From: Spiroplasma corruscae
GTDB taxonomy: Bacteria > Bacillota_I > Bacilli_A > Mycoplasmatales > Mycoplasmataceae
Direction: 5' to 3'
DNA: 64,000 bases
NCBI RefSeq assembly: GCF_002237575.1
Contig: NZ_CP022535.1
Span: 558,001-622,000, forward strand
In this document: positions 1 to 64,000 of the stretch, in pieces
Layout: each line of letters starts with the position of its first letter
Numbering within the stretch: the stretch's first letter is position 1
Notes under the pieces: generated by a model
Told to the model about the DNA's origin: nothing
The model's database searches: none
What the model saw: the letters and a program-made list of their open reading frames with translations, nothing else
Translations under genes and position numbers: made by a program

Positions 1-96
1 AATTGATTCATTTTGTTTGAAGATATCTTGTTCTTTACATACGTGTATTTTCATGTGCTTTTGGCAAAACTTAGGTGTAGATATTGGCGATTTCAT
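1..96 (-). CDS. Hypothetical protein, N-terminal part only
   Basis: Start of a minus-strand reading frame that runs off the left edge; 32 codons are visible, beginning MKSPISTPKFCQKH. The start is supported by a strong GGAGGA Shine-Dalgarno sequence four bases upstream of the ATG. The visible part has two cysteines and several lysines and histidines, without signal peptide or membrane segment. I do not recognise it. The interval between it and the next gene (97-223) is AT-rich and shows no gene. Confidence 0.5.
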   Translation of the reverse strand, partial: MKSPISTPKFCQKHMKIHVCKEQDIFKQNESI

Positions 97-223
97 TATG
101 TCCTCCAAGAATTATTTATTATTTAATTATACTATATAAATTTAAAATATAATACTTGTATATGTTTAAGTAATTAAAACAAGTAGGGGTTTTATAATAA
201 AAGAAAGATTTATAAAGATTTAA

Positions 224-1570
224 CTAATTATAGTCTTCATTCCCCTTTTTTCATTTATTTATTATTTGATCATTTGATAGATGCATATCGTCTTTTTTGA
301 TGTATTTTGATTGTGATACATTTTTCTCTTTATGCATTTGCAATGTATTTCCAGTAAAAATAACTTCTTTTCCATATTTATTTTTTAAATCATAAATTAA
401 ATCTTTGTTCACTTTTGAATATAAATCTTTAAACTTTTCTTCGTTTCATTCGTTAATTTCTTGTTGAACAAAGCTATTAATTTTATTTGTAAGGTTAGAC
501 AACCTTACCCCAATCAATAACACAGGTTCTCCTTCTCAAAGATCATAAAAGCATCTTTTAGCGACTGTAAAAATTTGTTCAACATCATTTGTAGGATTAA
601 TTATTTTTTCTTGTTTAGAGATATGTTTTTTTCTCTCTTGTTTAGAGTATACATTCTTATCTAAATTATTAAGACATTTTAAATTTATTGATATTACAGA
701 ACCAATTAAAAATCTTTTTTTAGCTCTATCAGATACTTTTGATGATAATTCAAAAATTAGTGATTCTAGTTCATTGTAATTTGTGGTTGTATAATTAAGA
801 GTCATTTCATTCCCTATTGATTTTAAATCATTATTTGTTTGAAGTAATTCATCATCACTTATACCATTTGCTCAATTTCATAATGTAATACCACGTTTTC
901 CTAATATTTTATATATAAAATCTTTATTAGAAAATGCCAAGTCTTTAATTGTTTTTATATTATTCTCTACTAGTATTCTCTCTGTTGCTTCGCCAACCAT
1001 GAACATATTTTTTATTTCTAATGGTCAAATTTTTGTTTCTATGTCTTTTTCAAGTAAAATACTTATTCCAGAAGGTTTTTTAAAATCAACTGCCATTTTT
1101 GCAAGAAACTTATTTGTACTAACACCAATTGAACAACTTAAATCAAAACTATTTTTTATATCATCAATAATTGTTTGAGCTAACTTTCTTACACTTCCAA
1201 ATCTTCGTCATATATTAGTGACATCTATATAACATTCATCAATCGAAGCTACTTCTATTTTTTTTGTATACTTATTAAATATTAAATCAAAAACTTTTTC
1301 TGAGAAATTTATATATAATTGAAAATCTGTGTGTACAATGTATAAGTCTTTGCATAATTTTTCAGCTTGAAATAATGGCATTCCTGCTTTTATACCAAAC
1401 CTTCTTGCATTGTAACTTGCTGTTAATATTATCGATCTTCTATTAGGAGAACTTACAATAAGATTTTTATCTTTTATTTTTTGGTTATTAGCCATATGAC
1501 ATCCAGCATAAAACGCATCCATATCTAATAAAAAAATTACTTTTTTACTTTTTTGATTACTATTTACCAT
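224..1570 (-). CDS. dinB: Y-family DNA polymerase (DNA polymerase IV)
   Basis: Error-prone translesion polymerase. Reading TGA as Trp gives 448 residues. Near the N-terminus is the LLDMDAFYAG motif (metal-binding Asp and the Tyr steric gate region), and around residue 115 the catalytic SIDECYIDV motif. A helix-hairpin-helix and little-finger region follows, with the GVRLSNL strand typical of DinB close to the C-terminus. The C-terminal tail is lysine-rich. The start overlaps the end of tlyA by 11 bases and has no clear Shine-Dalgarno, so translation is probably coupled. It is the last gene of the xse-dxs-tlyA run. Confidence 0.9.
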
Positions 1571-2366
1571 AAAAATTCGTTCAACATTCTTTCACTAGAT
1601 TTTCAACATTTGATAGGTTATAATTTAAATCATTCTTTTTAATAATATAACATATATATTCTATATTTTTCTTTTTATTACCTAATATAGGAGATCAATA
1701 TATATCCTTTATTGAAAATCCATTTATTTTTGCATATTCAATTACTCTTGTAATTGCTTTAATATGTGATTCCTTCGAATTAATTTTCCCATTTTTTACA
1801 TCTTCTTTATCACACTCGAATTGAGGTTTTATTAAAACTACACCAGTTGTATCATTTTGTATAAGTTTTGAAAGTGGTTCTAAAATTTTGCTAATAGATA
1901 TAAAACTTACATCACAACAAAAAAAATCAATTTCCTTATTTACCATTTCCTTTTTTATATATCTAAAATTAGTATTTTCTAATGAACATACCCTATTGTC
2001 ATTTCTTAATTTTCAGTCTAATTGGTTTGTTCCAACATCAACTGCAAAAACATAACTAGCATTATTTTGTAAACAGCAATCTGTAAAACCACCAGTTGAA
2101 CTACCAATATCAAGACACACTTTACCATTTAAATTAATTTTTCATTTTTTAATTGCTGCATCTAGTTTTTTTCCTGCCCTACTTACAAATTCCATTTCTT
2201 CATGATTAATATTTATTTTTATTTTCTCTTTATTAAACATTGTTCCTGGTTTAGTAATTTTTTCATTATTTACTATGACTTTACCATCCATTATTAAACT
2301 TCTAGCTTTGTTCTTGTTTTCTACAAAATCTAAATTTAACAATATTTGATCTAGCCTTTCTTTCAT
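1560..2366 (-). CDS. tlyA: TlyA-family rRNA 2'-O-methyltransferase / hemolysin-like
   Basis: 268 residues, the usual family length. Residues 1-62 form an S4 RNA-binding domain (MKERLDQILLNL, then RSLIMDGKVIVN). This is followed by the linker EFVSRAGKKLDAAI and an FtsJ-like Rossmann methyltransferase domain with the DFFCCDVSFISI strand and IKPQFE near residue 180. The known family members methylate 16S and 23S rRNA; some were named hemolysins. Strong GGAG ribosome site. Lies between an unknown gene and dinB, with TGA codons read as Trp between its two blocks. Confidence 0.88.
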
Positions 2367-2375
2367 AAACTCTCC

Positions 2376-3350
2376 TTAAAATTTCTTTTTTTTATACTTA
2401 TATTTTCTTAAATTTAGTCTTTTAATATTATTTGATCTATCAAGATTTTCATATAATGCATTTTCTTCTTTTATAGCATCTTTAATTCGTGAAAAAATCT
2501 CTGAACCATAAGTTGTGATAAAACTTTGTTTTAGTTTCTTTAATCTGTTCATAAATTTAGAATATGATAATGAAAATGATTTAGTCAAATTTAGTTTATG
2601 GTAATTACCATCCTTCAAAGTTTTTTTTATGGTTGATATAATGTTTTGTTTTTGTTCTTCAGTATCAACTACAAAATCTCTTTGACTATCTAATATTTCC
2701 TTACCTTCAGTCTTATAATCTACCAAAAGGTTATCAAAGTGTTCTACTTTTATTTTTACTGGATTATTAGTTAGTTTACTTTCGAAATCTTTAAAAGTAT
2801 TAAAAATATTATCTTTATCTTGAATAACTTTATCATCTATAATATCGGTTTTATGAGTACTTATTTTTTCTTCATTTAACTTCTCATTATTAAATACACT
2901 TTCATCAACAGTTAGTTCTTGCGTTGGTTCTTGAATAACAGGTTCAGATAAATTAAGAATGTTTTTTTTATAAGTTTTTGCTGGAACTGGTTCTGGTCTC
3001 TTAATAACTTTGACATTTACAACTATAGGTTTTTTATTTTCATTTATTAAATCATCAAATTCCAAAGTGTAGTATGTAGGATAATCATCATACATTTGTT
3101 TATTAAATACGTTAAGTTCTCTAATTAATGTTTCTTCAGTTCCTTCTGGAACAATAATATGTTCTTCATATTCCTTAACTATTTCTTTATCAACTTGTCT
3201 TTTAAGGTGCAGAATTCTTCTCAACTCTTCAATGTCTTTTAATGTAGCATTTTTTTCTTTAGTAGTTAAACCTTCTAAAATATTATTAAATTCTCTATCT
3301 TTATAAAGTTTTTCTAAAAAATAGTTTCTATCCGCTATTTTATTTTCCAT
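2376..3350 (-). CDS. Hypothetical charged protein
   Basis: 324 residues with no TGA codon. Very rich in Lys, Glu, Asp and Asn; no signal peptide or membrane segment. The N-terminal 80 residues look helical, the middle (about 120-200) is low-complexity and acidic, and the end is strongly basic, closing with a run KYKYKKKKF that suggests nucleic-acid or membrane-surface contact. It begins two bases before the dxs stop and ends ten bases before tlyA, so it is a member of that operon. I do not recognise a family. Confidence 0.75.
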   Translation of the reverse strand: MENKIADRNYFLEKLYKDREFNNILEGLTTKEKNATLKDIEELRRILHLKRQVDKEIVKEYEEHIIVPEGTEETLIRELNVFNKQMYDDYPTYYTLEFDDLINENKKPIVVNVKVIKRPEPVPAKTYKKNILNLSEPVIQEPTQELTVDESVFNNEKLNEEKISTHKTDIIDDKVIQDKDNIFNTFKDFESKLTNNPVKIKVEHFDNLLVDYKTEGKEILDSQRDFVVDTEEQKQNIISTIKKTLKDGNYHKLNLTKSFSLSYSKFMNRLKKLKQSFITTYGSEIFSRIKDAIKEENALYENLDRSNNIKRLNLRKYKYKKKKF

Positions 3351-3352
3351 CT

Positions 3353-4990
3353 TTAACCTTCCTTAAGAATAAAATTAAATATATAATCAATATCTAAACG
3401 CGCTTCTTTTAATAGTTCCTTCATACTTCCATGCATTACATTGTTACTTTTTAAATTAAAATTATAAATATTTTCTTTATTTTTAAAATAAGCAATAATT
3501 TTTTCATACAATGAACCTGTTTCATATACTTCTTCGTATACGTATATATTATTATATCTATTTTGTTCCAATATTTTAATATCAAATGGCTTAATAAATC
3601 TTGCATTTACTAAGTTTATGTTTAAATTATTTTTTAAAATATAATCTTTAAAATCCTTCAATATATTTCCATATGCCATTAGAACTTTCTTGTTGTTTTT
3701 ATTATAAATTAGATAATCTCATTCACCAATTTTTATTTTTTTGATTTGTTTAGATATCGGTAATTCTTTATTTTCGTACCTTAAAAAAAATACTTTATTA
3801 GTATTTTCATAAAGAAGTTTTGTAAGTTGTTTTACGTCGTTTTCATCATAAGGATTACAAATAACGCTATTTTGAATATTTGATGCAATAGATATATCAT
3901 AAATTCCGTGGTGACTGACTCCCCCACTATAACTTAAACCTCCCCTATCTATTAAAAACCCAACAGGATTATTATTTCTAGCTACGTCATGTATTAATTG
4001 ATCCACACATCTTTGTAAAAATGTGGAATAAATTGACACAAATACTTTTTTGTTGGTGTTACTAATAGCATTTGCTGTTAATACTATAGTTTCTTCATTT
4101 ATGCCCATATCAATAACATTATTATAAAACTTTTCTTTTAAGTGATGGAAATTTGATGGTTTTAGCATTGATGCTGATAATAAATAATCATCATTTGTAA
4201 AATAATTTGTTATTTCTTCAGAAATTGCAACAGTATAGCTTTTATTTTTAACTTCTTCTACAGAGTGGTTAAAAATTAATGGTTTATTTCCTGTATAACC
4301 TAATGCTTTTTTAGTCTTAAAATGTATTAAAACATGATTTTTGATTGTCTCAACTTTATTAAGGCAATCAAAAATATTAGTAAAGTTATTACCATTTTCA
4401 CAAAAAATATAATTAATTCCTAATGACTTGCAGTATGAATCTATGCTATTTAATCTAGGTGTTTCAGTTCCAATTGATTCTTCATTATCATTTAAAAAAA
4501 TTATAACTTTACTTTTAGATTTTCCTAAGTTAAGTAATGCTCCGTGTGAATATGAGGTAAAAAATGCTGCATCTCCAATTGTTACTACAATATTTTTCTT
4601 AACATTGATTATTCCATAACCAACTGCGTATGCTAATGCAGTCGATGAATGACCAGAACTAATTCAATCTAAGTCACTTTCTTTAAATTCTTGAAAATTA
4701 CTTAAACCATTTTTATCTTTTAATGTTTCAAACTTTTTATAACCATTAACCAATAGTTTAAATACATGAGATTGATGACCGGTATCGAATAAAATCATAC
4801 TATCGTCTATATTAAAAAAAACAAAAAAGGCAATTGTTAGTTCAACAACACCTAAATTGCTTCCAATATGACCATTTTTCTTTTGAATAAAATTAGATAA
4901 ATATTCTCTTATTACACTTGCGAATTTTTCTAACTCTTTTAAGTTTTTGTTTTTATATAAATTCTTATAACCTATTTCATCATCTAACAT
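3353..4990 (-). CDS. dxs: 1-deoxy-D-xylulose-5-phosphate synthase
   Basis: Thiamine-diphosphate enzyme joining pyruvate and glyceraldehyde-3-phosphate, the first step of the MEP isoprenoid route and a precursor source for thiamine and pyridoxal. Seen: GHIGSNLGVVELT near residue 40, DTGHQSHVFKLL, SGHSS after a UGA-Trp, the ThDP motif beginning IGDA near residue 140 and NDNEESIG. The C-terminal transketolase-like domain (residues about 275-545) carries FLIDRGG. At 545 residues it is shorter than the usual 620-640. AAAGG ribosome site. No other MEP gene is in the window. Confidence 0.9.
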
Positions 4991-5015
4991 AACACTACCT
5001 TTATTTCTATATTAT

Positions 5016-5213
5016 CTAAAAATCACTTACTTTATTATCATCCATAACTTTCTTAACTTCACCTTCTAAATTTGTAAGTAAATCTTTAGCTTCTTTAATT
5101 AGTTCATTACCTTTTTTAAATAACTCAATTGAGTCTTCCATTTTAGTTGCTGGATCATTTAATTTATTAGATATATCCTTAATTTCATCAATTAGTTCAT
5201 TAAATTTGTTCAT
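5016..5213 (-). CDS. xseB: Exodeoxyribonuclease VII small subunit
   Basis: 65-residue helical protein beginning [13 protein letters not shown], with the family pattern (MEDSIELFKKGNELIKEA). It assembles in several copies on XseA to form the single-strand exonuclease. An ATG 13 codons further upstream also lies in frame, but the chosen start follows a GAGG Shine-Dalgarno at a proper distance. It overlaps the 3' end of xseA by 14 bases. Confidence 0.9.
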   Translation of the reverse strand: MNKFNELIDEIKDISNKLNDPATKMEDSIELFKKGNELIKEAKDLLTNLEGEVKKVMDDNKVSDF

Positions 5214-6552
5214 TATTTTTTCCTCTCTTTTCGATTTGAATTTCTTTTTCACCGTCAGCTAATGTTATATTTATTATATCAATATTATTAAGTTCCACTA
5301 CACTTCTTATAATTTTTTTATCGTCTTTTAATATAGCGTAACCTTTTTTTAATATAAAAGATGTGTCGTGAAGTTTTATAATTTGTTCATAGTTCATTAA
5401 ACTTGCTTTATATTTCTCAATATTTCTTATTACTACTGAGTTTATCTTATTTTCACTAAATTGAAGCTCATTATTACTTTGTTTAATTCTGTTATTAATA
5501 GTTTCACAATATGATTTACTTATTCAATTCAAATTCTCTTTTGTCTTATTAATTATTTTAATAATATTATTAGTAATGCTATTTGATAAAATATTTAAAT
5601 TAGTATTGTTTTTGTTTAGTTTATTAGTAAGACTTTCTCTATTTTTTAATAATACATTGTCTAAAAAAATACTATAATTTGATGTATGTTTTTTTAATAT
5701 TTGACCAAAATTAATTAGTTTACTATTTAGATTGTTTATTAAATAGATTTTATCTTGGGTAGCTTTTTCTCCTGCAGCCGTTGGCGTTGAAGCTCTTAAG
5801 TCCGCTACATAGTCTGAAAGAGTTACATCTGCATCATGACCAATTCCTGTTATAATTGGGATTTTACTGTTGTGTATAGCTTCTAAAACTTCCATTTCAT
5901 TAAAGCTTCATAAGTCTTCATAACTTCCACCACCTCTACCAACTATTAAAACATCTAACTTAATATTAAAATTATTTGCTTGTTTAATTTTCTTTGCTAT
6001 ATCTTTAGCACTTTCATCACCTTGAACTAAAGCTGGAAATATATAAATATTAACTATTGAATATCTTCGCTTAATAGTTGTTATTAAATCATTAACCGCA
6101 TCACCAGTTGCAGCAGTTACAATACCAATATTTTTAGGCAATAATGGTATAGGTTTTTTAAGTGAACTATCGAATCACCCTTTGCTTTCTAATTCCTTAT
6201 ATCTTTTTTCGTATTTTAAAGCTAATGCTCCAATACCACCTATCTCAATATTAGTGGCAATAAATGTAATTTTACAAGTTTTAGAATATAAAGAAAGACT
6301 TCCAACAGCTGTGATTTCAGTACCTTCATTTATATCTAAATCAAGAAATTTATGAGCGTTAAACTTCCACATAGCACAATCAATTTTTGCATCAACTTCT
6401 TTTAATGAAAAATATATATGACCCATTTTATTAAATGTTAGGTTTGCAACTTCCCCTTTTATTTTAATTTCTTTAAAATTGTTGTTATTTTCAATATGAC
6501 TTTTTATTAGTTCATTTATCTCACTAACTTTAAAGATACTTTCTTTTTCCAT
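5200..6552 (-). CDS. xseA: Exodeoxyribonuclease VII large subunit
   Basis: 450 residues after reading three TGA codons as Trp. Residues 1-100 are the OB-fold ([20 protein letters not shown]) that binds single-stranded DNA. The catalytic core follows with [31 protein letters not shown] and [20 protein letters not shown] long coiled coil then leads to a C-terminal segment with KGYAILKD. Strong AAGGAG ribosome site. Forms the exonuclease VII complex with the overlapping xseB. Confidence 0.93.
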
Positions 6553-6560
6553 CTTTCTCC

Positions 6561-8069
6561 TTATAAAAAACTAAGTTTTTCAATGCTATTTTTTAATTTG
6601 CTATAAAATTCAAAAATTTCAAGAGCCTCCAATTGTGAAATTTCTTTTTGTTTTAGTTTCAACTTAAACTCATTTTGATATGCAATGAAGTATTTATTTA
6701 ATTCACTAATGTTAAGCCCTCTTATTTTTGCTTTGATATTACTTTCCTGTTCTTTACTTATTGATTCCTTCCTTACTTTAACATTATCGATATTTTTTTC
6801 AAAAAAATTTATAAAGGTATTAAAACTTTTTTTAATTTTTTTGGTATCTAGATCAAGGAGGTCGAAATTCTCTTCAATTGTTATTTCAGTTATTAATTGA
6901 GTATAGTTTTTATAGTTATTTTTTATGTTCATTTCCTTTAATGGTGAAGTGTAAATTATTTTTAAATCTTCTTCAACTAAATTGTTATTATCGGTTATTG
7001 AATATTTATGATTTTTATTAGAATTAATTTCTGCATTTTTATAACTTTTTTTTTCTTTTATTTCTTCTTTCTTATAATTTACATTTGATTTATCTAATAT
7101 TTCTTCTCAATATTTATTTAACACGTCTTTATCGATATTTACATTTTTTGTAATCATTTCATTTTTATCAATTAGTAATTTGTTTGAATTTAAGAACTTA
7201 ATTAATGACTCTAAGTCTTCAAAATTTTTTTTATTTAATAAATCAATAAAAGTTAAATAATTATTATTAATTGATAAAATTGAACAATTATTTTCAAATA
7301 ATAACTTTAAAAATAATAAACTATTTAAAAAGTAGTTTTGATAGTTATAAATTTTAGTAATGTTAAAATCGATTACAACTAATGAATTAGGTTTTATTAA
7401 ACTTTTTATTTTTAAAAACTTGTTTGAATAATCATTGATATGTTTTTCTACATTTTTAGAAGAGAAAGTATCTAATAATTCATCAATATAACAATTTCAT
7501 ACTCTATGAATTTCATCATCAAAATTACTTAACTGATTATTATTAATTTCAATAAAATAATTATAGTCAAATTTATAATAATCATTAACAAAATCCTTTT
7601 TTAATTTATATAAAAAATTATTTGAATTAAATAGTTCTTTATGAAAATGTTTATTCAAATCATCGATATTTCTTATAAAAACACTGTCTACATGTTTTTT
7701 TAAATTATTAATATTTTTTTCATAATATAATTTTTTATCATCTTTTATTTTTTGTAAAGTAAAAAAAATAATTTGATCAAAACTATTTTTTCTAAGATTG
7801 TCATTAGTGTCCTTAATGTAATTATTAAAATTTTTTTCAAGATTAATATCTATGTTTAATTTTTTATTTTCATTTTTTAAAAAGTTATAAGTAACAAAAC
7901 TATCATAAATTTTTTCTAAATACTTTTTCTTACTATCAATATTTTCACTGAATTTTGATTCTAAAAAATATTTATGAAAACCACAATAAATATTATTTTT
8001 TAACTTAAGAAAAAACTTTTTTAATATATTATAAAAATTATTTTTTATAATTAAGAAATTACTATCCAT
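6561..8069 (-). CDS. Hypothetical large helical protein
   Basis: 502 residues with very high Asn, Lys, Phe and Ile content and no predicted signal or membrane segment. I followed the frame through the middle third and found only TGA (Trp) codons, no TAA or TAG. It starts MDSNFLIIKNNFYN with a GAGG site that overlaps the nusB stop. It sits between nusB and xseA, where many Firmicutes have folD or xseA directly. Function unknown; possibly a structural or DNA-associated protein private to this lineage. Confidence 0.7.
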
Positions 8070-8080
8070 ATTAACCTCTA

Positions 8081-8479
8081 CTAAATTTTATCAAGAATAG
8101 CATTAACGAAACTGGTTTCTCAACTAGGTAAGTAACTTCTTGATAAGTCTATACTCTCGTTAATTACAACTGTTTTTGGTGTTATATTATTTTTAATTTC
8201 AAAAGCTCCGTTTATAAGTATTGCCTTAATTATATTTGGTATTCTTTTTCATTTTCAGTTTTCACTAAGATTATTCTCACATAATTCAATTAATTCCTTT
8301 AATTGATCGCATATTTTAAATGCATGTTCTTCAAACTCTACACTAATATCAATTAATTGGAATCCATCAATTACTTCTTGTTTAATATTAGTTTTTTCTT
8401 CTAATAAAAAATATCTATATAGTAGTTGTATAGTATTTTGTCTTCTTTTCTTTAAATAATTAATACTAGTGCTATTCAT
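8081..8479 (-). CDS. nusB: Transcription antitermination factor NusB
   Basis: 132 residues, all helical. The family pattern is visible: RRQNTIQLLYRYFL at the N-terminus, then after two UGA-Trp codons IPNIIKAILINGAFEI, VVINESIDLSRSY and SWETSFVNAILDKI at the end. NusB binds boxA RNA with NusE in rRNA antitermination. GGGGAG ribosome site. Next to xse genes as in many Firmicutes. Confidence 0.9.
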
Positions 8480-8496
8480 TTTTCAATACTCCCCGA

Positions 8497-9546
8497 CTAT
8501 ACAAACTTTATAAAATCTACTCCAAATATTATGGTGCTAATTTGATTCCCTTCCTTACTATTATCAGATTGTAATTTTGAGATACTTATTAAATTAGTTA
8601 AATATTTTTTATCATGCGTTGCTGAATAATATACAAATTCTTCTGGTGTAGATAACTGTAATTTATATGTATAATCTCCACTAGAGTTTCTCATTAATTT
8701 TAATGAAAGTAACATTTCGAAATCATTTGCTGAAATATTAAATTTTTTATATATAGAGAAAAACAATCCTTTAACAACAGTATTAATTGATGAATAGTAG
8801 TTTTTTAACTCTTCATCGCTAATATTTTCACTTATATTTGAAACAACCTTAAAACTATCTCTAAATTGATCATCTATTTTTAATATATAAGTATTTGAAT
8901 TTGCCTCTTTGGTAGTATTAGGATTTTTAATTAATCCACTTAATTTTCTTGAGCCGTCTTTATCGCTAAATAAAGGTTTATTAGTAATGTTAAAGTCTAA
9001 AAAACTACTACTATAATCACCATCACCTATTTTATATTTAAAATAGAAAACTATTGATTCGGATTTTTCCGTAATTTCATTATTAATAAAGCTAAAATCT
9101 AGATATTTTTTTATATTTTTAATATAATTACTTGAATCACTACTTGAATCACTACTTGAATTACTACTTGAATCAATGATTAAACTATCATTATTTTGAT
9201 TTGCGTAAATTTGAAAATTTATTTTATTTTTATAAAAATTAAGATTACTTATTACTTCTTGGTCTTGATTTAGTATTATTTCTGATGAATCAAAATCACT
9301 AAATCTGAAACCGATTAGTTTAATTAATTCTTTATACAATGATACCCCATTTTCTTTTTTATCTTTTAAGTTTAAATCATCAATACTAATTGATTTAAAG
9401 CTTTTAAAATTTCATAGACGAGAAATATCGCTTGGAGATTTGTATGTATTATCAACAGGCACCTCACAACTTACAATTAAACTTGTTGAAGTAGTTATAG
9501 TTGAAAAACCTAATACACTAAACATAATTTTCTTAAATAAATTCAT
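8497..9546 (-). CDS. Lipoprotein with Ser-Asp repeat
   Basis: 349 residues. The start at the AAGGTGG site gives an N-terminal signal MNLFKKIMFSVLGFSTITT with a lipobox ending LIVSC, so a surface lipoprotein is expected. Around residue 130 there is a low-complexity SSSDSSSDSS stretch encoded by a 12-bp tandem repeat. The remainder is soluble, mixed alpha/beta and unrecognised. A TGA codon near residue 54 is read as Trp; without it the signal peptide would be missed. Confidence 0.8.
9125..9174. repeat. 12-bp tandem repeat inside lipoprotein gene
   Basis: Nearly four copies of a 12-bp unit (CTTGAATCACTA on the plus strand) encode the Ser-Ser-Asp-Ser type repeat. The unit length is a multiple of three, so slippage would change protein length without breaking the frame. 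Confidence 0.8.
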
Positions 9547-9584
9547 TAAATCCACCTTTTCATATATATATTATCATAATATAA

Positions 9585-10490
9585 TTATTCTTTAATCAAT
9601 ACTTTGAACGGATCTGTAAATTTAGATTCGTTCAACATTTTTATTTCATCTTTATATGGACAAAAGTCACCAATTCATGGTGTTTCTAAAACTATTGGTA
9701 TTTGACTAAAAAGTGGATTATGTACTATTTTATTAAGTGATTCAAAACCTATTTTCCCATATCCAATATTATGATGACGATCTTTATGACTATTTAACTC
9801 ATTTTTACTATCATTCAAGTGTATAGCTAGAAGTCTATTAATGCCAATTATTTTATTAAATTCCTCAATAACACCATCTAAATTGTTTTTAATATCATAT
9901 CCTGCATCATTAATATGACAAGTATCAATACATACACCTAATTTTGATGTGCTTTTAGCGTTATTAAATATATATTTAAAATCTTCAAATTTTGTACATA
10001 TTTCAGTTCCTTTTCCTGACATAGTTTCTAATGCTATTTTAATATCTATATTTATAATTTCTGGGTCTAAGAGAACTGTATCAAGACCTTTTATTAAACT
10101 ATCCAATCCTTTTTCTAATGATGCTCCTACGGTCGCTCCAGGGTGTAATACAAGGGTTTTAACACCTATTTCACCTAATCTTATGATTTCTTCTTTTAAT
10201 AATCTAATGCCTAAATCATATGTCTCAGGCTTAATAGTATTTGCTAAATTAATAGTGTAAGGTCCATGACAAATTAATTTATCTTTATTTATCTTATATT
10301 CTTTTAAAAGAGAGTTAAATTGCTCAATATTTAACTTATTGGTTTCGGTTCTTCTAGTGTTTTGTGGTGCCCCTGTAAAAAACATAAAGGTATTTGCCCC
10401 ATTATCAATAGCTTCCATTACACTACCTATTAAGTATTTATTAGCTGCATTCATACCGACGTGGCAACCTAAATAATATTTATTATTCAT
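9585..10490 (-). CDS. nfo: Deoxyribonuclease IV (AP endonuclease)
   Basis: 301 residues, TIM-barrel Zn-dependent endonuclease acting 5' to abasic sites in base excision repair. Metal ligands seen: GCHVGM at the N-terminus (His), CHGPYTINLA (His near 70), TLVLHPGA (His), IALETMSGKG (Glu), CIDTCHINDAGYD (Asp, His), AIHLNDSKNELNSHKDRHHNIG, and VLETPW, whose Trp is a UGA codon, near the end. AAGGAG ribosome site. Its start overlaps ribF by eight bases. Confidence 0.95.
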
Positions 10491-11382
10491 ATGTCTCCTT
10501 ATTTATTTTTAATAATTTAATAAAACTAACATCATTTTTTAATAATAATATTAATTCATCAAGTGAATTGACCTTAATCCCATTTCTTATCCATTTTACC
10601 GGTTCGATTGTTACTTTCCAACCATATATTTCTTTATCAAAATCAAATAAATTTACCTCAAATACATCTTGATCTAATTCATTTTTTCAATAACAACCTG
10701 CTCCAATGAAAATATAATCAAGATTTTCTATATACACTTTACAAGCATACACCCCATGATTAATAAGCAACTTATTATCTTTATTAAAAACAATATTTAT
10801 TGTAGGAAATCCTATTTTTCTACCAAGTTGTTTCCCTTTTTCAACAATTCCATCAAACATATACATTAATTTATTATTTATTTTAAATTCTTCAAACTTA
10901 TTTTCTTTTATTAGTTGAATGTTGTTATATTTATATGATTTTAATTTAAAGTCACCAAATAATAAATTATTTGTACTGAAGTTATTTACAAAAAAGTCGG
11001 TATTAAATATTTTACATTCATAATAGTTATTAGCTATAACGGTTTTTTTTATAGATAATTCATTTACTATATTGTTAAAGAGGTCCTTTTGATCAAAATT
11101 TAAATAATTTTCATTGTAGTCATAAATAATAACATTATCAATTTTTTGACGTTTTGCTATTTTAATAATATTTTTAGTATTAAAAATTCCATTATTTAAG
11201 AAATTTTTTCTAAATAATAATATTGAAGATTTTAACTTTAGCTTTTTACTTTTATTTTTTAAATATTCGATTTGTTTATCTTCAAAATCATCCCAATTCT
11301 TAAAATCGCCAATTAAAGCGATATTATCTTCAATATTAACTTTAATTTTTATAAGATAATTAAAATAGTGTACCCTTGTCAT
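10483..11382 (-). CDS. ribF: RibF-like riboflavin kinase with degenerate FAD synthetase domain
   Basis: 299 residues. The C-terminal third is a recognisable riboflavin kinase: GIVEKGKQLGRKIGFPTINI, then HGVYACKVYI, which phosphorylates riboflavin to FMN. The N-terminal half aligns in length to the FAD synthetase (adenylyltransferase) domain. Where the usual GxFDGVHxGH signature should stand it reads IGDFKNWDDFEDKQIEYL, without the His-x-Gly-His, so that activity is doubtful. Its start is an ATG 17 bases after the small membrane gene. Overlaps nfo by eight bases. Confidence 0.82.
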
Positions 11383-11399
11383 TTATTCACCTAAGAAAT

Positions 11400-11699
11400 T
11401 TATTTTCCTCTTTTTAAAACCTTTGTTTCAATATATTGCATTTCTAATTCTAAAAATACTAGTTTTTCTTTTATCGACATTATTGAACTCATATTATGTT
11501 CAAGATTTCTTCTTTTTGTTAATATTATTGAATATATAAATAACCCTAATACCGGTATAAAAAGCCAAAATATTAAACCTTTTTTTATTTTTTTATCATT
11601 AACTTTTTCTTGTTTTATTAAATCGTCATATTCTTTTTTTAGTTCTAAAAGCTTTTTTTCAGCTTCTTCAATACTTATATTTTTATATTCTTCAAACAT
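11400..11699 (-). CDS. Small membrane protein with coiled coils
   Basis: 99 residues. A charged coiled coil (about 8-40) leads into a hydrophobic helix, LIFWLFIPVLGLFIYSIIL (about 46-65), then a second coiled coil. Single-pass membrane protein or phage-shock-like scaffold; no family recognised. AGGG ribosome site, eight-base spacing to the upstream gene, so it is co-transcribed with its neighbours. Confidence 0.65.
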   Translation of the reverse strand: MFEEYKNISIEEAEKKLLELKKEYDDLIKQEKVNDKKIKKGLIFWLFIPVLGLFIYSIILTKRRNLEHNMSSIMSIKEKLVFLELEMQYIETKVLKRGK

Positions 11700-11707
11700 T
11701 TTATACC

Positions 11708-12376
11708 CTAATTTAATTCTATTTTTCTTAATACTCTATCTAATAAATCTTTCATTGATTGAAATATAATTTTAATTTCATTTGTATTTGATAAGAACTT
11801 CTGTTTTTCAATTTCCACACCAATCCCTTCAAGGCTGGAGTAAATATATTTTGTATTTTTGACTAGATCAATAAATTCGTCAATTTTTTTTATTTTTTCA
11901 TCAATTAATCTATTAGAAACTATTCCATCAAATATACTCTTTAACTTTTTATAAAAAGTTGTATTTCACTGATTTACATTAAATCCATTTATTATATTTA
12001 AGTAGTTCACTGAATAAATATCAATTTGTTTTTCAAAGAATATAAATATTTTTTCCTTTAAATCCTCGCTATTTTCTAAAAATACTTTACTTTGAAAAAA
12101 TTTATTTCATTCAATTTCTGTTTGATAAAAATAATTATATCTTTGTGTAATTAACGTCATCATTAAACAAAGTTCATAGTTATTACCACTAATATGTTTA
12201 TTGAAAAAATTATTTAACTCATTAAAAATATCTTTTGAGTCATAACTTTTGCTTATTAATATTAAATCTTTTTTTTGATTTGTACTTAGCTTAAATTGTT
12301 TGTTTAAAAACAAACCCTTTACATCTCTTTTGTAGAAATCAGAAATAATTTTATTAATGTCAATATTAAAATTCAT
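11708..12376 (-). CDS. Hypothetical helical protein
   Basis: 222 residues, soluble, alpha-helical and charged, with two TGA-Trp codons. No signal peptide or motif that I recognise. It heads the minus-strand run of small membrane protein, ribF and nfo; the 106-base gap upstream is shared with the divergent plsY and contains an extended -10 (TGATTATACT) facing this gene. Confidence 0.7.
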
Positions 12377-12450
12377 ATATAGACTCCTATGTTAGTATAA
12401 TCACTTTATATTTTATCTTAAAATAAGCAATTTTTCTATAAATATAGTAT

Positions 12451-12456
12451 TATAAT
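12451..12456 (+). promoter_or_regulatory. Probable -10 box for plsY
   Basis: Perfect TATAAT, 26 bases upstream of the plsY start, followed by an AGAGGTG ribosome site. The -35 region is AT-rich and not convincing, as is common in mollicutes. Confidence 0.5.
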
Positions 12457-12482
12457 ATAGTCTAAATATTAAGAGGTGTAAC

Positions 12483-13253
12483 ATGTACTTAGGAACTTTT
12501 ATAGCTAGTTTGATTGGATATTTAATTGGAAGTTTCACATTTTCTATTATCGTAGTTAAAATAAAAACTAGTAAAGATATTAGAGAAATTGGTAGTAATA
12601 ATGCTGGTGCTACAAACACGAGCAGAGTTTTAGGTTTAAAATGAGGGATTATAGTACTTATACTTGACTCTCTTAAGGTATTGCTTACAGCTATTATTGC
12701 AATGTTAATTAATATGATAAACAATGATTTATTTAATAAAACTAGTTTTTATATACCAATGTTTTTTACATTAATTGGTCATTGTTGGCCAATATACTAT
12801 AAATTTAAAGGTGGTAAAGCAGTTAGTTGCTTTATGGGTTTACTTTTAGTTACTAATTATATATTATTTATTTTATTTTTAACATTTAGTTTAACAATAT
12901 TTTTTATATTTAAAAAAGTAAGTTTAGCATCTATTATAGGTTCATTAATTATTTGTATATTAACGTGAATCCCATACATATCTGGTCATTATACATTTGA
13001 TATTAATGGCTGACTATTCTTTACAAATGCATATAATAATAATTTGTATTTCGTTTGATTTAATAAATTTCACGATCTAAATAAAAAAAGTTCATTTTAT
13101 GATAGTTTTCTAACAATAAACATAGTGTTAACCTTATCAACAGTATTTCTAATAGTAAGACATAGAAAAAATATTGTAAGATTATTTAAAGGTAAAGAAC
13201 CAAATTTTGGCAAAAAAGTTGTTATAGACGAAAAAAAACATCAAAATAATTAA
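12483..13253 (+). CDS. plsY: Glycerol-3-phosphate acyltransferase PlsY
   Basis: 256 residues, polytopic membrane enzyme transferring acyl groups from acyl-phosphate to glycerol-3-phosphate in phospholipid synthesis. The three family motifs are present: GSNNAGATNTSRVLG near residue 40, HCWPIYYKFKGGKAV near 100, and a third loop region later (ISGHYTFDINGW). Several TGA codons are read as Trp. The C-terminus carries an extra basic tail of about 50 residues. One of the few plus-strand genes, divergent from the preceding operon. Confidence 0.93.
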
Positions 13254-13270
13254 TTTGATGTTTTTTATTT
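13237..13270. terminator. Bidirectional terminator shared by plsY and the MBL gene
   Basis: A nine-base-pair stem (AACATCAAA / TTTGATGTT) with a T-run on the plus side and an A-run on the other. Both convergent stop codons lie in this structure, so it can serve both strands. Confidence 0.8.
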
Positions 13271-13948
13271 ATCAATAAATTTCATATAATATTTTTTTAT
13301 TATAAAATCATTATCAATTAAATCATGAATTGATATATTGCTTGGTCCGTGACCAGGATATATCCTATATTCATTATCATAAGATTTAAAAAATCATTTT
13401 AATGCACTTATAACATCACTTTTTTCAATACTTTTTTCAAATGCACCAACAATTAATGGGTCTTGGTCCTTTGTTATTAAATCTCCAATAAAAAGAGATT
13501 TAATTTTATCTATTTCAATAATTAATGAACCAGAAGTATGAGCTTTTTTTAGAAATATGTTTAAATCATATCCATCTAATGCAATAGTCATATCATTAAG
13601 AACTACTTTTAGATTTTCTAGTGGTCTTACCGAATATGGTTCAACACCTTCAAAAAGCATACTTGTATTTTTATGTGGTTCAAATAAGTTTAACAAATCA
13701 GAATAACCAATATAAATGTTTGGTAGGTTATGTTTTTCGGATAATTCATTTAGTCCATAAAAATGTCCAAAATGTCCGTGTGTAATTATTATGTTCTTAA
13801 TAGAAATATTTTTCTTAATCGTAAAATCTAATATTTTTTTATATTCTCTATAACCTGTATCAATTAAAATTGCATTATTTTTTTCCGTGCATAATAAATA
13901 ACCATTTGTTTTTCTGAAATTTTTATCCTGAAAAGTGTATAAAAGCAT
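13265..13948 (-). CDS. MBL-fold metallohydrolase with altered metal motif
   Basis: 227 residues in the metallo-beta-lactamase fold. Seen: ILIDTGYR near residue 30, the metal site ITHGHFGHFYG near 60, AHTSG near 140, LFIGDLI near 155 and YPGHGPS near 205. The motif normally reads THxHxDH; here the Asp is replaced by Gly, which should weaken the second metal site. Glyoxalase II-like or ribonuclease-like activity is possible; the substrate cannot be told. Convergent with plsY. Confidence 0.8.
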
Positions 13949-13963
13949 AATTATACCTTATAG

Positions 13964-14179
13964 TTATTTTCCTCTTTTTACTGCATTCATTGTTTTTTTG
14001 ATATCAGCTTCAGAGGGTTTTCTACCCATACTTCTATACATGGCTCTAATTTGGTTTTCATTTATTGGCGGATTATCTTTTAATTGTTTTTGTATTACCT
14101 TACGAGTTATAATAAAACCAATTATTCCACCAACGATTGCTGATACAATAGCTATAATAAGACCTGCTCATCAAGGCAT
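13964..14179 (-). CDS. yneF: YneF / UPF0154 small membrane protein
   Basis: 71 residues: MPWWAGLIIAIVSAIVGGII membrane helix, then the diagnostic cytoplasmic part KDNPPINENQIRAMYRSMG and RKPSEADIKKTMNA. Both Trp residues at positions 3-4 are TGA codons. AAGGAG ribosome site. Function unknown in all species. It follows tkt as in Bacillus subtilis. Confidence 0.9.
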
Positions 14180-14249
14180 CGTTGTTTATCTCCTTTATTA
14201 CTATTAATTATGTTTATAAAAAACTACATACTTACTATATCATATTTTA

Positions 14250-16220
14250 CTATTTATAAGTATCTAATATTTTTTTTACTATAATTTTTTCATTAAATGA
14301 TAGATGATCAAGAACGTGATTAAATGGTGCAGAATGACCGAATGTATCAATACCAAAAGATATTCCATCATCACCAATAAATTTTTGTCAACCAAAAGTT
14401 GAAGATAATTCTATTGTAAATCTTTTTGTTTTTCTATCAATAATTAGATTTTGATAATTTATATCTTGTTTTAAGAAGTTATTCATATTAACCATTGAAA
14501 CAACTCTTACCATTTTATTATTTTTATTTAATTCTTCTTTTACTTTTAAAGCTAATTCTACTTCACTTCCAGTTGCGATTAAAGTAATTTCTGGTTTAAT
14601 ATCATCTTCTAAAATATACGCCCCTTTATTAACATAGTCGAAAACTTTTCTTTCATCTATATGATTTAATTCAGTTAAATTCTGTCTTGTTGCAAGAATA
14701 ACACTTGGTAGATTTTTATTATTTATGATTGCATCATAATAAGATGCTATTGTTTCGGCCATATCACATGGTCTATAAATAGATATATTTGGAATTGATC
14801 TTAGCATTGCTAGTTGTTCAATTGGTTGATGAGTTGGACCATCTTCACCAACTGCAATTGAATCATGTGTAAATACCATTAATTTTTGTATACCCATTAA
14901 TGCTGATAATCTTATTGCTGGTTTCATATAGTCAGAAAACACAAAGAAACCACTTTCTATTGGTAATAATCCACCATGAAGTGCCATTCCGTTATTTATT
15001 GAACTCATAGCAAATTCTCTAACACCATACATAATATTTCTTCCACTTTTATTGTTAAAATCATATGTACCATCCGGACCTTTTATTTTAGTTGATTCAC
15101 TTAAATCAGCACTTCCACCAATCATAGCCTTTATATTACTTGCTAAGTAGTTAAAAGTTTCTCCAGAGCTAACTCTTGTGGCTTGGGTATTTTTTTTGTT
15201 TAATTTAATTAAATCATCTATATTAATAGATCATTCTTTTTTTATCGAAGTTTCTAATTCTTTTGCTAACTCTGGGTATTTTAATTTATATTTATTAAAG
15301 TTTATTTCTCATTCTTCATTATATTTTTTTCCTTTTTCAACGACATTCAAATTATAAAATTCATATACATCATTTGGTATTTGAAATGGTTTATATTCTC
15401 AATTAAATGATTTCTTTACATTATCAATATCTGTTCCTAAAGGTGCTCCATGAACTTTTGTAGTGCCTTGATTAGTTGCTCCAATACCTATAATTGTTTT
15501 AACTTCAATATAGGTTGGTTTATCTGACTTTTTAGCATCTTCAATAGCTTTTTTAATTTCAACTATGTTTTCACCATCGCTAACTCTTATTGTATTTCAA
15601 TTAGCAGCTTTAAATTTCATAGTTATATCTTCTGATTGTGAAACACTTACCTTTGCATCTAATTGGATATCATTTGAATCGTGTAATACAATTAGCTTAT
15701 TTAATTTATACCTACCTGCAAAGGAAATAGCTTCTTGACACACTCCTTCTTGTAAATCTCCATCACCACATAATACAAAAGTATGGTGATCAATTAAATT
15801 AAAATCACTTGTGTTATAACGTGACGATAAATGAGATTCAGCTAATGCCATCCCAACTCCCATTGCAAAACCTTGTCCAAGAGGCCCTGTAGTGGCCTCA
15901 ATTCCATCAGTCATACCATATTCTGGATGACCTGGTGTTATTGAACTAATTTGTCTAAAATTTTTTAAATCATTTATAGTAACATTAAAACCTGAAAGGT
16001 GTAGTGTTGAATATAATAATGCACTTCCATGACCAGCACTTAATACAAAACGATCTCTATTAAATCATTTTGAATTTTTTGGGTTAATTTTCATTATATC
16101 TGTAAATAATACAAAGCATATTGGGGCTGCATCTAAAACTATTCCTGGATGACCTGAGTTTGCCTTATTAATTGCATCAATTCCTAACATTCTTATTGCA
16201 TTTAGATTATCTTTATTCAT
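14250..16220 (-). CDS. tkt: Transketolase
   Basis: 656 residues, thiamine-diphosphate enzyme of the non-oxidative pentose phosphate path. Seen: [20 protein letters not shown] at the N-terminus, [31 protein letters not shown], the ThDP motif [11 protein letters not shown] near 155, [25 protein letters not shown]-type pyrimidine-domain sequence and [24 protein letters not shown] ribosome site. Lies between ynzC and yneF, an order shared with Bacillus. Confidence 0.96.
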
Positions 16221-16280
16221 TTGTTCATTCTCCAAAATTATTATATAAAAAAAATAAACTATTTATAATATATAAATAAT

Positions 16281-16469
16281 TTATTCTTTACTTTCATCTT
16301 TATCCACTATTTTTATTGATTTTAATTGATTTTCAAAATTACCTCTAAATATTTTTAAGTATTCTTGTCTTAATGAGTCTCTATCTTTTAATTCTTCATC
16401 AGTCAATTCTCTTTCTTTAGATAACTTTGCATATTCATTGATTTTTTTTATTATTTCTTCCATTTTCAT
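16281..16469 (-). CDS. ynzC: DUF896 / YnzC family protein
   Basis: 62-residue helical protein with the family signature KINEYAKLSKERELTDEE and LRQEYLKIFRGNFENQLKSI. GAGG ribosome site. In Bacillus the homologue is an SOS-linked protein of unknown role next to tkt; the same gene order is kept here. Confidence 0.88.
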   Translation of the reverse strand: MKMEEIIKKINEYAKLSKERELTDEELKDRDSLRQEYLKIFRGNFENQLKSIKIVDKDESKE

Positions 16470-16478
16470 TGTTCACCT

Positions 16479-17759
16479 CTATATTAAAGGTTTGAGTTTT
16501 TTTACAGTAACACCATATTCTGTTTTTGGTACTGTAATTGAAATTTTCATTCCATTATGAGAATTAAAGTTAATTCACCCTAATCCAGATATATGAATAT
16601 CTACATTTTCTTCTTTATCAAACTCAAACTCATGTGTAATAAATTCAAAATTTGTATCCTTTAACCTAGGAGATAAAGAATGACGATGTTTTTTAAAATA
16701 GTTTAATGAATTAAGAGTCTTAGTTCTATGTAATGGTAGTCTTTTGTTTATATAAAAATGAAATCCAACTCTTAATTCTTTATTTTTATCATTCAATAAT
16801 TGATTATCAACAAAACTAAACCAAGCTAGACCCCCATAAAAAATTGTTTGTCCTTTAAACAATTGATAGGTTACCTGTTTAATTTCTTTTTGAAAAAAGA
16901 AGAAATCCCAGTAACTAGGAGCAGTAGCTATTGCAATATGATTATGTTTAATTAATCCTGGTGTATCATAAATATAGTTATCTTTTGTAAAGTTGATTTT
17001 AATTTTATCTAATGTTGTATTAACATATTTAGAAGTTACAATTGAAGGAATTTGTTGGTTCAATCTTAAACATGCATTTATAAGACTTGATTTTCCAGCA
17101 TTTGAAATACCAATTATATATTGGTCATATTTCACACTTCTAAGTTTTAGAATTAAATTATAAACGTATTCTTCTTTTATCGATGAAGTTAATATAATTT
17201 CAGAATTCTTTAATGATGAATCTCTAAAATACTCTGTTAAATACTCTAGTACTTTTTTACTTTTTACTGATTTAGGTAACAAATCTACTTTATTAGCAAG
17301 TATAACTACCTCTTTTTTTGATATTATTTTTTCTAATCATTCTAATCTACTGCCGGGTAAATCAAATATATCAACAACATAATAATATCGAATGTTTTCA
17401 TTTTCTTTATTGATGTTATCTAAAATTTCTATAAAATCTTTGTCATTTATATCTTGTTCGACTAATCTATTATAATTTTTAATTTTAAAACATCTCAAGC
17501 AGTAATCTTGTTTAACGATATCTAATACATAACCTGGTAATCTTTCATCCTTCATATGTAGTTCTTTACCACAACCAACACATTTTTTTGGTCCATCATC
17601 ATTATAATTAGTTGTATTTCCGATACCTGGCTCAAATTCGTTTAATGTTACCTTACTTATTTGTTTTACCTTTTTATAATTTTTTTCAGATTCTTTAACT
17701 GATTTTTCATTATCTAAATCGCCTTTTTTTTCATTATTATCATCATTATAAAATTTCAT
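16479..17759 (-). CDS. yqeH: Circularly permuted ribosome-biogenesis GTPase YqeH
   Basis: 426 residues. A charged N-terminal extension leads to a zinc finger (CVGCG near 60 and CLRCF near 88). The GTPase motifs are in permuted order, G4 (NKVDLLP) before G1 (ISNAGKSSLIN) and G3 (YDTPGL). A C-terminal RNA-binding region follows. YqeH acts in 30S subunit assembly. A start 13 codons upstream is possible, but the chosen ATG follows TTGGAGG. It overlaps yqeG by 14 bases, and the pair is conserved in Firmicutes. Confidence 0.92.
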
Positions 17760-18327
17760 AATTTCCTCCAATATCCCCTTCGTCATAGAAACCTTCATGT
17801 AAAATATTTTTTTGTGCTAATTTTTTAAATAACTTATCTTCTATATAATGAACAAATTTATTACTTTTAACATCCCTACTTATAGGTGATATTAATATGC
17901 TTTTAATATGTGCTCTATTGGAAACTAATATATCAGTTACTAATTGATCACCTATTAGTATCATTTCTTCTTCTTTGTAATCAAATAATTTTTTTATTAA
18001 CTTCATTTTACCTAATAATGGTTTTTTACAATCTCAAAAATAATTTTCAACCCCTGCTTTTTTAGCGAAATTTTCTACTCTACTTCTAATATTGTTTGAA
18101 AATAATACAAATTCCATGTTATGGTAGTTTACATTTTTTATAAAATTCAATACATCATTACTAGGAACTCTTTGATTTCATCCAATTAACGTATTATCCA
18201 TATCACATAAAACCAACTTTATTCCACTATTTTTTAAAGAACTTAAGTTAATTTTCTTATAACTTTCTAAATAAATTGATGGTTTAAAATAGTTAAGAAG
18301 TAATGATTTTCCTTTTAAATTTTTCAT
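17746..18327 (-). CDS. yqeG: YqeG-family HAD phosphatase
   Basis: 193 residues. HAD motif I is LVLCDMDNTLIGW near residue 40 (Trp is UGA), followed by VLFSNN (motif II), KKPLLGKM (motif III Lys) and ILIGDQLVTDI (motif IV). Phosphatase of unknown substrate; the phosphatidylglycerophosphatase GEP4 family is related. Start chosen at AAAGGA. Conserved partner of yqeH. Confidence 0.9.
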
Positions 18328-18374
18328 AACGTTTCCTTTAAAATATTATATTATAAAAGGCGTTTAAATGGTAA

Positions 18375-19313
18375 TTAATATTTTTTGATAAATTTATTTT
18401 TTTCATATGAATTATAAGTAAATTCAAAAATAAAATCTAAAAATATAAGTATTTTTAGTACATCATTATAACAATGATCGATTACTTTTTTTAAAGTATT
18501 ATTCATGTGTTTATATGATTCAAAACTTATTTTCTTGTTTATTGGATATGAAAAAAATGAATATGTTTCACAACACATGGTATAAATATCGTTTTTTTCT
18601 AATTTAAAAGGATCATCAACTATTTCATCAAATCAGTTAAAAAACTTTTTCATACTTGTTAATGAAATCATTTCATCGTGTTGTTTACCAGAGGGTAAAT
18701 TATTTTTGTTTCAGAATTCTGTTCCATCATTTTTAGTATTAGAAAAAGATAAACTGTTTTCCAATAATGTATATATATCAAAAAAATTAACGTTTAATTC
18801 GTTCTTTTCTTTATTTAAAAATGTCATTTTTAAATGCTTTTTTGTAAATAGTCTTCTATAATTATTTACTCAAAGATTTATGATTTTTACATCATTACTA
18901 GCCCCTGCGCAAATCACGGTTCTTATATCTTTATTTCTGCACATATTTAAAAATGATATAATCATTTTTTCATATTGGTTATAAAAATTATATGAATTGT
19001 CATTGTAATTTCTTTTGATACTAATTGATTTAATAGCTTTTTTATTATCTCTTGATGAAATTTCTTTTAATGATTTTGCAAAAGAATATTGGATAACATA
19101 TACAATATCTTTATTATTTTCATTGTATAGTTTTTCTTCGTATTCATTGTTAATGTCATGCGAATTATTAAAAAATTCAGTATCTAAGATTATTATAGGA
19201 AATTCAATTTTCTCTATAAAACTTTTTGCTATATTTTTATCAAATCTAAATGTTTGACTTTCATTAACCAAAAAATATCCTTCATCAATAACTTGAATTG
19301 AATTTAATTTCAT
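18375..19313 (-). CDS. Putative DEDDh-like 3'-5' exonuclease, divergent
   Basis: 312 residues, soluble. I read three spaced motifs that resemble a DnaQ-type exonuclease: IIILDTEFFN near residue 42 (D-x-E), CAGASNDVKIIN near residue 145 (the second Asp), and DHCYNDVLKI near residue 285 (H-x3-D). The spacing of about 105 and 140 residues is long for the family. An alternative is an unrelated mollicute protein. GTAGGT ribosome site; divergent from a plus-strand gene. Confidence 0.45.
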
Positions 19314-19401
19314 GTTTTTATACCTACTTTTAAATAATATCATATTTTTTTTAAGAAAATTGAGTAATATAATGTAATATAAAAATAAAGGATTAAAATA
19401 A

Positions 19402-20229
19402 ATGGAAAATAAATTAAGACTAAAAGAGTTTATAGATAATATTGCAGTAACTTGATTTAAAGAATATTTTTTGAAAAAAATAAATTCAATCAAAAATAAT
19501 TTTTTAGATGAAACAGGTTCTGAATTGGTAGGTTTTAAACCTAATATTAATGTAGCTAATTATTACCTTAACTTTGTTAAAGACGATCTAAATGACATAG
19601 ATGATTTCGATACTTTACAATCTTTTATAAAAAAACATAATTTTTATAAAATAAATGCTGATGACCTTAAAATATTCAGTGAAGAAGCGTCTAATGAAAT
19701 AATTGAAACACTAGATAAAGAAGGTAAAAATATAGAAGAAAAAATAACTGAGTTGATAATAAAAATGCAAATAAATAATATTACAAAAAATTTAGGAAAT
19801 TCAATTGTAGTATTTAAAAACATATTAAATAAACTTGGAGATGAATCTATTATTGGTGAAATCGACTTTAGTGACTTCAAATATATTGTTGATAACAGTT
19901 ATAAAGAAAGTTTAGAAAGTTTTAAAAAGTGATCTAATCAAAACAAGAAACAAAGCATTAATTATTTAGATGAGTTAAAAGTTTTAGAATCTAATGTTGA
20001 TTTTGATAAGAAACAAGAAGCAAGTGAAATAATTGAACATTATTTCAATAGTATAATATCAGGCGAAATTGATGATAGTGAAATTTCAAATCTTTCAAAT
20101 TCACAAAATGTAAATAATTCTAAAATAGTAATATTTAATAAGGGTATTATGTCATGTGAAGAATTATGTTCTAAAATTAATTTAATTAGTTATATTTTTA
20201 AAAACGAAAACAACTTATTTAAGAGATAA
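19402..20229 (+). CDS. Hypothetical helical protein
   Basis: 275 residues, acidic, helical, rich in Asn, Ile, Lys; two TGA-Trp codons. AAAGGA ribosome site. No signal peptide. Its last 11 bases overlap the end of the convergent lipoprotein gene and no terminator hairpin is visible there, so the two transcripts may run into each other. Family not recognised. Confidence 0.7.
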
Positions 20230-21007
20230 TTTTATAGATATAACCTTCAATATTTAGATATAACACTTCATTTTCTTCAGATAATTCAAATTGACTTTTA
20301 CTTAGTGCTAAGTTAGTTATTACTTTTTGTTTTAAGCTGAATTCATTATAAAAATCATCAAAATTATCTTTTGTTAATGAAGTGTTAATTAAGTAATCAT
20401 AATTGTTTTCTACACTTTTTAATTTGTTAGGTGTTATATCAAAAACATAGTTCATATTTAATAAGATTTTATTAATAAAATTAATAGTTTCTTTCTTTTC
20501 ATATGGAACATCATTTTCAAGTGTTAATAATATTTTACCAACTGTTTTTCATCCTTTTTTTATTGTTATTGCTACATCTGAATTAACTGTTAATTCAAAT
20601 TCTGAATTAACAGAAATTAGATTTAAAAATATATTTTCAATATAAAATGTTAAACCTGTAAAGTCATAATTTATACCATCAGCTGTAGTTGGTTCATATA
20701 ATTCAATTAAACTACTAAAAAAATCGGATTTGATCTCACTATCTGAAATAGATACAAAACTATAATCAATTTTATGAGTAGAAATATTATTCTCAAACCC
20801 TATGTGTTCTCAAGAATTATTAATTAGTTCTATATAATCGATATTATATGGTTTAATATTATTTTTTTGTTCAAAAAATTTTTCTAAAGATGATGTTTTT
20901 ACATTTGCATGTTTAGAAGGAAAAGTTTCAATTTGTTCACAAGATATAACATTTAATGAAGGTGTAACAATTACCATTAAACCTAATATTGATAATAGTT
21001 TTTTCAT
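20219..21007 (-). CDS. Lipoprotein
   Basis: 262 residues. Signal peptide MKKLLSILGLMVIVTPSLN with lipobox VISC. The mature part is a mixed alpha/beta domain. It is preceded directly by another lipoprotein with which it shares a TAATG stop-start overlap, so the two are translationally coupled. Both have the same general layout (helical start, then beta-rich repeats), consistent with paralogy, though identity is low. Confidence 0.8.
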
Positions 21008-22155
21008 TATTTTGATTCTCCTTCTTCAGGTTTAGATTTATTATGAGTATATTCAACAGTAACTCTAACCCTATTGACTAGGTAATTTTCAATATTAAAT
21101 GGTTTGAAATTAGTTGTTTCTAATACTTTTGTTCTTATGTAATCCAATTTATCTTTATCAATTTTGTTAGTTTTTTCATCTTTATAATCAATTGTATTAT
21201 TTTCTGTCCCTTCTACATTAGGTGACTCTTCTTCATTGTTTGGATCATTTTTTATAACTAATGTATCACTTGTTTTAGCGAAATTAATATTTTCTATATT
21301 TAAAAATAATTGTTCTAAAGTTGAAGTAATTTTGCTAATTACTTCATCCTGTACTAATTCACCATCATTGTAATTCAATTTAATATCTAAAATATAATTA
21401 TCATAATCGCTAATTTTTGAATTATTATTATTATTATTTATATCTTTATCATTGCTTTCATTAATATTAAAAGTTATAGAATAATTTAATGGTTCTTTTT
21501 CTTGGGTTAGTAAATAAAATTTAGGTAAAATGCTAGTTAAAAAACTACTATCTAAGATAAATGAACTATCACTTCCTGTATATCATTGTTCCAATGAATT
21601 TGAATCATTATTTATTAAGATCAATTGATTTGTTGAAAGTGTTATATTTTCAGTTACTTCTTTATCTCTAATAATAATGTAATTTGATTTATCATAATAT
21701 ATTTTCATAAATAAATCATCAAAGTTATAGAAAACATTTTTTTTAACAAGTGGAGTTATTGAAAAATAATACGCTAAATAATCAAAAGCAATCTGTACTT
21801 CTGATTTAATTTCTTTATCACTTTTTAGATTTGGATTTGAATATAATTCGTTTGTTAATTCAATACCCTTAAATTCATTATTATCACATATATAGTCATC
21901 ACAATTTAGATACATTGCGTTATCTTTTAATAAAAACTTTCCAGGAGTAGTTTTAATTGAATTATTCTTTTTTAATGTTAAACTTGGATTTAAAGAATAA
22001 TATTCTTTTTTCATGTTTGTGAAAATGTTCTCAAAAGCTATTAAATTATTAGCATTTGCAAAATCAGGGTTAATATTATTATTTGAACAAGCAATCGTAC
22101 TTATTGGCAGGAACATTAAACATAATGAAAGAAATGATTTACTTATTTTTTTCAT
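21007..22155 (-). CDS. Lipoprotein
   Basis: 382 residues. Signal peptide MKKISKSFLSLCLMFLPIST with lipobox TIACS. An acidic, Asn-rich linker (about 255-300) separates two domains. First gene of a lipoprotein pair; its stop codon overlaps the ATG of the next one. No family recognised. Confidence 0.8.
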
Positions 22156-22178
22156 TCAATTACCTTCTATGAGAAATA

Positions 22179-22679
22179 TTATTCTTTTTCTCTTTGATCC
22201 TCTCAAAAATTTATTGCTAAGACGTTTTTAACATATCTTATTGATATTTCTAAACCATTAACAGGAACTTGAAAATATCCATTTGTGTGTTTTGCAGCTA
22301 TATGAATTAAACATAAGGGAACCATTTCAGGTTCTGATTTAATAAATAAAATTGGGTCCATATCTCTAAATTCATCAAATCCAAAATGCTCGTACATATC
22401 TTTTTGAAATGATTTAATACCATTATCCATTCAATTCTCAATTAAATAATTAACTATTGAGTTATGAAATGTTAATCTATCTGAAATATGAGAATATGCA
22501 AAATCCATAGCTCAACTTGAAAACTTTTTCACAGCTTCTTCAGGAGTTCTAACAATAAGCACTCCTCTAAACCTTTTGTTATCATCGCCAATTGCAGAAA
22601 TTGATATAAAAGATGTTCCTTCTAAGAATGATATTTTCCCTAGATTTGATTTTTTAATATTATAAACTTTTTCATTCAT
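22179..22679 (-). CDS. Hypothetical cytosolic protein
   Basis: 166 residues beginning MNEKVYNIKKSNLGK. Mixed alpha/beta with several hydrophobic strands (FISISAIGD, FRGVLIVRTPEEA, PLCLIHIAAKHTNGYFQVPV), so it looks like a compact folded enzyme or sensory domain. Four TGA-Trp codons. GGAG ribosome site. No family recognised. Located between the lipoprotein pair and ruvB. Confidence 0.7.
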
Positions 22680-22762
22680 TATGCTTCACTCCATACCATA
22701 AACCCATTATACACTTTTCAATTTATTATTAAAACCCTTTATGAGTTTTAAAGTGCTAATAA

Positions 22763-23710
22763 TTATGTTTTATTATAATTTTTCAAATACTCAATGCCTT
22801 TTTGTGTAATAATTCTACCTTTTGGTGTTTTATTAATTAAATTATTTTTATATAAAATTGGTTCTATGCTTGTTATAATTAATTGTTGAGAAATTGATAA
22901 TAAATGTGATATATTTTCTAAACCTAGTGTATTATATCTTTGTAAAATTATTAAATAATCAATTTCTTGCTGCGAAATACCATATTTATAAATTTCTAGT
23001 TTTTTTAGTATCTCTAATAACTTATCATTATTTATTTTTTGATCATTATTCATTGTTAAATAATCATATATTCTTTTTAATAGATTTATTGCAACTCTAG
23101 GGTTATTTTTACAATATGTTGCTAATAATTTGTAGTTGCTATCAGTTAATTGCATTTGCATTTTATTTGCATTTATATTTAAAATTTTCTCTATTTCATT
23201 TGCATTATATTCTTTAAAATTAAGGTTTATAGGAAATCTATTAATAAATGGCAATGCTAATTTATTAATTTCTGTTGTTGCTACTATTAATGTAAAACTA
23301 TTTATTTTTACATTAATTATTTTAGAATTATATTCTTTACCAATTATTACATTAATTCTATTATCTTCAAGTACTGGGTACAAAACTTCAAACACTTCTT
23401 TAGAACATGCATGTACCTCATCAATAAAAAGGAACTCCCCTTCTTTTATAGAAGTTAAAGGGGATATTATATCACTTGGTTTTTGTAGACTGGTACCATT
23501 TAATACAAATATTTTCTTATTCATAGTACTTGCAATTAAATAAGCTAAACTCGTTTTACCTAACCCACTATTCCCATTTAAAATTATATGATCTAATGAA
23601 ACACAACGTTTTTTAGCTGACTCAATAAATATTTTTAGGTTTTCAACAACATTTTTTTGTCCAATATATTCGTCAAACGACTTAGGTCTTAAATTATTAA
23701 TTATTTTCAT
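22763..23710 (-). CDS. ruvB: Holliday junction branch-migration ATPase RuvB
   Basis: 315 residues. N-terminal LRPKSFDEYIGQ, Walker A NGNSGLGKTSLA, Walker B EGEFLFIDEVHA, sensor ATTEINKLALPFINRF, and a winged helix near the end (TPKGRIITQKGIEYL). Slightly shorter than the usual 330-350 residues. Overlaps ruvA by 14 bases. No ruvC is present, as expected where RecU resolves junctions. Confidence 0.94.
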   Translation of the reverse strand: MKIINNLRPKSFDEYIGQKNVVENLKIFIESAKKRCVSLDHIILNGNSGLGKTSLAYLIASTMNKKIFVLNGTSLQKPSDIISPLTSIKEGEFLFIDEVHACSKEVFEVLYPVLEDNRINVIIGKEYNSKIINVKINSFTLIVATTEINKLALPFINRFPINLNFKEYNANEIEKILNINANKMQMQLTDSNYKLLATYCKNNPRVAINLLKRIYDYLTMNNDQKINNDKLLEILKKLEIYKYGISQQEIDYLIILQRYNTLGLENISHLLSISQQLIITSIEPILYKNNLINKTPKGRIITQKGIEYLKNYNKT

Positions 23711-24242
23711 TTAGATTACATAATGCTTCTTTAATTATAACTTCATCTTTTAATTTAAAGTCGATTTTACTAATTGCTATATATATGGAACTAAGTTTAT
23801 ACCCTAATTTATATAATGAATCAATTATTGTTAACTGTTTTTGAGTAAACTTTAGATTTAAAATTTCTTTTCTTATTACTTCTACAATTTTTTTTATTAA
23901 TGTTGAAGCTATTCTTGTCATTGATATTAGTGATTCGATATCATAATTTATAGAGTAGATTATTAAATTATCATAATTTAGATTTATAAACAACTTTTCA
24001 ATCGTTTTAAACCCAACATTATTTAACTCTATTATTTTAGTGCTTATATTTCATGTTTCATAGTTATCAAAAAATAAGTATTTGTAAAAATACTCACTTT
24101 TATATAATAAATACCATAGTGTTACTTCATCATTTTTATTATAAACATTGCTTGAGATTAGTTTTCCACAATAACCTAAATTACTATTTTCAATTATGAT
24201 GATATTTTCATTAATTTCTTGTATTTTTCCTTTGATATACAT
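23697..24242 (-). CDS. ruvA: Holliday junction DNA-binding protein RuvA
   Basis: 181 residues. The OB-fold start MYIKGKIQEINENIIII is typical; the helix-hairpin-helix region (IELNNVGFKTIEKL) is recognisable and the C-terminal domain contacting RuvB ends IKEALCNLNEN. Divergent overall, so the call leans on the adjacent ruvB. An in-frame upstream ATG exists, but the chosen one follows GGGTGA. Confidence 0.85.
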
Positions 24243-24277
24243 TTGATCACCCAAATATATAATCGACAAATATTTTA

Positions 24278-24643
24278 TTATTTTGTACTATAACTAACTA
24301 AAACTTTCCCTTTATAATTACTACTCTCTAATGCTGTTATAGAAGCATTTTTATCATTTCATTCTTTTTCAGGTATCTCAAAATCTTCTAATTTAAAACT
24401 TATATTTTTTTCACTTCATTTTTCATTATGTAATTCAGCTAATTTATTATATATTGTTTCTTTTGAAGGTCTATTTACTGATGTATTAGAACTATCCTTA
24501 GCTAGTTCTCCTAAATTAAGTTCTGTAATTATTGTACCTAATGCAATTTTTTCAGTAGTTGATTCATCACCACAAGATACAACAAATGAACTTGTAGTTG
24601 AAAAGATACTAATTGATGATAATAATACTAATATTTTCTTCAT
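24278..24643 (-). CDS. Small lipoprotein, spiralin-like C-terminal motif
   Basis: 121 residues: signal MKKILVLLSSISIFSTTSS, lipobox VVSCG, then a short helical part and an ending ESSNYKGKVLVSYSTK. That tail resembles the repeated tail motif (SxxYxGxVxVxYxxK) known to me from Spiroplasma lipoproteins; this is a recollection of the pattern, not a search result. Confidence 0.7.
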
Positions 24644-24731
24644 AATTCTCCTTATGTCTAATAATTATTATAACAAAAGTTAAAATAATAAAAATAGTTA
24701 GTAAAAAAACAATTAAATTTATATTAATTAC

Positions 24732-25772
24732 TTATATAATTTCTTTTGAGTAGTTTTTTCTTAATAGTTCAATCATATGTCAAACTTCTGCTACAAACTT
24801 CTTAGTACCATTAATTACTGATAATAATGGTTGTTCTCCGATTTTAGTAGGCAATTGTAAAGTATCAGCAAAATATTTATCAATACCTTTTATTAAAGCA
24901 CCACCACCACAAATTGTGATACCATTTCTAAAAATATCTCCAGCTAGTTCAGGAGGCGTATCTTCAAGCACTTGAACTGTTAAATCAACTATTCTAGATA
25001 CTGGTACTTTTAATACTTCTCTTACTTCTTCTGGTGTGATTTCAACTTCTCTTGGAAGCCCTGAAACAACATCACGTCCATAAACCTTCATCCTTCTTTC
25101 ATCTGGAAAAATACTTAATGAACCAATATTAATTTTTATTGCTTCTGCTGTTTTTGAACCAATTTCAAGTCCATATTGAGATCTAATGAACTTTTGACAC
25201 TCTTCATTTAAATAATTACCCGCTACTTTTATTGATTTTGATAATACAATATCTCCAGATGCTAAAACTGCAACATCAGTAGTCCCTCCACCTGTATCAA
25301 TTATTAAATTACCAACTGGTGCGTATATATTTACACCACCACCAAGTGCAGCCATTTTAACTTCTTCTTCTATAAAAACATCTTTTGCACCAAAGTTATA
25401 TGCTATTTTTTTAAGTGCCGATTTTTCAAGTTCTGTAATAACTGATGGGCATGCTAGCAACATAATTGAGTTTTTTAATGTTTTAGTTACTCTTAACTTT
25501 TCAAATATATATTTTAACTGCGCCTCTGTAGCTCTAATATCTGTTATCACTCCATTAACCATAGGTTTAATTACTCTGATATTCTTGTTACCTTTTCCAA
25601 TCATTTTATAAGCTTCTTTACCAACAGCAATAATTCTATTTTCATTTATTTTATAGGCAACAATTGATGGTTCATTATAAACTATACCCTGTCCATTAAT
25701 ATAAACTAATGTATTTGCAGTTCCTAAATCCATTGAAACAAAAATTGGTTTGCGTGTAAATGATTTCCCCAT
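24732..25772 (-). CDS. mreB: Cell-shape actin homologue MreB
   Basis: 346 residues. Phosphate-1 loop VSMDLGTANTLVYINGQGIV at the start, connect region, phosphate-2 LIIDTGGGTTDVAVL near 160 and adenosine motif GITICGGGALIKGID near 290. Forms ATP-dependent filaments under the membrane. Spiroplasmas carry several MreB paralogues that give helicity and swimming; only one is in this window and I cannot say which. AAGGAG ribosome site. The 160-base stretch upstream (25773-25932) holds no gene. Confidence 0.95.
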
Positions 25773-25899
25773 AAAATCTCTCCTTAAATTTCTATATAGC
25801 TATCAAATATTAATTATTTTGATTAATAATCAATAACACAAAAATAATATATTACATTATAAATAAGGAGTAAATGAATAAATTGTACTATAGAATTTA

Positions 25900-25950
25900 T
25901 TTCAAAAAAAAATATTAATTTAATATATAAATTTATATATTAAAATTAAT
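25900..25950 (-). terminator. Terminator after the HAD phosphatase gene
   Basis: A long AT-only inverted repeat (about 17 base pairs, one mismatch) overlaps the stop codon of the HAD gene and is followed on the minus strand by a run of nine T. Confidence 0.65.
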
Positions 25951-26808
25951 ACCTTCTTTTATTAACTGATTTAGTTTATTACCAACAGCACCTTCTCTAA
26001 CATTACCAATAATTTCTTTTGCAAGCGATTTTAATTTAAATATTGCATTATCTACTGCATACGAATTTTTGAAATCTTCAAACATGCATATATCATTTAC
26101 ATTATCTCCAAAGACATATAAATTATCTTCTTTAACATTTAAATAACTTAATAAACTTCTTAGTCCATAGCTTTTATTAACATTTTTTTTATAAACTTCT
26201 ATTTTTGCTCCACTAGGATAATCAAATTGAACACCTTGCAAATCAAGTTTTTTAATTAATTTATTTGCAGTATCGATTTTTTCCTTAGTATCACAATCTA
26301 AAACTATATTTACAAATTCATTATCATTTTCAATACTTTCATTAATCATTTTCTCTAATGAATCATAAACATATATTATTTGTTCATCATTTTTGTTCAA
26401 TAAATCAAGATTTGATTTTTTTAATACAAATTGATCATATCAAGCATCATTTTTTACAATATGAGCCCTAAAGTCATTGTGCATTACAAAATTTATACTA
26501 GTTTTATAAAATTCTTCCATAACAACTTTGATTTCATCCTTATTAAAATGATTTTTCATAATATATTTTTTTGTAACTGGGTCTATTACTGAAGACCCAT
26601 TTGAACAAACTATCGGTAATTTAATATCTAATTCCTTAACCAAGAAATCAACTATAAAATAATTTCTACCTGTTGCTAAAGTTAAGGCATAATTTGAGTT
26701 TTTTTGAAATTCTAATAGACTTTTTTTATTCTCGATTGATATTTCGTCTCATTTATATAAAATAGTACCATCAATATCTGATGCAGCAATTATGTTATTA
26801 TTTGACAT
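25933..26808 (-). CDS. Cof-type HAD hydrolase
   Basis: 291 residues. HAD motif I is ASDIDGTILY at the N-terminus, motif II TLATGRN, cap domain of the Cof/YidA type in the middle, motif III Lys region (VNKSYGLRSLL) and motif IV VFGDNVNDICMF near 220. Members dephosphorylate sugar phosphates or flavin cofactors; substrate here unknown. AAAGGA ribosome site. Downstream of engB. Confidence 0.9.
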
Positions 26809-26820
26809 TTGATCCTTTCA

Positions 26821-27426
26821 TTAATCACTTTCATTAAAGTAATTATTAAAAATAATTAATACTTCATTCAAATTTTCTTTACTTACTGATGAAATTGAAA
26901 TAAAATTGTCTTCTGAACTCAATTTTAAAGTTTCTTTAATTATTTTTTCATTTTTTTTAATATCATTTTTTTTGCATTTGTCTTTTTTTGTAGCAACAAC
27001 AAATACTTTTATTTGATGATACTTAAAATAATTATACATTTCTACATCTTCTGTTGTTGGTTTATGTCTTAAATCTACCAATTGACATATGAAAATAAGA
27101 TTTTTTCTATTAATTAAAAACTCTTCCATCATTTTTGCAAAACTTAACCTAATATCAGCACTAACTCTTGCAAAACCATAACCGGGTGCATCAACAATTC
27201 TAAATGAACCGTTATTAATATCAAAGAAATTTAATAATCTAGTTTTACCTGGCGTTGATGAAGTTTTAGCTAATTTTTTATTGTTAGTAAGTGTATTTAT
27301 AAATGTGGATTTACCAACATTACTTCTTCCAATGAAGCAAACTTCTTTAATATCATCTTCAATTCAACCATCTTTTGAAGCTGCTGATTTAATAAATTTT
27401 GCATTTTTAATCTTTGTAAATTCCAT
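26821..27426 (-). CDS. engB: Ribosome biogenesis GTPase EngB/YsxC
   Basis: 201 residues. G1 CFIGRSNVGKSTFIN near residue 30, G2 SSTPGKTRLLNFF, G3 IVDAPGYGFARV, G4 VATKKDK near 135, G5 ISSVSKENL. Acts in 50S subunit maturation. No clear ribosome site: it starts two bases after the preceding gene and is probably coupled to it. Confidence 0.95.
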
Positions 27427-27428
27427 AA

Positions 27429-27752
27429 TTAGAATTTCAATATCTTTTTATATGGTTTAATTGTTTTTCTAAAATCTTTTGCTAATTTTTTTAAATCCAT
27501 TTCTTCAGTTGGCTTTAATAAAACAACTTCATAATAATACTTATTTAATCTATCAACATAATTTTTTTGTCTTTCAATTTTCATTTCTAAAATCATATTT
27601 TTTTTATTATTAATCTCATAATAATTAACTAGTGAATCTAAAACTCTTTCCTCCATTTGTAAATAACTAAAAAAGTCTTCTTTTTTAAGCTTATTAAGAT
27701 TAGCCTTTGAAAATGCCTTACGTTCTTCCTTATTTAAAAAATATTCTATCAT
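27429..27752 (-). CDS. Hypothetical helical protein
   Basis: 107 residues, basic, coiled-coil-like (EERVLDSLVNYYEINNKK and following), with no TGA codon. AAGGAG ribosome site. First gene of the engB-HAD operon. Not recognised. Confidence 0.7.
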   Translation of the reverse strand: MIEYFLNKEERKAFSKANLNKLKKEDFFSYLQMEERVLDSLVNYYEINNKKNMILEMKIERQKNYVDRLNKYYYEVVLLKPTEEMDLKKLAKDFRKTIKPYKKILKF

Positions 27753-28310
27753 AGTAAAACTCCTTATAATATATATTATACAAAAATTTTTACTATAATG
27801 AAACCTTATGGTGTATGTTGAGTGTAAATTGTTTTTATTTATTTAATAAATTATAAAACTCAAGCAAATATATAGTAACTAAATTATTTAAAGCATTATT
27901 ATTAAATATTAATTTATTTTATGACTTATTTTCTATAGATATTTCTCAAATAATATAAAAATAAAGTACAAATGTAAATCTTTAATTAAAACTAATAAAA
28001 TAAATTTTTAGTTAATAAATAGGTATCATTTATAACCTAAATTTTAAGCTTATTATTAAAATGTCATATTATGAAATGGTAATATTTCAATACTTAGAAA
28101 ATAATAAAATATTAAATGATGATAAATCAACTATTAATAAAATTATTTTATCAGAAAAAGATATAAATATAGATAATTTAGGAGATTAATTTAATTTTTA
28201 TTTTAAAATAGATTTGATAATGCAAATTATTTATAAATATATATTTTTAATATATAAAATAAATTTATTATAAAAATAATTACCTAGTAAAGAATTAGAT
28301 TAAATACAAA
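27753..28310. other. AT-rich intergenic stretch with one weak short ORF
   Basis: About 560 bases between two minus-strand operons. The only reading frame of note is a plus-strand ORF of 42 codons (28061-28189, beginning MSYYEMVIFQYLEN) with no ribosome site; it may be a gene remnant. No tRNA, hairpin or repeat seen in the rest; promoters for the engB operon probably lie at its left end. Confidence 0.5.
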
Positions 28311-28345
28311 ATAAAAATAGATACAAATTGATGTATCTATTTTAA
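28311..28345 (-). terminator. Terminator of the first ABC exporter operon
   Basis: Twelve-base-pair perfect stem (AAAATAGATACA / TGTATCTATTTT) just after the stop codon, followed on the minus strand by a T-rich tract. Confidence 0.85.
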
Positions 28346-28346
28346 T

Positions 28347-30224
28347 CTACAATACATTTTGTTTTTCTTCTTTTTCTTCTTTCATTAATCCAGCTTCATA
28401 TAAATTTTTAAAGTGCCCTTCAACATTTTTTAATTCGTTAAAGGTTCCCATTTGTACAACACCTTTTCCTCTTGCTAAAACTATTATTTTATTACAATTT
28501 TTTATTGTTGATAGTCTATGTGCAATTGAAATACTAGTTCTATTAGCCATTAATTTATCTAACTCTTCTTGTATTTCTTTTTCAACGATATTATCTAAGG
28601 CACTTGTTGCTTCATCTAAAATTAATAGTTCTGGATTTTTTAAGAACATTCTTGCAATTACTAAACGTTGTTTTTGACCACCACTTAACATAAATCCACG
28701 CTCTCCTAGAATTGTATTGTATTTATTAGGTCAAGACATTACTAAATTATGTAAATTAGCTTTTTTAGATGCTGCTATAACTTCTAAATCAGAAGCTTCT
28801 GGGTTTGTATACATAATATTTTCTTTTACAGTTCCATACATAATTTGAGGTTCTTGTTCTACATATCCAACTAAGTCTAAATAAGACTTTAAATTTAAAT
28901 CTTTTAGATTATCTTCGCCATTAATTAAGATATCACCTTCTGTTGGATCATAAAATCTTAATAATAACTTAGCAATTGATGATTTCCCACTTCCAGTTTC
29001 ACCAACAAAAGCATAGCTTTTACCCTTTTCAAATATAAAATCAAACTTAGGTAAAACATTAACTTCAGGTTTTTCAGGATAGTTGAAAGAGACACCTTTG
29101 AATACAATATCCTTATTAATTGTTTCTAATAATTTACCTTGTCCTTTATAAAAATGAGGATCAAGTCTTGAAGTAGAACTAGTTATTTGATAAACCCTTC
29201 TTGTACATTCGTTTGCCATCATAAAACCAAATGCAGACCTTAACATTAAATATATTGGAGATGTCATTGTACCTAGACCAGCAATAAAAGTAGTAGAAAT
29301 TATAATTAAATGTGTTAGATCATCATAATAAAAACCATATGCAGAAGTTAAAACAACTAATTGAACTGCCATAACTGTAGTAAATGCACCAGTCATAACA
29401 AAACTTAACCTTTTAAAGAATTTTTTTACTGTATCATAAAATTCACCATGAATTTCTTTAAAACGATTTTTTTCATATTCTTCAGTACCACTTGCTTTAA
29501 TAAGCCTTATAGTACCAATTCTATCAGTAACATCACCATTTACATAAGTTATTGTAGTTCTCAATTTTCCTACTCATTTTCCTACTCTTTTTAAAAAGAA
29601 AAACATAATAGCCAAACCAAAAGATATAAAACTCATCGCTATAATACCTAACTTTCAATCAACTATTAATAATACAATTGCAGAACCAAAGAAGTTAAAA
29701 ACAGCCATTAACATCATTGTTGGTATAACTCTTGTTTGTTCACCGATTAGTCAAGTATCAGCACCAATCTTGGTAAGAATCTCGCCTATTTTTTGATTAC
29801 TATAGTAAGAAATATCTTGAGTAATCAATGCTTTTAAAGTTTCGTTTCTTAAATGTATCTCAATATCTCTTCCCAATTTACCAACAGTAACATTTCTTGT
29901 AAATACAAAAATTGCTAAAAGTATATAAACAACTAATTGTAAATATATCCATTCTTTTCAACCAAATTGTCATATTAAAAAACTAGTAGTTGCTGTTGTT
30001 TCATCGTCTTTTAATTTATTAATACATAATAAAGTTTGTTGCATCATCAAAGGAATTGAAACAGCCAAACCACTTCCTAACATCGATAGAAAAAATATAA
30101 GAAATGCTGATCAAGGATGATTTTTTAAATATGATAATAATAAATAAAGATAACCGTGTTGTTTTTTTTCATCAAGTATTTGTTGTGCTATTTCTAATTT
30201 TGTTTTTTCTTCATACTTTAACAT
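28347..30224 (-). CDS. ABC exporter, fused membrane and ATPase half-transporter (A)
   Basis: 625 residues. Six membrane helices (about 25-330) precede the ATPase, which has Walker [16 protein letters not shown]-loop [12 protein letters not shown], signature [13 protein letters not shown], Walker [12 protein letters not shown] and H-loop IAHRLST. Type-IV exporter of the MsbA/LmrCD class, exporting drugs, lipids or peptides. Start at GAGGTG. Ten bases after the partner half, so a heterodimer is likely. Confidence 0.9.
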
Positions 30225-30234
30225 GTTATCACCT

Positions 30235-32040
30235 CTATCCCATTAAACCAGCATTATATAAATCATTAAAACGACCTTTTTGTTTAATTAACTCATCAAA
30301 TGAACCTATTTGTACAATACCACCAGCATTACCACCCAATACCACTATTTGATCGCAATCTCTAATAGTAGATAATCTATGTGCAATTACTATAGTTGTT
30401 CTTCCTACAATTAACTTATCTAGTTGTGCTTGTACTTCTTTTTCAACAATATTATCTAAAGCACTTGTTGCTTCATCTAAAATTAATAGTTCTGGATTTT
30501 TTAAGAACATTCTTGCAATTACTAAACGTTGTTTTTGACCACCACTGAAAATAAATCCACGTTCACCAAGTATGGTATCGTATTTATCAGATAAAGTCAT
30601 AATAAAGTTATGTAGACTTGCTTTTTTAGCAGCTTCAATTACCTCGTCATCAGTTGCATTAAATTTAGCATATCTAATATTATCCATAACAGTTCCATAC
30701 AATATTTGAGGTTCTTGTTCAACATAACCAATCTTATCCAAATAACTAGGCATATCAACTTCTTTTAAATCAATTCCATTCACTAGAACTTGACCTTGAG
30801 ACGGGTCATAAAATCTCAATAAGACCTTAGCTATTGTTGATTTCCCACTTCCAGTTTCACCAACAAAAGCATAACTTTTACCCCTCTCAAATGTTAATGT
30901 TGTTTTTGGTAATATTACTTTTTCTGGTGACTCTGGATATATAAATTCAATATCTTTTAACTCTATTTTATCTATTTTATCTATTTTTATTGGTTCTTCG
31001 ACATATTTAATAATGCTTTTTTGAGTATATATATAATTTAATCTTCAATTACAATTCATCGAAACAGATAAAGACCTTAAAATAATTGGAATTAAAAACA
31101 TTGCTCCAGTTAAAATTGTAACTGTTGATATAAATGGAATTATTAAAGATGATATTTGAGCAAGTGTATAAGTATCATTGTAGATTAAAATAATCGAAAT
31201 AGTTATTATACCAGGTAAAATTCAACCTAAGAAATTAGCAAAAATTATTAAAATAGTACCTAATCAAACTGTTTTGTTAATTTTTTTTCCATATTTTTTA
31301 TTATTTTCTTTAATTCTTTCAAGCTCATTTAATTCAGTACCACTTGATTTTATAAGTCTGATGTTCATTAGTCTATCAGTATTATCTGCGTCCAAATTTT
31401 GTTTATAATCAAGTGAAACAATCATTGATTTACGATACTCAAAAAATACCATTAATGAAATAACAAGTAAAAAAACAAATACACCAAGTGCAATACTTGC
31501 GATAATTGGGTCTAAGTTAAACATGATTATACTAATTAATACAAACATTATTATTATGTATATAAAGTTATTTGATCACTCATTTAAACCATCAGCAGCA
31601 CCTTGTGAATCACCGATTATTTTAGTCATGTAGTTTCCAATTTGGTTTTTAGAATAAAATGTTAAATCAACATCAACAAGTGTTTTTAAACATTTAACTC
31701 TTAATCATATTTCAATTTTTCTTGTTAAGACTCCACCTACATAGTTAAAAAAATATTCAACTATTGCATATAAAATAACCATGGATCAACCTAAAGCAAC
31801 CCAACCTCATCAATGCATTGTGAATCCTAATAGATAATTTCCACCCTCATTGGTGATATTCTTTACAAAATTAGAAATTACTAATGCCATACATGAAAAC
31901 AAAGCTGTATCAACTATAGCTAAAAAAACATATATACAAAATAAATATGGATATGCCTTGATTGAACCTTTTAATAATTCTCCATATTTTTTAAATTTAT
32001 CTTTTGAAAAAAACTTTACCCTTTCTTCTACTTTTTGCAT
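30235..32040 (-). CDS. ABC exporter half-transporter (B)
   Basis: 601 residues, same layout as its neighbour. The ATPase domain has [23 protein letters not shown], an altered signature FSGGQKQR and [13 protein letters not shown]. The ATPase parts of the two halves are nearly identical for over 100 bases around the signature and Walker B, indicating duplication or gene conversion; the membrane parts differ strongly. A GAGGTG site fixes the start at the ATG of MQKVEERV; another in-frame ATG lies four codons upstream. Confidence 0.9.
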
Positions 32041-32810
32041 AATACACCTCATTCACTAAATTAAAAACTAAAGAAAGATTAAAAATAGTTTTTAACATTA
32101 TATAAAATCATAATAATTATATTAGGTTTTATAGTAATTCTATTTATTATATACTATATTATTGATAATCGATAAATTATAAATTTAATTTAAGATTTTT
32201 TCACTACCAATAATAATTTCGAAATAATTTAAATTTTTTTTATTATTAATTTTAAAATTATGATAAAACTAATTCATCTTAACTCTATATTTATTACAAA
32301 AATATATCAAAAGTTATTTTTAACATTTAACTTAAATATTAGATAAAAATGATATTATAAAATACATTTTACTAATTTTTAATAATTACTATTAATTTAA
32401 TTTAATTACGTTTTATTTAAGTGACTTTAACTAATATTAACATTAGATAATAATTAAAATAATAAATAATTAATAATATTTTTTAAGTATAATTTGTGAA
32501 ACTTCGAATATTTTATTTCAGAAAAAATACTTTACACACTTTTTTGTCTTATTTTTGTTAATGTTATATTAAACTTCATTCATTTATTAAAATTTATTCT
32601 GTTCTCATTTTAACACTTATTTCTATTCTTAATTTTATTAACCAAATTTAATAAGCTATTTTGTGAAAAATTATTTTTTATTAACACATACGACTATACT
32701 TTTAATAATCATAAAAATGATTTCTTTTAAGAAATATAATTATTAATTATTCATAAATAGTATCTTAACAATTATTATATATTTTATTTAACAATTATAA
32801 GCATCGAATA
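32041..32810. other. Long AT-rich gene-free region
   Basis: About 770 bases of almost pure A/T with no ORF, tRNA or repeat that I can support on either strand. Its left end must hold the promoter of the exporter pair. Confidence 0.6.
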
Positions 32811-32834
32811 AAAAACCTAGCAAGCTAGGTTTAA
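32811..32834 (-). terminator. Terminator downstream of the RpiR gene
   Basis: Compact perfect stem AAACCTAGC / GCTAGGTTT with a two-base loop, then A/T runs on both sides. It lies 145 bases beyond the RpiR stop. The interval 32835-32977 contains only a 14-codon ORF. Confidence 0.65.
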
Positions 32835-32977
32835 AACATTAGGAATTTTAATTGATTAGAATTGCTAAATTAATTGAACATTAAACATTGTAAATGAATC
32901 AGCAATTTAAACATCCTTTCCAATTAAAATTATATTATTAAAAATATTGTAATTAATTTTATAGTGTAAAATTAATT

Positions 32978-33778
32978 TTAATTTATACATAGTTTATCAA
33001 TAGAAAAATTATTTTTATTTAACTCAATTAATTTATAATATATAATTCTTAAATAGTATAATACTGAGAAATAACTTTCTTCATTAGTTTTGTTAATCGA
33101 TTCGTTTAAAGGAAGTTTTAATATTAAATTTTTATTTTTTATTAATTGACTATTATCATTATTTGTAATTGTTATTATATTGATATTTTTTGCATTTAAT
33201 TTTTCTATCATTGATTGATAATCGGGGTTATTTAATGAATAAGAAATGACAATTGCAATATCATCGTTTCTCATAATTTCTGCATAAGATTTTTGACATA
33301 TTATGTCTGGTACATAAAATGTCTTAAGATTTATTTTTATAACTCAATTAATAAATAATTCTATTAAAAATGAGTCATTTCCTTCTCCAAATAAATATAC
33401 GTTCTTTGCTTTATAAATTAAGTTTACAATTTTTTCTATTCTATTTTTAGAATATGATGCTGCACTATTAACTGTATTGTTTATTAAATTAGTTAATTTA
33501 CATTGAACCTCCTCATAAGGAGTTTCATTTTGTTCTTCTACTATTTTTTTATGGGTTTGTATTGTTCAATATAAACTTTTATACCCAGTTAAGCCTATTT
33601 TTTTACAAAATCTTGTTATAGTTGAAGCACTAGTGTTTGTTAATTTTGAAACATCAAATATAGTATAGTTATCTAAGCTTTCAAAATTATTTACAATAAA
33701 TTCTGCTATTACTTTGAAACTAATATTCTCTGAATGTTTTGCTATTTGATTAATTTGATTAAAGATATTTTTTATCAT
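32978..33778 (-). CDS. RpiR/MurR-family transcription regulator
   Basis: 266 residues. N-terminal helix-turn-helix with the family signature FDVSKLTNTSASTITRFCKKI (residues about 40-62). A SIS sugar-phosphate binding domain follows (VYLFGEGNDSFLIELF, then IAIVISYSLNNPDY). Likely senses a phosphosugar and controls the adjacent gene. Stop of the upstream MupG-like gene is 25 bases away; ribosome site weak. Confidence 0.88.
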
Positions 33779-33803
33779 TAAATTTCACTACTACTTTCTG
33801 TGT

Positions 33804-34907
33804 TTATTTGATGATATTAAATCTGAATTTATTTCAAGGTTTAATATTTTTCAAGAGTAGTAAATCATCTTTTGATATCGTACCAATTTTATTAACGCTA
33901 TCTTTAAAATCTATATAATTATCTTTAAGTACAATTAAAACTTCTTTCTGATAATGTTTATTGTTGGAGTTAATTATACAAACATCTCCATAGTTATATT
34001 TATTATTTAAGTTATTTGGCATAATATCATTTTTAAATACCACTCTCGGTTGAGTAGAACGTATGAAACTTTCGTTAGCGTCCCCTCTTCAGAAATGATT
34101 GTTAAAATTTATAATATCCAATTCATAATCAGCAATATTTTTTTCTAGTTTGATATCAAATTCGAAAACGTTATCAAACTTCAATTCTCTAATACTTTTA
34201 ATTTCTTCATTGCTTAATGGTTGATTCCCGACATAAATTGATTCAAATAAATTTGTTGATAATGCAAGTTTTATTTGATTTTTAATTTTTAAGTTACGAT
34301 AACTTTCGCAACTTACTAATTTACTGACATCAAATTTTTGTGGTCCTTTTTTACCATAATCTGATCCAACAAAGCAACTAACTTCTATGTCTAAGTCTCT
34401 AAATTTTTTAGTTGACTCTAAAAATAAGCGATCAGATAGTGCGCTATTTGCCAATGGATAAAAATTATGACAACCAAATAATCTATCTTTATTTGGCATA
34501 AAGTCACAAATATTTGTTATAAAGTGATCATTATTACTTGCGTTAATTTGTATATCCAAATCTTGGTATGTTGTTTGTGCAACTTTTTGTGCAAGAAAAG
34601 GTGCATCCAACCTAATACAATCAATACCTTTAGTTTTAAAAAAAGCTAATTCATTATCAGTTATTTTATACATTTTCAATGTTACATCAGAAATATCTAC
34701 TACTGTATAATAGCCCATATCATGGGCTAGTAAAATAATTCTTTCATAATATTCTAATAAGTCTTTTTCAGGCTCTTCTCCCAACTGTAAGATCGATAAA
34801 AATACTTTTCTAAAACCTGCCTCATAACAAGTTTTAAGATAATTGATTGTTTCTTGTTCAGTAAAATGTTCTGGGTATACTGAAATACCAAGATATTTAT
34901 TCCTCAT
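33804..34907 (-). CDS. DUF871 / MupG-like 6-phospho-N-acetylmuramidase family protein
   Basis: 367 residues. N-terminal TIM barrel starting YLGISVYPEHFTEQETINYL, with FRKVFLSILQLGEE and YTVVDISDVTLKMY, then the HNFYPLANSALSD region; a small C-terminal beta domain follows a UGA-Trp. In known bacteria this family cleaves MurNAc-6-phosphate disaccharides. The chosen ATG has an AGAGG site; a longer in-frame form would begin 14 codons upstream. Forms an operon with the RpiR regulator. Confidence 0.85.
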
Positions 34908-35036
34908 AAAGTAATACCTCTTTCCAATAATTATTAAATAAATCAACATATTTATTTTAATATAAAAAATAAGTTTTTAACAACTTATACTTTTATGAAA
35001 TTATTGGTATAATATATAGTAATAATTTTTTTCTAA

Positions 35037-35579
35037 TTATCTAAAATTATTTAGAAAATCTTTCAATCGTCAATTATACTTAAAATTAATTGATGTTTTT
35101 TGTTTATCTTCATAATAGTTAAGGTAAAGATACTTTCTTTTTACATCATTGTTTATTTTTATTATATCTGACTTGTTTATAATGTTATTAATAGTAACTA
35201 ATTTATCTTTGTATATAACTATATAAATTGATTCACAATACATAAAATTCAATATTATATTAAACAAGGCAAATACTACATAAAATAAATATATTCCTGT
35301 AAATATATATGTTATATAACCATAATTATTAATAAAAATAACTGATATTGAAAATGATACTATAACTAAAAAAGAAATAAATATGTTTAAATATAAATCT
35401 AAAATAATGAATAATAGATATAATTTTTTATTTAAATAAAACTTTTTAGATTTAAATTTCTTTAGTTTTTTAATCTTTAAATACAGATTAATAGTAAAGT
35501 ATAAAAAAATAAACAATACAATTATAAAGAATATAAATCCAATAATTACATTAACTAAGCTAAAACCATTTTTATCCAT
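35037..35579 (-). CDS. Membrane protein, unknown
   Basis: 180 residues with two pairs of hydrophobic segments (about 8-32, 55-80, 85-110) and a C-terminal hydrophilic domain (YKDKLVTINNIINKSDIIKI) reminiscent of a PH-like domain. It overlaps the upstream gene, which has a related layout, by eight bases. Very Phe/Ile/Leu-rich. Not recognised. Confidence 0.6.
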
Positions 35580-36096
35580 TTATATTTTCCTTTTCCATTA
35601 TCTTAAGTAATGTAAAATATATTAAATAACTGTTATTAATAAGAATATATTTTTCCTTATTCATTGTTAATACAATTGTCGGTATTCATTCTCCGTTAAT
35701 GTACTTTTGATCTAAAAAATAATTGCTTATTTGTTTTAAATCATACTTTATATATATATCTTGTATTAATAACAGAACTCTTTTATTTGTAATATATAAT
35801 TCAATATTCTCATTATTTTTAAAGTTTTTATTAATGTTTTTATTTTTATAATTATATAATAATATTTCATTATTATATAAGTAACATGACTCATCTCTTG
35901 GCAATTCAAATTTTATTTCTATTTCATTTAGAATAGTACTTTCTCTAAAAAAATTAATATTATCTTTTTTTAAATTTAAATATAATTTTAATTTTTTATA
36001 TTTGTTTTTAAAAATAAGATATAGAAATAAAGAAATTAAAAATGATACTAATCAAGTAACGATTATTATAATAGTATAAGCATCTTTTATGTTCAT
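35572..36096 (-). CDS. Membrane-anchored protein, unknown
   Basis: 174 residues: one N-terminal membrane helix (about 7-28), then a soluble part with IELYITNKRVLLLIQDIYIKY, a strand pattern often seen in PH-like or YcxB-type domains. GAGGT ribosome site. Partner of the overlapping downstream gene. Confidence 0.6.
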
Positions 36097-36135
36097 TCTT
36101 TTACCTCTAATTGATTGTAATACAATTAACGAATA

Positions 36136-36162
36136 AAAAAACAAGGTTTTTACCTTGTTTAT
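36136..36162 (-). terminator. Terminator of the large lipoprotein gene
   Basis: Stem AAACAAGGT / ACCTTGTTT with a four-base loop, followed on the minus strand by seven T; 17 bases after the stop codon. Confidence 0.85.
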
Positions 36163-36178
36163 AGTATTAAATAATTTA

Positions 36179-38251
36179 TTAACTAATACTTGAAATATAA
36201 TCTTTATCACCATTTGAAGCTACTTTAATTTTAAAATTAGAAGTTTTTTCTTTATAAGTAACTTTATAAGTAAATTGTGTACTTGATATAGTATATGTTA
36301 CACTTATATCATTTCTTATTTTAACAAATGCATCTGTAATCACTTTAATATCACTTTTCATTGTTTCAATATAATTATTAGCTATTTTTAAAATTCCACT
36401 AATTAATTTTGCGTTGTCATTAAGGAAAGTATACAAATAACTAAATGGAGTATCGACTCTTGTTGAGCCATCATCGTTTAGCCCTAAATTATCAAGCAAT
36501 TTAGTTAAGTCACCATTTAAAGCATTTTGAAGTGTATCATTATCAGCTAATGATTTGAAGAAATTTGATATTGAAGTAAATTTAATAGCTGGTGTATCAT
36601 CTGGAATACTGGTATTTATTTCTTCAACTAAACCTTTTATAGTTTTATTTGCAAAAAACTCTGATGCATATGATTTAACATTATCAAATTTACCTTCTTT
36701 AGATTCTTTGGTACTTGAATCACTAGTTGGAATTAAATTAGTGAACATACCTGGTATTTCTCAAATCTTCATATTAAATGCTTTTTTTAAAGAAATATTT
36801 AATTTTGCATTATCGTTATCATATAGATAACCTAAAATATCTTTGCTAAATTTTTCTCATTCAGTGTCTCCGAATAAATCATATATTTTTTTTACCATTT
36901 CATTTGTGCCTGCTTTTTTGATTAATTCTAATAATGATTTAACTGATTCCATGCTATATCCACAAGCATGATTAATAATAGCTTTTATAGCTGATTTAAT
37001 ATATAATTTTTTATCATTAACTACATCAAAAGTTTCAGTGCCAACAAGTTTAATTACTACGTCTCCTAATAATTTTCCATATACTTCTTGCTCTCCATTA
37101 TAATCGGCAAATACATCAATTTCTTTACCATCATTTGATTTGTTAGTATCATGTGTCATGAATAATATACCTAATACATTTTCAAGCGTACTTGCACCTT
37201 GGCCATTTGTATCACTTACAATAGTATTAATGATATTTAACCATTTTTTAAAATCAAAACTATTGGTATCTTTTGGTTTAGTGTTTCTTCTTGAAACAAT
37301 TGTATCTGCAGTTAAAATAGAGCTACTTATTATTTCATCTTTAGTAAATGAATCTAAGTAGTTTGCTAGTACTACTACAAATTTAACTATTCTTGGTAAG
37401 TATTGTATTAAATCTAAACTAAAATTAATTGACTTATTACCACTTACTAAATCATTAATACTATTAGCAACTGATTTTGAAGCAGTATTAAAATCACTAG
37501 GATTTACTCCACTGCCTCCTAATGCACCATCAAATGCACCAGCTAAACCAATAATACTATTTTGAATTGCTTCATAATATGTATTTTCAGTAATTGGTGC
37601 AAAAGCATCTTTTAATTCATTTAAAAGCTTTGTGCTTAATATTGATTTTAAACTAGTTAATGTATCACCGTTTAAAAATCCTTGAATCATTCCTTGAAAA
37701 CTATATAATGTTTTAAATAAATCTGGTAGACTAGTTGCTACATTATTTGGATCAGAAAAAGCTTTTGTTGCAATACCTAATACCGTTTCTACTATACTAT
37801 TTATTTCAAATGATTTCGAATTTAAAACCCCGTCTTTATATATATTTGATCCGATACTTGTTTTCTCTTTTACTAAGTCTTCATCAAAATACTTACCAAA
37901 TGCAACTGATAGTTTATCATTACTATCTTTTTTATATTCACTACTTATATCTGTATCAAATCCAAGACTACTAATTTGTTCATTTTTAGCTAATTCAAAA
38001 TAATCACTTGGACTAAAATGATAGTTATTCATACTTTCATTTTTTGATATACCTAATTCTTCCATTGAATATTGATTTACCATAAGTGACTTTGCATATT
38101 GTGATAAAATATTGGCTTCAGACTTAGTTTTATTTGAAGAAGTATCTCCATTTTCTTCACTTTGACTTTCACCATTTCCACATGAAATTGCATATGTTGT
38201 GGTTGAACCTACTAATGATATTACCCCCAATATACTTAATAATTTTTTCAT
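36179..38251 (-). CDS. Large lipoprotein, probably MOLPALP family
   Basis: 690 residues after reading TGA as Trp at residue 465 and again later. Signal MKKLLSILGVISLVGSTTT, lipobox YAISCG. The early mature region ILSQYAKSLMVNQYSMEELG and the repeated helical blocks that follow match my memory of the mollicute MOLPALP lipoprotein family, large surface proteins of unknown role. Own promoter region upstream (38252-38394) and own terminator, so monocistronic. Confidence 0.7.
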
Positions 38252-38394
38252 AAATTATATTCTCCTCTTAATATACTATTTATAATACATATAATATGAT
38301 TTAGCAAGTAGTGTTTTTTTTAATAAGACCTATTTATATGGGTTTTGCTTAAAAAATAAAAATTTGTTAGAAAACTTAAAAATATTTTTATAAA

Positions 38395-38429
38395 AAAACA
38401 TTATGCTTTTATATTTTGCATAATGTTTT
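38395..38429 (-). terminator. Terminator of the permease gene
   Basis: Stem AACATTATGC / GCATAATGTT with an 11-base AT loop, followed on the minus strand by seven T; two bases past the stop codon. Confidence 0.85.
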
Positions 38430-38430
38430 G

Positions 38431-40095
38431 TTATTTTTTTTCTTCATTATCAATGATTAAAGAAGAATAAAAGTTTTTATTTTTTATTTTATAATTTGAT
38501 ATTGCTTCTTGTTTATTATATTTTTTAGTTCAATTTTTAGGATTTATTCTTAAAATAAAATCATTTGTATCAATATTTACTTTTGAAAGTTTTACTTCAT
38601 TAATAATGAATGTAATAAATAGTAATAGTAAAAAAATAATAACAAATAAAGGTTGTAAAATTTGCCCGATATCATTTGAACCAAACTTTTTAAATATATC
38701 ATAGTATATATAAGCTAAAAAGAATGACATAATACTTGATGCAACAATATTATAATAAATATTACCTTTTACATTCATAACATCATTAACTTTTTTAGTT
38801 TTATGATTTATTAATGCTGCTACCATTAATATTAAATATGTAGTAAATGCAAGAACTACAACAGAATCTGATATTTTGTCAATTAAGAAAGTAACTGCTT
38901 GACCAACATAATAATACTCACTTTCTTTATTTGTTCTATTAAGTGAATTCTTATAAATTACTCAAGAGGTTGTAGTTAATACTATTAATACAGTTGATAT
39001 TAATATTGCATTAATATAACCGCTTAATCTATGTGATATCATCTTTTGACTTTTTTTAAAATAAACTAGTTGAACACCATTATTATCAGTTGTACTACTC
39101 AAATTAATTACACCAAAACTAGTAAAACCAGCAACAGAACCAAGAACTACTATTGCAATAATTAGTTTTAAAACTAATGCTCAATCTTTAGGTAATACTG
39201 TGGAGATTAAAGAAAATGAATCAGCGTCAGTTGTTCCAAAATATAATGATAGAGCAAACAAAACATTTACACTAACTACTAATATAACCCCTACAACTTG
39301 TCCAAAAACTAACATTCTTTTGTGAGTTATTTCTTTTTCAATACTTGATCCATACATGAAACCATCTAACTCAAATAATAGCATTGGAATAACTAATATA
39401 AAATAGCTAAAGTTTCATTGAGAAGTATTTTTATCAGTAAATGCAGTTGTATTAAAATAAAATTTAGCATATATTCCTAATCCTAAAACTAATATTAAAG
39501 GTAAGAATTTAAGGTTATTAAAAAATATATGTAAATACTTAAATCAACCATTAGATGCATATCCATTTGATATACACATAAAAAATATTATGAATACTGC
39601 TATAAAAATTATTAAAAAAGCTTCTAAATCTTGGTTCATTCAAACTGAGTTATCATAATAATCATCAATTACTCTAAAAATATAATATGATACTGTAATT
39701 GCCATTAAACCCACATATACAGGAATGTATATTATGCAATAAAATAATGAAAACATACTTCCAGTTCTTCTACCTATAAATGTTTCTGCAAAACATGTAT
39801 GTGTATGATACCTATTTTTAGCACTTGTTCCAAGTTCAATAAAAACAAAAACCATTGATACACCAATAAATGACATTAAAAATAATACTATTAAAACAAT
39901 ATAAGGATTATGAGCAGTTAATAATGCTTGTTTACTTTTAAGATATATTCCAACCCCAATTGAGTTTCCAAAAACTATAGAAAATACTCTTCAAAAATCA
40001 AACGCTGCCGATTTTCTAACTTTTTTATTATTTATATGAACATGAAGTACTTCAGTTGGATCTATTCTCTGATCATTTTTTACATTTTTATCCAC
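38431..40095 (-). CDS. APC-superfamily amino-acid permease
   Basis: 554 residues with about 12-14 hydrophobic segments. The first helix contains the substrate-binding glycine motif FGNSIGVGIYLKS near residue 40; later LFELDGFMYGSS and GSVAGFTSFG. Transports amino acids or polyamines across the membrane. The start is a GTG preceded by AAAGGAG; no in-frame ATG lies nearby. A charged N-terminal tail of 30 residues precedes helix 1. Substrate not predictable. Confidence 0.85.
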
Positions 40096-40444
40096 AATAT
40101 AAACTCCTTTACATTTTATTTCTTAATTAATTAATATAATTATATTTACAATACAAATTAAATATCTATTTATACAATTAATAAATCTTTAAAAAATTAT
40201 AACATATAAGTTTATAATTAACAAAAAAATTATTTCGTTATAAGAAATTTTGGTTGTTTATCTATATTTTATTGATTCTAACTTTTACTTGAATTAATAA
40301 ATACATTCTTAAATTGGTTAACTGCTTTATTCTATCTTTTATTTAAATCAATAATAACAATGTTTATTTATATGATTTTAATAAATGAAATATATTTATT
40401 TCTTATACTTAGCCTCTACCACAACTAATCAAACTAGTGCTTTA
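40096..40444. other. Intergenic stretch upstream of the permease
   Basis: About 350 bases, AT-rich, with no ORF or hairpin of note. The permease promoter must lie at its left end; the right end runs into a decayed permease copy. Confidence 0.5.
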
Positions 40445-40643
40445 AAATAAAGGTTTACCCTTGTGCATTATCTTTATTTAAAATACTTTCATTTTAAAAT
40501 AAATTAAAAAAAGTTTGAAATGCAATTATCATTAATATTAACAAACAAAAAAATAAATAATTTCATCATTTTTTAAATATTCTTTTAAATTTGGAAATTA
40601 AAAAAATTAAATTCAACTACATTTTTGGCTTATTTATATCCAT
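40445..40643 (-). pseudogene. Truncated remnant of the second ABC-2 permease gene
   Basis: Translation from the ATG that overlaps the end of the upstream permease gives a short peptide, a TAG, then a stretch FKRIFKKWWNYLFFCLLIL and later a TAA. The intact paralogue at 43926-45542 has FKRIFKKWWNYFFFALLIL at the same place, and the DNA matches almost base for base for over 150 bases. The rest of the copy is gone. Confidence 0.8.
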
Positions 40644-42288
40644 GACTAAGCGCAATCTTTCTATATCTTATGTATGATAGTCCTGAAATTAACATAAAAA
40701 TAATCAAGTAAGAAAAATATATAGTAAAATAGTTTGCAAAATTTACATTAACTTCTTCAATATTATCTAATCTTGGAGGTTGATTGTCTTGTTGAGCATT
40801 TTTGAAATAATTAATATCTAAAGGAATAGTTGGTGTTTCAAATGTGTCATTATCTCCTTTAGAAAAACTATTATAGTAATATAAGCTATTTTTAGAATAG
40901 TAATTTCCAAATTGTAATTGTGCAAATTGATTAAATGGGTTAATATTTGCATTTAACTTTAAATCATCAATTAAACTTTGTTCTGGTGATATAGCAACTA
41001 TATTGTTTTTTTCATAACTTATTTTAAAATCATTTTGTCATTTTAAAATATCATATGCTATTGAAGATAAGAAAAAGTAAAAATCAAATTGATCACTTGT
41101 TTTATAATTTTTAAAAGTATCTTCAAAGTATCCTGCATTTATTGAATTCTGTAATAATAATGAAGATAAGGTGTAAGCAGAAGACTTTTGTAAATAATTT
41201 ATAAAATGATTAGAATAGTCTTTTAATATATTTAAAAAATTTGCATAATCTTTATTTGTTAATAAATCACTAATTTTGTTTACTATATTATAAATTCTAT
41301 TTTCTTTCATGGATTTGAAGTTAGCATAATTTATATTGTAACTTCCCACAAAAGTATCCTCTAATTTAAAACCATTAGAATTTGGATTTGCAAATACTTG
41401 GTAGTTATCATTAAATAAATTATCAATATATTTAATGAAGTTTAAAAAGTTATCACCATATGGTTTTCTATCATCATTACTTAATTTATTTAAAACATAT
41501 CAATAATTACCAGAAGCTCATTGATATTTGTCTAGATAATTAAAAATAAAACCAATATCAAATTTTTCAAAGTTAACTAAATAATCATTAAATATTGCAT
41601 CTTTTTTTATATCATTATTAAATTTTGATCATTTTTCTAAAGTTTCATTATTTGATGCATATGAATACAACTTTGAAGTTTGTGCATAACTCAATGAACT
41701 AAATATATTTGCTAACCCAACAAAACACGAAATAATACCAACTATTATTAATACAACTTTTGAATTAAAAATCATCAATAAAAATAACGTTATAGAAAAC
41801 ATCATTACTACTAAAAGAAAGTAAAAAAACATAAAATTAATAACTTTAAGTCGAGCTTCATTAAAGTATTCACTACTAATTGATAAAGTAAGTAATGACT
41901 GAATTGTAAATAAAAATAAGACAGTTATTAATGAAAATGATATTAATATAACTATTCTTTGAATATAAGTTTGAAATATGCTTATTCCACCCTTAATTTC
42001 AAGATTAATTTTTCCTTGTTTTTTATCAACATAAAAGCAAATGGTTGTTAAATAGATCACAACTACTGAAAGCATTATAATATCAAACAGTTTTTTACAA
42101 AAAAATGTTCTATTAAAAAATGAATCTATCTTTTTAACATCAACATTTGAATTATAATAATTATAAAAAGAAGTTAATTCTAATAAAGTAGATATAATTA
42201 CAAAAGTTAATGTAATTGATCATAAAGCCTTGTTTTTTATAATGTTTTTGAAGTTAATACCTAATAATTTAAAATTAAATTTTTTCAT
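40630..42288 (-). CDS. ABC-2-type permease subunit (copy 1)
   Basis: 552 residues. Membrane helices at about 22-45, 65-90, 100-125, 140-165 and 165-190, then a long (about 300 residues) extracytoplasmic domain and a final helix (TIYFSYLIIFMLISGLSYI). Very similar over its whole length to the gene at 45529-47193, including KKQGKINLEIKGGISIF and QPPRLD. No ATPase gene of its own; it may use the one at 43168. GGGTGA ribosome site. Confidence 0.75.
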
Positions 42289-42369
42289 TATATTCACCCA
42301 CATTTTTATAAATTATACCACATTTCTCCAAGTACAATTATAAACTAATCATGGTTGCGAGAAAAATAA

Positions 42370-42377
42370 GGGGGGGG
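42370..42377. repeat. Homopolymeric G8 tract
   Basis: Eight consecutive G in an otherwise AT-rich sequence, 82 bases upstream of the copy-1 permease start. Tracts like this are slippage-prone. Confidence 0.8.
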
Positions 42378-42879
42378 TAACAATAGTTTAATAAAAGCAG
42401 TTTTTATTTTAAATAAATGCTGGTTATAAATTGTAAATAATATAAAAACTATTTTTATTAATCGCTCTAAAAGTATTTTTTTCAAAACAAGAAAAACCTA
42501 CACTTTTTATGTATAATTTATTTTTTCTAGTTTTAATTCTTTGTTATTTAAAACACTACTTATTTTTTAATATATTTATTCAAAGCGATAAATACATTTT
42601 TTTTACAAGTTTACTCTGAATTATGCCCAAGTTTTTAAACATTTATATCAAATATATTCCTTTGCTAATTCTAAATTATTGAAAATTAACTATATATTTC
42701 TTAATATTCATATAGATATTATTTTTTTATATAAAATTATAAATAATACAATTGAATATTTGTAAATAGTTAAATTTTTTTCTAACTTTTTAAATTTTTC
42801 TTTTAGGACTTTATTCTACTTATCTTTGACTCTTAATTCTTTAGAAATAATTTTTTTTTAATTTTTGACTCATCAGTTT

Positions 42880-43020
42880 TACCTCTTTACAATAACTATA
42901 CATACTATTGAAATTGAAGTATTTAGAGGAATTATTCAATGGCGTATTAATTGTGAACCAACCTTAATATTTAAATCATATGCTATTTTTTCGATGTTTT
43001 TTATCTTTTCCATACCTTAA
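42880..43020 (-). pseudogene. Possible IS3-type OrfA (helix-turn-helix) remnant
   Basis: A frame from the ATG near 43012 reads NIEKIAYDLNIKVGSQLIRH, like the N-terminal helix-turn-helix of IS3-group OrfA proteins; neighbouring frames carry further lysine-rich pieces. No inverted repeats seen. Short and weak evidence. Confidence 0.25.
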
Positions 43021-43142
43021 TAAAGCTTCATATTTTATTTGTTAATTTTATTTTTTTTTGGTATATTTCCTTTCAAACAAAAAAAAACAATGATTTTAAC
43101 ACTAATCTACTTAGCTTCATTTTTTCTAACCTTTATAATTTA

Positions 43143-43169
43143 AAAACAACTAATTAAATTAGTTGTTTT
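43143..43169 (-). terminator. Terminator of the ABC-2 cluster
   Basis: Thirteen-base-pair perfect palindrome (AAAACAACTAATT and its complement) that overlaps the stop codon of the ATPase gene. Confidence 0.8.
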
Positions 43170-43911
43170 ATTTTTCAGTGTATATCTTTTCTAATAAATC
43201 ATTATTAGTCTCAGTATTTTTTATATGTTCTAAATAGATATCTTTTGAGTTTTGTTTATTTGGATTAATGTATTGATCATAAAGTATATTTCCTTCGTTT
43301 ATCACTATTAGGTGATTATTAATTTTTGAAAAATCTTCAATTTGATGAGTTGTAATAAAAAATGTTACCCCTTTTTCATTCAACTTCTTAACAACTTGAA
43401 CAAAGTATTCTTGTGAAGCTATATCTAAATTTGCTGTTGGTTCATCCATAAAAACATATTTCGGTTCATTAACTAATACCCCTGCAAAAATAGCTCTTTT
43501 TTTTCAACCCGCAGATAACTCCCCTAACTTTTTATTTTTATGTTCTTCTAAATTAAAAAACTTTATTAAAAATTCTGTTTTTTCTTTTAAGGTAGTTTTT
43601 TTAATATCATAAATAGTTCCAATATACTGAATATAATCTTTTACTGTTAAACTCAAAGGAATATTATTTGAATCAGGGAAAAAAGCAAAATCTTTTAAAC
43701 TTGAAGATAATAATTTTTTATTATTATATGTAATTTCACCTTCTTTAAATTCTAATTCTTTAAAAATTGCTTTAATAGTTGTAGTTTTTCCGGCTCCATT
43801 AGGACCACAAAATAAACAAATATCACCATTTTTAATTTTAAAACTAATATTATTTAAAATATTTTTTTTATTTTTTTTATACACTTTAGTTAAATTCTTT
43901 ACTTCTATCAT
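43168..43911 (-). CDS. ABC transporter ATPase subunit
   Basis: 247 residues. Walker A FCGPNGAGKTTTI near 38, signature LGELSAGWKKRA near 135 (LSAGW rather than LSGGQ, Trp is UGA), Walker B KYVFMDEPTANLDI, H-loop ITTHQIED. Domain layout is that of the multidrug/lantibiotic-immunity class (CcmA-like). Last gene after two membrane subunits, so ATP-driven partner of both permeases. Confidence 0.9.
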
Positions 43912-43925
43912 AACTTATTCTCCTT

Positions 43926-45542
43926 TTAAACAATCAATGTTTTTTTAAATTTAAAATAGTTTACGTATATTAAACCTAAACTAAATAATAATAAAAATAC
44001 ATAAAATCCTTCGTAGCTAAAAACCTTTACATTTTTAGATTTATATCTTAGTAATTCATTATTTGCTTTATTTTCATTAGTTTGCTTTTCTTCTAGATTA
44101 ATAAAACTTCTGACATACAAAGGACTGTTTTCATCTAAACTATTAATTATTAAACTATTTTCATTATCATTATTATAAAATGATCCATAAGATAAATTTA
44201 TGTATAGTTCAAGTGGATTTAAATAAAAGTTAGCTTTTAGCTTATTTAAATTTTGCTGATAGTCTGACACAACTAAACTTTTAAACATATCAGATTCACT
44301 GTACTCATACATTATTTTGTAAGTGTTTGCTATAAATCAATATAAAGAAATTTCTTCTATAGAGTTGTACTTTTTAATGTCTTGCCCTCACAGGCTTTCA
44401 TCAATTATTACTTGGTAATTAACTGATATAAATAAATCTGTAATAAGTTTGTTGAGTAATAAAAAGTTTTTAGAAAAATCTTTAAAAATTTTTATAAAAT
44501 TATTATATTCTTCATTTTCATTATTATAATAACTATCAATTATGTTATAAAAATAATTTGAGTCAAAATTTTTTATTGTTTGATTATCAGATTTATTAAA
44601 TATAAATTTTGTCAAATCAATTTCATTACTTGCTTGATTTTTATTAGCATAATAATTATGTGTTGATATTAGAAATTGTTTTAGGTTTGGAGATTTATTT
44701 TCAAGCATATTTAAAAATTTGTCATTTAATAAATTTCCTTGAAAAATTGTTACATCTCTTAAACTATTTATATCAAAATTAATTTGTAAAGTATCTTTAA
44801 AGAATTGATTATCATTAATGTTTTCAGCAATATAACTAATTTTTTTGTAGATTAAACTATCATAAGCAAGAGTTTGTGAAGTGTTATTAACATTTGTTAA
44901 TGGAATCATACTTTTTTTAATGATTGGCCATAAATACATATTGACATTTAATATAAATATTAAAATACCAGCTAAAACATAAGTTAAATATTCATTAAAA
45001 AAATTAAAGAAAAAAAAGCTTAAAGTTATTGTAAGTATGGCAATTATTAAATAAAAACTGTATTTAGTCATAAATATTGGTATAAAAAAATTGAGTGACT
45101 TAGGTCAAAAACCAATAAAACACGCTTCAATAATTACTAAAAAAATTATTAAAATAAAGGTATAGCTAAATAAAACAAAAAATCGATACATTAAAGAACT
45201 TTTTAAATTTATACCTGATTTAATTTCAAGATTAAATAAATATTTAGACTTATCACTGTGTATTAAAAATTGAGCTATCATAAATGAATAAATCATAATT
45301 AATATAGAAACTAAAATACTTTTTATTAATAAAATTTGTAATATAAAGCTTGATCCTTGTGCATAATCTCCATTTAAAAAACTTTCATTTTTAAAATAAA
45401 TTAAAAAAAAAGTTTGGAATGAAATTGTTATTAATATTAACAAAGCAAAAAAGAAATAATTTCATCATTTTTTAAATATTCTTTTAAATGTCAAAATTAA
45501 AAAATTAAATTTTATATCTTTTTTTAACTTATTTAACTTCAT
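43926..45542 (-). CDS. ABC-2-type permease subunit 2
   Basis: 538 residues. N-terminal basic stretch (KLNKLKKDIKFNF), helices at about 28-50, 65-90, 110-135, 150-175 and 180-200, a large extracytoplasmic domain, and a closing helix SYEGFYVFLLLFSLGLIYV. It starts at an ATG lying inside the last codons of the upstream permease (14-base overlap) after AAGGTAG. A decayed second copy lies at 40445. Confidence 0.75.
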
Positions 45543-47193
45543 GTCTAAGCACTACCTTTCTATACTTTATGTAAGATAGTCCTGCAACTACCATAAAGAT
45601 AATTAAGTAAGAAAAATATAATACATAATAATTTGTGAAACTTACATTAACTTCTTCTAAATCGTCTAATCTTGGAGGTTGATTATTTTGTTGATTACTT
45701 TTAAAATATATAAATTCTAAAGGAATGGTTGGTGATTCAAATGTATTATAAAATACTCCTCCTGATAAACTATTGTAATAATATAAACTGTTTTTAGAAA
45801 AGTAATTACCAAACTGTAGTTGCGCTAATTGATTAAAAGGATTACTATTTGCATTTATTTTTAAACTATCTATCAAACTTTGTTCTGGTGATAAATCAAT
45901 TTCTATATTTTTTTCATAATTTACTCTAGTATTATTTTGTCAATTACAAATATCATATGCTATTGAAGATAAGAAAAAGTAAAAATCATATTGATCACTT
46001 GTTTTGTAGTTTTTAAAAGTTTCATCAAAATAACCATCTTCTACAGAAATTGAAATAAAAGATTTATTAAAATTATATGCAATGGACAACGGAGATTTTT
46101 CTAGGTATTCTAAAAAGTAGTTAGAGTAATCTTTTAATATATTTAAAAAATTATAATATTCATCATTTTTTGATAATCCTATAATTTTATTAATAATATT
46201 GTAAATTAAGTTTTGTTTTAAAGTTTTATAGCTAGTATATCCTTTTCTATAATTGTATACGAAACTATCTTCGAGTTTAAAACCGTTTGAATCTGGATTA
46301 TTAAATAACTGATAATTATCATTAAATAACTTATCCATATCTTTAATAAAATTTATAAAATTATCACCATATATTTTTTTATCATCATCAGTTAAATTAT
46401 TGATAACATATCAATAATTTCCATAAGCTCATTGATATTTGTCGAGAGTACCTTTGTTTTTATATACTTTTTCAAAGTTCGGTAAAAATTCATTAAAATA
46501 TTTATCTGATTTTAAATTTTTATTAAAATAATTTCATTTTTGAAATGTTGTTGTAGATGACCCATGTCTATATAAATTTATACAGTCATTGTATCTCAAA
46601 GAACTAAGTGTACTAGACAATGGAATTAAACAAGAAATAAAACCTACAACAGTTAACACAACCTTTGAATTAAACATCATAATAAAAAAAAATGTTATTG
46701 AAAATATCATTATTGCTAAAAGAAAGTAAAAGTACATAAAGTTAATGACTTTAAGTCTTGTTTCTAAAAAATACTCATTAATTGTTAATGTAAGTAGCGA
46801 TTGTGATGCTAGTAAAAATAATATTATAGTTAATATAATTGATGCAATTATAATTATTCTTTGAAGATATATTTGAAATAAACTAATACCGCCTTTTAAT
46901 TCAAGATTTATTTTACCTTGCTTTTTATCGATATAAAAACATAAAGACGTTAAATAAATAACAATCACTGAAAGCATTAGCATGTCAAATATTTTTTTAA
47001 AAAAGAATATTTTGTTAAAAAGATCATTAATATTATTGACGTATATGTTTGAATTAAAATAATAATTAAAAAAAGATGCTATCTCTAAAAATGTAGACAT
47101 TAACAAAAAAGTTATTGTAACCGATAATAAAACTTTGTTTTTTATAACGTTTTTATAGTTAAAACTTAATAATTTGAAATTTAATTTATTCAT
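45529..47193 (-). CDS. ABC-2-type permease subunit 1 (copy 2)
   Basis: 554 residues, a paralogue of 40630-42288 with the same blocks (CFYIDKKQGKINLELKGG, RLKVINFMYFYFLLA, NKSFISI, PPRLDDLEEVNVSF). N-terminal helices, large outer domain, C-terminal helix. It heads an intact permease-permease-ATPase operon. The upstream gap (47194-47419) shows no gene. Confidence 0.78.
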
Positions 47194-47419
47194 TTTATTA
47201 CATCAACCTTCAAAATAATTATATTACTTTTTTTATAAAAAACCAACTTATATTATTGATAGGTTGAAAGAAACCTAATTAATAACAAATTAATTGTCTT
47301 TTTATTTTAAATAATGAATGAATTATATCAATATAAGATAATTAATACGCAATTTAATAATTATAATTAATTTTAAAAATAATTTTAGATTACTTTATTT
47401 ATTTAGGTTCACAATAATT

Positions 47420-47452
47420 AAAAAAAAACTAGTGTTCTTCACTAGTTTTTTT
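47420..47452 (-). terminator. Terminator of the lipoprotein gene
   Basis: Stem AAAAACTAGTG / CACTAGTTTTT with a five-base loop, followed on the minus strand by further T. Confidence 0.85.
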
Positions 47453-47485
47453 AGTTAAATTTTTTACTGTTAGAACATTATTTTA

Positions 47486-49363
47486 CTATGATTTTCATAT
47501 ATAAGTAAATGTTCTATATTTACCACCTTGTGAATAAATTTGATCTGTTCTAAAATTTAAATTTAAAAAATCTAATTTTATATTTATATCAATATAAGGC
47601 ATTCCTGATCAAGGTCTTGTCATTTGAAGACCAGTATCATTATAACCAAGTGATGGTACATTTCCACCACTTGGACTAAAATTAAATTCAAAATTACTTT
47701 GGTTACCTTCATCTATTATTTTTTTTCTTTTTTTAATAAAATCTGTTTCATTTTTATTTAAAGAGAAAAAGTTGCTTAGGTCATTAGTATTGTGAATATT
47801 ATTAGCATTATTTCAAAAGAATTCGTTATCTGATTTTACTGTGAATAATGAAGTATTCTGACTTGGACTAGTATAACTATCCTCAAGTTTAAATATTTCT
47901 GAAAATTGGTTTAAACCATTTTTTATATTTTGTTTTATAGATTTATAAGTTCTTGATTCATTTGTCAAATTATCCAATGATTCAGTTATATCAACTGTTG
48001 ATCCATACCCTATTTTTAATTCGTTCATATCTTTTGTGAAATCACCTATTTTTAATTGAATATTACTTAAAGATAAAAACTTAATAGATAGAAGTTTTTT
48101 CAAATTAGATTTTACTGTTTCATTTTCTAAAATTTGTGAATCAGCTTCAGATTCTAAAACATTTTTAACAAATGTATTAGATCAATTTTTAATATTATCA
48201 GAAAGGTAATTATCTAGACTACTATTACCTTCGCCTTTATTAAACATAATACTTTTATATAATTCACTACCATTTAAAAAGCTATCATCATTTCAACCAG
48301 TTCGGTTATTTTTTCATGAATAGTTTGATACGCTTGGCTCTACTTTATAATCTCATAAATTTGAATCATTTAAATCTTCAAAATTAAATGAGTTATCATT
48401 TTCATTTTTAGGTGAGAATTTAATAAAGTCTTTTAATTCACCTAATGATTCTAAGCTTTTATTTAATTCTTCAATTATAGCCTTTAATGGATCATTAAAT
48501 TTATTTTTTAATGTTTCTTTGATCTTACTTGAATTTTTAACAAATTTATCATCTGATTCTGATTCTTTATTAATAGAAGATAAGTCTAAATAACCATCAT
48601 TATTTTCATTATTTAAATCTTTTTGTAAATAATTCCATTTTATAGATTTAGATTTATCTGAAATACCTTCTGCTAATCCTTTATATGTTGTTAATGTATA
48701 ATTTAATGTAGATCTTTGATTAAAATTAGTTACATTTGTGTTGTCAGCATTTTTATATTTAATACTAAAGTTAAAATTTGCAATGGTATTTAATATATAA
48801 CCATCTTTATTAACTGATTCAGAATTTTTAGATTCGTAGATACTTAGTTTCGATACATCACCTTCTGTATCAGCTAATGATTCATCAATAGTTATAATAT
48901 TAGTAACATCACTTAGTAATATATCGTATTCTGATTTACTTTTTAATGCTTCAACTTCTTCTTTAATTTTATTATAGTTTGTTTTCAATTTTAAATCATT
49001 AAAATAGTTAGTTTTATTATCACTATTTATATTAAAAATATCTGTTAAGTTAGTGTTATTAGTTTTATTTTGAACATAATTTGTAAAGTAACTTGAATAG
49101 TTATTTTTTTTAAAAAATGAAAAGTTTTTATTCCCATCATCATTTTCAAACCAACTTTGTGAAGCAAGTTTAATGTTTTTATTAATTATTTCACTAACTT
49201 CTTTCTTAAATGTATTTAATGTTTCGTTATAACTGTCTACTTCGTTTGTTTCTGGTGCTGGATCTACATCATTACTGGGGTTTTCTGAACCACATGCAAT
49301 AACAGCTGTTGGTATAGTTGATCCAATTAATATAGTTGTTAATATAGATAATAATTTTTTCAT
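47486..49363 (-). CDS. Large lipoprotein
   Basis: 625 residues with a signal MKKLLSILTTILIGSTIPT and lipobox VIACG. The mature protein is Asn/Ser/Lys-rich with two similar halves; several W residues are UGA codons, without which it would seem broken in three. The best ribosome site (TAGGAGGG) fixes the ATG at MKKLL; an upstream in-frame ATG lies 11 codons earlier. Near the ABC-2 cluster but separated by a terminator. Not clearly MOLPALP. Confidence 0.8.
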
Positions 49364-49453
49364 ATTCCCTCCTAAATATTCATAAGAATTGTACATTAAT
49401 AGTTTATAAAATTCAACAAAAAATATAAAAATTAACTAAATTATTAAGATATA

Positions 49454-49915
49454 TTAAAAATTATATGGGTAGTATTTTTTTAAAAAATCCTTTCAACCTG
49501 GGTTAGGACTATGTTTAGGATAAATATTAGAAAATTGACTTCTCGCATCTTCATAGTTATTACTTTTTATATACCCTCTTGAAACGAGATACATAAATAC
49601 AATACTAGCACTTCTATTTACTCCCCATATACAATGGATATACATTACTTTCTTATTAATATTTTGATCAATCATATTAAATATATCTTTAATTGCATTT
49701 TTATTTAAAGAATCAGGATATGGATAATCTTCAAAACTATAATAATACGTATCTTTAATTTTATTTTTAAATTTAACATCATCAACATAAATAGCTTCAT
49801 TTAACTCTTTTTTTTCATTAAATGTTTCCTCTGCACAAGATATAACAATTTGTGCGTCCTTAACAACACTATTCATATCACCTAAATAAAGGTTTTTTAT
49901 TATTTTTTTTGCCAC
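49454..49915 (-). CDS. Dual-specificity / tyrosine phosphatase
   Basis: 153 residues. Catalytic loop IHCIWGVNRSAS (HCxxGxxRS) near residue 100; general acid Asp region DYPYPDSLN near 75; N-terminal KIIKNLYLGDMNSV typical of dual-specificity phosphatases. Eukaryote-like phosphatase removing phosphate from Ser/Thr/Tyr or phosphoinositides. The start is a GTG after TTGGAGG. Possible partner kinases are outside the window. Confidence 0.85.
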
Positions 49916-50028
49916 TATAATATCCTCCAATAAATATATTTTATTCTATTAAATAATTTTATAAATTTATTTAGTTTATTTTTTATAAAAAATTTACTTT
50001 ACAATAATAAGTGTATAAGGGGTAAAGT

Positions 50029-51033
50029 ATGCAATATAAAAAGCATTTAAAAAGACTAAAAAAGTATCACTATAATTGATTTAATATAACTTTTGTTATT
50101 TTATTGTTCCCTTTAGTTATTTTATTAAGTTGAATATGTTCTAGGGTGTTTAGGGTTTATTTATTCAAATATAAAAGAACAGGATTAAATGAGAATAATA
50201 TAGAAATAAATACTTATGAAGAACTATTGGGTGAATTAGAAAAACATAATGTAAAGGATTTTGATATTGAAAAAGAGCAACTTAAAGAGTTTATGATTGG
50301 ACTTTTTAAAAAAGAAATAAGTACATTAATGCTAAGGAATAAAGATAGTAAGAAATGAATTATAGGTTTGCATGGGTTCAAAAGGAATAAATACTTTGCT
50401 TTAAGAAATATATTTCATTTCTATAAACAAGGTTATAACATATTAACTTTTGATGCCTATGCACATGGTAAAACTTATGGGACTAAATCTGATTTTGGAT
50501 ATACAAATGCTGAAGTGTTAGATGAAGTTGTTAGATGAGTAAAATTAACTTTTAATGTAGAAGAAATTGGTATATTTGGAGTTAGTATGGGTGCAAGTAC
50601 TTCACTATTTTTCGCAAATAAATATTATAAAGAAAATAAAGTAAACTGAATAATTGCTGATTGTGCATTTAGTGAAGTAATTCCTCAAATTAGATATTTC
50701 TTAAAAAAAGCATTAAAGATACCTTGATGGCTTATGTCATTTAATATTAATAAAAACTTTAAAAAATATACAGATGTTAGTTTAAAAGACGTTAATTTAT
50801 TAGTAAAAAATGATGATATTAATGATTTGAAAATACTATATATTCATGGTAAAGCAGATGACTTTGTTCTATACGATAACTCAATTGTCTTATATTATCT
50901 AAAAACATCAATTGAGAGCGTCAAAATAAGTGATATAGAGCTATTTGAGGGCGCAAAACATTCTGGATCATTATGGACAAACATTAGTAGATATAGGGAT
51001 AAAACTTTAAACTTTGTAAAACAAAACAATTAA
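50029..51033 (+). CDS. Membrane-anchored alpha/beta hydrolase
   Basis: 334 residues. One N-terminal membrane helix (FVILLFPLVILLSWI, about 22-37), then an alpha/beta hydrolase: IIGLHGFKRN (oxyanion region), FDAYAHGKT, nucleophile elbow IFGVSMGAS near 185, catalytic Asp in HGKADDFVLY near 285 and His in AKHSGS near 310. Probably an esterase or lipase acting at the membrane. AAGGGG ribosome site; single plus-strand gene with its own terminator. Confidence 0.88.
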
Positions 51034-51050
51034 AAAAATTATAGTAAATT

Positions 51051-51082
51051 AAAAAATGTAGTTATAAATAACTACATTTTTT
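51051..51082 (+). terminator. Terminator of the hydrolase gene
   Basis: Thirteen-base-pair stem AAAATGTAGTTAT / ATAACTACATTTT with a two-base loop and a T-run. An A-run on the left side could let it serve the opposite strand too. Confidence 0.85.
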
Positions 51083-51171
51083 TTAATTATAATTTTTCAA
51101 GCTAATAGAAATACAAATAATAAAGATATAATTGTAACTATTAATTTAATGAAATCTTATTTATAATTTTT

Positions 51172-51405
51172 TTAGTTTGCTCTTTTTAATGAGATTTTTG
51201 CTTGTTTGTTTGCTTCATCAACTGAGATTACATAACCATCAACAGTTTGTCCTACTGAAACGAATTCATTTACGTCAGAAACGTATTTGTCAGCTATTTC
51301 AGAAATATGAATTAAACCCTTGTAAATTTGCCCATCAATATCAGCATCACAAAATGCACCAAAATTAACAGTTTTTGTAATAGTTACTTTTACAACTTTA
51401 TTCAT
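51172..51405 (-). CDS. S1 RNA-binding domain protein (YugI/CvfD-like)
   Basis: 77 residues, a single S1 domain: VKVTITKTVNFGAFCDADID, then GLIHISEIADKYV and ISVDEANKQAKISLK. Related small S1 proteins bind ribosomes or RNA under stress. AGGAG ribosome site; no close operon partner. Confidence 0.85.
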   Translation of the reverse strand: MNKVVKVTITKTVNFGAFCDADIDGQIYKGLIHISEIADKYVSDVNEFVSVGQTVDGYVISVDEANKQAKISLKRAN

Positions 51406-51487
51406 TTAATAATTCTCCTTCCTTATTAATATACATTGTTTTTTCGAAAAACGCAAAGAAAATTATTAAATTTTTTTAAAAGTTTTT

Positions 51488-52255
51488 TTATCAATTATAG
51501 CGACTTTTATAAAACTTAGTTTTAATAAATTGGTTATTTACATAATTATACAAATACGTAAACCCAATCATAACACCTACTATTAAAATAAATGCGATTA
51601 CAAATCATGCAGCGCCGGGAATCCCCATAGGACCATTAGGGTTATGTATGTTTAAAAAGAAATATGGATATCAAATATTCCCACCCTTTGGTGTAGTGTA
51701 AAGTTCTGAATGAGATTGATATCTAATTTCTCCTTTAATTAATGAAAAAATACAATATGTTAATACCATTACAAATAATATTCAGAATTTTTTAATAAAA
51801 TATGTATTAAGTTCAACTTTTTTCTTGTTTCTCATAAAGAATAAAAAGTAAGTAACAAATGCAATTGGTGTAATTATATGATTAACAACTGTTGCAAAAG
51901 CATCATATGGATGAGTCGGGAAACCAGTATCTAATGGTACTAATATTCCATTGTAAACAATAAAAGTTATTGTTATCATTACAGCAAAATTTAATGCAGT
52001 TGTATAACCTAGGAATTTAGAATCCCCTTCCTTATTAGGTCTAATTGCAGCCAATAATAATCATACTTGGCAAAATATATTAGATATCAATGTAAAGGTT
52101 GTGAAATAGTCTAAAGTATATATTTCATAATTTCCATTATAATCACTAATACCGTGTCCTGAAATCAATTTATAAAAATAATATGTATAAATAGATAAAC
52201 AAGATAATATACCAAAAGTATATTTATATGTTAATTTAAATGTGTATAAATTCAT
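51488..52255 (-). CDS. Pr6Pr-type multi-pass membrane protein
   Basis: 255 residues, six to seven hydrophobic segments. Features such as NYEIYTLDYFTTFTLISNIF, FPTHPYDAFATVVNHIITP and PNGPMG near residue 205 agree with the Pr6Pr family as I recall it. Function unknown. The start at the AAAGGAG site was preferred to an in-frame ATG six codons upstream. Confidence 0.6.
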
Positions 52256-52329
52256 TTTCTCTCCTTTATTCATTAATTCTATACTAATTTATAAAAAATG
52301 AAAAAAGATTATTAAAACTAAAATGTTTT

Positions 52330-53592
52330 TTATTTAGTAATAAATTTATTTGATAATAAAGATACTGATCAATAAACAAAAATCATTATAAAATTTATTA
52401 AATACAGTTTATTAGAGTTTTCATTATGAACTGATAAATAATTTAAAACGGCTGAAATTATAAATATTATTATTGGCATGATAATATTTAATATTAAATT
52501 AATAGTACTAAATGATTTATATTCAAATAATTCAAGTAAGCTTGTAAAAATATAACTTAACAACATTGTTGATAAAACAATATAGACTAAATAACATAAG
52601 AAAGTAATTAATTCTGATTCATATCAATCATTAGATTCTTTTAATATTGGAGATAAAATTACATTTAAAAACATATCTAAAAAAATAAAACCAATAAACA
52701 TTAGATAAATTGATAGCTGTAATCAGAATATTTTTATTTTATATTTCTTTTTATTATAAATTAAATTACTAACAAATAATAAAGTTGATACAAAAAATAA
52801 TGATATACCAAATGAACCGTAAAAGAATCTGTTTAATGAATAATCAAATGCATATAAAGAACCACCAATTAATGCATAAAGTGATAGTGTTATAAAAAAT
52901 GATGGGTATAAAAAATATGAGAATCTTGAAATATATAAAGAGGTAATCTTTCATTTATTGGCTTCATATTCATGTGAATGAATATCTTTGTTATGAATAG
53001 TTAAATAAAAACTAATTACAAATCAACTATTGTTATTATAATATTCATTAACTCTTCTTAATTCAAACAAGTTTTCAGATTTATTATAGGCTAAACGATC
53101 TTGTTCTTTATGAAGTACATTTTTGATGTTTGAAGAAACTAAATTACAAGTTTGAAGTAAATCACTAAAATCATGATTGCTTAATATTCTCGTAGTTATC
53201 TCATCAATTAATAAGTTTAAATATATTGGTTTATACTTTATCGAACTATAGTCTTTAATACATGATTTTATAGCAACTATATCTTCTTTTTTTATATTAG
53301 ATTTTAAATTATCTAAATACTTAATAGTATTTTCAAACTCAAATAAAATATTATTTCTTAAATTTTTTTTATATTCTTTTAAATTTTTTATATTAAAAAA
53401 TAATATGGTTTTAATTGTACCATATACAATAGTAAAAATTGACCCTAATATTAACAATTGAAATGGACTAAAAATTTTATATAGCATATCTTCTTCTTCA
53501 GTGTCTTTTAAAAATTGAATTCAAGAACTATATAAATAATATAAAAATGTCATTATTGTAATAAATACTATTTCATAGATAACTTTTTTCAT
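52330..53592 (-). CDS. Polytopic membrane protein, unknown
   Basis: 420 residues. Two N-terminal helices, a charged cytoplasmic helical domain of about 130 residues (KNLKEYKKNLRNN onward), then six or more C-terminal helices. Several UGA-Trp codons. AGGGG ribosome site. Resembles no family I know. The gap 53593-53822 upstream has no gene. Confidence 0.65.
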
Positions 53593-53822
53593 ACTAACCC
53601 CTAATCAATTAATAATATAAATGTACTATTCTTAGTAAAATTATATAGTAATTTCTTAACGTTTAATATACTTTTATTCTTATTACAAACACTTCTGAAT
53701 ATTATATTTTTATTTATTAAATATAAAAAGTTTTAAATACTTTTAAACTTTTTATTTTAGCAAATAAAAGGACTTATTATTAATTTATAAACATATTGTT
53801 ATATATATAAGATTAACAAATA

Positions 53823-55403
53823 CTATAATTTAATTATTTGATCAAAATTATTATTTTCAATTTTTGTAGTATGAGAAATATATAAAATTGTTTTATTTAA
53901 TGATAATATAAGACTTTCTATATTATTTCTATTTTTTTCATCTAAACCTGATGTTATTTCATCTAATATCATAAATGGTTTATCTTGTAATAAAGCTCTA
54001 GCTATTGCAATTCTTTGTATTTCTCCACCAGATATATTATTTGCATCATTATTAAGATGGTCATTTAAACTCATTTGGTCAAGCAAATATCCAAGATTAA
54101 CCTTATTTAATACGTCAATAACCTCACTATCATTAATTGTTTTATTAAATAAAGTTATATTATTTTTTAATGAAGAATTGTATAATATGTTTTCTTGTGG
54201 AATATATGAAATTAAGTTTCATATATCTCTTTGATCAATATCTTTATAATTTAATTTATTATTTATTTTGATTTCTCCTTCATAATTATGAATTAATGAA
54301 AAGATTATTTTAAATAAGGTAGTTTTACCCTTACCAGATTCTCCAATTAATAAATATTTATTATGATTTTTTATACTTAAGTTAAAATCTTTAAATATAA
54401 TTTTATCTTCTACTGAATAATTTAAATCCTTTACAATTATGTTTTCAAAATTAATTGTACTTGGTTCATAGTCATTTTCAACTTTTACATTTTTATATTT
54501 AAGAACTACTTCTTTTGTACTTTTGATTGTTGATATTAATCTTGAAAATGTAAATATTGCAACAAAAAATGTATATGCAATTCCAGGAGATGATAAAAAT
54601 GCACCAGCTGATGTTTTGTTGATTGTAAAAAGATATAATGAAACTATTACTAAAATAGACTGAGATGAAATCGTAATCATATTAGATAAGAAGCTTTGAA
54701 AATTTCTAAATATTAGAAATTTAGACTTAGTTTTTTCATAACTTAAATTTGCATCATTAACTAATTCTGTATATAGTCTTTTTTTATTTCTATATGATAG
54801 TTCTTGATATCCATTTACATATGACAATAAATCTTCACTCAACAATTCACTTTGACTAGATATCTTAGTTTGATATTTAATATTACTCTTAACAAATAAA
54901 AATGGAATTATTGTACATAATAATGATGATGATATTGCTATTAACCCTAATATTCAATTTAATGAATAAAAACTATAACCAATTATAAAAAATTGTGGGA
55001 TTATATTAGATATTGTAAAAGATGATTCAAATACTGTTGATTCAATTATATCAACATCATTTGTTAATCACGAAATATATGTACCAACACCATTGCTACT
55101 ATATTCTTCATATGACATTGCATTTATTTTATCAATTATTAATTTACGTAATAATAAGTTCATTTTTTTAATTGCTCTTGGTTTAATAATAAAGTTATTA
55201 AAATTAGAAAATAATGAAAAGATTGCAATACCAGCAATAATGAAAATTGAATCTATTATTAATTTAGTTTTATCATTATTTAACACATCATCAAGAACAT
55301 AACCAGAAGAAAGAATTCCATAAGTCATTCCTGCACTTGATATAGTTGCGAATAATAAATAAATTAAATAAAAGTATCAAACTTTTAAATATATTTTAGT
55401 CAT
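53823..55403 (-). CDS. ABC exporter half-transporter (C)
   Basis: 526 residues: six-helix membrane domain, then ATPase with Walker A GESGKGKTTLFKI, signature ISGGEIQRIAIARAL, Walker B FMILDEITSGLD and H-loop SHTTK. The SGGEIQR form and lack of a peptidase domain resemble bacteriocin or peptide exporters of the Lactococcus type. Follows a paralogous half-transporter by nine bases; GGAGG site. Confidence 0.88.
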
Positions 55404-55412
55404 GGTTTCCTC

Positions 55413-56999
55413 CTAAAGTTTTATTACTTGATCAAAATTATTATTTTCATGGTCAGCGGTGTGAGAAATAAATAAAATTGTTTTATCTAAACTTGTTATT
55501 AGTTCTTCTATTTTATCTCTATTTTTTTTGTCTAAACTTGCAGTTATTTCATCTAATATCATCACTTGTTTATCATCAACTAATGCTCTTGCTATTGCCA
55601 ACCTTTGAATTTCTCCTCCGGACAAGTTTTTAAAATCTGGATTAATAATTGTATCTAATGAATTAATTTCAATTAGACTTTTTAAATTTACTTTTTCTAA
55701 AGTTTCAATAATTTTTTTATCAGAAATATTTTTATTTCATAAACTTATATTGTTTCTTATACTAGTCTTAAAAACAATAGGTTTTTGAGGAATATAGGTA
55801 TATATTTCTTTTAAATCTTTTTTGTTTATTTCTTTATAATCTAAATCATTATTCAATTTAATTACTCCATTATAGTTATCTAATATACCGAATATAATTC
55901 GAAATAAAGTGGTCTTTCCCCTTCCTGACTCCCCTACTAATAAATACTTTTTATTTACATCAATTTCAAGGTTTAAATTTTTAAATACTTCTTTATCATT
56001 GATTTTATATTCAAGATTATTTATAGATAATTTATTAAATTCTATTAAATTAGGTTCATATATTTCTTCTTCCGCCACTGGTAAATATTTCTTAACAATT
56101 TTTTTACCTTTGATTGCAAGTGATAAATTACCCAAAGTAGAACTTAGACCCTGTAAAAAATATGCAGAGAATGTAGAACATATAAACAATGACCCAGCAC
56201 TAGTAAATCCATAGTAATACAAAAATACTGTAACAATTACTACGCTTTGTTGTAATATAACTTGTAATAAATCAGTTATTAATTCTACAAAAAAACATAA
56301 GTTTGATGTTCTTAATCTATAATTCTCCATTTTATTTGTAAAATTAGTTATCAAACTTTTAAATATGTTTTTTTTATTATTAAAAGCAAAGTTGGCATAT
56401 CCACTAATTAAGTTTTCAATTGATTGGGTATAGACACCTTGCTGTTTTACCAATTGTTGTTCTCTTCTAGATGTTAAATTACCTAACATCATTGGAATTA
56501 ATATAATGAAAATCGCAGAAAAAATTGTTACTAATGTAATTATATAACTAACATATATATTAATAAGAACAATTGAAATAAAACACATAGATAAGTCAGC
56601 TCATATCATTATCATTTTAGCTTTCAAAGCTTGATATACTGCCTCACTCTCATTTTTATATCAAGAAATATATTCACCTTTTTTATTTTGTTCATATTCA
56701 TAATCTGTTAGTGAATTAATTTTTAAGCTTACCATTCTTTTTAGTTGTAGTCTCAATTTTTTTCCCATTTTTTCATGTATAAGTTCTGATATAAAAGTAA
56801 GTAAGAGACTAGATAATGTAATGCTTAAATTAATTAAAATCAATTTTCAATTATCTTCAAGCTTTTCATTATTATCAATAATCTTATTAATTAGAATAAA
56901 CAACCAATAATTCGACCCAATAAACAATAAATTACTAAATATATATAGCAAAACACAAGTAGTAATTACAAATCAGTATTTTTTAACTATTCTCTTCAT
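55413..56999 (-). CDS. ABC exporter half-transporter (D)
   Basis: 528 residues, close paralogue of the downstream gene. Walker A GESGRGKTTLFRI, signature MSGGEIQRLAIARAL after PDFKNL, Walker B VMILDEITASLD, H-loop SHTAD. N-terminal helices start KRIVKKYWFVITT. Probable heterodimer with the next gene; substrate unknown. An AAAAGGG site precedes the ATG. Confidence 0.88.
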
Positions 57000-57027
57000 A
57001 CATCCCTTTTAGTAAATATATAATATT

Positions 57028-57054
57028 AAACCAAATTATTAACACTATTGGTTT
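57028..57054. promoter_or_regulatory. Inverted repeat in the promoter region of the exporter pair
   Basis: AAACCAA / TTGGTTT separated by 13 bases, 29 bases upstream of the exporter start. Position and symmetry fit an operator; it could also be chance in AT-rich DNA. The rest of 57000-57234 shows nothing. Confidence 0.3.
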
Positions 57055-57234
57055 GATTTTATACTTATTATAATTATATAAGTTAACTAATTCAACAAAA
57101 AAGTAAGTAATGTTGAAAGAAATTTTAAGGGTTATTTAACTTTTAATTTAGTTTGACATAAAGCCGTACTTAATTAGTAACCATGAATTATTTAAGTTTA
57201 TTATAAAAGTTTTCATCAATTATATAGATAATAG

Positions 57235-57406
57235 TTATAATTTTATATAGGTTATATTATAATTATTAAATCGCTCAGTTTTTGTTTTGTTATTAATTAA
57301 CAAAATATTATAATTAGTTTGATCATTATAATATTTTATATTAATGTAAATATACCATTTAAGCTTGATATTGCAATTAAACTTAATACTAATCTCTTCA
57401 ATTATT
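57235..57406 (-). pseudogene. N-terminal fragment of the element's surface-protein gene
   Basis: Reads from a TTG after GGGGG as LKRLVLSLIAISSLNGIFTL and then hits a stop. The DNA matches 61835-61984 nearly base for base. It is the broken end of the duplicated segment. Confidence 0.75.
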
Positions 57407-57542
57407 TACCCCCTATTTTCCCTGGGGAAAGTTTTTTGATTAAATAAAAACTAGCAATAGCTAGTTCATGAATTAATTAAATAAAAAAACAGAGTACTAG
57501 TATCGCTAGCGCTCTATTTGCTTATTAATATAGTAACATAAA
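57407..57542 (-). repeat. Nested-palindrome intergenic repeat R1
   Basis: Read on the minus strand: stem AGAGCGCTAG / CTAGTACTCT with T-run, then AACTAGC / GCTAGTT with T-run, then a CCC-AGGG hairpin next to the GGGGG ribosome site of the adjacent fragment. Looks like two consecutive terminators plus a ribosome-site hairpin. One of six copies. Confidence 0.8.
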
Positions 57543-57543
57543 T

Positions 57544-57702
57544 TTACATTTCAAAACTATTATCGACTAACTTATTAATTTTTTCTTTTAACATATCAAT
57601 TTCTTTATCTCTTTCAAGATTCTTTTGTTCTCATTCTTTATCTCTTTTCAATAATGCATTTTCAACTGCTATTTTAACTTCTTTTTCACATTTACTATTC
57701 AT
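57544..57702 (-). CDS. Small coiled-coil protein, copy 1
   Basis: 52 residues: KCEKEVKIAVENALLKRDKE, then WEQKNLERDKEIDMLKEKIN. Heptad-like charged helix suited to self-association. ATG overlaps the preceding stop as TAATG, so coupled. Three related copies exist in the element; function unknown. Confidence 0.65.
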
Positions 57703-57920
57703 TAATAAATACTCCTTACATTTAGAATAAACCGATTCTTTTTTCTTACATTTATAATATTATTATAAAAGATTTTATCTTCAATAGTCATATTCTTTAC
57801 ATTTAATGCAATATGTACTTCTTCAACACTACTGGATTTTTCAGAAATTTGAAAGTATTGTTTGCCACCCTTTTCATCATTAATTAATTCAAAAATGATT
57901 TTTATATTATTTTTACTCAT
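57702..57920 (-). CDS. Small hypothetical protein of the element
   Basis: 72 residues, MSKNNIKIIFELINDEKGGK, beta-rich start and basic end. GGGGGA ribosome site. Overlaps the upstream gene by eight bases; a decayed copy is at 62318. Not recognised. Confidence 0.6.
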   Translation of the reverse strand: MSKNNIKIIFELINDEKGGKQYFQISEKSSSVEEVHIALNVKNMTIEDKIFYNNIINVRKKNRFILNVRSIY

Positions 57921-58107
57921 CAGACATTCCCCCTATTTCCTTTAATCCTTTTTCCAAAAGTTGAAATATCTTGTTTGCTTCTATTTGAGATAATTTATTG
58001 TTTTTTACTAAATTAATTATGTTTTTAAAACCCTCTTCATTAGATATTTTAATTAATTCATCATTAATTTTTATATAAATATTCATACCATATACTTCTT
58101 TATCCAT
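57913..58107 (-). CDS. Small hypothetical protein of the element
   Basis: 64 residues. Central helical part GFKNIINLVKNNKLSQIEAN resembles a SHOCT-like or short helical interaction module. TAGGAGG ribosome site directly after repeat R2. A near copy is at 62530. Confidence 0.6.
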   Translation of the reverse strand: MDKEVYGMNIYIKINDELIKISNEEGFKNIINLVKNNKLSQIEANKIFQLLEKGLKEIGGMSDE

Positions 58108-58109
58108 TT

Positions 58110-58249
58110 ATTTACCTCCTAATTTCATTTGATAAATTATCAGAGCAAATAAAAAACTAGCAATAGCTAGTTCATGAATAAATTAATTAAAAAAATAGAG
58201 TACTAGTATTGCTAGCGCTCTATTTGCTTATTAATATAATAACATAAAT
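58110..58249 (-). repeat. Nested-palindrome intergenic repeat R2
   Basis: Same layout as R1; inner hairpins at 58156-58172 and 58197-58221, flanked by AGCAAATA and its complement TATTTGCT. The third hairpin near the ribosome site is not conserved. Confidence 0.8.
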
Positions 58250-58253
58250 GTAT

Positions 58254-58784
58254 TTATCTTTCCTTATCTTTTTCTGCTAATTGAGCTTTTAACTCTAATA
58301 TCTCTTTTTGCAATTTTAATACTTCAATTTCTTTATCTATATCTTTATTTGAATTACTTACATTAATATAGTTTAACTGCTCTTTTTCTTCTTTTTCGAT
58401 CTCTTTTAATATATTCTCAATATCATAAAGTGATTTCTTTTTCTTCCAAATTTGTGTGTATTTTATACCTAAATCTATTTTCTCTCCTATGTCTTTTAAA
58501 TTATCATATGCATTACTATAATCATTTATAAATTTGTCAATGACTTTATCCACCAAATCATTATTCTCTTCATTAAAAAATTCAACTGGAAATGATTTTG
58601 TTAATACAGAGCCATAAATAGCAAAATTTTCATAGTCTTTATTTAATTTATCTTGTTTTGCATTAATTTCATCAATTTTTTTGGAAGTATACCTTCACTG
58701 TTTTCTTTCTCATTCTTTTCTAGCTTCTCTTTGTTCTTTTGGCGGTATTCCTAACAATCACCCTGCGGCACTAAATATACTCAT
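58254..58784 (-). CDS. Coiled-coil protein of the element
   Basis: 176 residues. Short hydrophobic start (SIFSAAGWLLGIPP), then charged helices and a C-terminal coiled coil KEIEVLKLQKEILELKAQLA. Intact. GAGGAAG ribosome site. Lies just downstream of the channel-like pseudogene. Not recognised. Confidence 0.65.
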
Positions 58785-58846
58785 AACTTCACTTCCTCTT
58801 TATTTAATTATATAAAAAAATATGTATTTAATACATATTTTTTAAT

Positions 58847-60460
58847 CTATTTTTTTTCTTTATTTTTATTAATTTTATTAATTTTAATATTTTTCGTATC
58901 TATTTTATGATTATTTTTAATTTGTTTACTATCCATTTTTAGTATTTTATTAGCATATTTATACTCTTTATTTAATGCTCTATTTCATTGTTTGTCATTT
59001 ACGGCATTTTCTTTTTTATCTTTATAAACTTCTCTTAAATTAGTATAATTATTTCTTTTTTTATCAAATTTTTTAATATTAGAATTTAAATTAGGTATTA
59101 CATTATCTTTAAGGGTATTACTATAATTGCTATTAGAATTATCTCTTTTATTTCTATAATGACCAACTGTATTACCAGCAATTGCTCCTCCAACCGCAGA
59201 AGCAACACCTCCAATTGCTGATCCTAAATTACTTCACCCTTGTCTACTAAACATACTTTTAATAGTATGACCTCCAGTTGTAGCTGCTCTCGCAGCTTTA
59301 CCAAGAAATCCAGGTATTCCGCTTGCTCTTTGACCTTGCATCATATCTTGACCTTTTTTAAGATTATCTAAGCCACTTTTTGCAGCATTTGCAATACTTT
59401 CACCTTTTTTTCCTTTTACTAAACCAAGTATAGCAGCACCTCCTGCTGCTCAACCTAAAGCTTTAGCACCAGCTCCTAATATACTTTTACCGTGCATTGC
59501 ACTTAATATACTGTTTCTACCTTCTTCATGACTAATACCTTCTCCACCTGTAAATGATGCCACTAATTGTGGTGCTACAAGTGAGAAAGTACATGTACCA
59601 AGTATTACTACAACATATACAAAACTTTTTTCAACAAAAGTAAAATCTTTAAATGAACTACCTTGGCTTATTTTTGTTATAAATAATGTTAAAAAATTTA
59701 TCATAACCATTTAACTTAAGATATTACCAATACTAATTAAACTCTTAGCTAATGCCATATCTTTTCATTGTTTTTCTAGCGCCATTATCATTAACCATTC
59801 AAGCGGCAACTAATGGCCCTAATATAAATAATAAAAACAACTCAATTGATTTTTGTACAACAGCCATGCATAGCATAATTAATGAATATAATAAAAGCCA
59901 TACTGTTAATATTTCAAATATTATATTATAATATAATATAATATCTGGTACACTATAATCATCTGGTACAAATATACTACTTCCATCTCAATTTTTATCT
60001 CCAAGTTTATATAATATATCAGCTAAGTTTCTATTATTTTTACCAAAACTTAGTTGAATTAAAGTATTCAAAAATCCAATTAAAAATAAAATACCATAAA
60101 ACCCAATTGGTATGAAAAATACAAATACAATTGCTAAACCTGTTGATTTTACAGATTTTACAATTCTTTCTTTTAGATGTAAATCTTCATTAAATGTATA
60201 TGTAAAATACTGAATCGTAAATATTAATACCACTAAAAATCCCCCAAGTATACAAAATGCTCAAAAACTTTTAGGAATATTATTTATATCAAAATCTCAT
60301 TTCCAATTAAATATAATGTCATATACAATTTAAGTTGTACAATATTCAAATACCTTATGTATTATGAACTAAAGCAAGCGGTTCTTGAATAAAGATAAAT
60401 AAAATAATCTTTAATACAACAGATAATATTGATCACCTACTTAATTAAAGATTATTTAAA
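58847..60460 (-). pseudogene. Frameshifted TrbL/VirB6-like membrane protein (Mbov_0396-type)
   Basis: Pieces in different frames make one polytopic protein. The start contains WSILSVVLKIILFIFIQEPL; the next part GFYGILFLIGFLNTLIQLSF and ELFLLFILGPLVAAWMVNDN ends in a frameshift near 59770. Then KQWKDMALAKSLISIGNILS meets a TAA at 59714, followed by an open 287-codon frame from MVMINF with a Gly/Ala-rich helical region and basic tail. It agrees with channel-type conjugation proteins of mollicute ICEs. At least three disruptions. Confidence 0.6.
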
Positions 60461-60467
60461 GTTCTTA

Positions 60468-60790
60468 CTATTGATTTAAAAATGAGCCTGAAAAAACTGC
60501 GACAACAATTCCAATAATTAGAATAAGAGTAGCAATAATTAAAACTCATATAATTTTTTTAATAGCAATAATCTACCTTCAATATCACCATCATCTATTG
60601 CTTTATTCATTTTTAATCATGTATTTATTAAAATAAATAACAAATATATTATTACCACTCCACAAATTATTGCAATAGTTGCTAGACCATAACCCATAAT
60701 ATAATCTACTATAGGTTTTAGATCCTTTGGTTCTGTATTATTAGTATTATAAAATTTGTTAATTATTAAACTATTTATAAATCATTCCAT
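60468..60790 (-). pseudogene. Frameshifted pilin-like two-helix membrane protein (Mbov_0395-type)
   Basis: Begins MEWFINSLIINKFYN after a TAGGAGG site; helix 1 GYGLATIAIICGVVIIYLLF, a charged loop NKAIDDGDIEGR, then a frameshift near 60563, after which IKKIIWVLIIATLILIIGIV forms helix 2. The short two-helix shape with a charged loop fits pilin-like conjugation proteins of mollicute ICEs. Confidence 0.55.
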
Positions 60791-60792
60791 TT

Positions 60793-60940
60793 ATTTACCT
60801 CCTATTTTCCCTGGGGAAAGTTTATTGAGCAAATAAAAAACTAGCAATAGCTAGTTCTTGTATTTTAGAAAGGGAATAAAAAAAATAGAGTACTAGTATC
60901 GCTAGCGCTCTATTTGCTTATTAATATAGTAACATAAATT
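60793..60940 (-). repeat. Nested-palindrome intergenic repeat R3
   Basis: As R1, including the CCC-AGGG hairpin beside the TAGGAGG site of the pilin-like gene. A 10-base difference occurs between the two hairpins. Confidence 0.8.
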
Positions 60941-60956
60941 ATTAAAATATTTTATT

Positions 60957-61984
60957 TTATTTTTTTATTTTTTCTATTTCTCTTATATCAGATTATAAAA
61001 GTGATAATGGAAACGATTGGCACTATTAAGGAAATAATCCAATATAAGTTATTTTTGTTAAAAACTTTAGAGTTATTTTTATTTGGATTAGGTTTATTTG
61101 AATTATTAGGATTGTTTGGACTTACTGGAGATGGTGATGCAGGATTATTATGGTTAGGGTCATCTATTGAAGAAGCGTTGTGAATAATATATCTTGTTGA
61201 TCCTGTTGATTTATATGAGTCATTATTTGCAACTATATAAACTTGTAAATCTACTGAAGTTTCTGAATCAATAAAATCATTAATTATTTGCTATAGATTA
61301 TCAATATTATCAATATCAGTATTCTTACTTGAATTAAGTGATATTTTATAGTCAACATTATGTATATAAGCTCAATCTTTGTCATCTTTAACCTTATCAG
61401 GTTTATAAGTTATGAGTAATTCATTTATATAATTTTTAATATAATTTTGTACAAATTTTTCTTTTACTTCTTTTGTAGCATCTTTAAAGTTATAACTTAT
61501 AGTTTCTTGACTAATCTTATTTAAGTTAATACATTTGCTCTCATCAAATAGAAAGTCATTTATTACATTAAAGTGAAAAAGGTTTGAATTTTCACTTTCT
61601 TCCCCCTTACTTCGTTTAATTTGGATTTTATCAAATATTGATGATATTAATAAATCTAGTTTTAATTCTTTTCGAGTATTATTCTCATTAATATTTGCAA
61701 AATTATCTAAATTAATTTTTTCTAATTTTTCATTAAAATTATCCTGAGTAACAATATAATAATCCTTATTATATTCTAAAATTTCTTACTTCCTTTATTA
61801 TATTAGGAAAAGTTGGATTATAACTATCAGTTGATTTATTATAATTACTAAATCGCTTATTTTTTATTTTATTATTAATTAACAAAATATTATAATTAGT
61901 TTGATCATTATAATATTTTATATTTAATGTAAATATACCATTTAATCTTGATATTGCAATTAAACTTAATACTAGTCTCTTCAA
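60957..61984 (-). pseudogene. Decayed C-terminally anchored surface protein
   Basis: Starts at TTG after GGGGG with a signal-like LVLSLIAISRLNGIFTLN. A frameshift near 61780 and a TAG near 61290 break it. The later part is soluble, then a Pro/Asn/Ser-rich linker (ASPSPVSPNNPNNSNKPN) and a C-terminal helix LYWIISLIVPIVSIITFII with basic end. Layout of a surface-exposed protein anchored at its C-terminus; ICEs of mycoplasmas carry a comparable Mbov_0399-type protein. Confidence 0.55.
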
Positions 61985-62125
61985 TTATTTACCCCCTATT
62001 TTCCTTTCAAAAATTATTTGAGCAAATAAAAAGCTGACAATAGCTAGTTCATGAATTAATTAAATAAAAAAACAGAGTACTAGTATCGCTAGCGCTCTAT
62101 TTGCTTATTAATATAGTAACATAAA
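61985..62125 (-). repeat. Nested-palindrome intergenic repeat R4
   Basis: As R1, but the first inner stem is altered (GCTGACAATAGCTAG) and the CCC-AGGG hairpin is replaced by AT sequence. Confidence 0.8.
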
Positions 62126-62126
62126 T

Positions 62127-62318
62127 TTACATTTCAAAACTATTATCGACTAACTTATTAATTTTTTCTTTTAACATATCAATTTCTTTATCTCTTTCAA
62201 GATTCTTTTGTTCTCATTCTTTATCTCTTTCAAGTGTTTTTCGCTCTCACTCTTTATCTCTTTTCAATAATGCATTTTCAACTGCTATTTTAACTTCTTT
62301 TGCACATTTACTATTCAT
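62127..62318 (-). CDS. Small coiled-coil protein, copy 2 (expanded)
   Basis: 63 residues. Same as copy 1 but with an added 11-residue unit, giving KEWERKTLERDKEWEQKNLE. Intact frame. The size change comes from an in-frame 33-base tandem duplication. Confidence 0.6.
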
Positions 62319-62537
62319 TAAAAAATACTCCTTACATTTAGAATAAACCGATTCTTTTTTTCTTCCATTTATACTATTATTATAAAAGATTTTATCTTCA
62401 ATAGTCATATTCTTTACATTTAATGCAATATGTACTTCTTCAACACTACTGGATTTTTCAGAAATTTAAAAGTATTGTTTCCCACCCTTTTCATCATTAA
62501 TTAATTCAAAAATGATTTTTATATTATTTTTATTCAT
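62318..62537 (-). pseudogene. Decayed copy of the 72-residue element protein
   Basis: Begins MNKNNIKIIFELINDEKGGK like the intact copy at 57702-57920, then a CAA codon has become TAA after KQYF, and a T-run near 62357 has an extra base. Confidence 0.8.
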
Positions 62538-62703
62538 CAGACATTCCCCCTAATTCCTTTAACCCTTTTTCCAAAAGTTGAAATATCTTGTTTGCTTCTA
62601 TTTGAGATAATTTATTGTTTTTTACTAAATTAATTATGTTTTTAAAACCCTCTTCATTAGATATTTTAATTAATTCATCATTAATTTTTATATAAATATT
62701 CAT
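62530..62703 (-). CDS. Copy of the 64-residue element protein, original start lost
   Basis: 57 residues from the second ATG (MNIYIKINDELIK). The original ATG after GGAGGTAAATAA has become ATA, so the remaining ATG has no well-placed ribosome site and expression is doubtful. Confidence 0.45.
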   Translation of the reverse strand: MNIYIKINDELIKISNEEGFKNIINLVKNNKLSQIEANKIFQLLEKGLKELGGMSDE

Positions 62704-62729
62704 ACCATATACTTCTTTTTCTATTTATT

Positions 62730-62872
62730 TACCTCCTATTTTCATTTCAGAAATTATCAGAGCAAATAAAATACTAGCAATAGCTAGTTCATTATTAAAT
62801 TAAATAAAATAAAAAAAATAGAGTGCTAGTATTGCTAGCGCTCTATTTGCTTATTAATATAATAACATAAAT
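62730..62872 (-). repeat. Nested-palindrome intergenic repeat R5
   Basis: As R1 with minor changes; the second stem is GAGTGCTAG / CTAGCGCTC with an ATTG loop. Confidence 0.8.
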
Positions 62873-63016
62873 TTACATTTCAAAACTACTATCCACTAAC
62901 TTATTAATTTTTTCTTTTAAAATATCAATTTCTTTATCTCTTTCAAGATTTTTTTGTTCTCATTCTTTATCTCTTTTCAATAACGCTTTTTCAATTTCTG
63001 CAGAACATTTACTCAT
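62873..63016 (-). CDS. Small coiled-coil protein, copy 3 (shortened)
   Basis: 47 residues, SKCSAEIEKALLKRDKE then WEQKNLERDKEIDILKEKIN. Shorter N-terminus than copy 1. A TTAAGGAG ribosome site precedes the ATG. Confidence 0.55.
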
Positions 63017-63056
63017 ATTAATCAAAAACTCCTTAAAACATTTTTTAATACTTTTA

Positions 63057-63176
63057 TTATAATCTTTTTTTTAAAAATATTCATTTATTTACATCTATAA
63101 AATCATATATCTCTGATGGACTGGAACTATCTTTAGCAATAGCAAGTTTAATAAGTCCTTCATCAACTTTTTTCAA
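63057..63176 (-). pseudogene. Fragment of an element gene
   Basis: A 39-codon frame KKVDEGLIKLAIAKDSSSPS followed by EIYDFIDVNKWIF, reading from a TTG with no good ribosome site. Probably the tail of a lost gene next to repeat R6. Confidence 0.35.
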
Positions 63177-63198
63177 TTCCTATTATTATATCTATTTT

Positions 63199-63281
63199 AT
63201 CCTCCTATTTTCCCTTGTGAAAGTTTTTTGAGCAAATAAAAAGCTAATAATAGCTAGTTCATGAATTAATTAAATAAAAAA
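63199..63281 (-). repeat. Nested-palindrome intergenic repeat R6 (truncated)
   Basis: Only the left half of the repeat remains (ribosome-site end, AGCAAATA and a degraded CTAG stem); the outer terminator stem is missing and is replaced by another hairpin, AAAATAGGT / ACCTATTTT. It marks the right edge of the element. Confidence 0.7.
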
Positions 63282-63452
63282 ATAGGTATAAAACCTATTT
63301 TTGCTTTTGCATAAAGCAACATAATTCTTGCTAGTATATTCGTCAACACACATAGAATTATGTAGACCGATGTTTCAACCAGTCCCTATTGTGAAAACCA
63401 AGTATTTAACTTGCACTTTTATATTATCAAATAGAATTATCATAATCAACAT
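63270..63452 (-). pseudogene. 60-codon ORF, possible IS3 transposase (OrfB) fragment
   Basis: An open frame with one UGA-Trp. Its middle reads GLHNSMCVDEYTSKNYVALC, similar in my reading to the HSDxGxxYTSxxYxxLC segment of IS3-type DDE transposases. Codon use is less AT-extreme than the surroundings, which suggests former coding. No ribosome site. An alternative view, a small RNA from the promoter below to the AAAATAGGT hairpin, cannot be excluded. Confidence 0.35.
63421..63449 (-). promoter_or_regulatory. Sigma-70-type promoter downstream of scrB
   Basis: TTGATT, 17-base spacer, TAATAT on the minus strand, about 35 bases beyond the scrB stop. It would start an RNA near 63416 ending at the AAAATAGGT / ACCTATTTT hairpin (about 63280-63305). 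Such matches also occur by chance in AT-rich DNA. Confidence 0.4.
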
Positions 63453-63483
63453 ATTATATAAAAAATATTAAATTTAAAAGAAA

Positions 63484-64000
63484 TTACTTAATATTTATAG
63501 ATTTAATATCTGATAACTCTAAATCAATTTCATTATTAAATTCTATTCTATTAAAGTCTTTTACAAAAAACCTTGATGTGAATACCGTTTTATAATCATC
63601 TGCGAATAATTCAATTGAAGATGAATCTATAAATACTTCTACTGTTTGAGATCTATTTTTTATTTTTCTTAATGCATATCTAGGGGTTTCAAACTCTCAC
63701 TCGACTTCACCAGATTGCTTAGATCTATCAAGTATTATTTCATCATTTGTAAATTTTACCAAAATATACTCATTTTTATCATTTAGTATCTTGAACTCTA
63801 AGTTACCGTCTAAAGTAAATTTGAGATGTTTTGATTTATGAATTTTAACATAGTTTGTATGTTGTATTTTTTTGTTATGTAATAGGTTGTTAGTAAATTC
63901 ACTAAATGGTTTTTGTAATAAATCATCACCTTCTAAATTAAGTTCTCTTGGAATTGTTAACATTGAATGCCATGAGTACTCATCTGTTGGATATTGAACA
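63484..64000 (-). CDS. scrB: Sucrose-6-phosphate hydrolase (GH32), C-terminal part
   Basis: 172 codons; the N-terminal catalytic start lies outside the window. Visible: VQYPTDEYSWHSMLTIPREL, the end of the GH32 propeller, then the beta-sandwich domain with VEVFIDSSSIELFADD near the end. Hydrolyses sucrose-6-phosphate from PTS uptake to glucose-6-phosphate and fructose. Plants and insects supply such sugars to spiroplasmas. Confidence 0.85.

Follow-up and report, generated by a model that had tools for sequence, protein, structure and literature searches.

Why does a cell without a wall keep an enzyme whose name belongs to wall recycling? Mollicute cells have no peptidoglycan, and the automatic name MupG implies peptidoglycan recycling in just such cells. 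The question is raised by two adjoining genes in the window, the 64,000-nucleotide stretch of Spiroplasma corruscae DNA analyzed here. The first-pass annotation had read them as a MupG-like enzyme with an RpiR regulator, forming a MurNAc-6-phosphate recycling module that might use muropeptide sugars of bacteria in the host gut, and had offered a different phosphosugar substrate as the alternative. Both genes are indeed present, with Pfam domains over their cut-offs.

The enzyme gene (positions 33804 to 34907, minus strand) encodes an intact protein of 367 amino acids. Its Pfam domains (PF19200 and PF05913), phmmer and fold matches, conserved residues and dN/dS mark it as a predicted cytoplasmic 6-phospho-disaccharide hydrolase of GH170, the MupG family (former DUF871). 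The ATG at 34907 is preceded by GAAAGAGG, a further in-frame ATG lies upstream at 34949, and the ORF ends at 33804; the ORFs of enzyme and regulator are uninterrupted only under genetic code 4, in which TGA encodes Trp. Pfam MupG_N and MupG_C matched at 222.2 and 106.9 bits (cut-offs 24 and 24.4), and these two domains span nearly the entire protein. The AlphaFold model (mean pLDDT 86.9), a predicted barrel with a C-terminal beta domain, aligns to PDB 1x7f with a TM score of 0.88 at 28% identity; this Bacillus cereus protein, also matched by phmmer (162 bits), is the nearest solved fold, and its entry describes it as uncharacterized. A loss of MupG residues, which had been named as evidence against a working enzyme, is not seen: among 82 family rows, 41 columns are conserved at 85% or above, and the protein keeps 40 of them, departing only at C178. 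It is the only GH170 copy in the genome. Across three species (three pairs, Nei-Gojobori), the enzyme and RpiR genes are under purifying selection, with dN/dS values of 0.076-0.096 and 0.167-0.198, and the nearby EngB GTPase gene, at 0.130-0.169, is higher than GH170; all of these values are approximate because dS is near 1. A chance ORF is ruled out by the domain scores and selection, and a decaying pseudogene is disfavored by dN/dS. Judged by its sequences, the GH170-RpiR pair is real and functional-looking.

The RpiR-family regulator gene (32978 to 33778, minus strand, 266 amino acids) lies 25 bp downstream of the enzyme gene on the same strand. The pair is kept in two related loci, L075 and L079, and the spacing and conservation suggest that the two genes are probably co-transcribed. 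The regulator matched HTH_6 (PF01418) and SIS (PF01380) at 41 and 52 bits, each over its Pfam cut-off, and was not identified as MurR by the NCBI model NF012026 (34.9 bits against a cut-off of 408). Its SIS motif region reads SYSLNN. The related loci L078 and L086 have SYSLSS there, two Bacillota proteins have SNSGET and SNSGES, and S. aureus has TNQGSH. The usual phosphosugar-binding motif of SIS domains is SxSGxT; the glycine of that motif is absent from this regulator. Upstream of the enzyme gene, a perfect inverted repeat (ATAAGTT-N6-AACTTAT, 34969 to 34988, no strand assigned) is a speculative candidate operator. It has a single exact copy in the window, where matches with up to two mismatches are at chance level (4 found, 4.56 expected), and it is kept in L075 and broken in L079. 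Downstream of the regulator, a terminator-like hairpin, AAACCTAGCTTGCTAGGTTT followed by a T run, was read by eye at 32813 to 32832 on the minus strand. Elsewhere in the window, MreB is encoded at 24732-25772, and five large ORFs (40630-42303, 43926-47193, 47486-49396 and 52330-53592) have no Pfam match at E 0.001.

The genome search for MurQ and a MurNAc PTS transporter that the first-pass annotation had proposed found neither. The genome is 99.8% complete, and the MurQ model TIGR00274 gave no match anywhere in it; in 12 of 14 control genomes that search did give a match. Twelve PTS_EIIC matches represent ten ORFs, and none of the ten proteins is MurP-like: the MurP model (NF007152) was never the best match, and its top score among them was 142.5 against a cut-off of 516, on a sucrose-type protein. 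Their best NCBI labels are glucose, GlcNAc, sucrose, trehalose, cellobiose-type (two), beta-glucoside, fructose-type (two) and one glucose-like IIC; these labels are approximate, since no protein other than the two fructose-type ones scores above an EIIC cut-off. A lack of phosphosugar uptake, which would have counted against a working enzyme, is contradicted by the same ten proteins. Within the genus, all 20 sampled genomes have GH170 and 2 of the 20 have MurQ. Among 298 genomes of the order, GH170 was found in 84, a strong MurQ match (E below 1e-50) in 49 and both in 32; GH170 occurs without strong MurQ in 52 genomes and with no MurQ match at E 0.001 in 48. GH170 and MurQ are associated overall (Fisher p 2.5e-9, genomes counted irrespective of relatedness), which tells against a simple claim that they are independent.

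A tree of 61 hand-selected GH170 proteins splits into sides of 11 and 50 rows with support of 100/98. The 11-row side holds S. aureus MupG (a long branch of unusual composition, as flagged by the tool), nine others that adjoin MurQ and MurP, and a gene from Companilactobacillus whose neighbors are the same. The window enzyme lies in the 50-row side, outside the MupG branch, and S. aureus MupG did not group with it in this tree. Its sequence identity is 35.4% to a Latilactobacillus protein and 33.5% to one from Borrelia, against 24.0% to S. aureus MupG. The picture is broadly the same in an earlier tree, built from 79 mollicute rows, where the MurQ-linked rows and one other stand apart. On the missing MurQ, the missing MurP and this tree position, MurNAc-6-phosphate recycling is rejected as the role of the pair, and its use for muropeptide sugars scavenged from host gut bacteria is not supported; the alternative, a different phosphosugar substrate, fits both the gene content and the branch.

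The related loci place the pair in a larger operon. The window enzyme forms one tight clade with those of genomes G088 (L075) and G100 (L079), the enzymes being 86 and 81% identical. Their sister genes in genomes G091 (L078) and G144 (L086), of the same genus as the window genome, lie in an operon with a GH29 alpha-L-fucosidase, EIIB, a small membrane protein, GH170, EIIA, RpiR, EIIC, a BadF-type kinase (in L078 under its Pfam cut-off, 28.3 vs 31.5) and a PQ-loop sugar transporter, and L106, from another genus, carries a rearranged version of this fucosidase-PTS-GH170-kinase operon. The PTS genes of these operons are of the lactose/cellobiose type. By tblastn, L078, the window, L075 and L079 have common flanks, namely two upstream membrane-protein genes and EngB downstream. 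Neither the window pair nor those of its two nearest relatives have an adjoining PTS gene, and a tblastn search of the window, L075 and L079 at E 0.001 found no other operon genes and no remnant of the missing PTS genes. In the window, RpiR and EngB are now separated by two ABC transporter genes. A 925-base A+T-rich gap without an ORF of at least 80 amino acids (32053-32977) separates RpiR from an ABC transporter gene, and no traces of the missing operon genes were found in it. Because the complete operon is the more widely spread form, we infer that its genes were lost rather than gained.

GH170 genes in other settings vary in their neighbors. In genome G085 (L100), from another genus, GH170 lies without PTS EIIA or EIIC of the operon type; a 32-residue EIIB-like trace adjoins it (L100:8166-8261) and suggests PTS decay there. 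Another GH170 clade, of 27 rows in the 79-row tree, is present in most genomes of the genus, mostly next to EIIA, ROK kinase, EIIC, EIIB and glucose/GlcNAc-type EII genes; this PTS-linked copy is absent from the window genome. Lactose/cellobiose-type PTS subunits, two or more per locus, accompany GH170 in 20 of its 27 genus loci, and MurQ does so in 2. A fucosidase is found in 2 of 20 genus genomes and is absent from the window genome. A second side-by-side pairing of GH29 fucosidase (PF01120) and GH170 was seen at L107:5334-7676 and L096:7026-9345, in a second GH170 sub-branch.

With moderate confidence, we propose that the window enzyme hydrolyzes 6-phospho-disaccharides inside the cell. Its substrate would most likely be phosphorylated GlcNAc-GlcNAc derived from chitin or N-glycan cores, and the enzyme would have been kept, along with its regulator, when the remaining operon genes disappeared. 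Within GH170, the branch of this glycosidase is not that of MupG but the one whose members are mostly linked to lactose/cellobiose-type PTS. In this scheme, a PTS would take up a beta-linked amino-sugar disaccharide and phosphorylate its non-reducing sugar, and the enzyme would then, most likely, cleave GlcNAc-6-phosphate-beta-1,4-GlcNAc (derived from chitin or host N-glycan cores) to GlcNAc-6-phosphate and GlcNAc. GlcNAc-6-phosphate would enter glycolysis via NagA, free GlcNAc would be phosphorylated by a sugar kinase, and the neighboring RpiR protein would regulate the enzyme-regulator pair. Enzyme and regulator would be the remnant of the larger operon (fucosidase, PTS EIIA, EIIB and EIIC, kinase) that is whole in related genomes; since the rest of it is gone from the locus, the substrate now probably enters via a cellobiose-type PTS encoded elsewhere. 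By gene content, a chitobiose route appears possible, as the genome has NagA (281 bits, cut-off 225.65), a GH18 lipoprotein whose catalytic motif (DGIDIDWE) is intact, two lactose/cellobiose-type EIIA genes and a ROK kinase. Of the 20 genus genomes, 15 have GH18, among them each of the three that carry the window-type pair.

The nearest precedent is the chb operon of Lacticaseibacillus paracasei, in which chbE (GH170) is needed for growth on diacetylchitobiose, and hydrolysis of the phosphorylated disaccharide was proposed on genetic evidence (PMC12791066). Set beside the published description of ChbE, which is not among the rows of our tree, the window enzyme shares its family; the L. paracasei plasmid GH170 gene that we compared is the MurQ-linked one. 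The ChbE system handles phosphorylated diacetylchitobiose delivered by a cellobiose-type PTS, with NagA downstream, and NagA is likewise encoded in the window genome. The systems differ in host and regulator, and the window enzyme has RpiR as its partner and no adjoining PTS gene. A cellobiose-type PTS operon like that of ChbE is not found at the window locus but is seen with the sister genes (L078, L086 and L106). ChbD-like proteins, which would mark ChbE-type operons, were sought near named GH170 genes: of 16 candidates by size and clustering in 79 loci, none was recognized by eye. Among the literature matches listed, no paper assigns GH170 to chitobiose in mollicutes or Borrelia as far as its entry shows.

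A broader scheme can be offered tentatively, in which Spiroplasma-like bacteria would feed on host-glycoprotein cores. Fucosylated chitobiose would enter by a PTS and be taken apart in the cell by a fucosidase and a GH170 phospho-chitobiase; sugar-asparagine would be handled by another PTS operon, which encodes an asparaginase-type hydrolase (L020); and the window pair would be a slimmed-down survivor of this system. The L020 operon (L020:7468-10674; C1:768467-771673 of the window genome) comprises a lactose/cellobiose-type EIIC, an Asparaginase_2 protein and EIIA, and may import and split sugar-asparagine. An NCBI model points weakly to beta-aspartyl-peptidase for this Asparaginase_2 protein. 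Three of the 20 genus genomes have Asparaginase_2, always beside EIIA and apparently the same EIIC.

We consider it unlikely that the enzyme is a 6-phospho-beta-glucosidase for cellobiose or related plant sugars taken up by the cellobiose-type PTS of the genome. Such PTS proteins are encoded, and the DUF871 gene celX lies in a cellobiose-induced Bacillus coagulans operon without another phospho-glucosidase (PMC6271610). However, a GH1 enzyme already adjoins the cellobiose-type PTS in L023, and the relatives' operons with fucosidase, BadF-type kinase or GlcNAc/glucose-type PTS genes point to amino sugars. It is more improbable still that the gene is a leftover without a present role, heading for loss. 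The rest of the operon is missing at the locus in three genomes, and the single GH170 copy is not the PTS-linked one common in the genus, yet the key conserved residues are kept and dN/dS is below that of EngB.

The 50-row side of the tree is not uniformly free of MurNAc genes. Several members, from L124, L129, L136, L171 and L147, have MurQ nearby, and GlcNAc-MurNAc is a possible substrate in these cases; several of the neighbor labels were assigned with small HMMs of our own making and should be taken as approximate (the Latilactobacillus EIIC MurP seed scored best as lactose-type). The window enzyme could by analogy hydrolyze PTS-phosphorylated GlcNAc-MurNAc to usable GlcNAc-6-phosphate and waste MurNAc, and lactose/cellobiose-type PTS, GH170 and MurQ do occur together, by approximate labels, in L124, L125, L127-L129, L136 and L171 (Kurthia). 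Yet the window genome lacks MurQ, and those of these loci that are in the tree (L124, L129, L136 and L171) fall in other sub-branches, and we regard this as very unlikely. A true MupG function, with uptake of MurNAc-GlcNAc from gut bacteria and release of MurNAc-6-phosphate, has an equally slim chance: the family is that of the S. aureus 6-phospho-N-acetylmuramidase MupG (PMC6262408), an RpiR-family regulator likewise belongs to the S. aureus mupG-murQ-murP-murR set, and MurNAc use has been predicted for some Spiroplasma species (PMC3563533, PMC4607517, PMC5726471, PMC12453411), but the two enzymes differ in branch and share 24% identity, and MurNAc-6-phosphate would be a dead end in a genome with neither MurQ nor a MurP-like protein.

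The paper that founded the family already suggested that paralogues differ in substrate (PMC6262408), and a word search of it found no mention of Spiroplasma or mollicutes. The family is a known one, and the window enzyme is a modest variant of it with a testable substrate prediction. Our first plasmid search covered the best 30 of 135 records. Plasmid records of Enterococcus and Clostridioides (L148 and L251) have GH170 with amidohydrolase and DgaE genes, which hints at another substrate in the family. In Borrelia, a GH170 homologue (L149:4698-5795) directly follows EIIA and EIIB of a cellobiose-type PTS and is annotated as an alpha3-beta1 integrin-binding protein; we take this gene to be BBB07. 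It is the Borrelia protein compared above, and it differs from the window enzyme in its plasmid location, its own adjoining PTS and the absence of RpiR; its setting suggests that it may be a cytoplasmic phospho-sugar hydrolase.

For the window enzyme, branch and gene neighbors point to host-derived chitin or N-glycan sugars instead of peptidoglycan. If true, this reading would solve the puzzle without cell walls and would link arthropod-associated mollicutes to host glycans. It predicts an easily testable enzyme activity, and suggests as well that the Borrelia homologue annotated as integrin-binding may act as a sugar enzyme in the cytoplasm.
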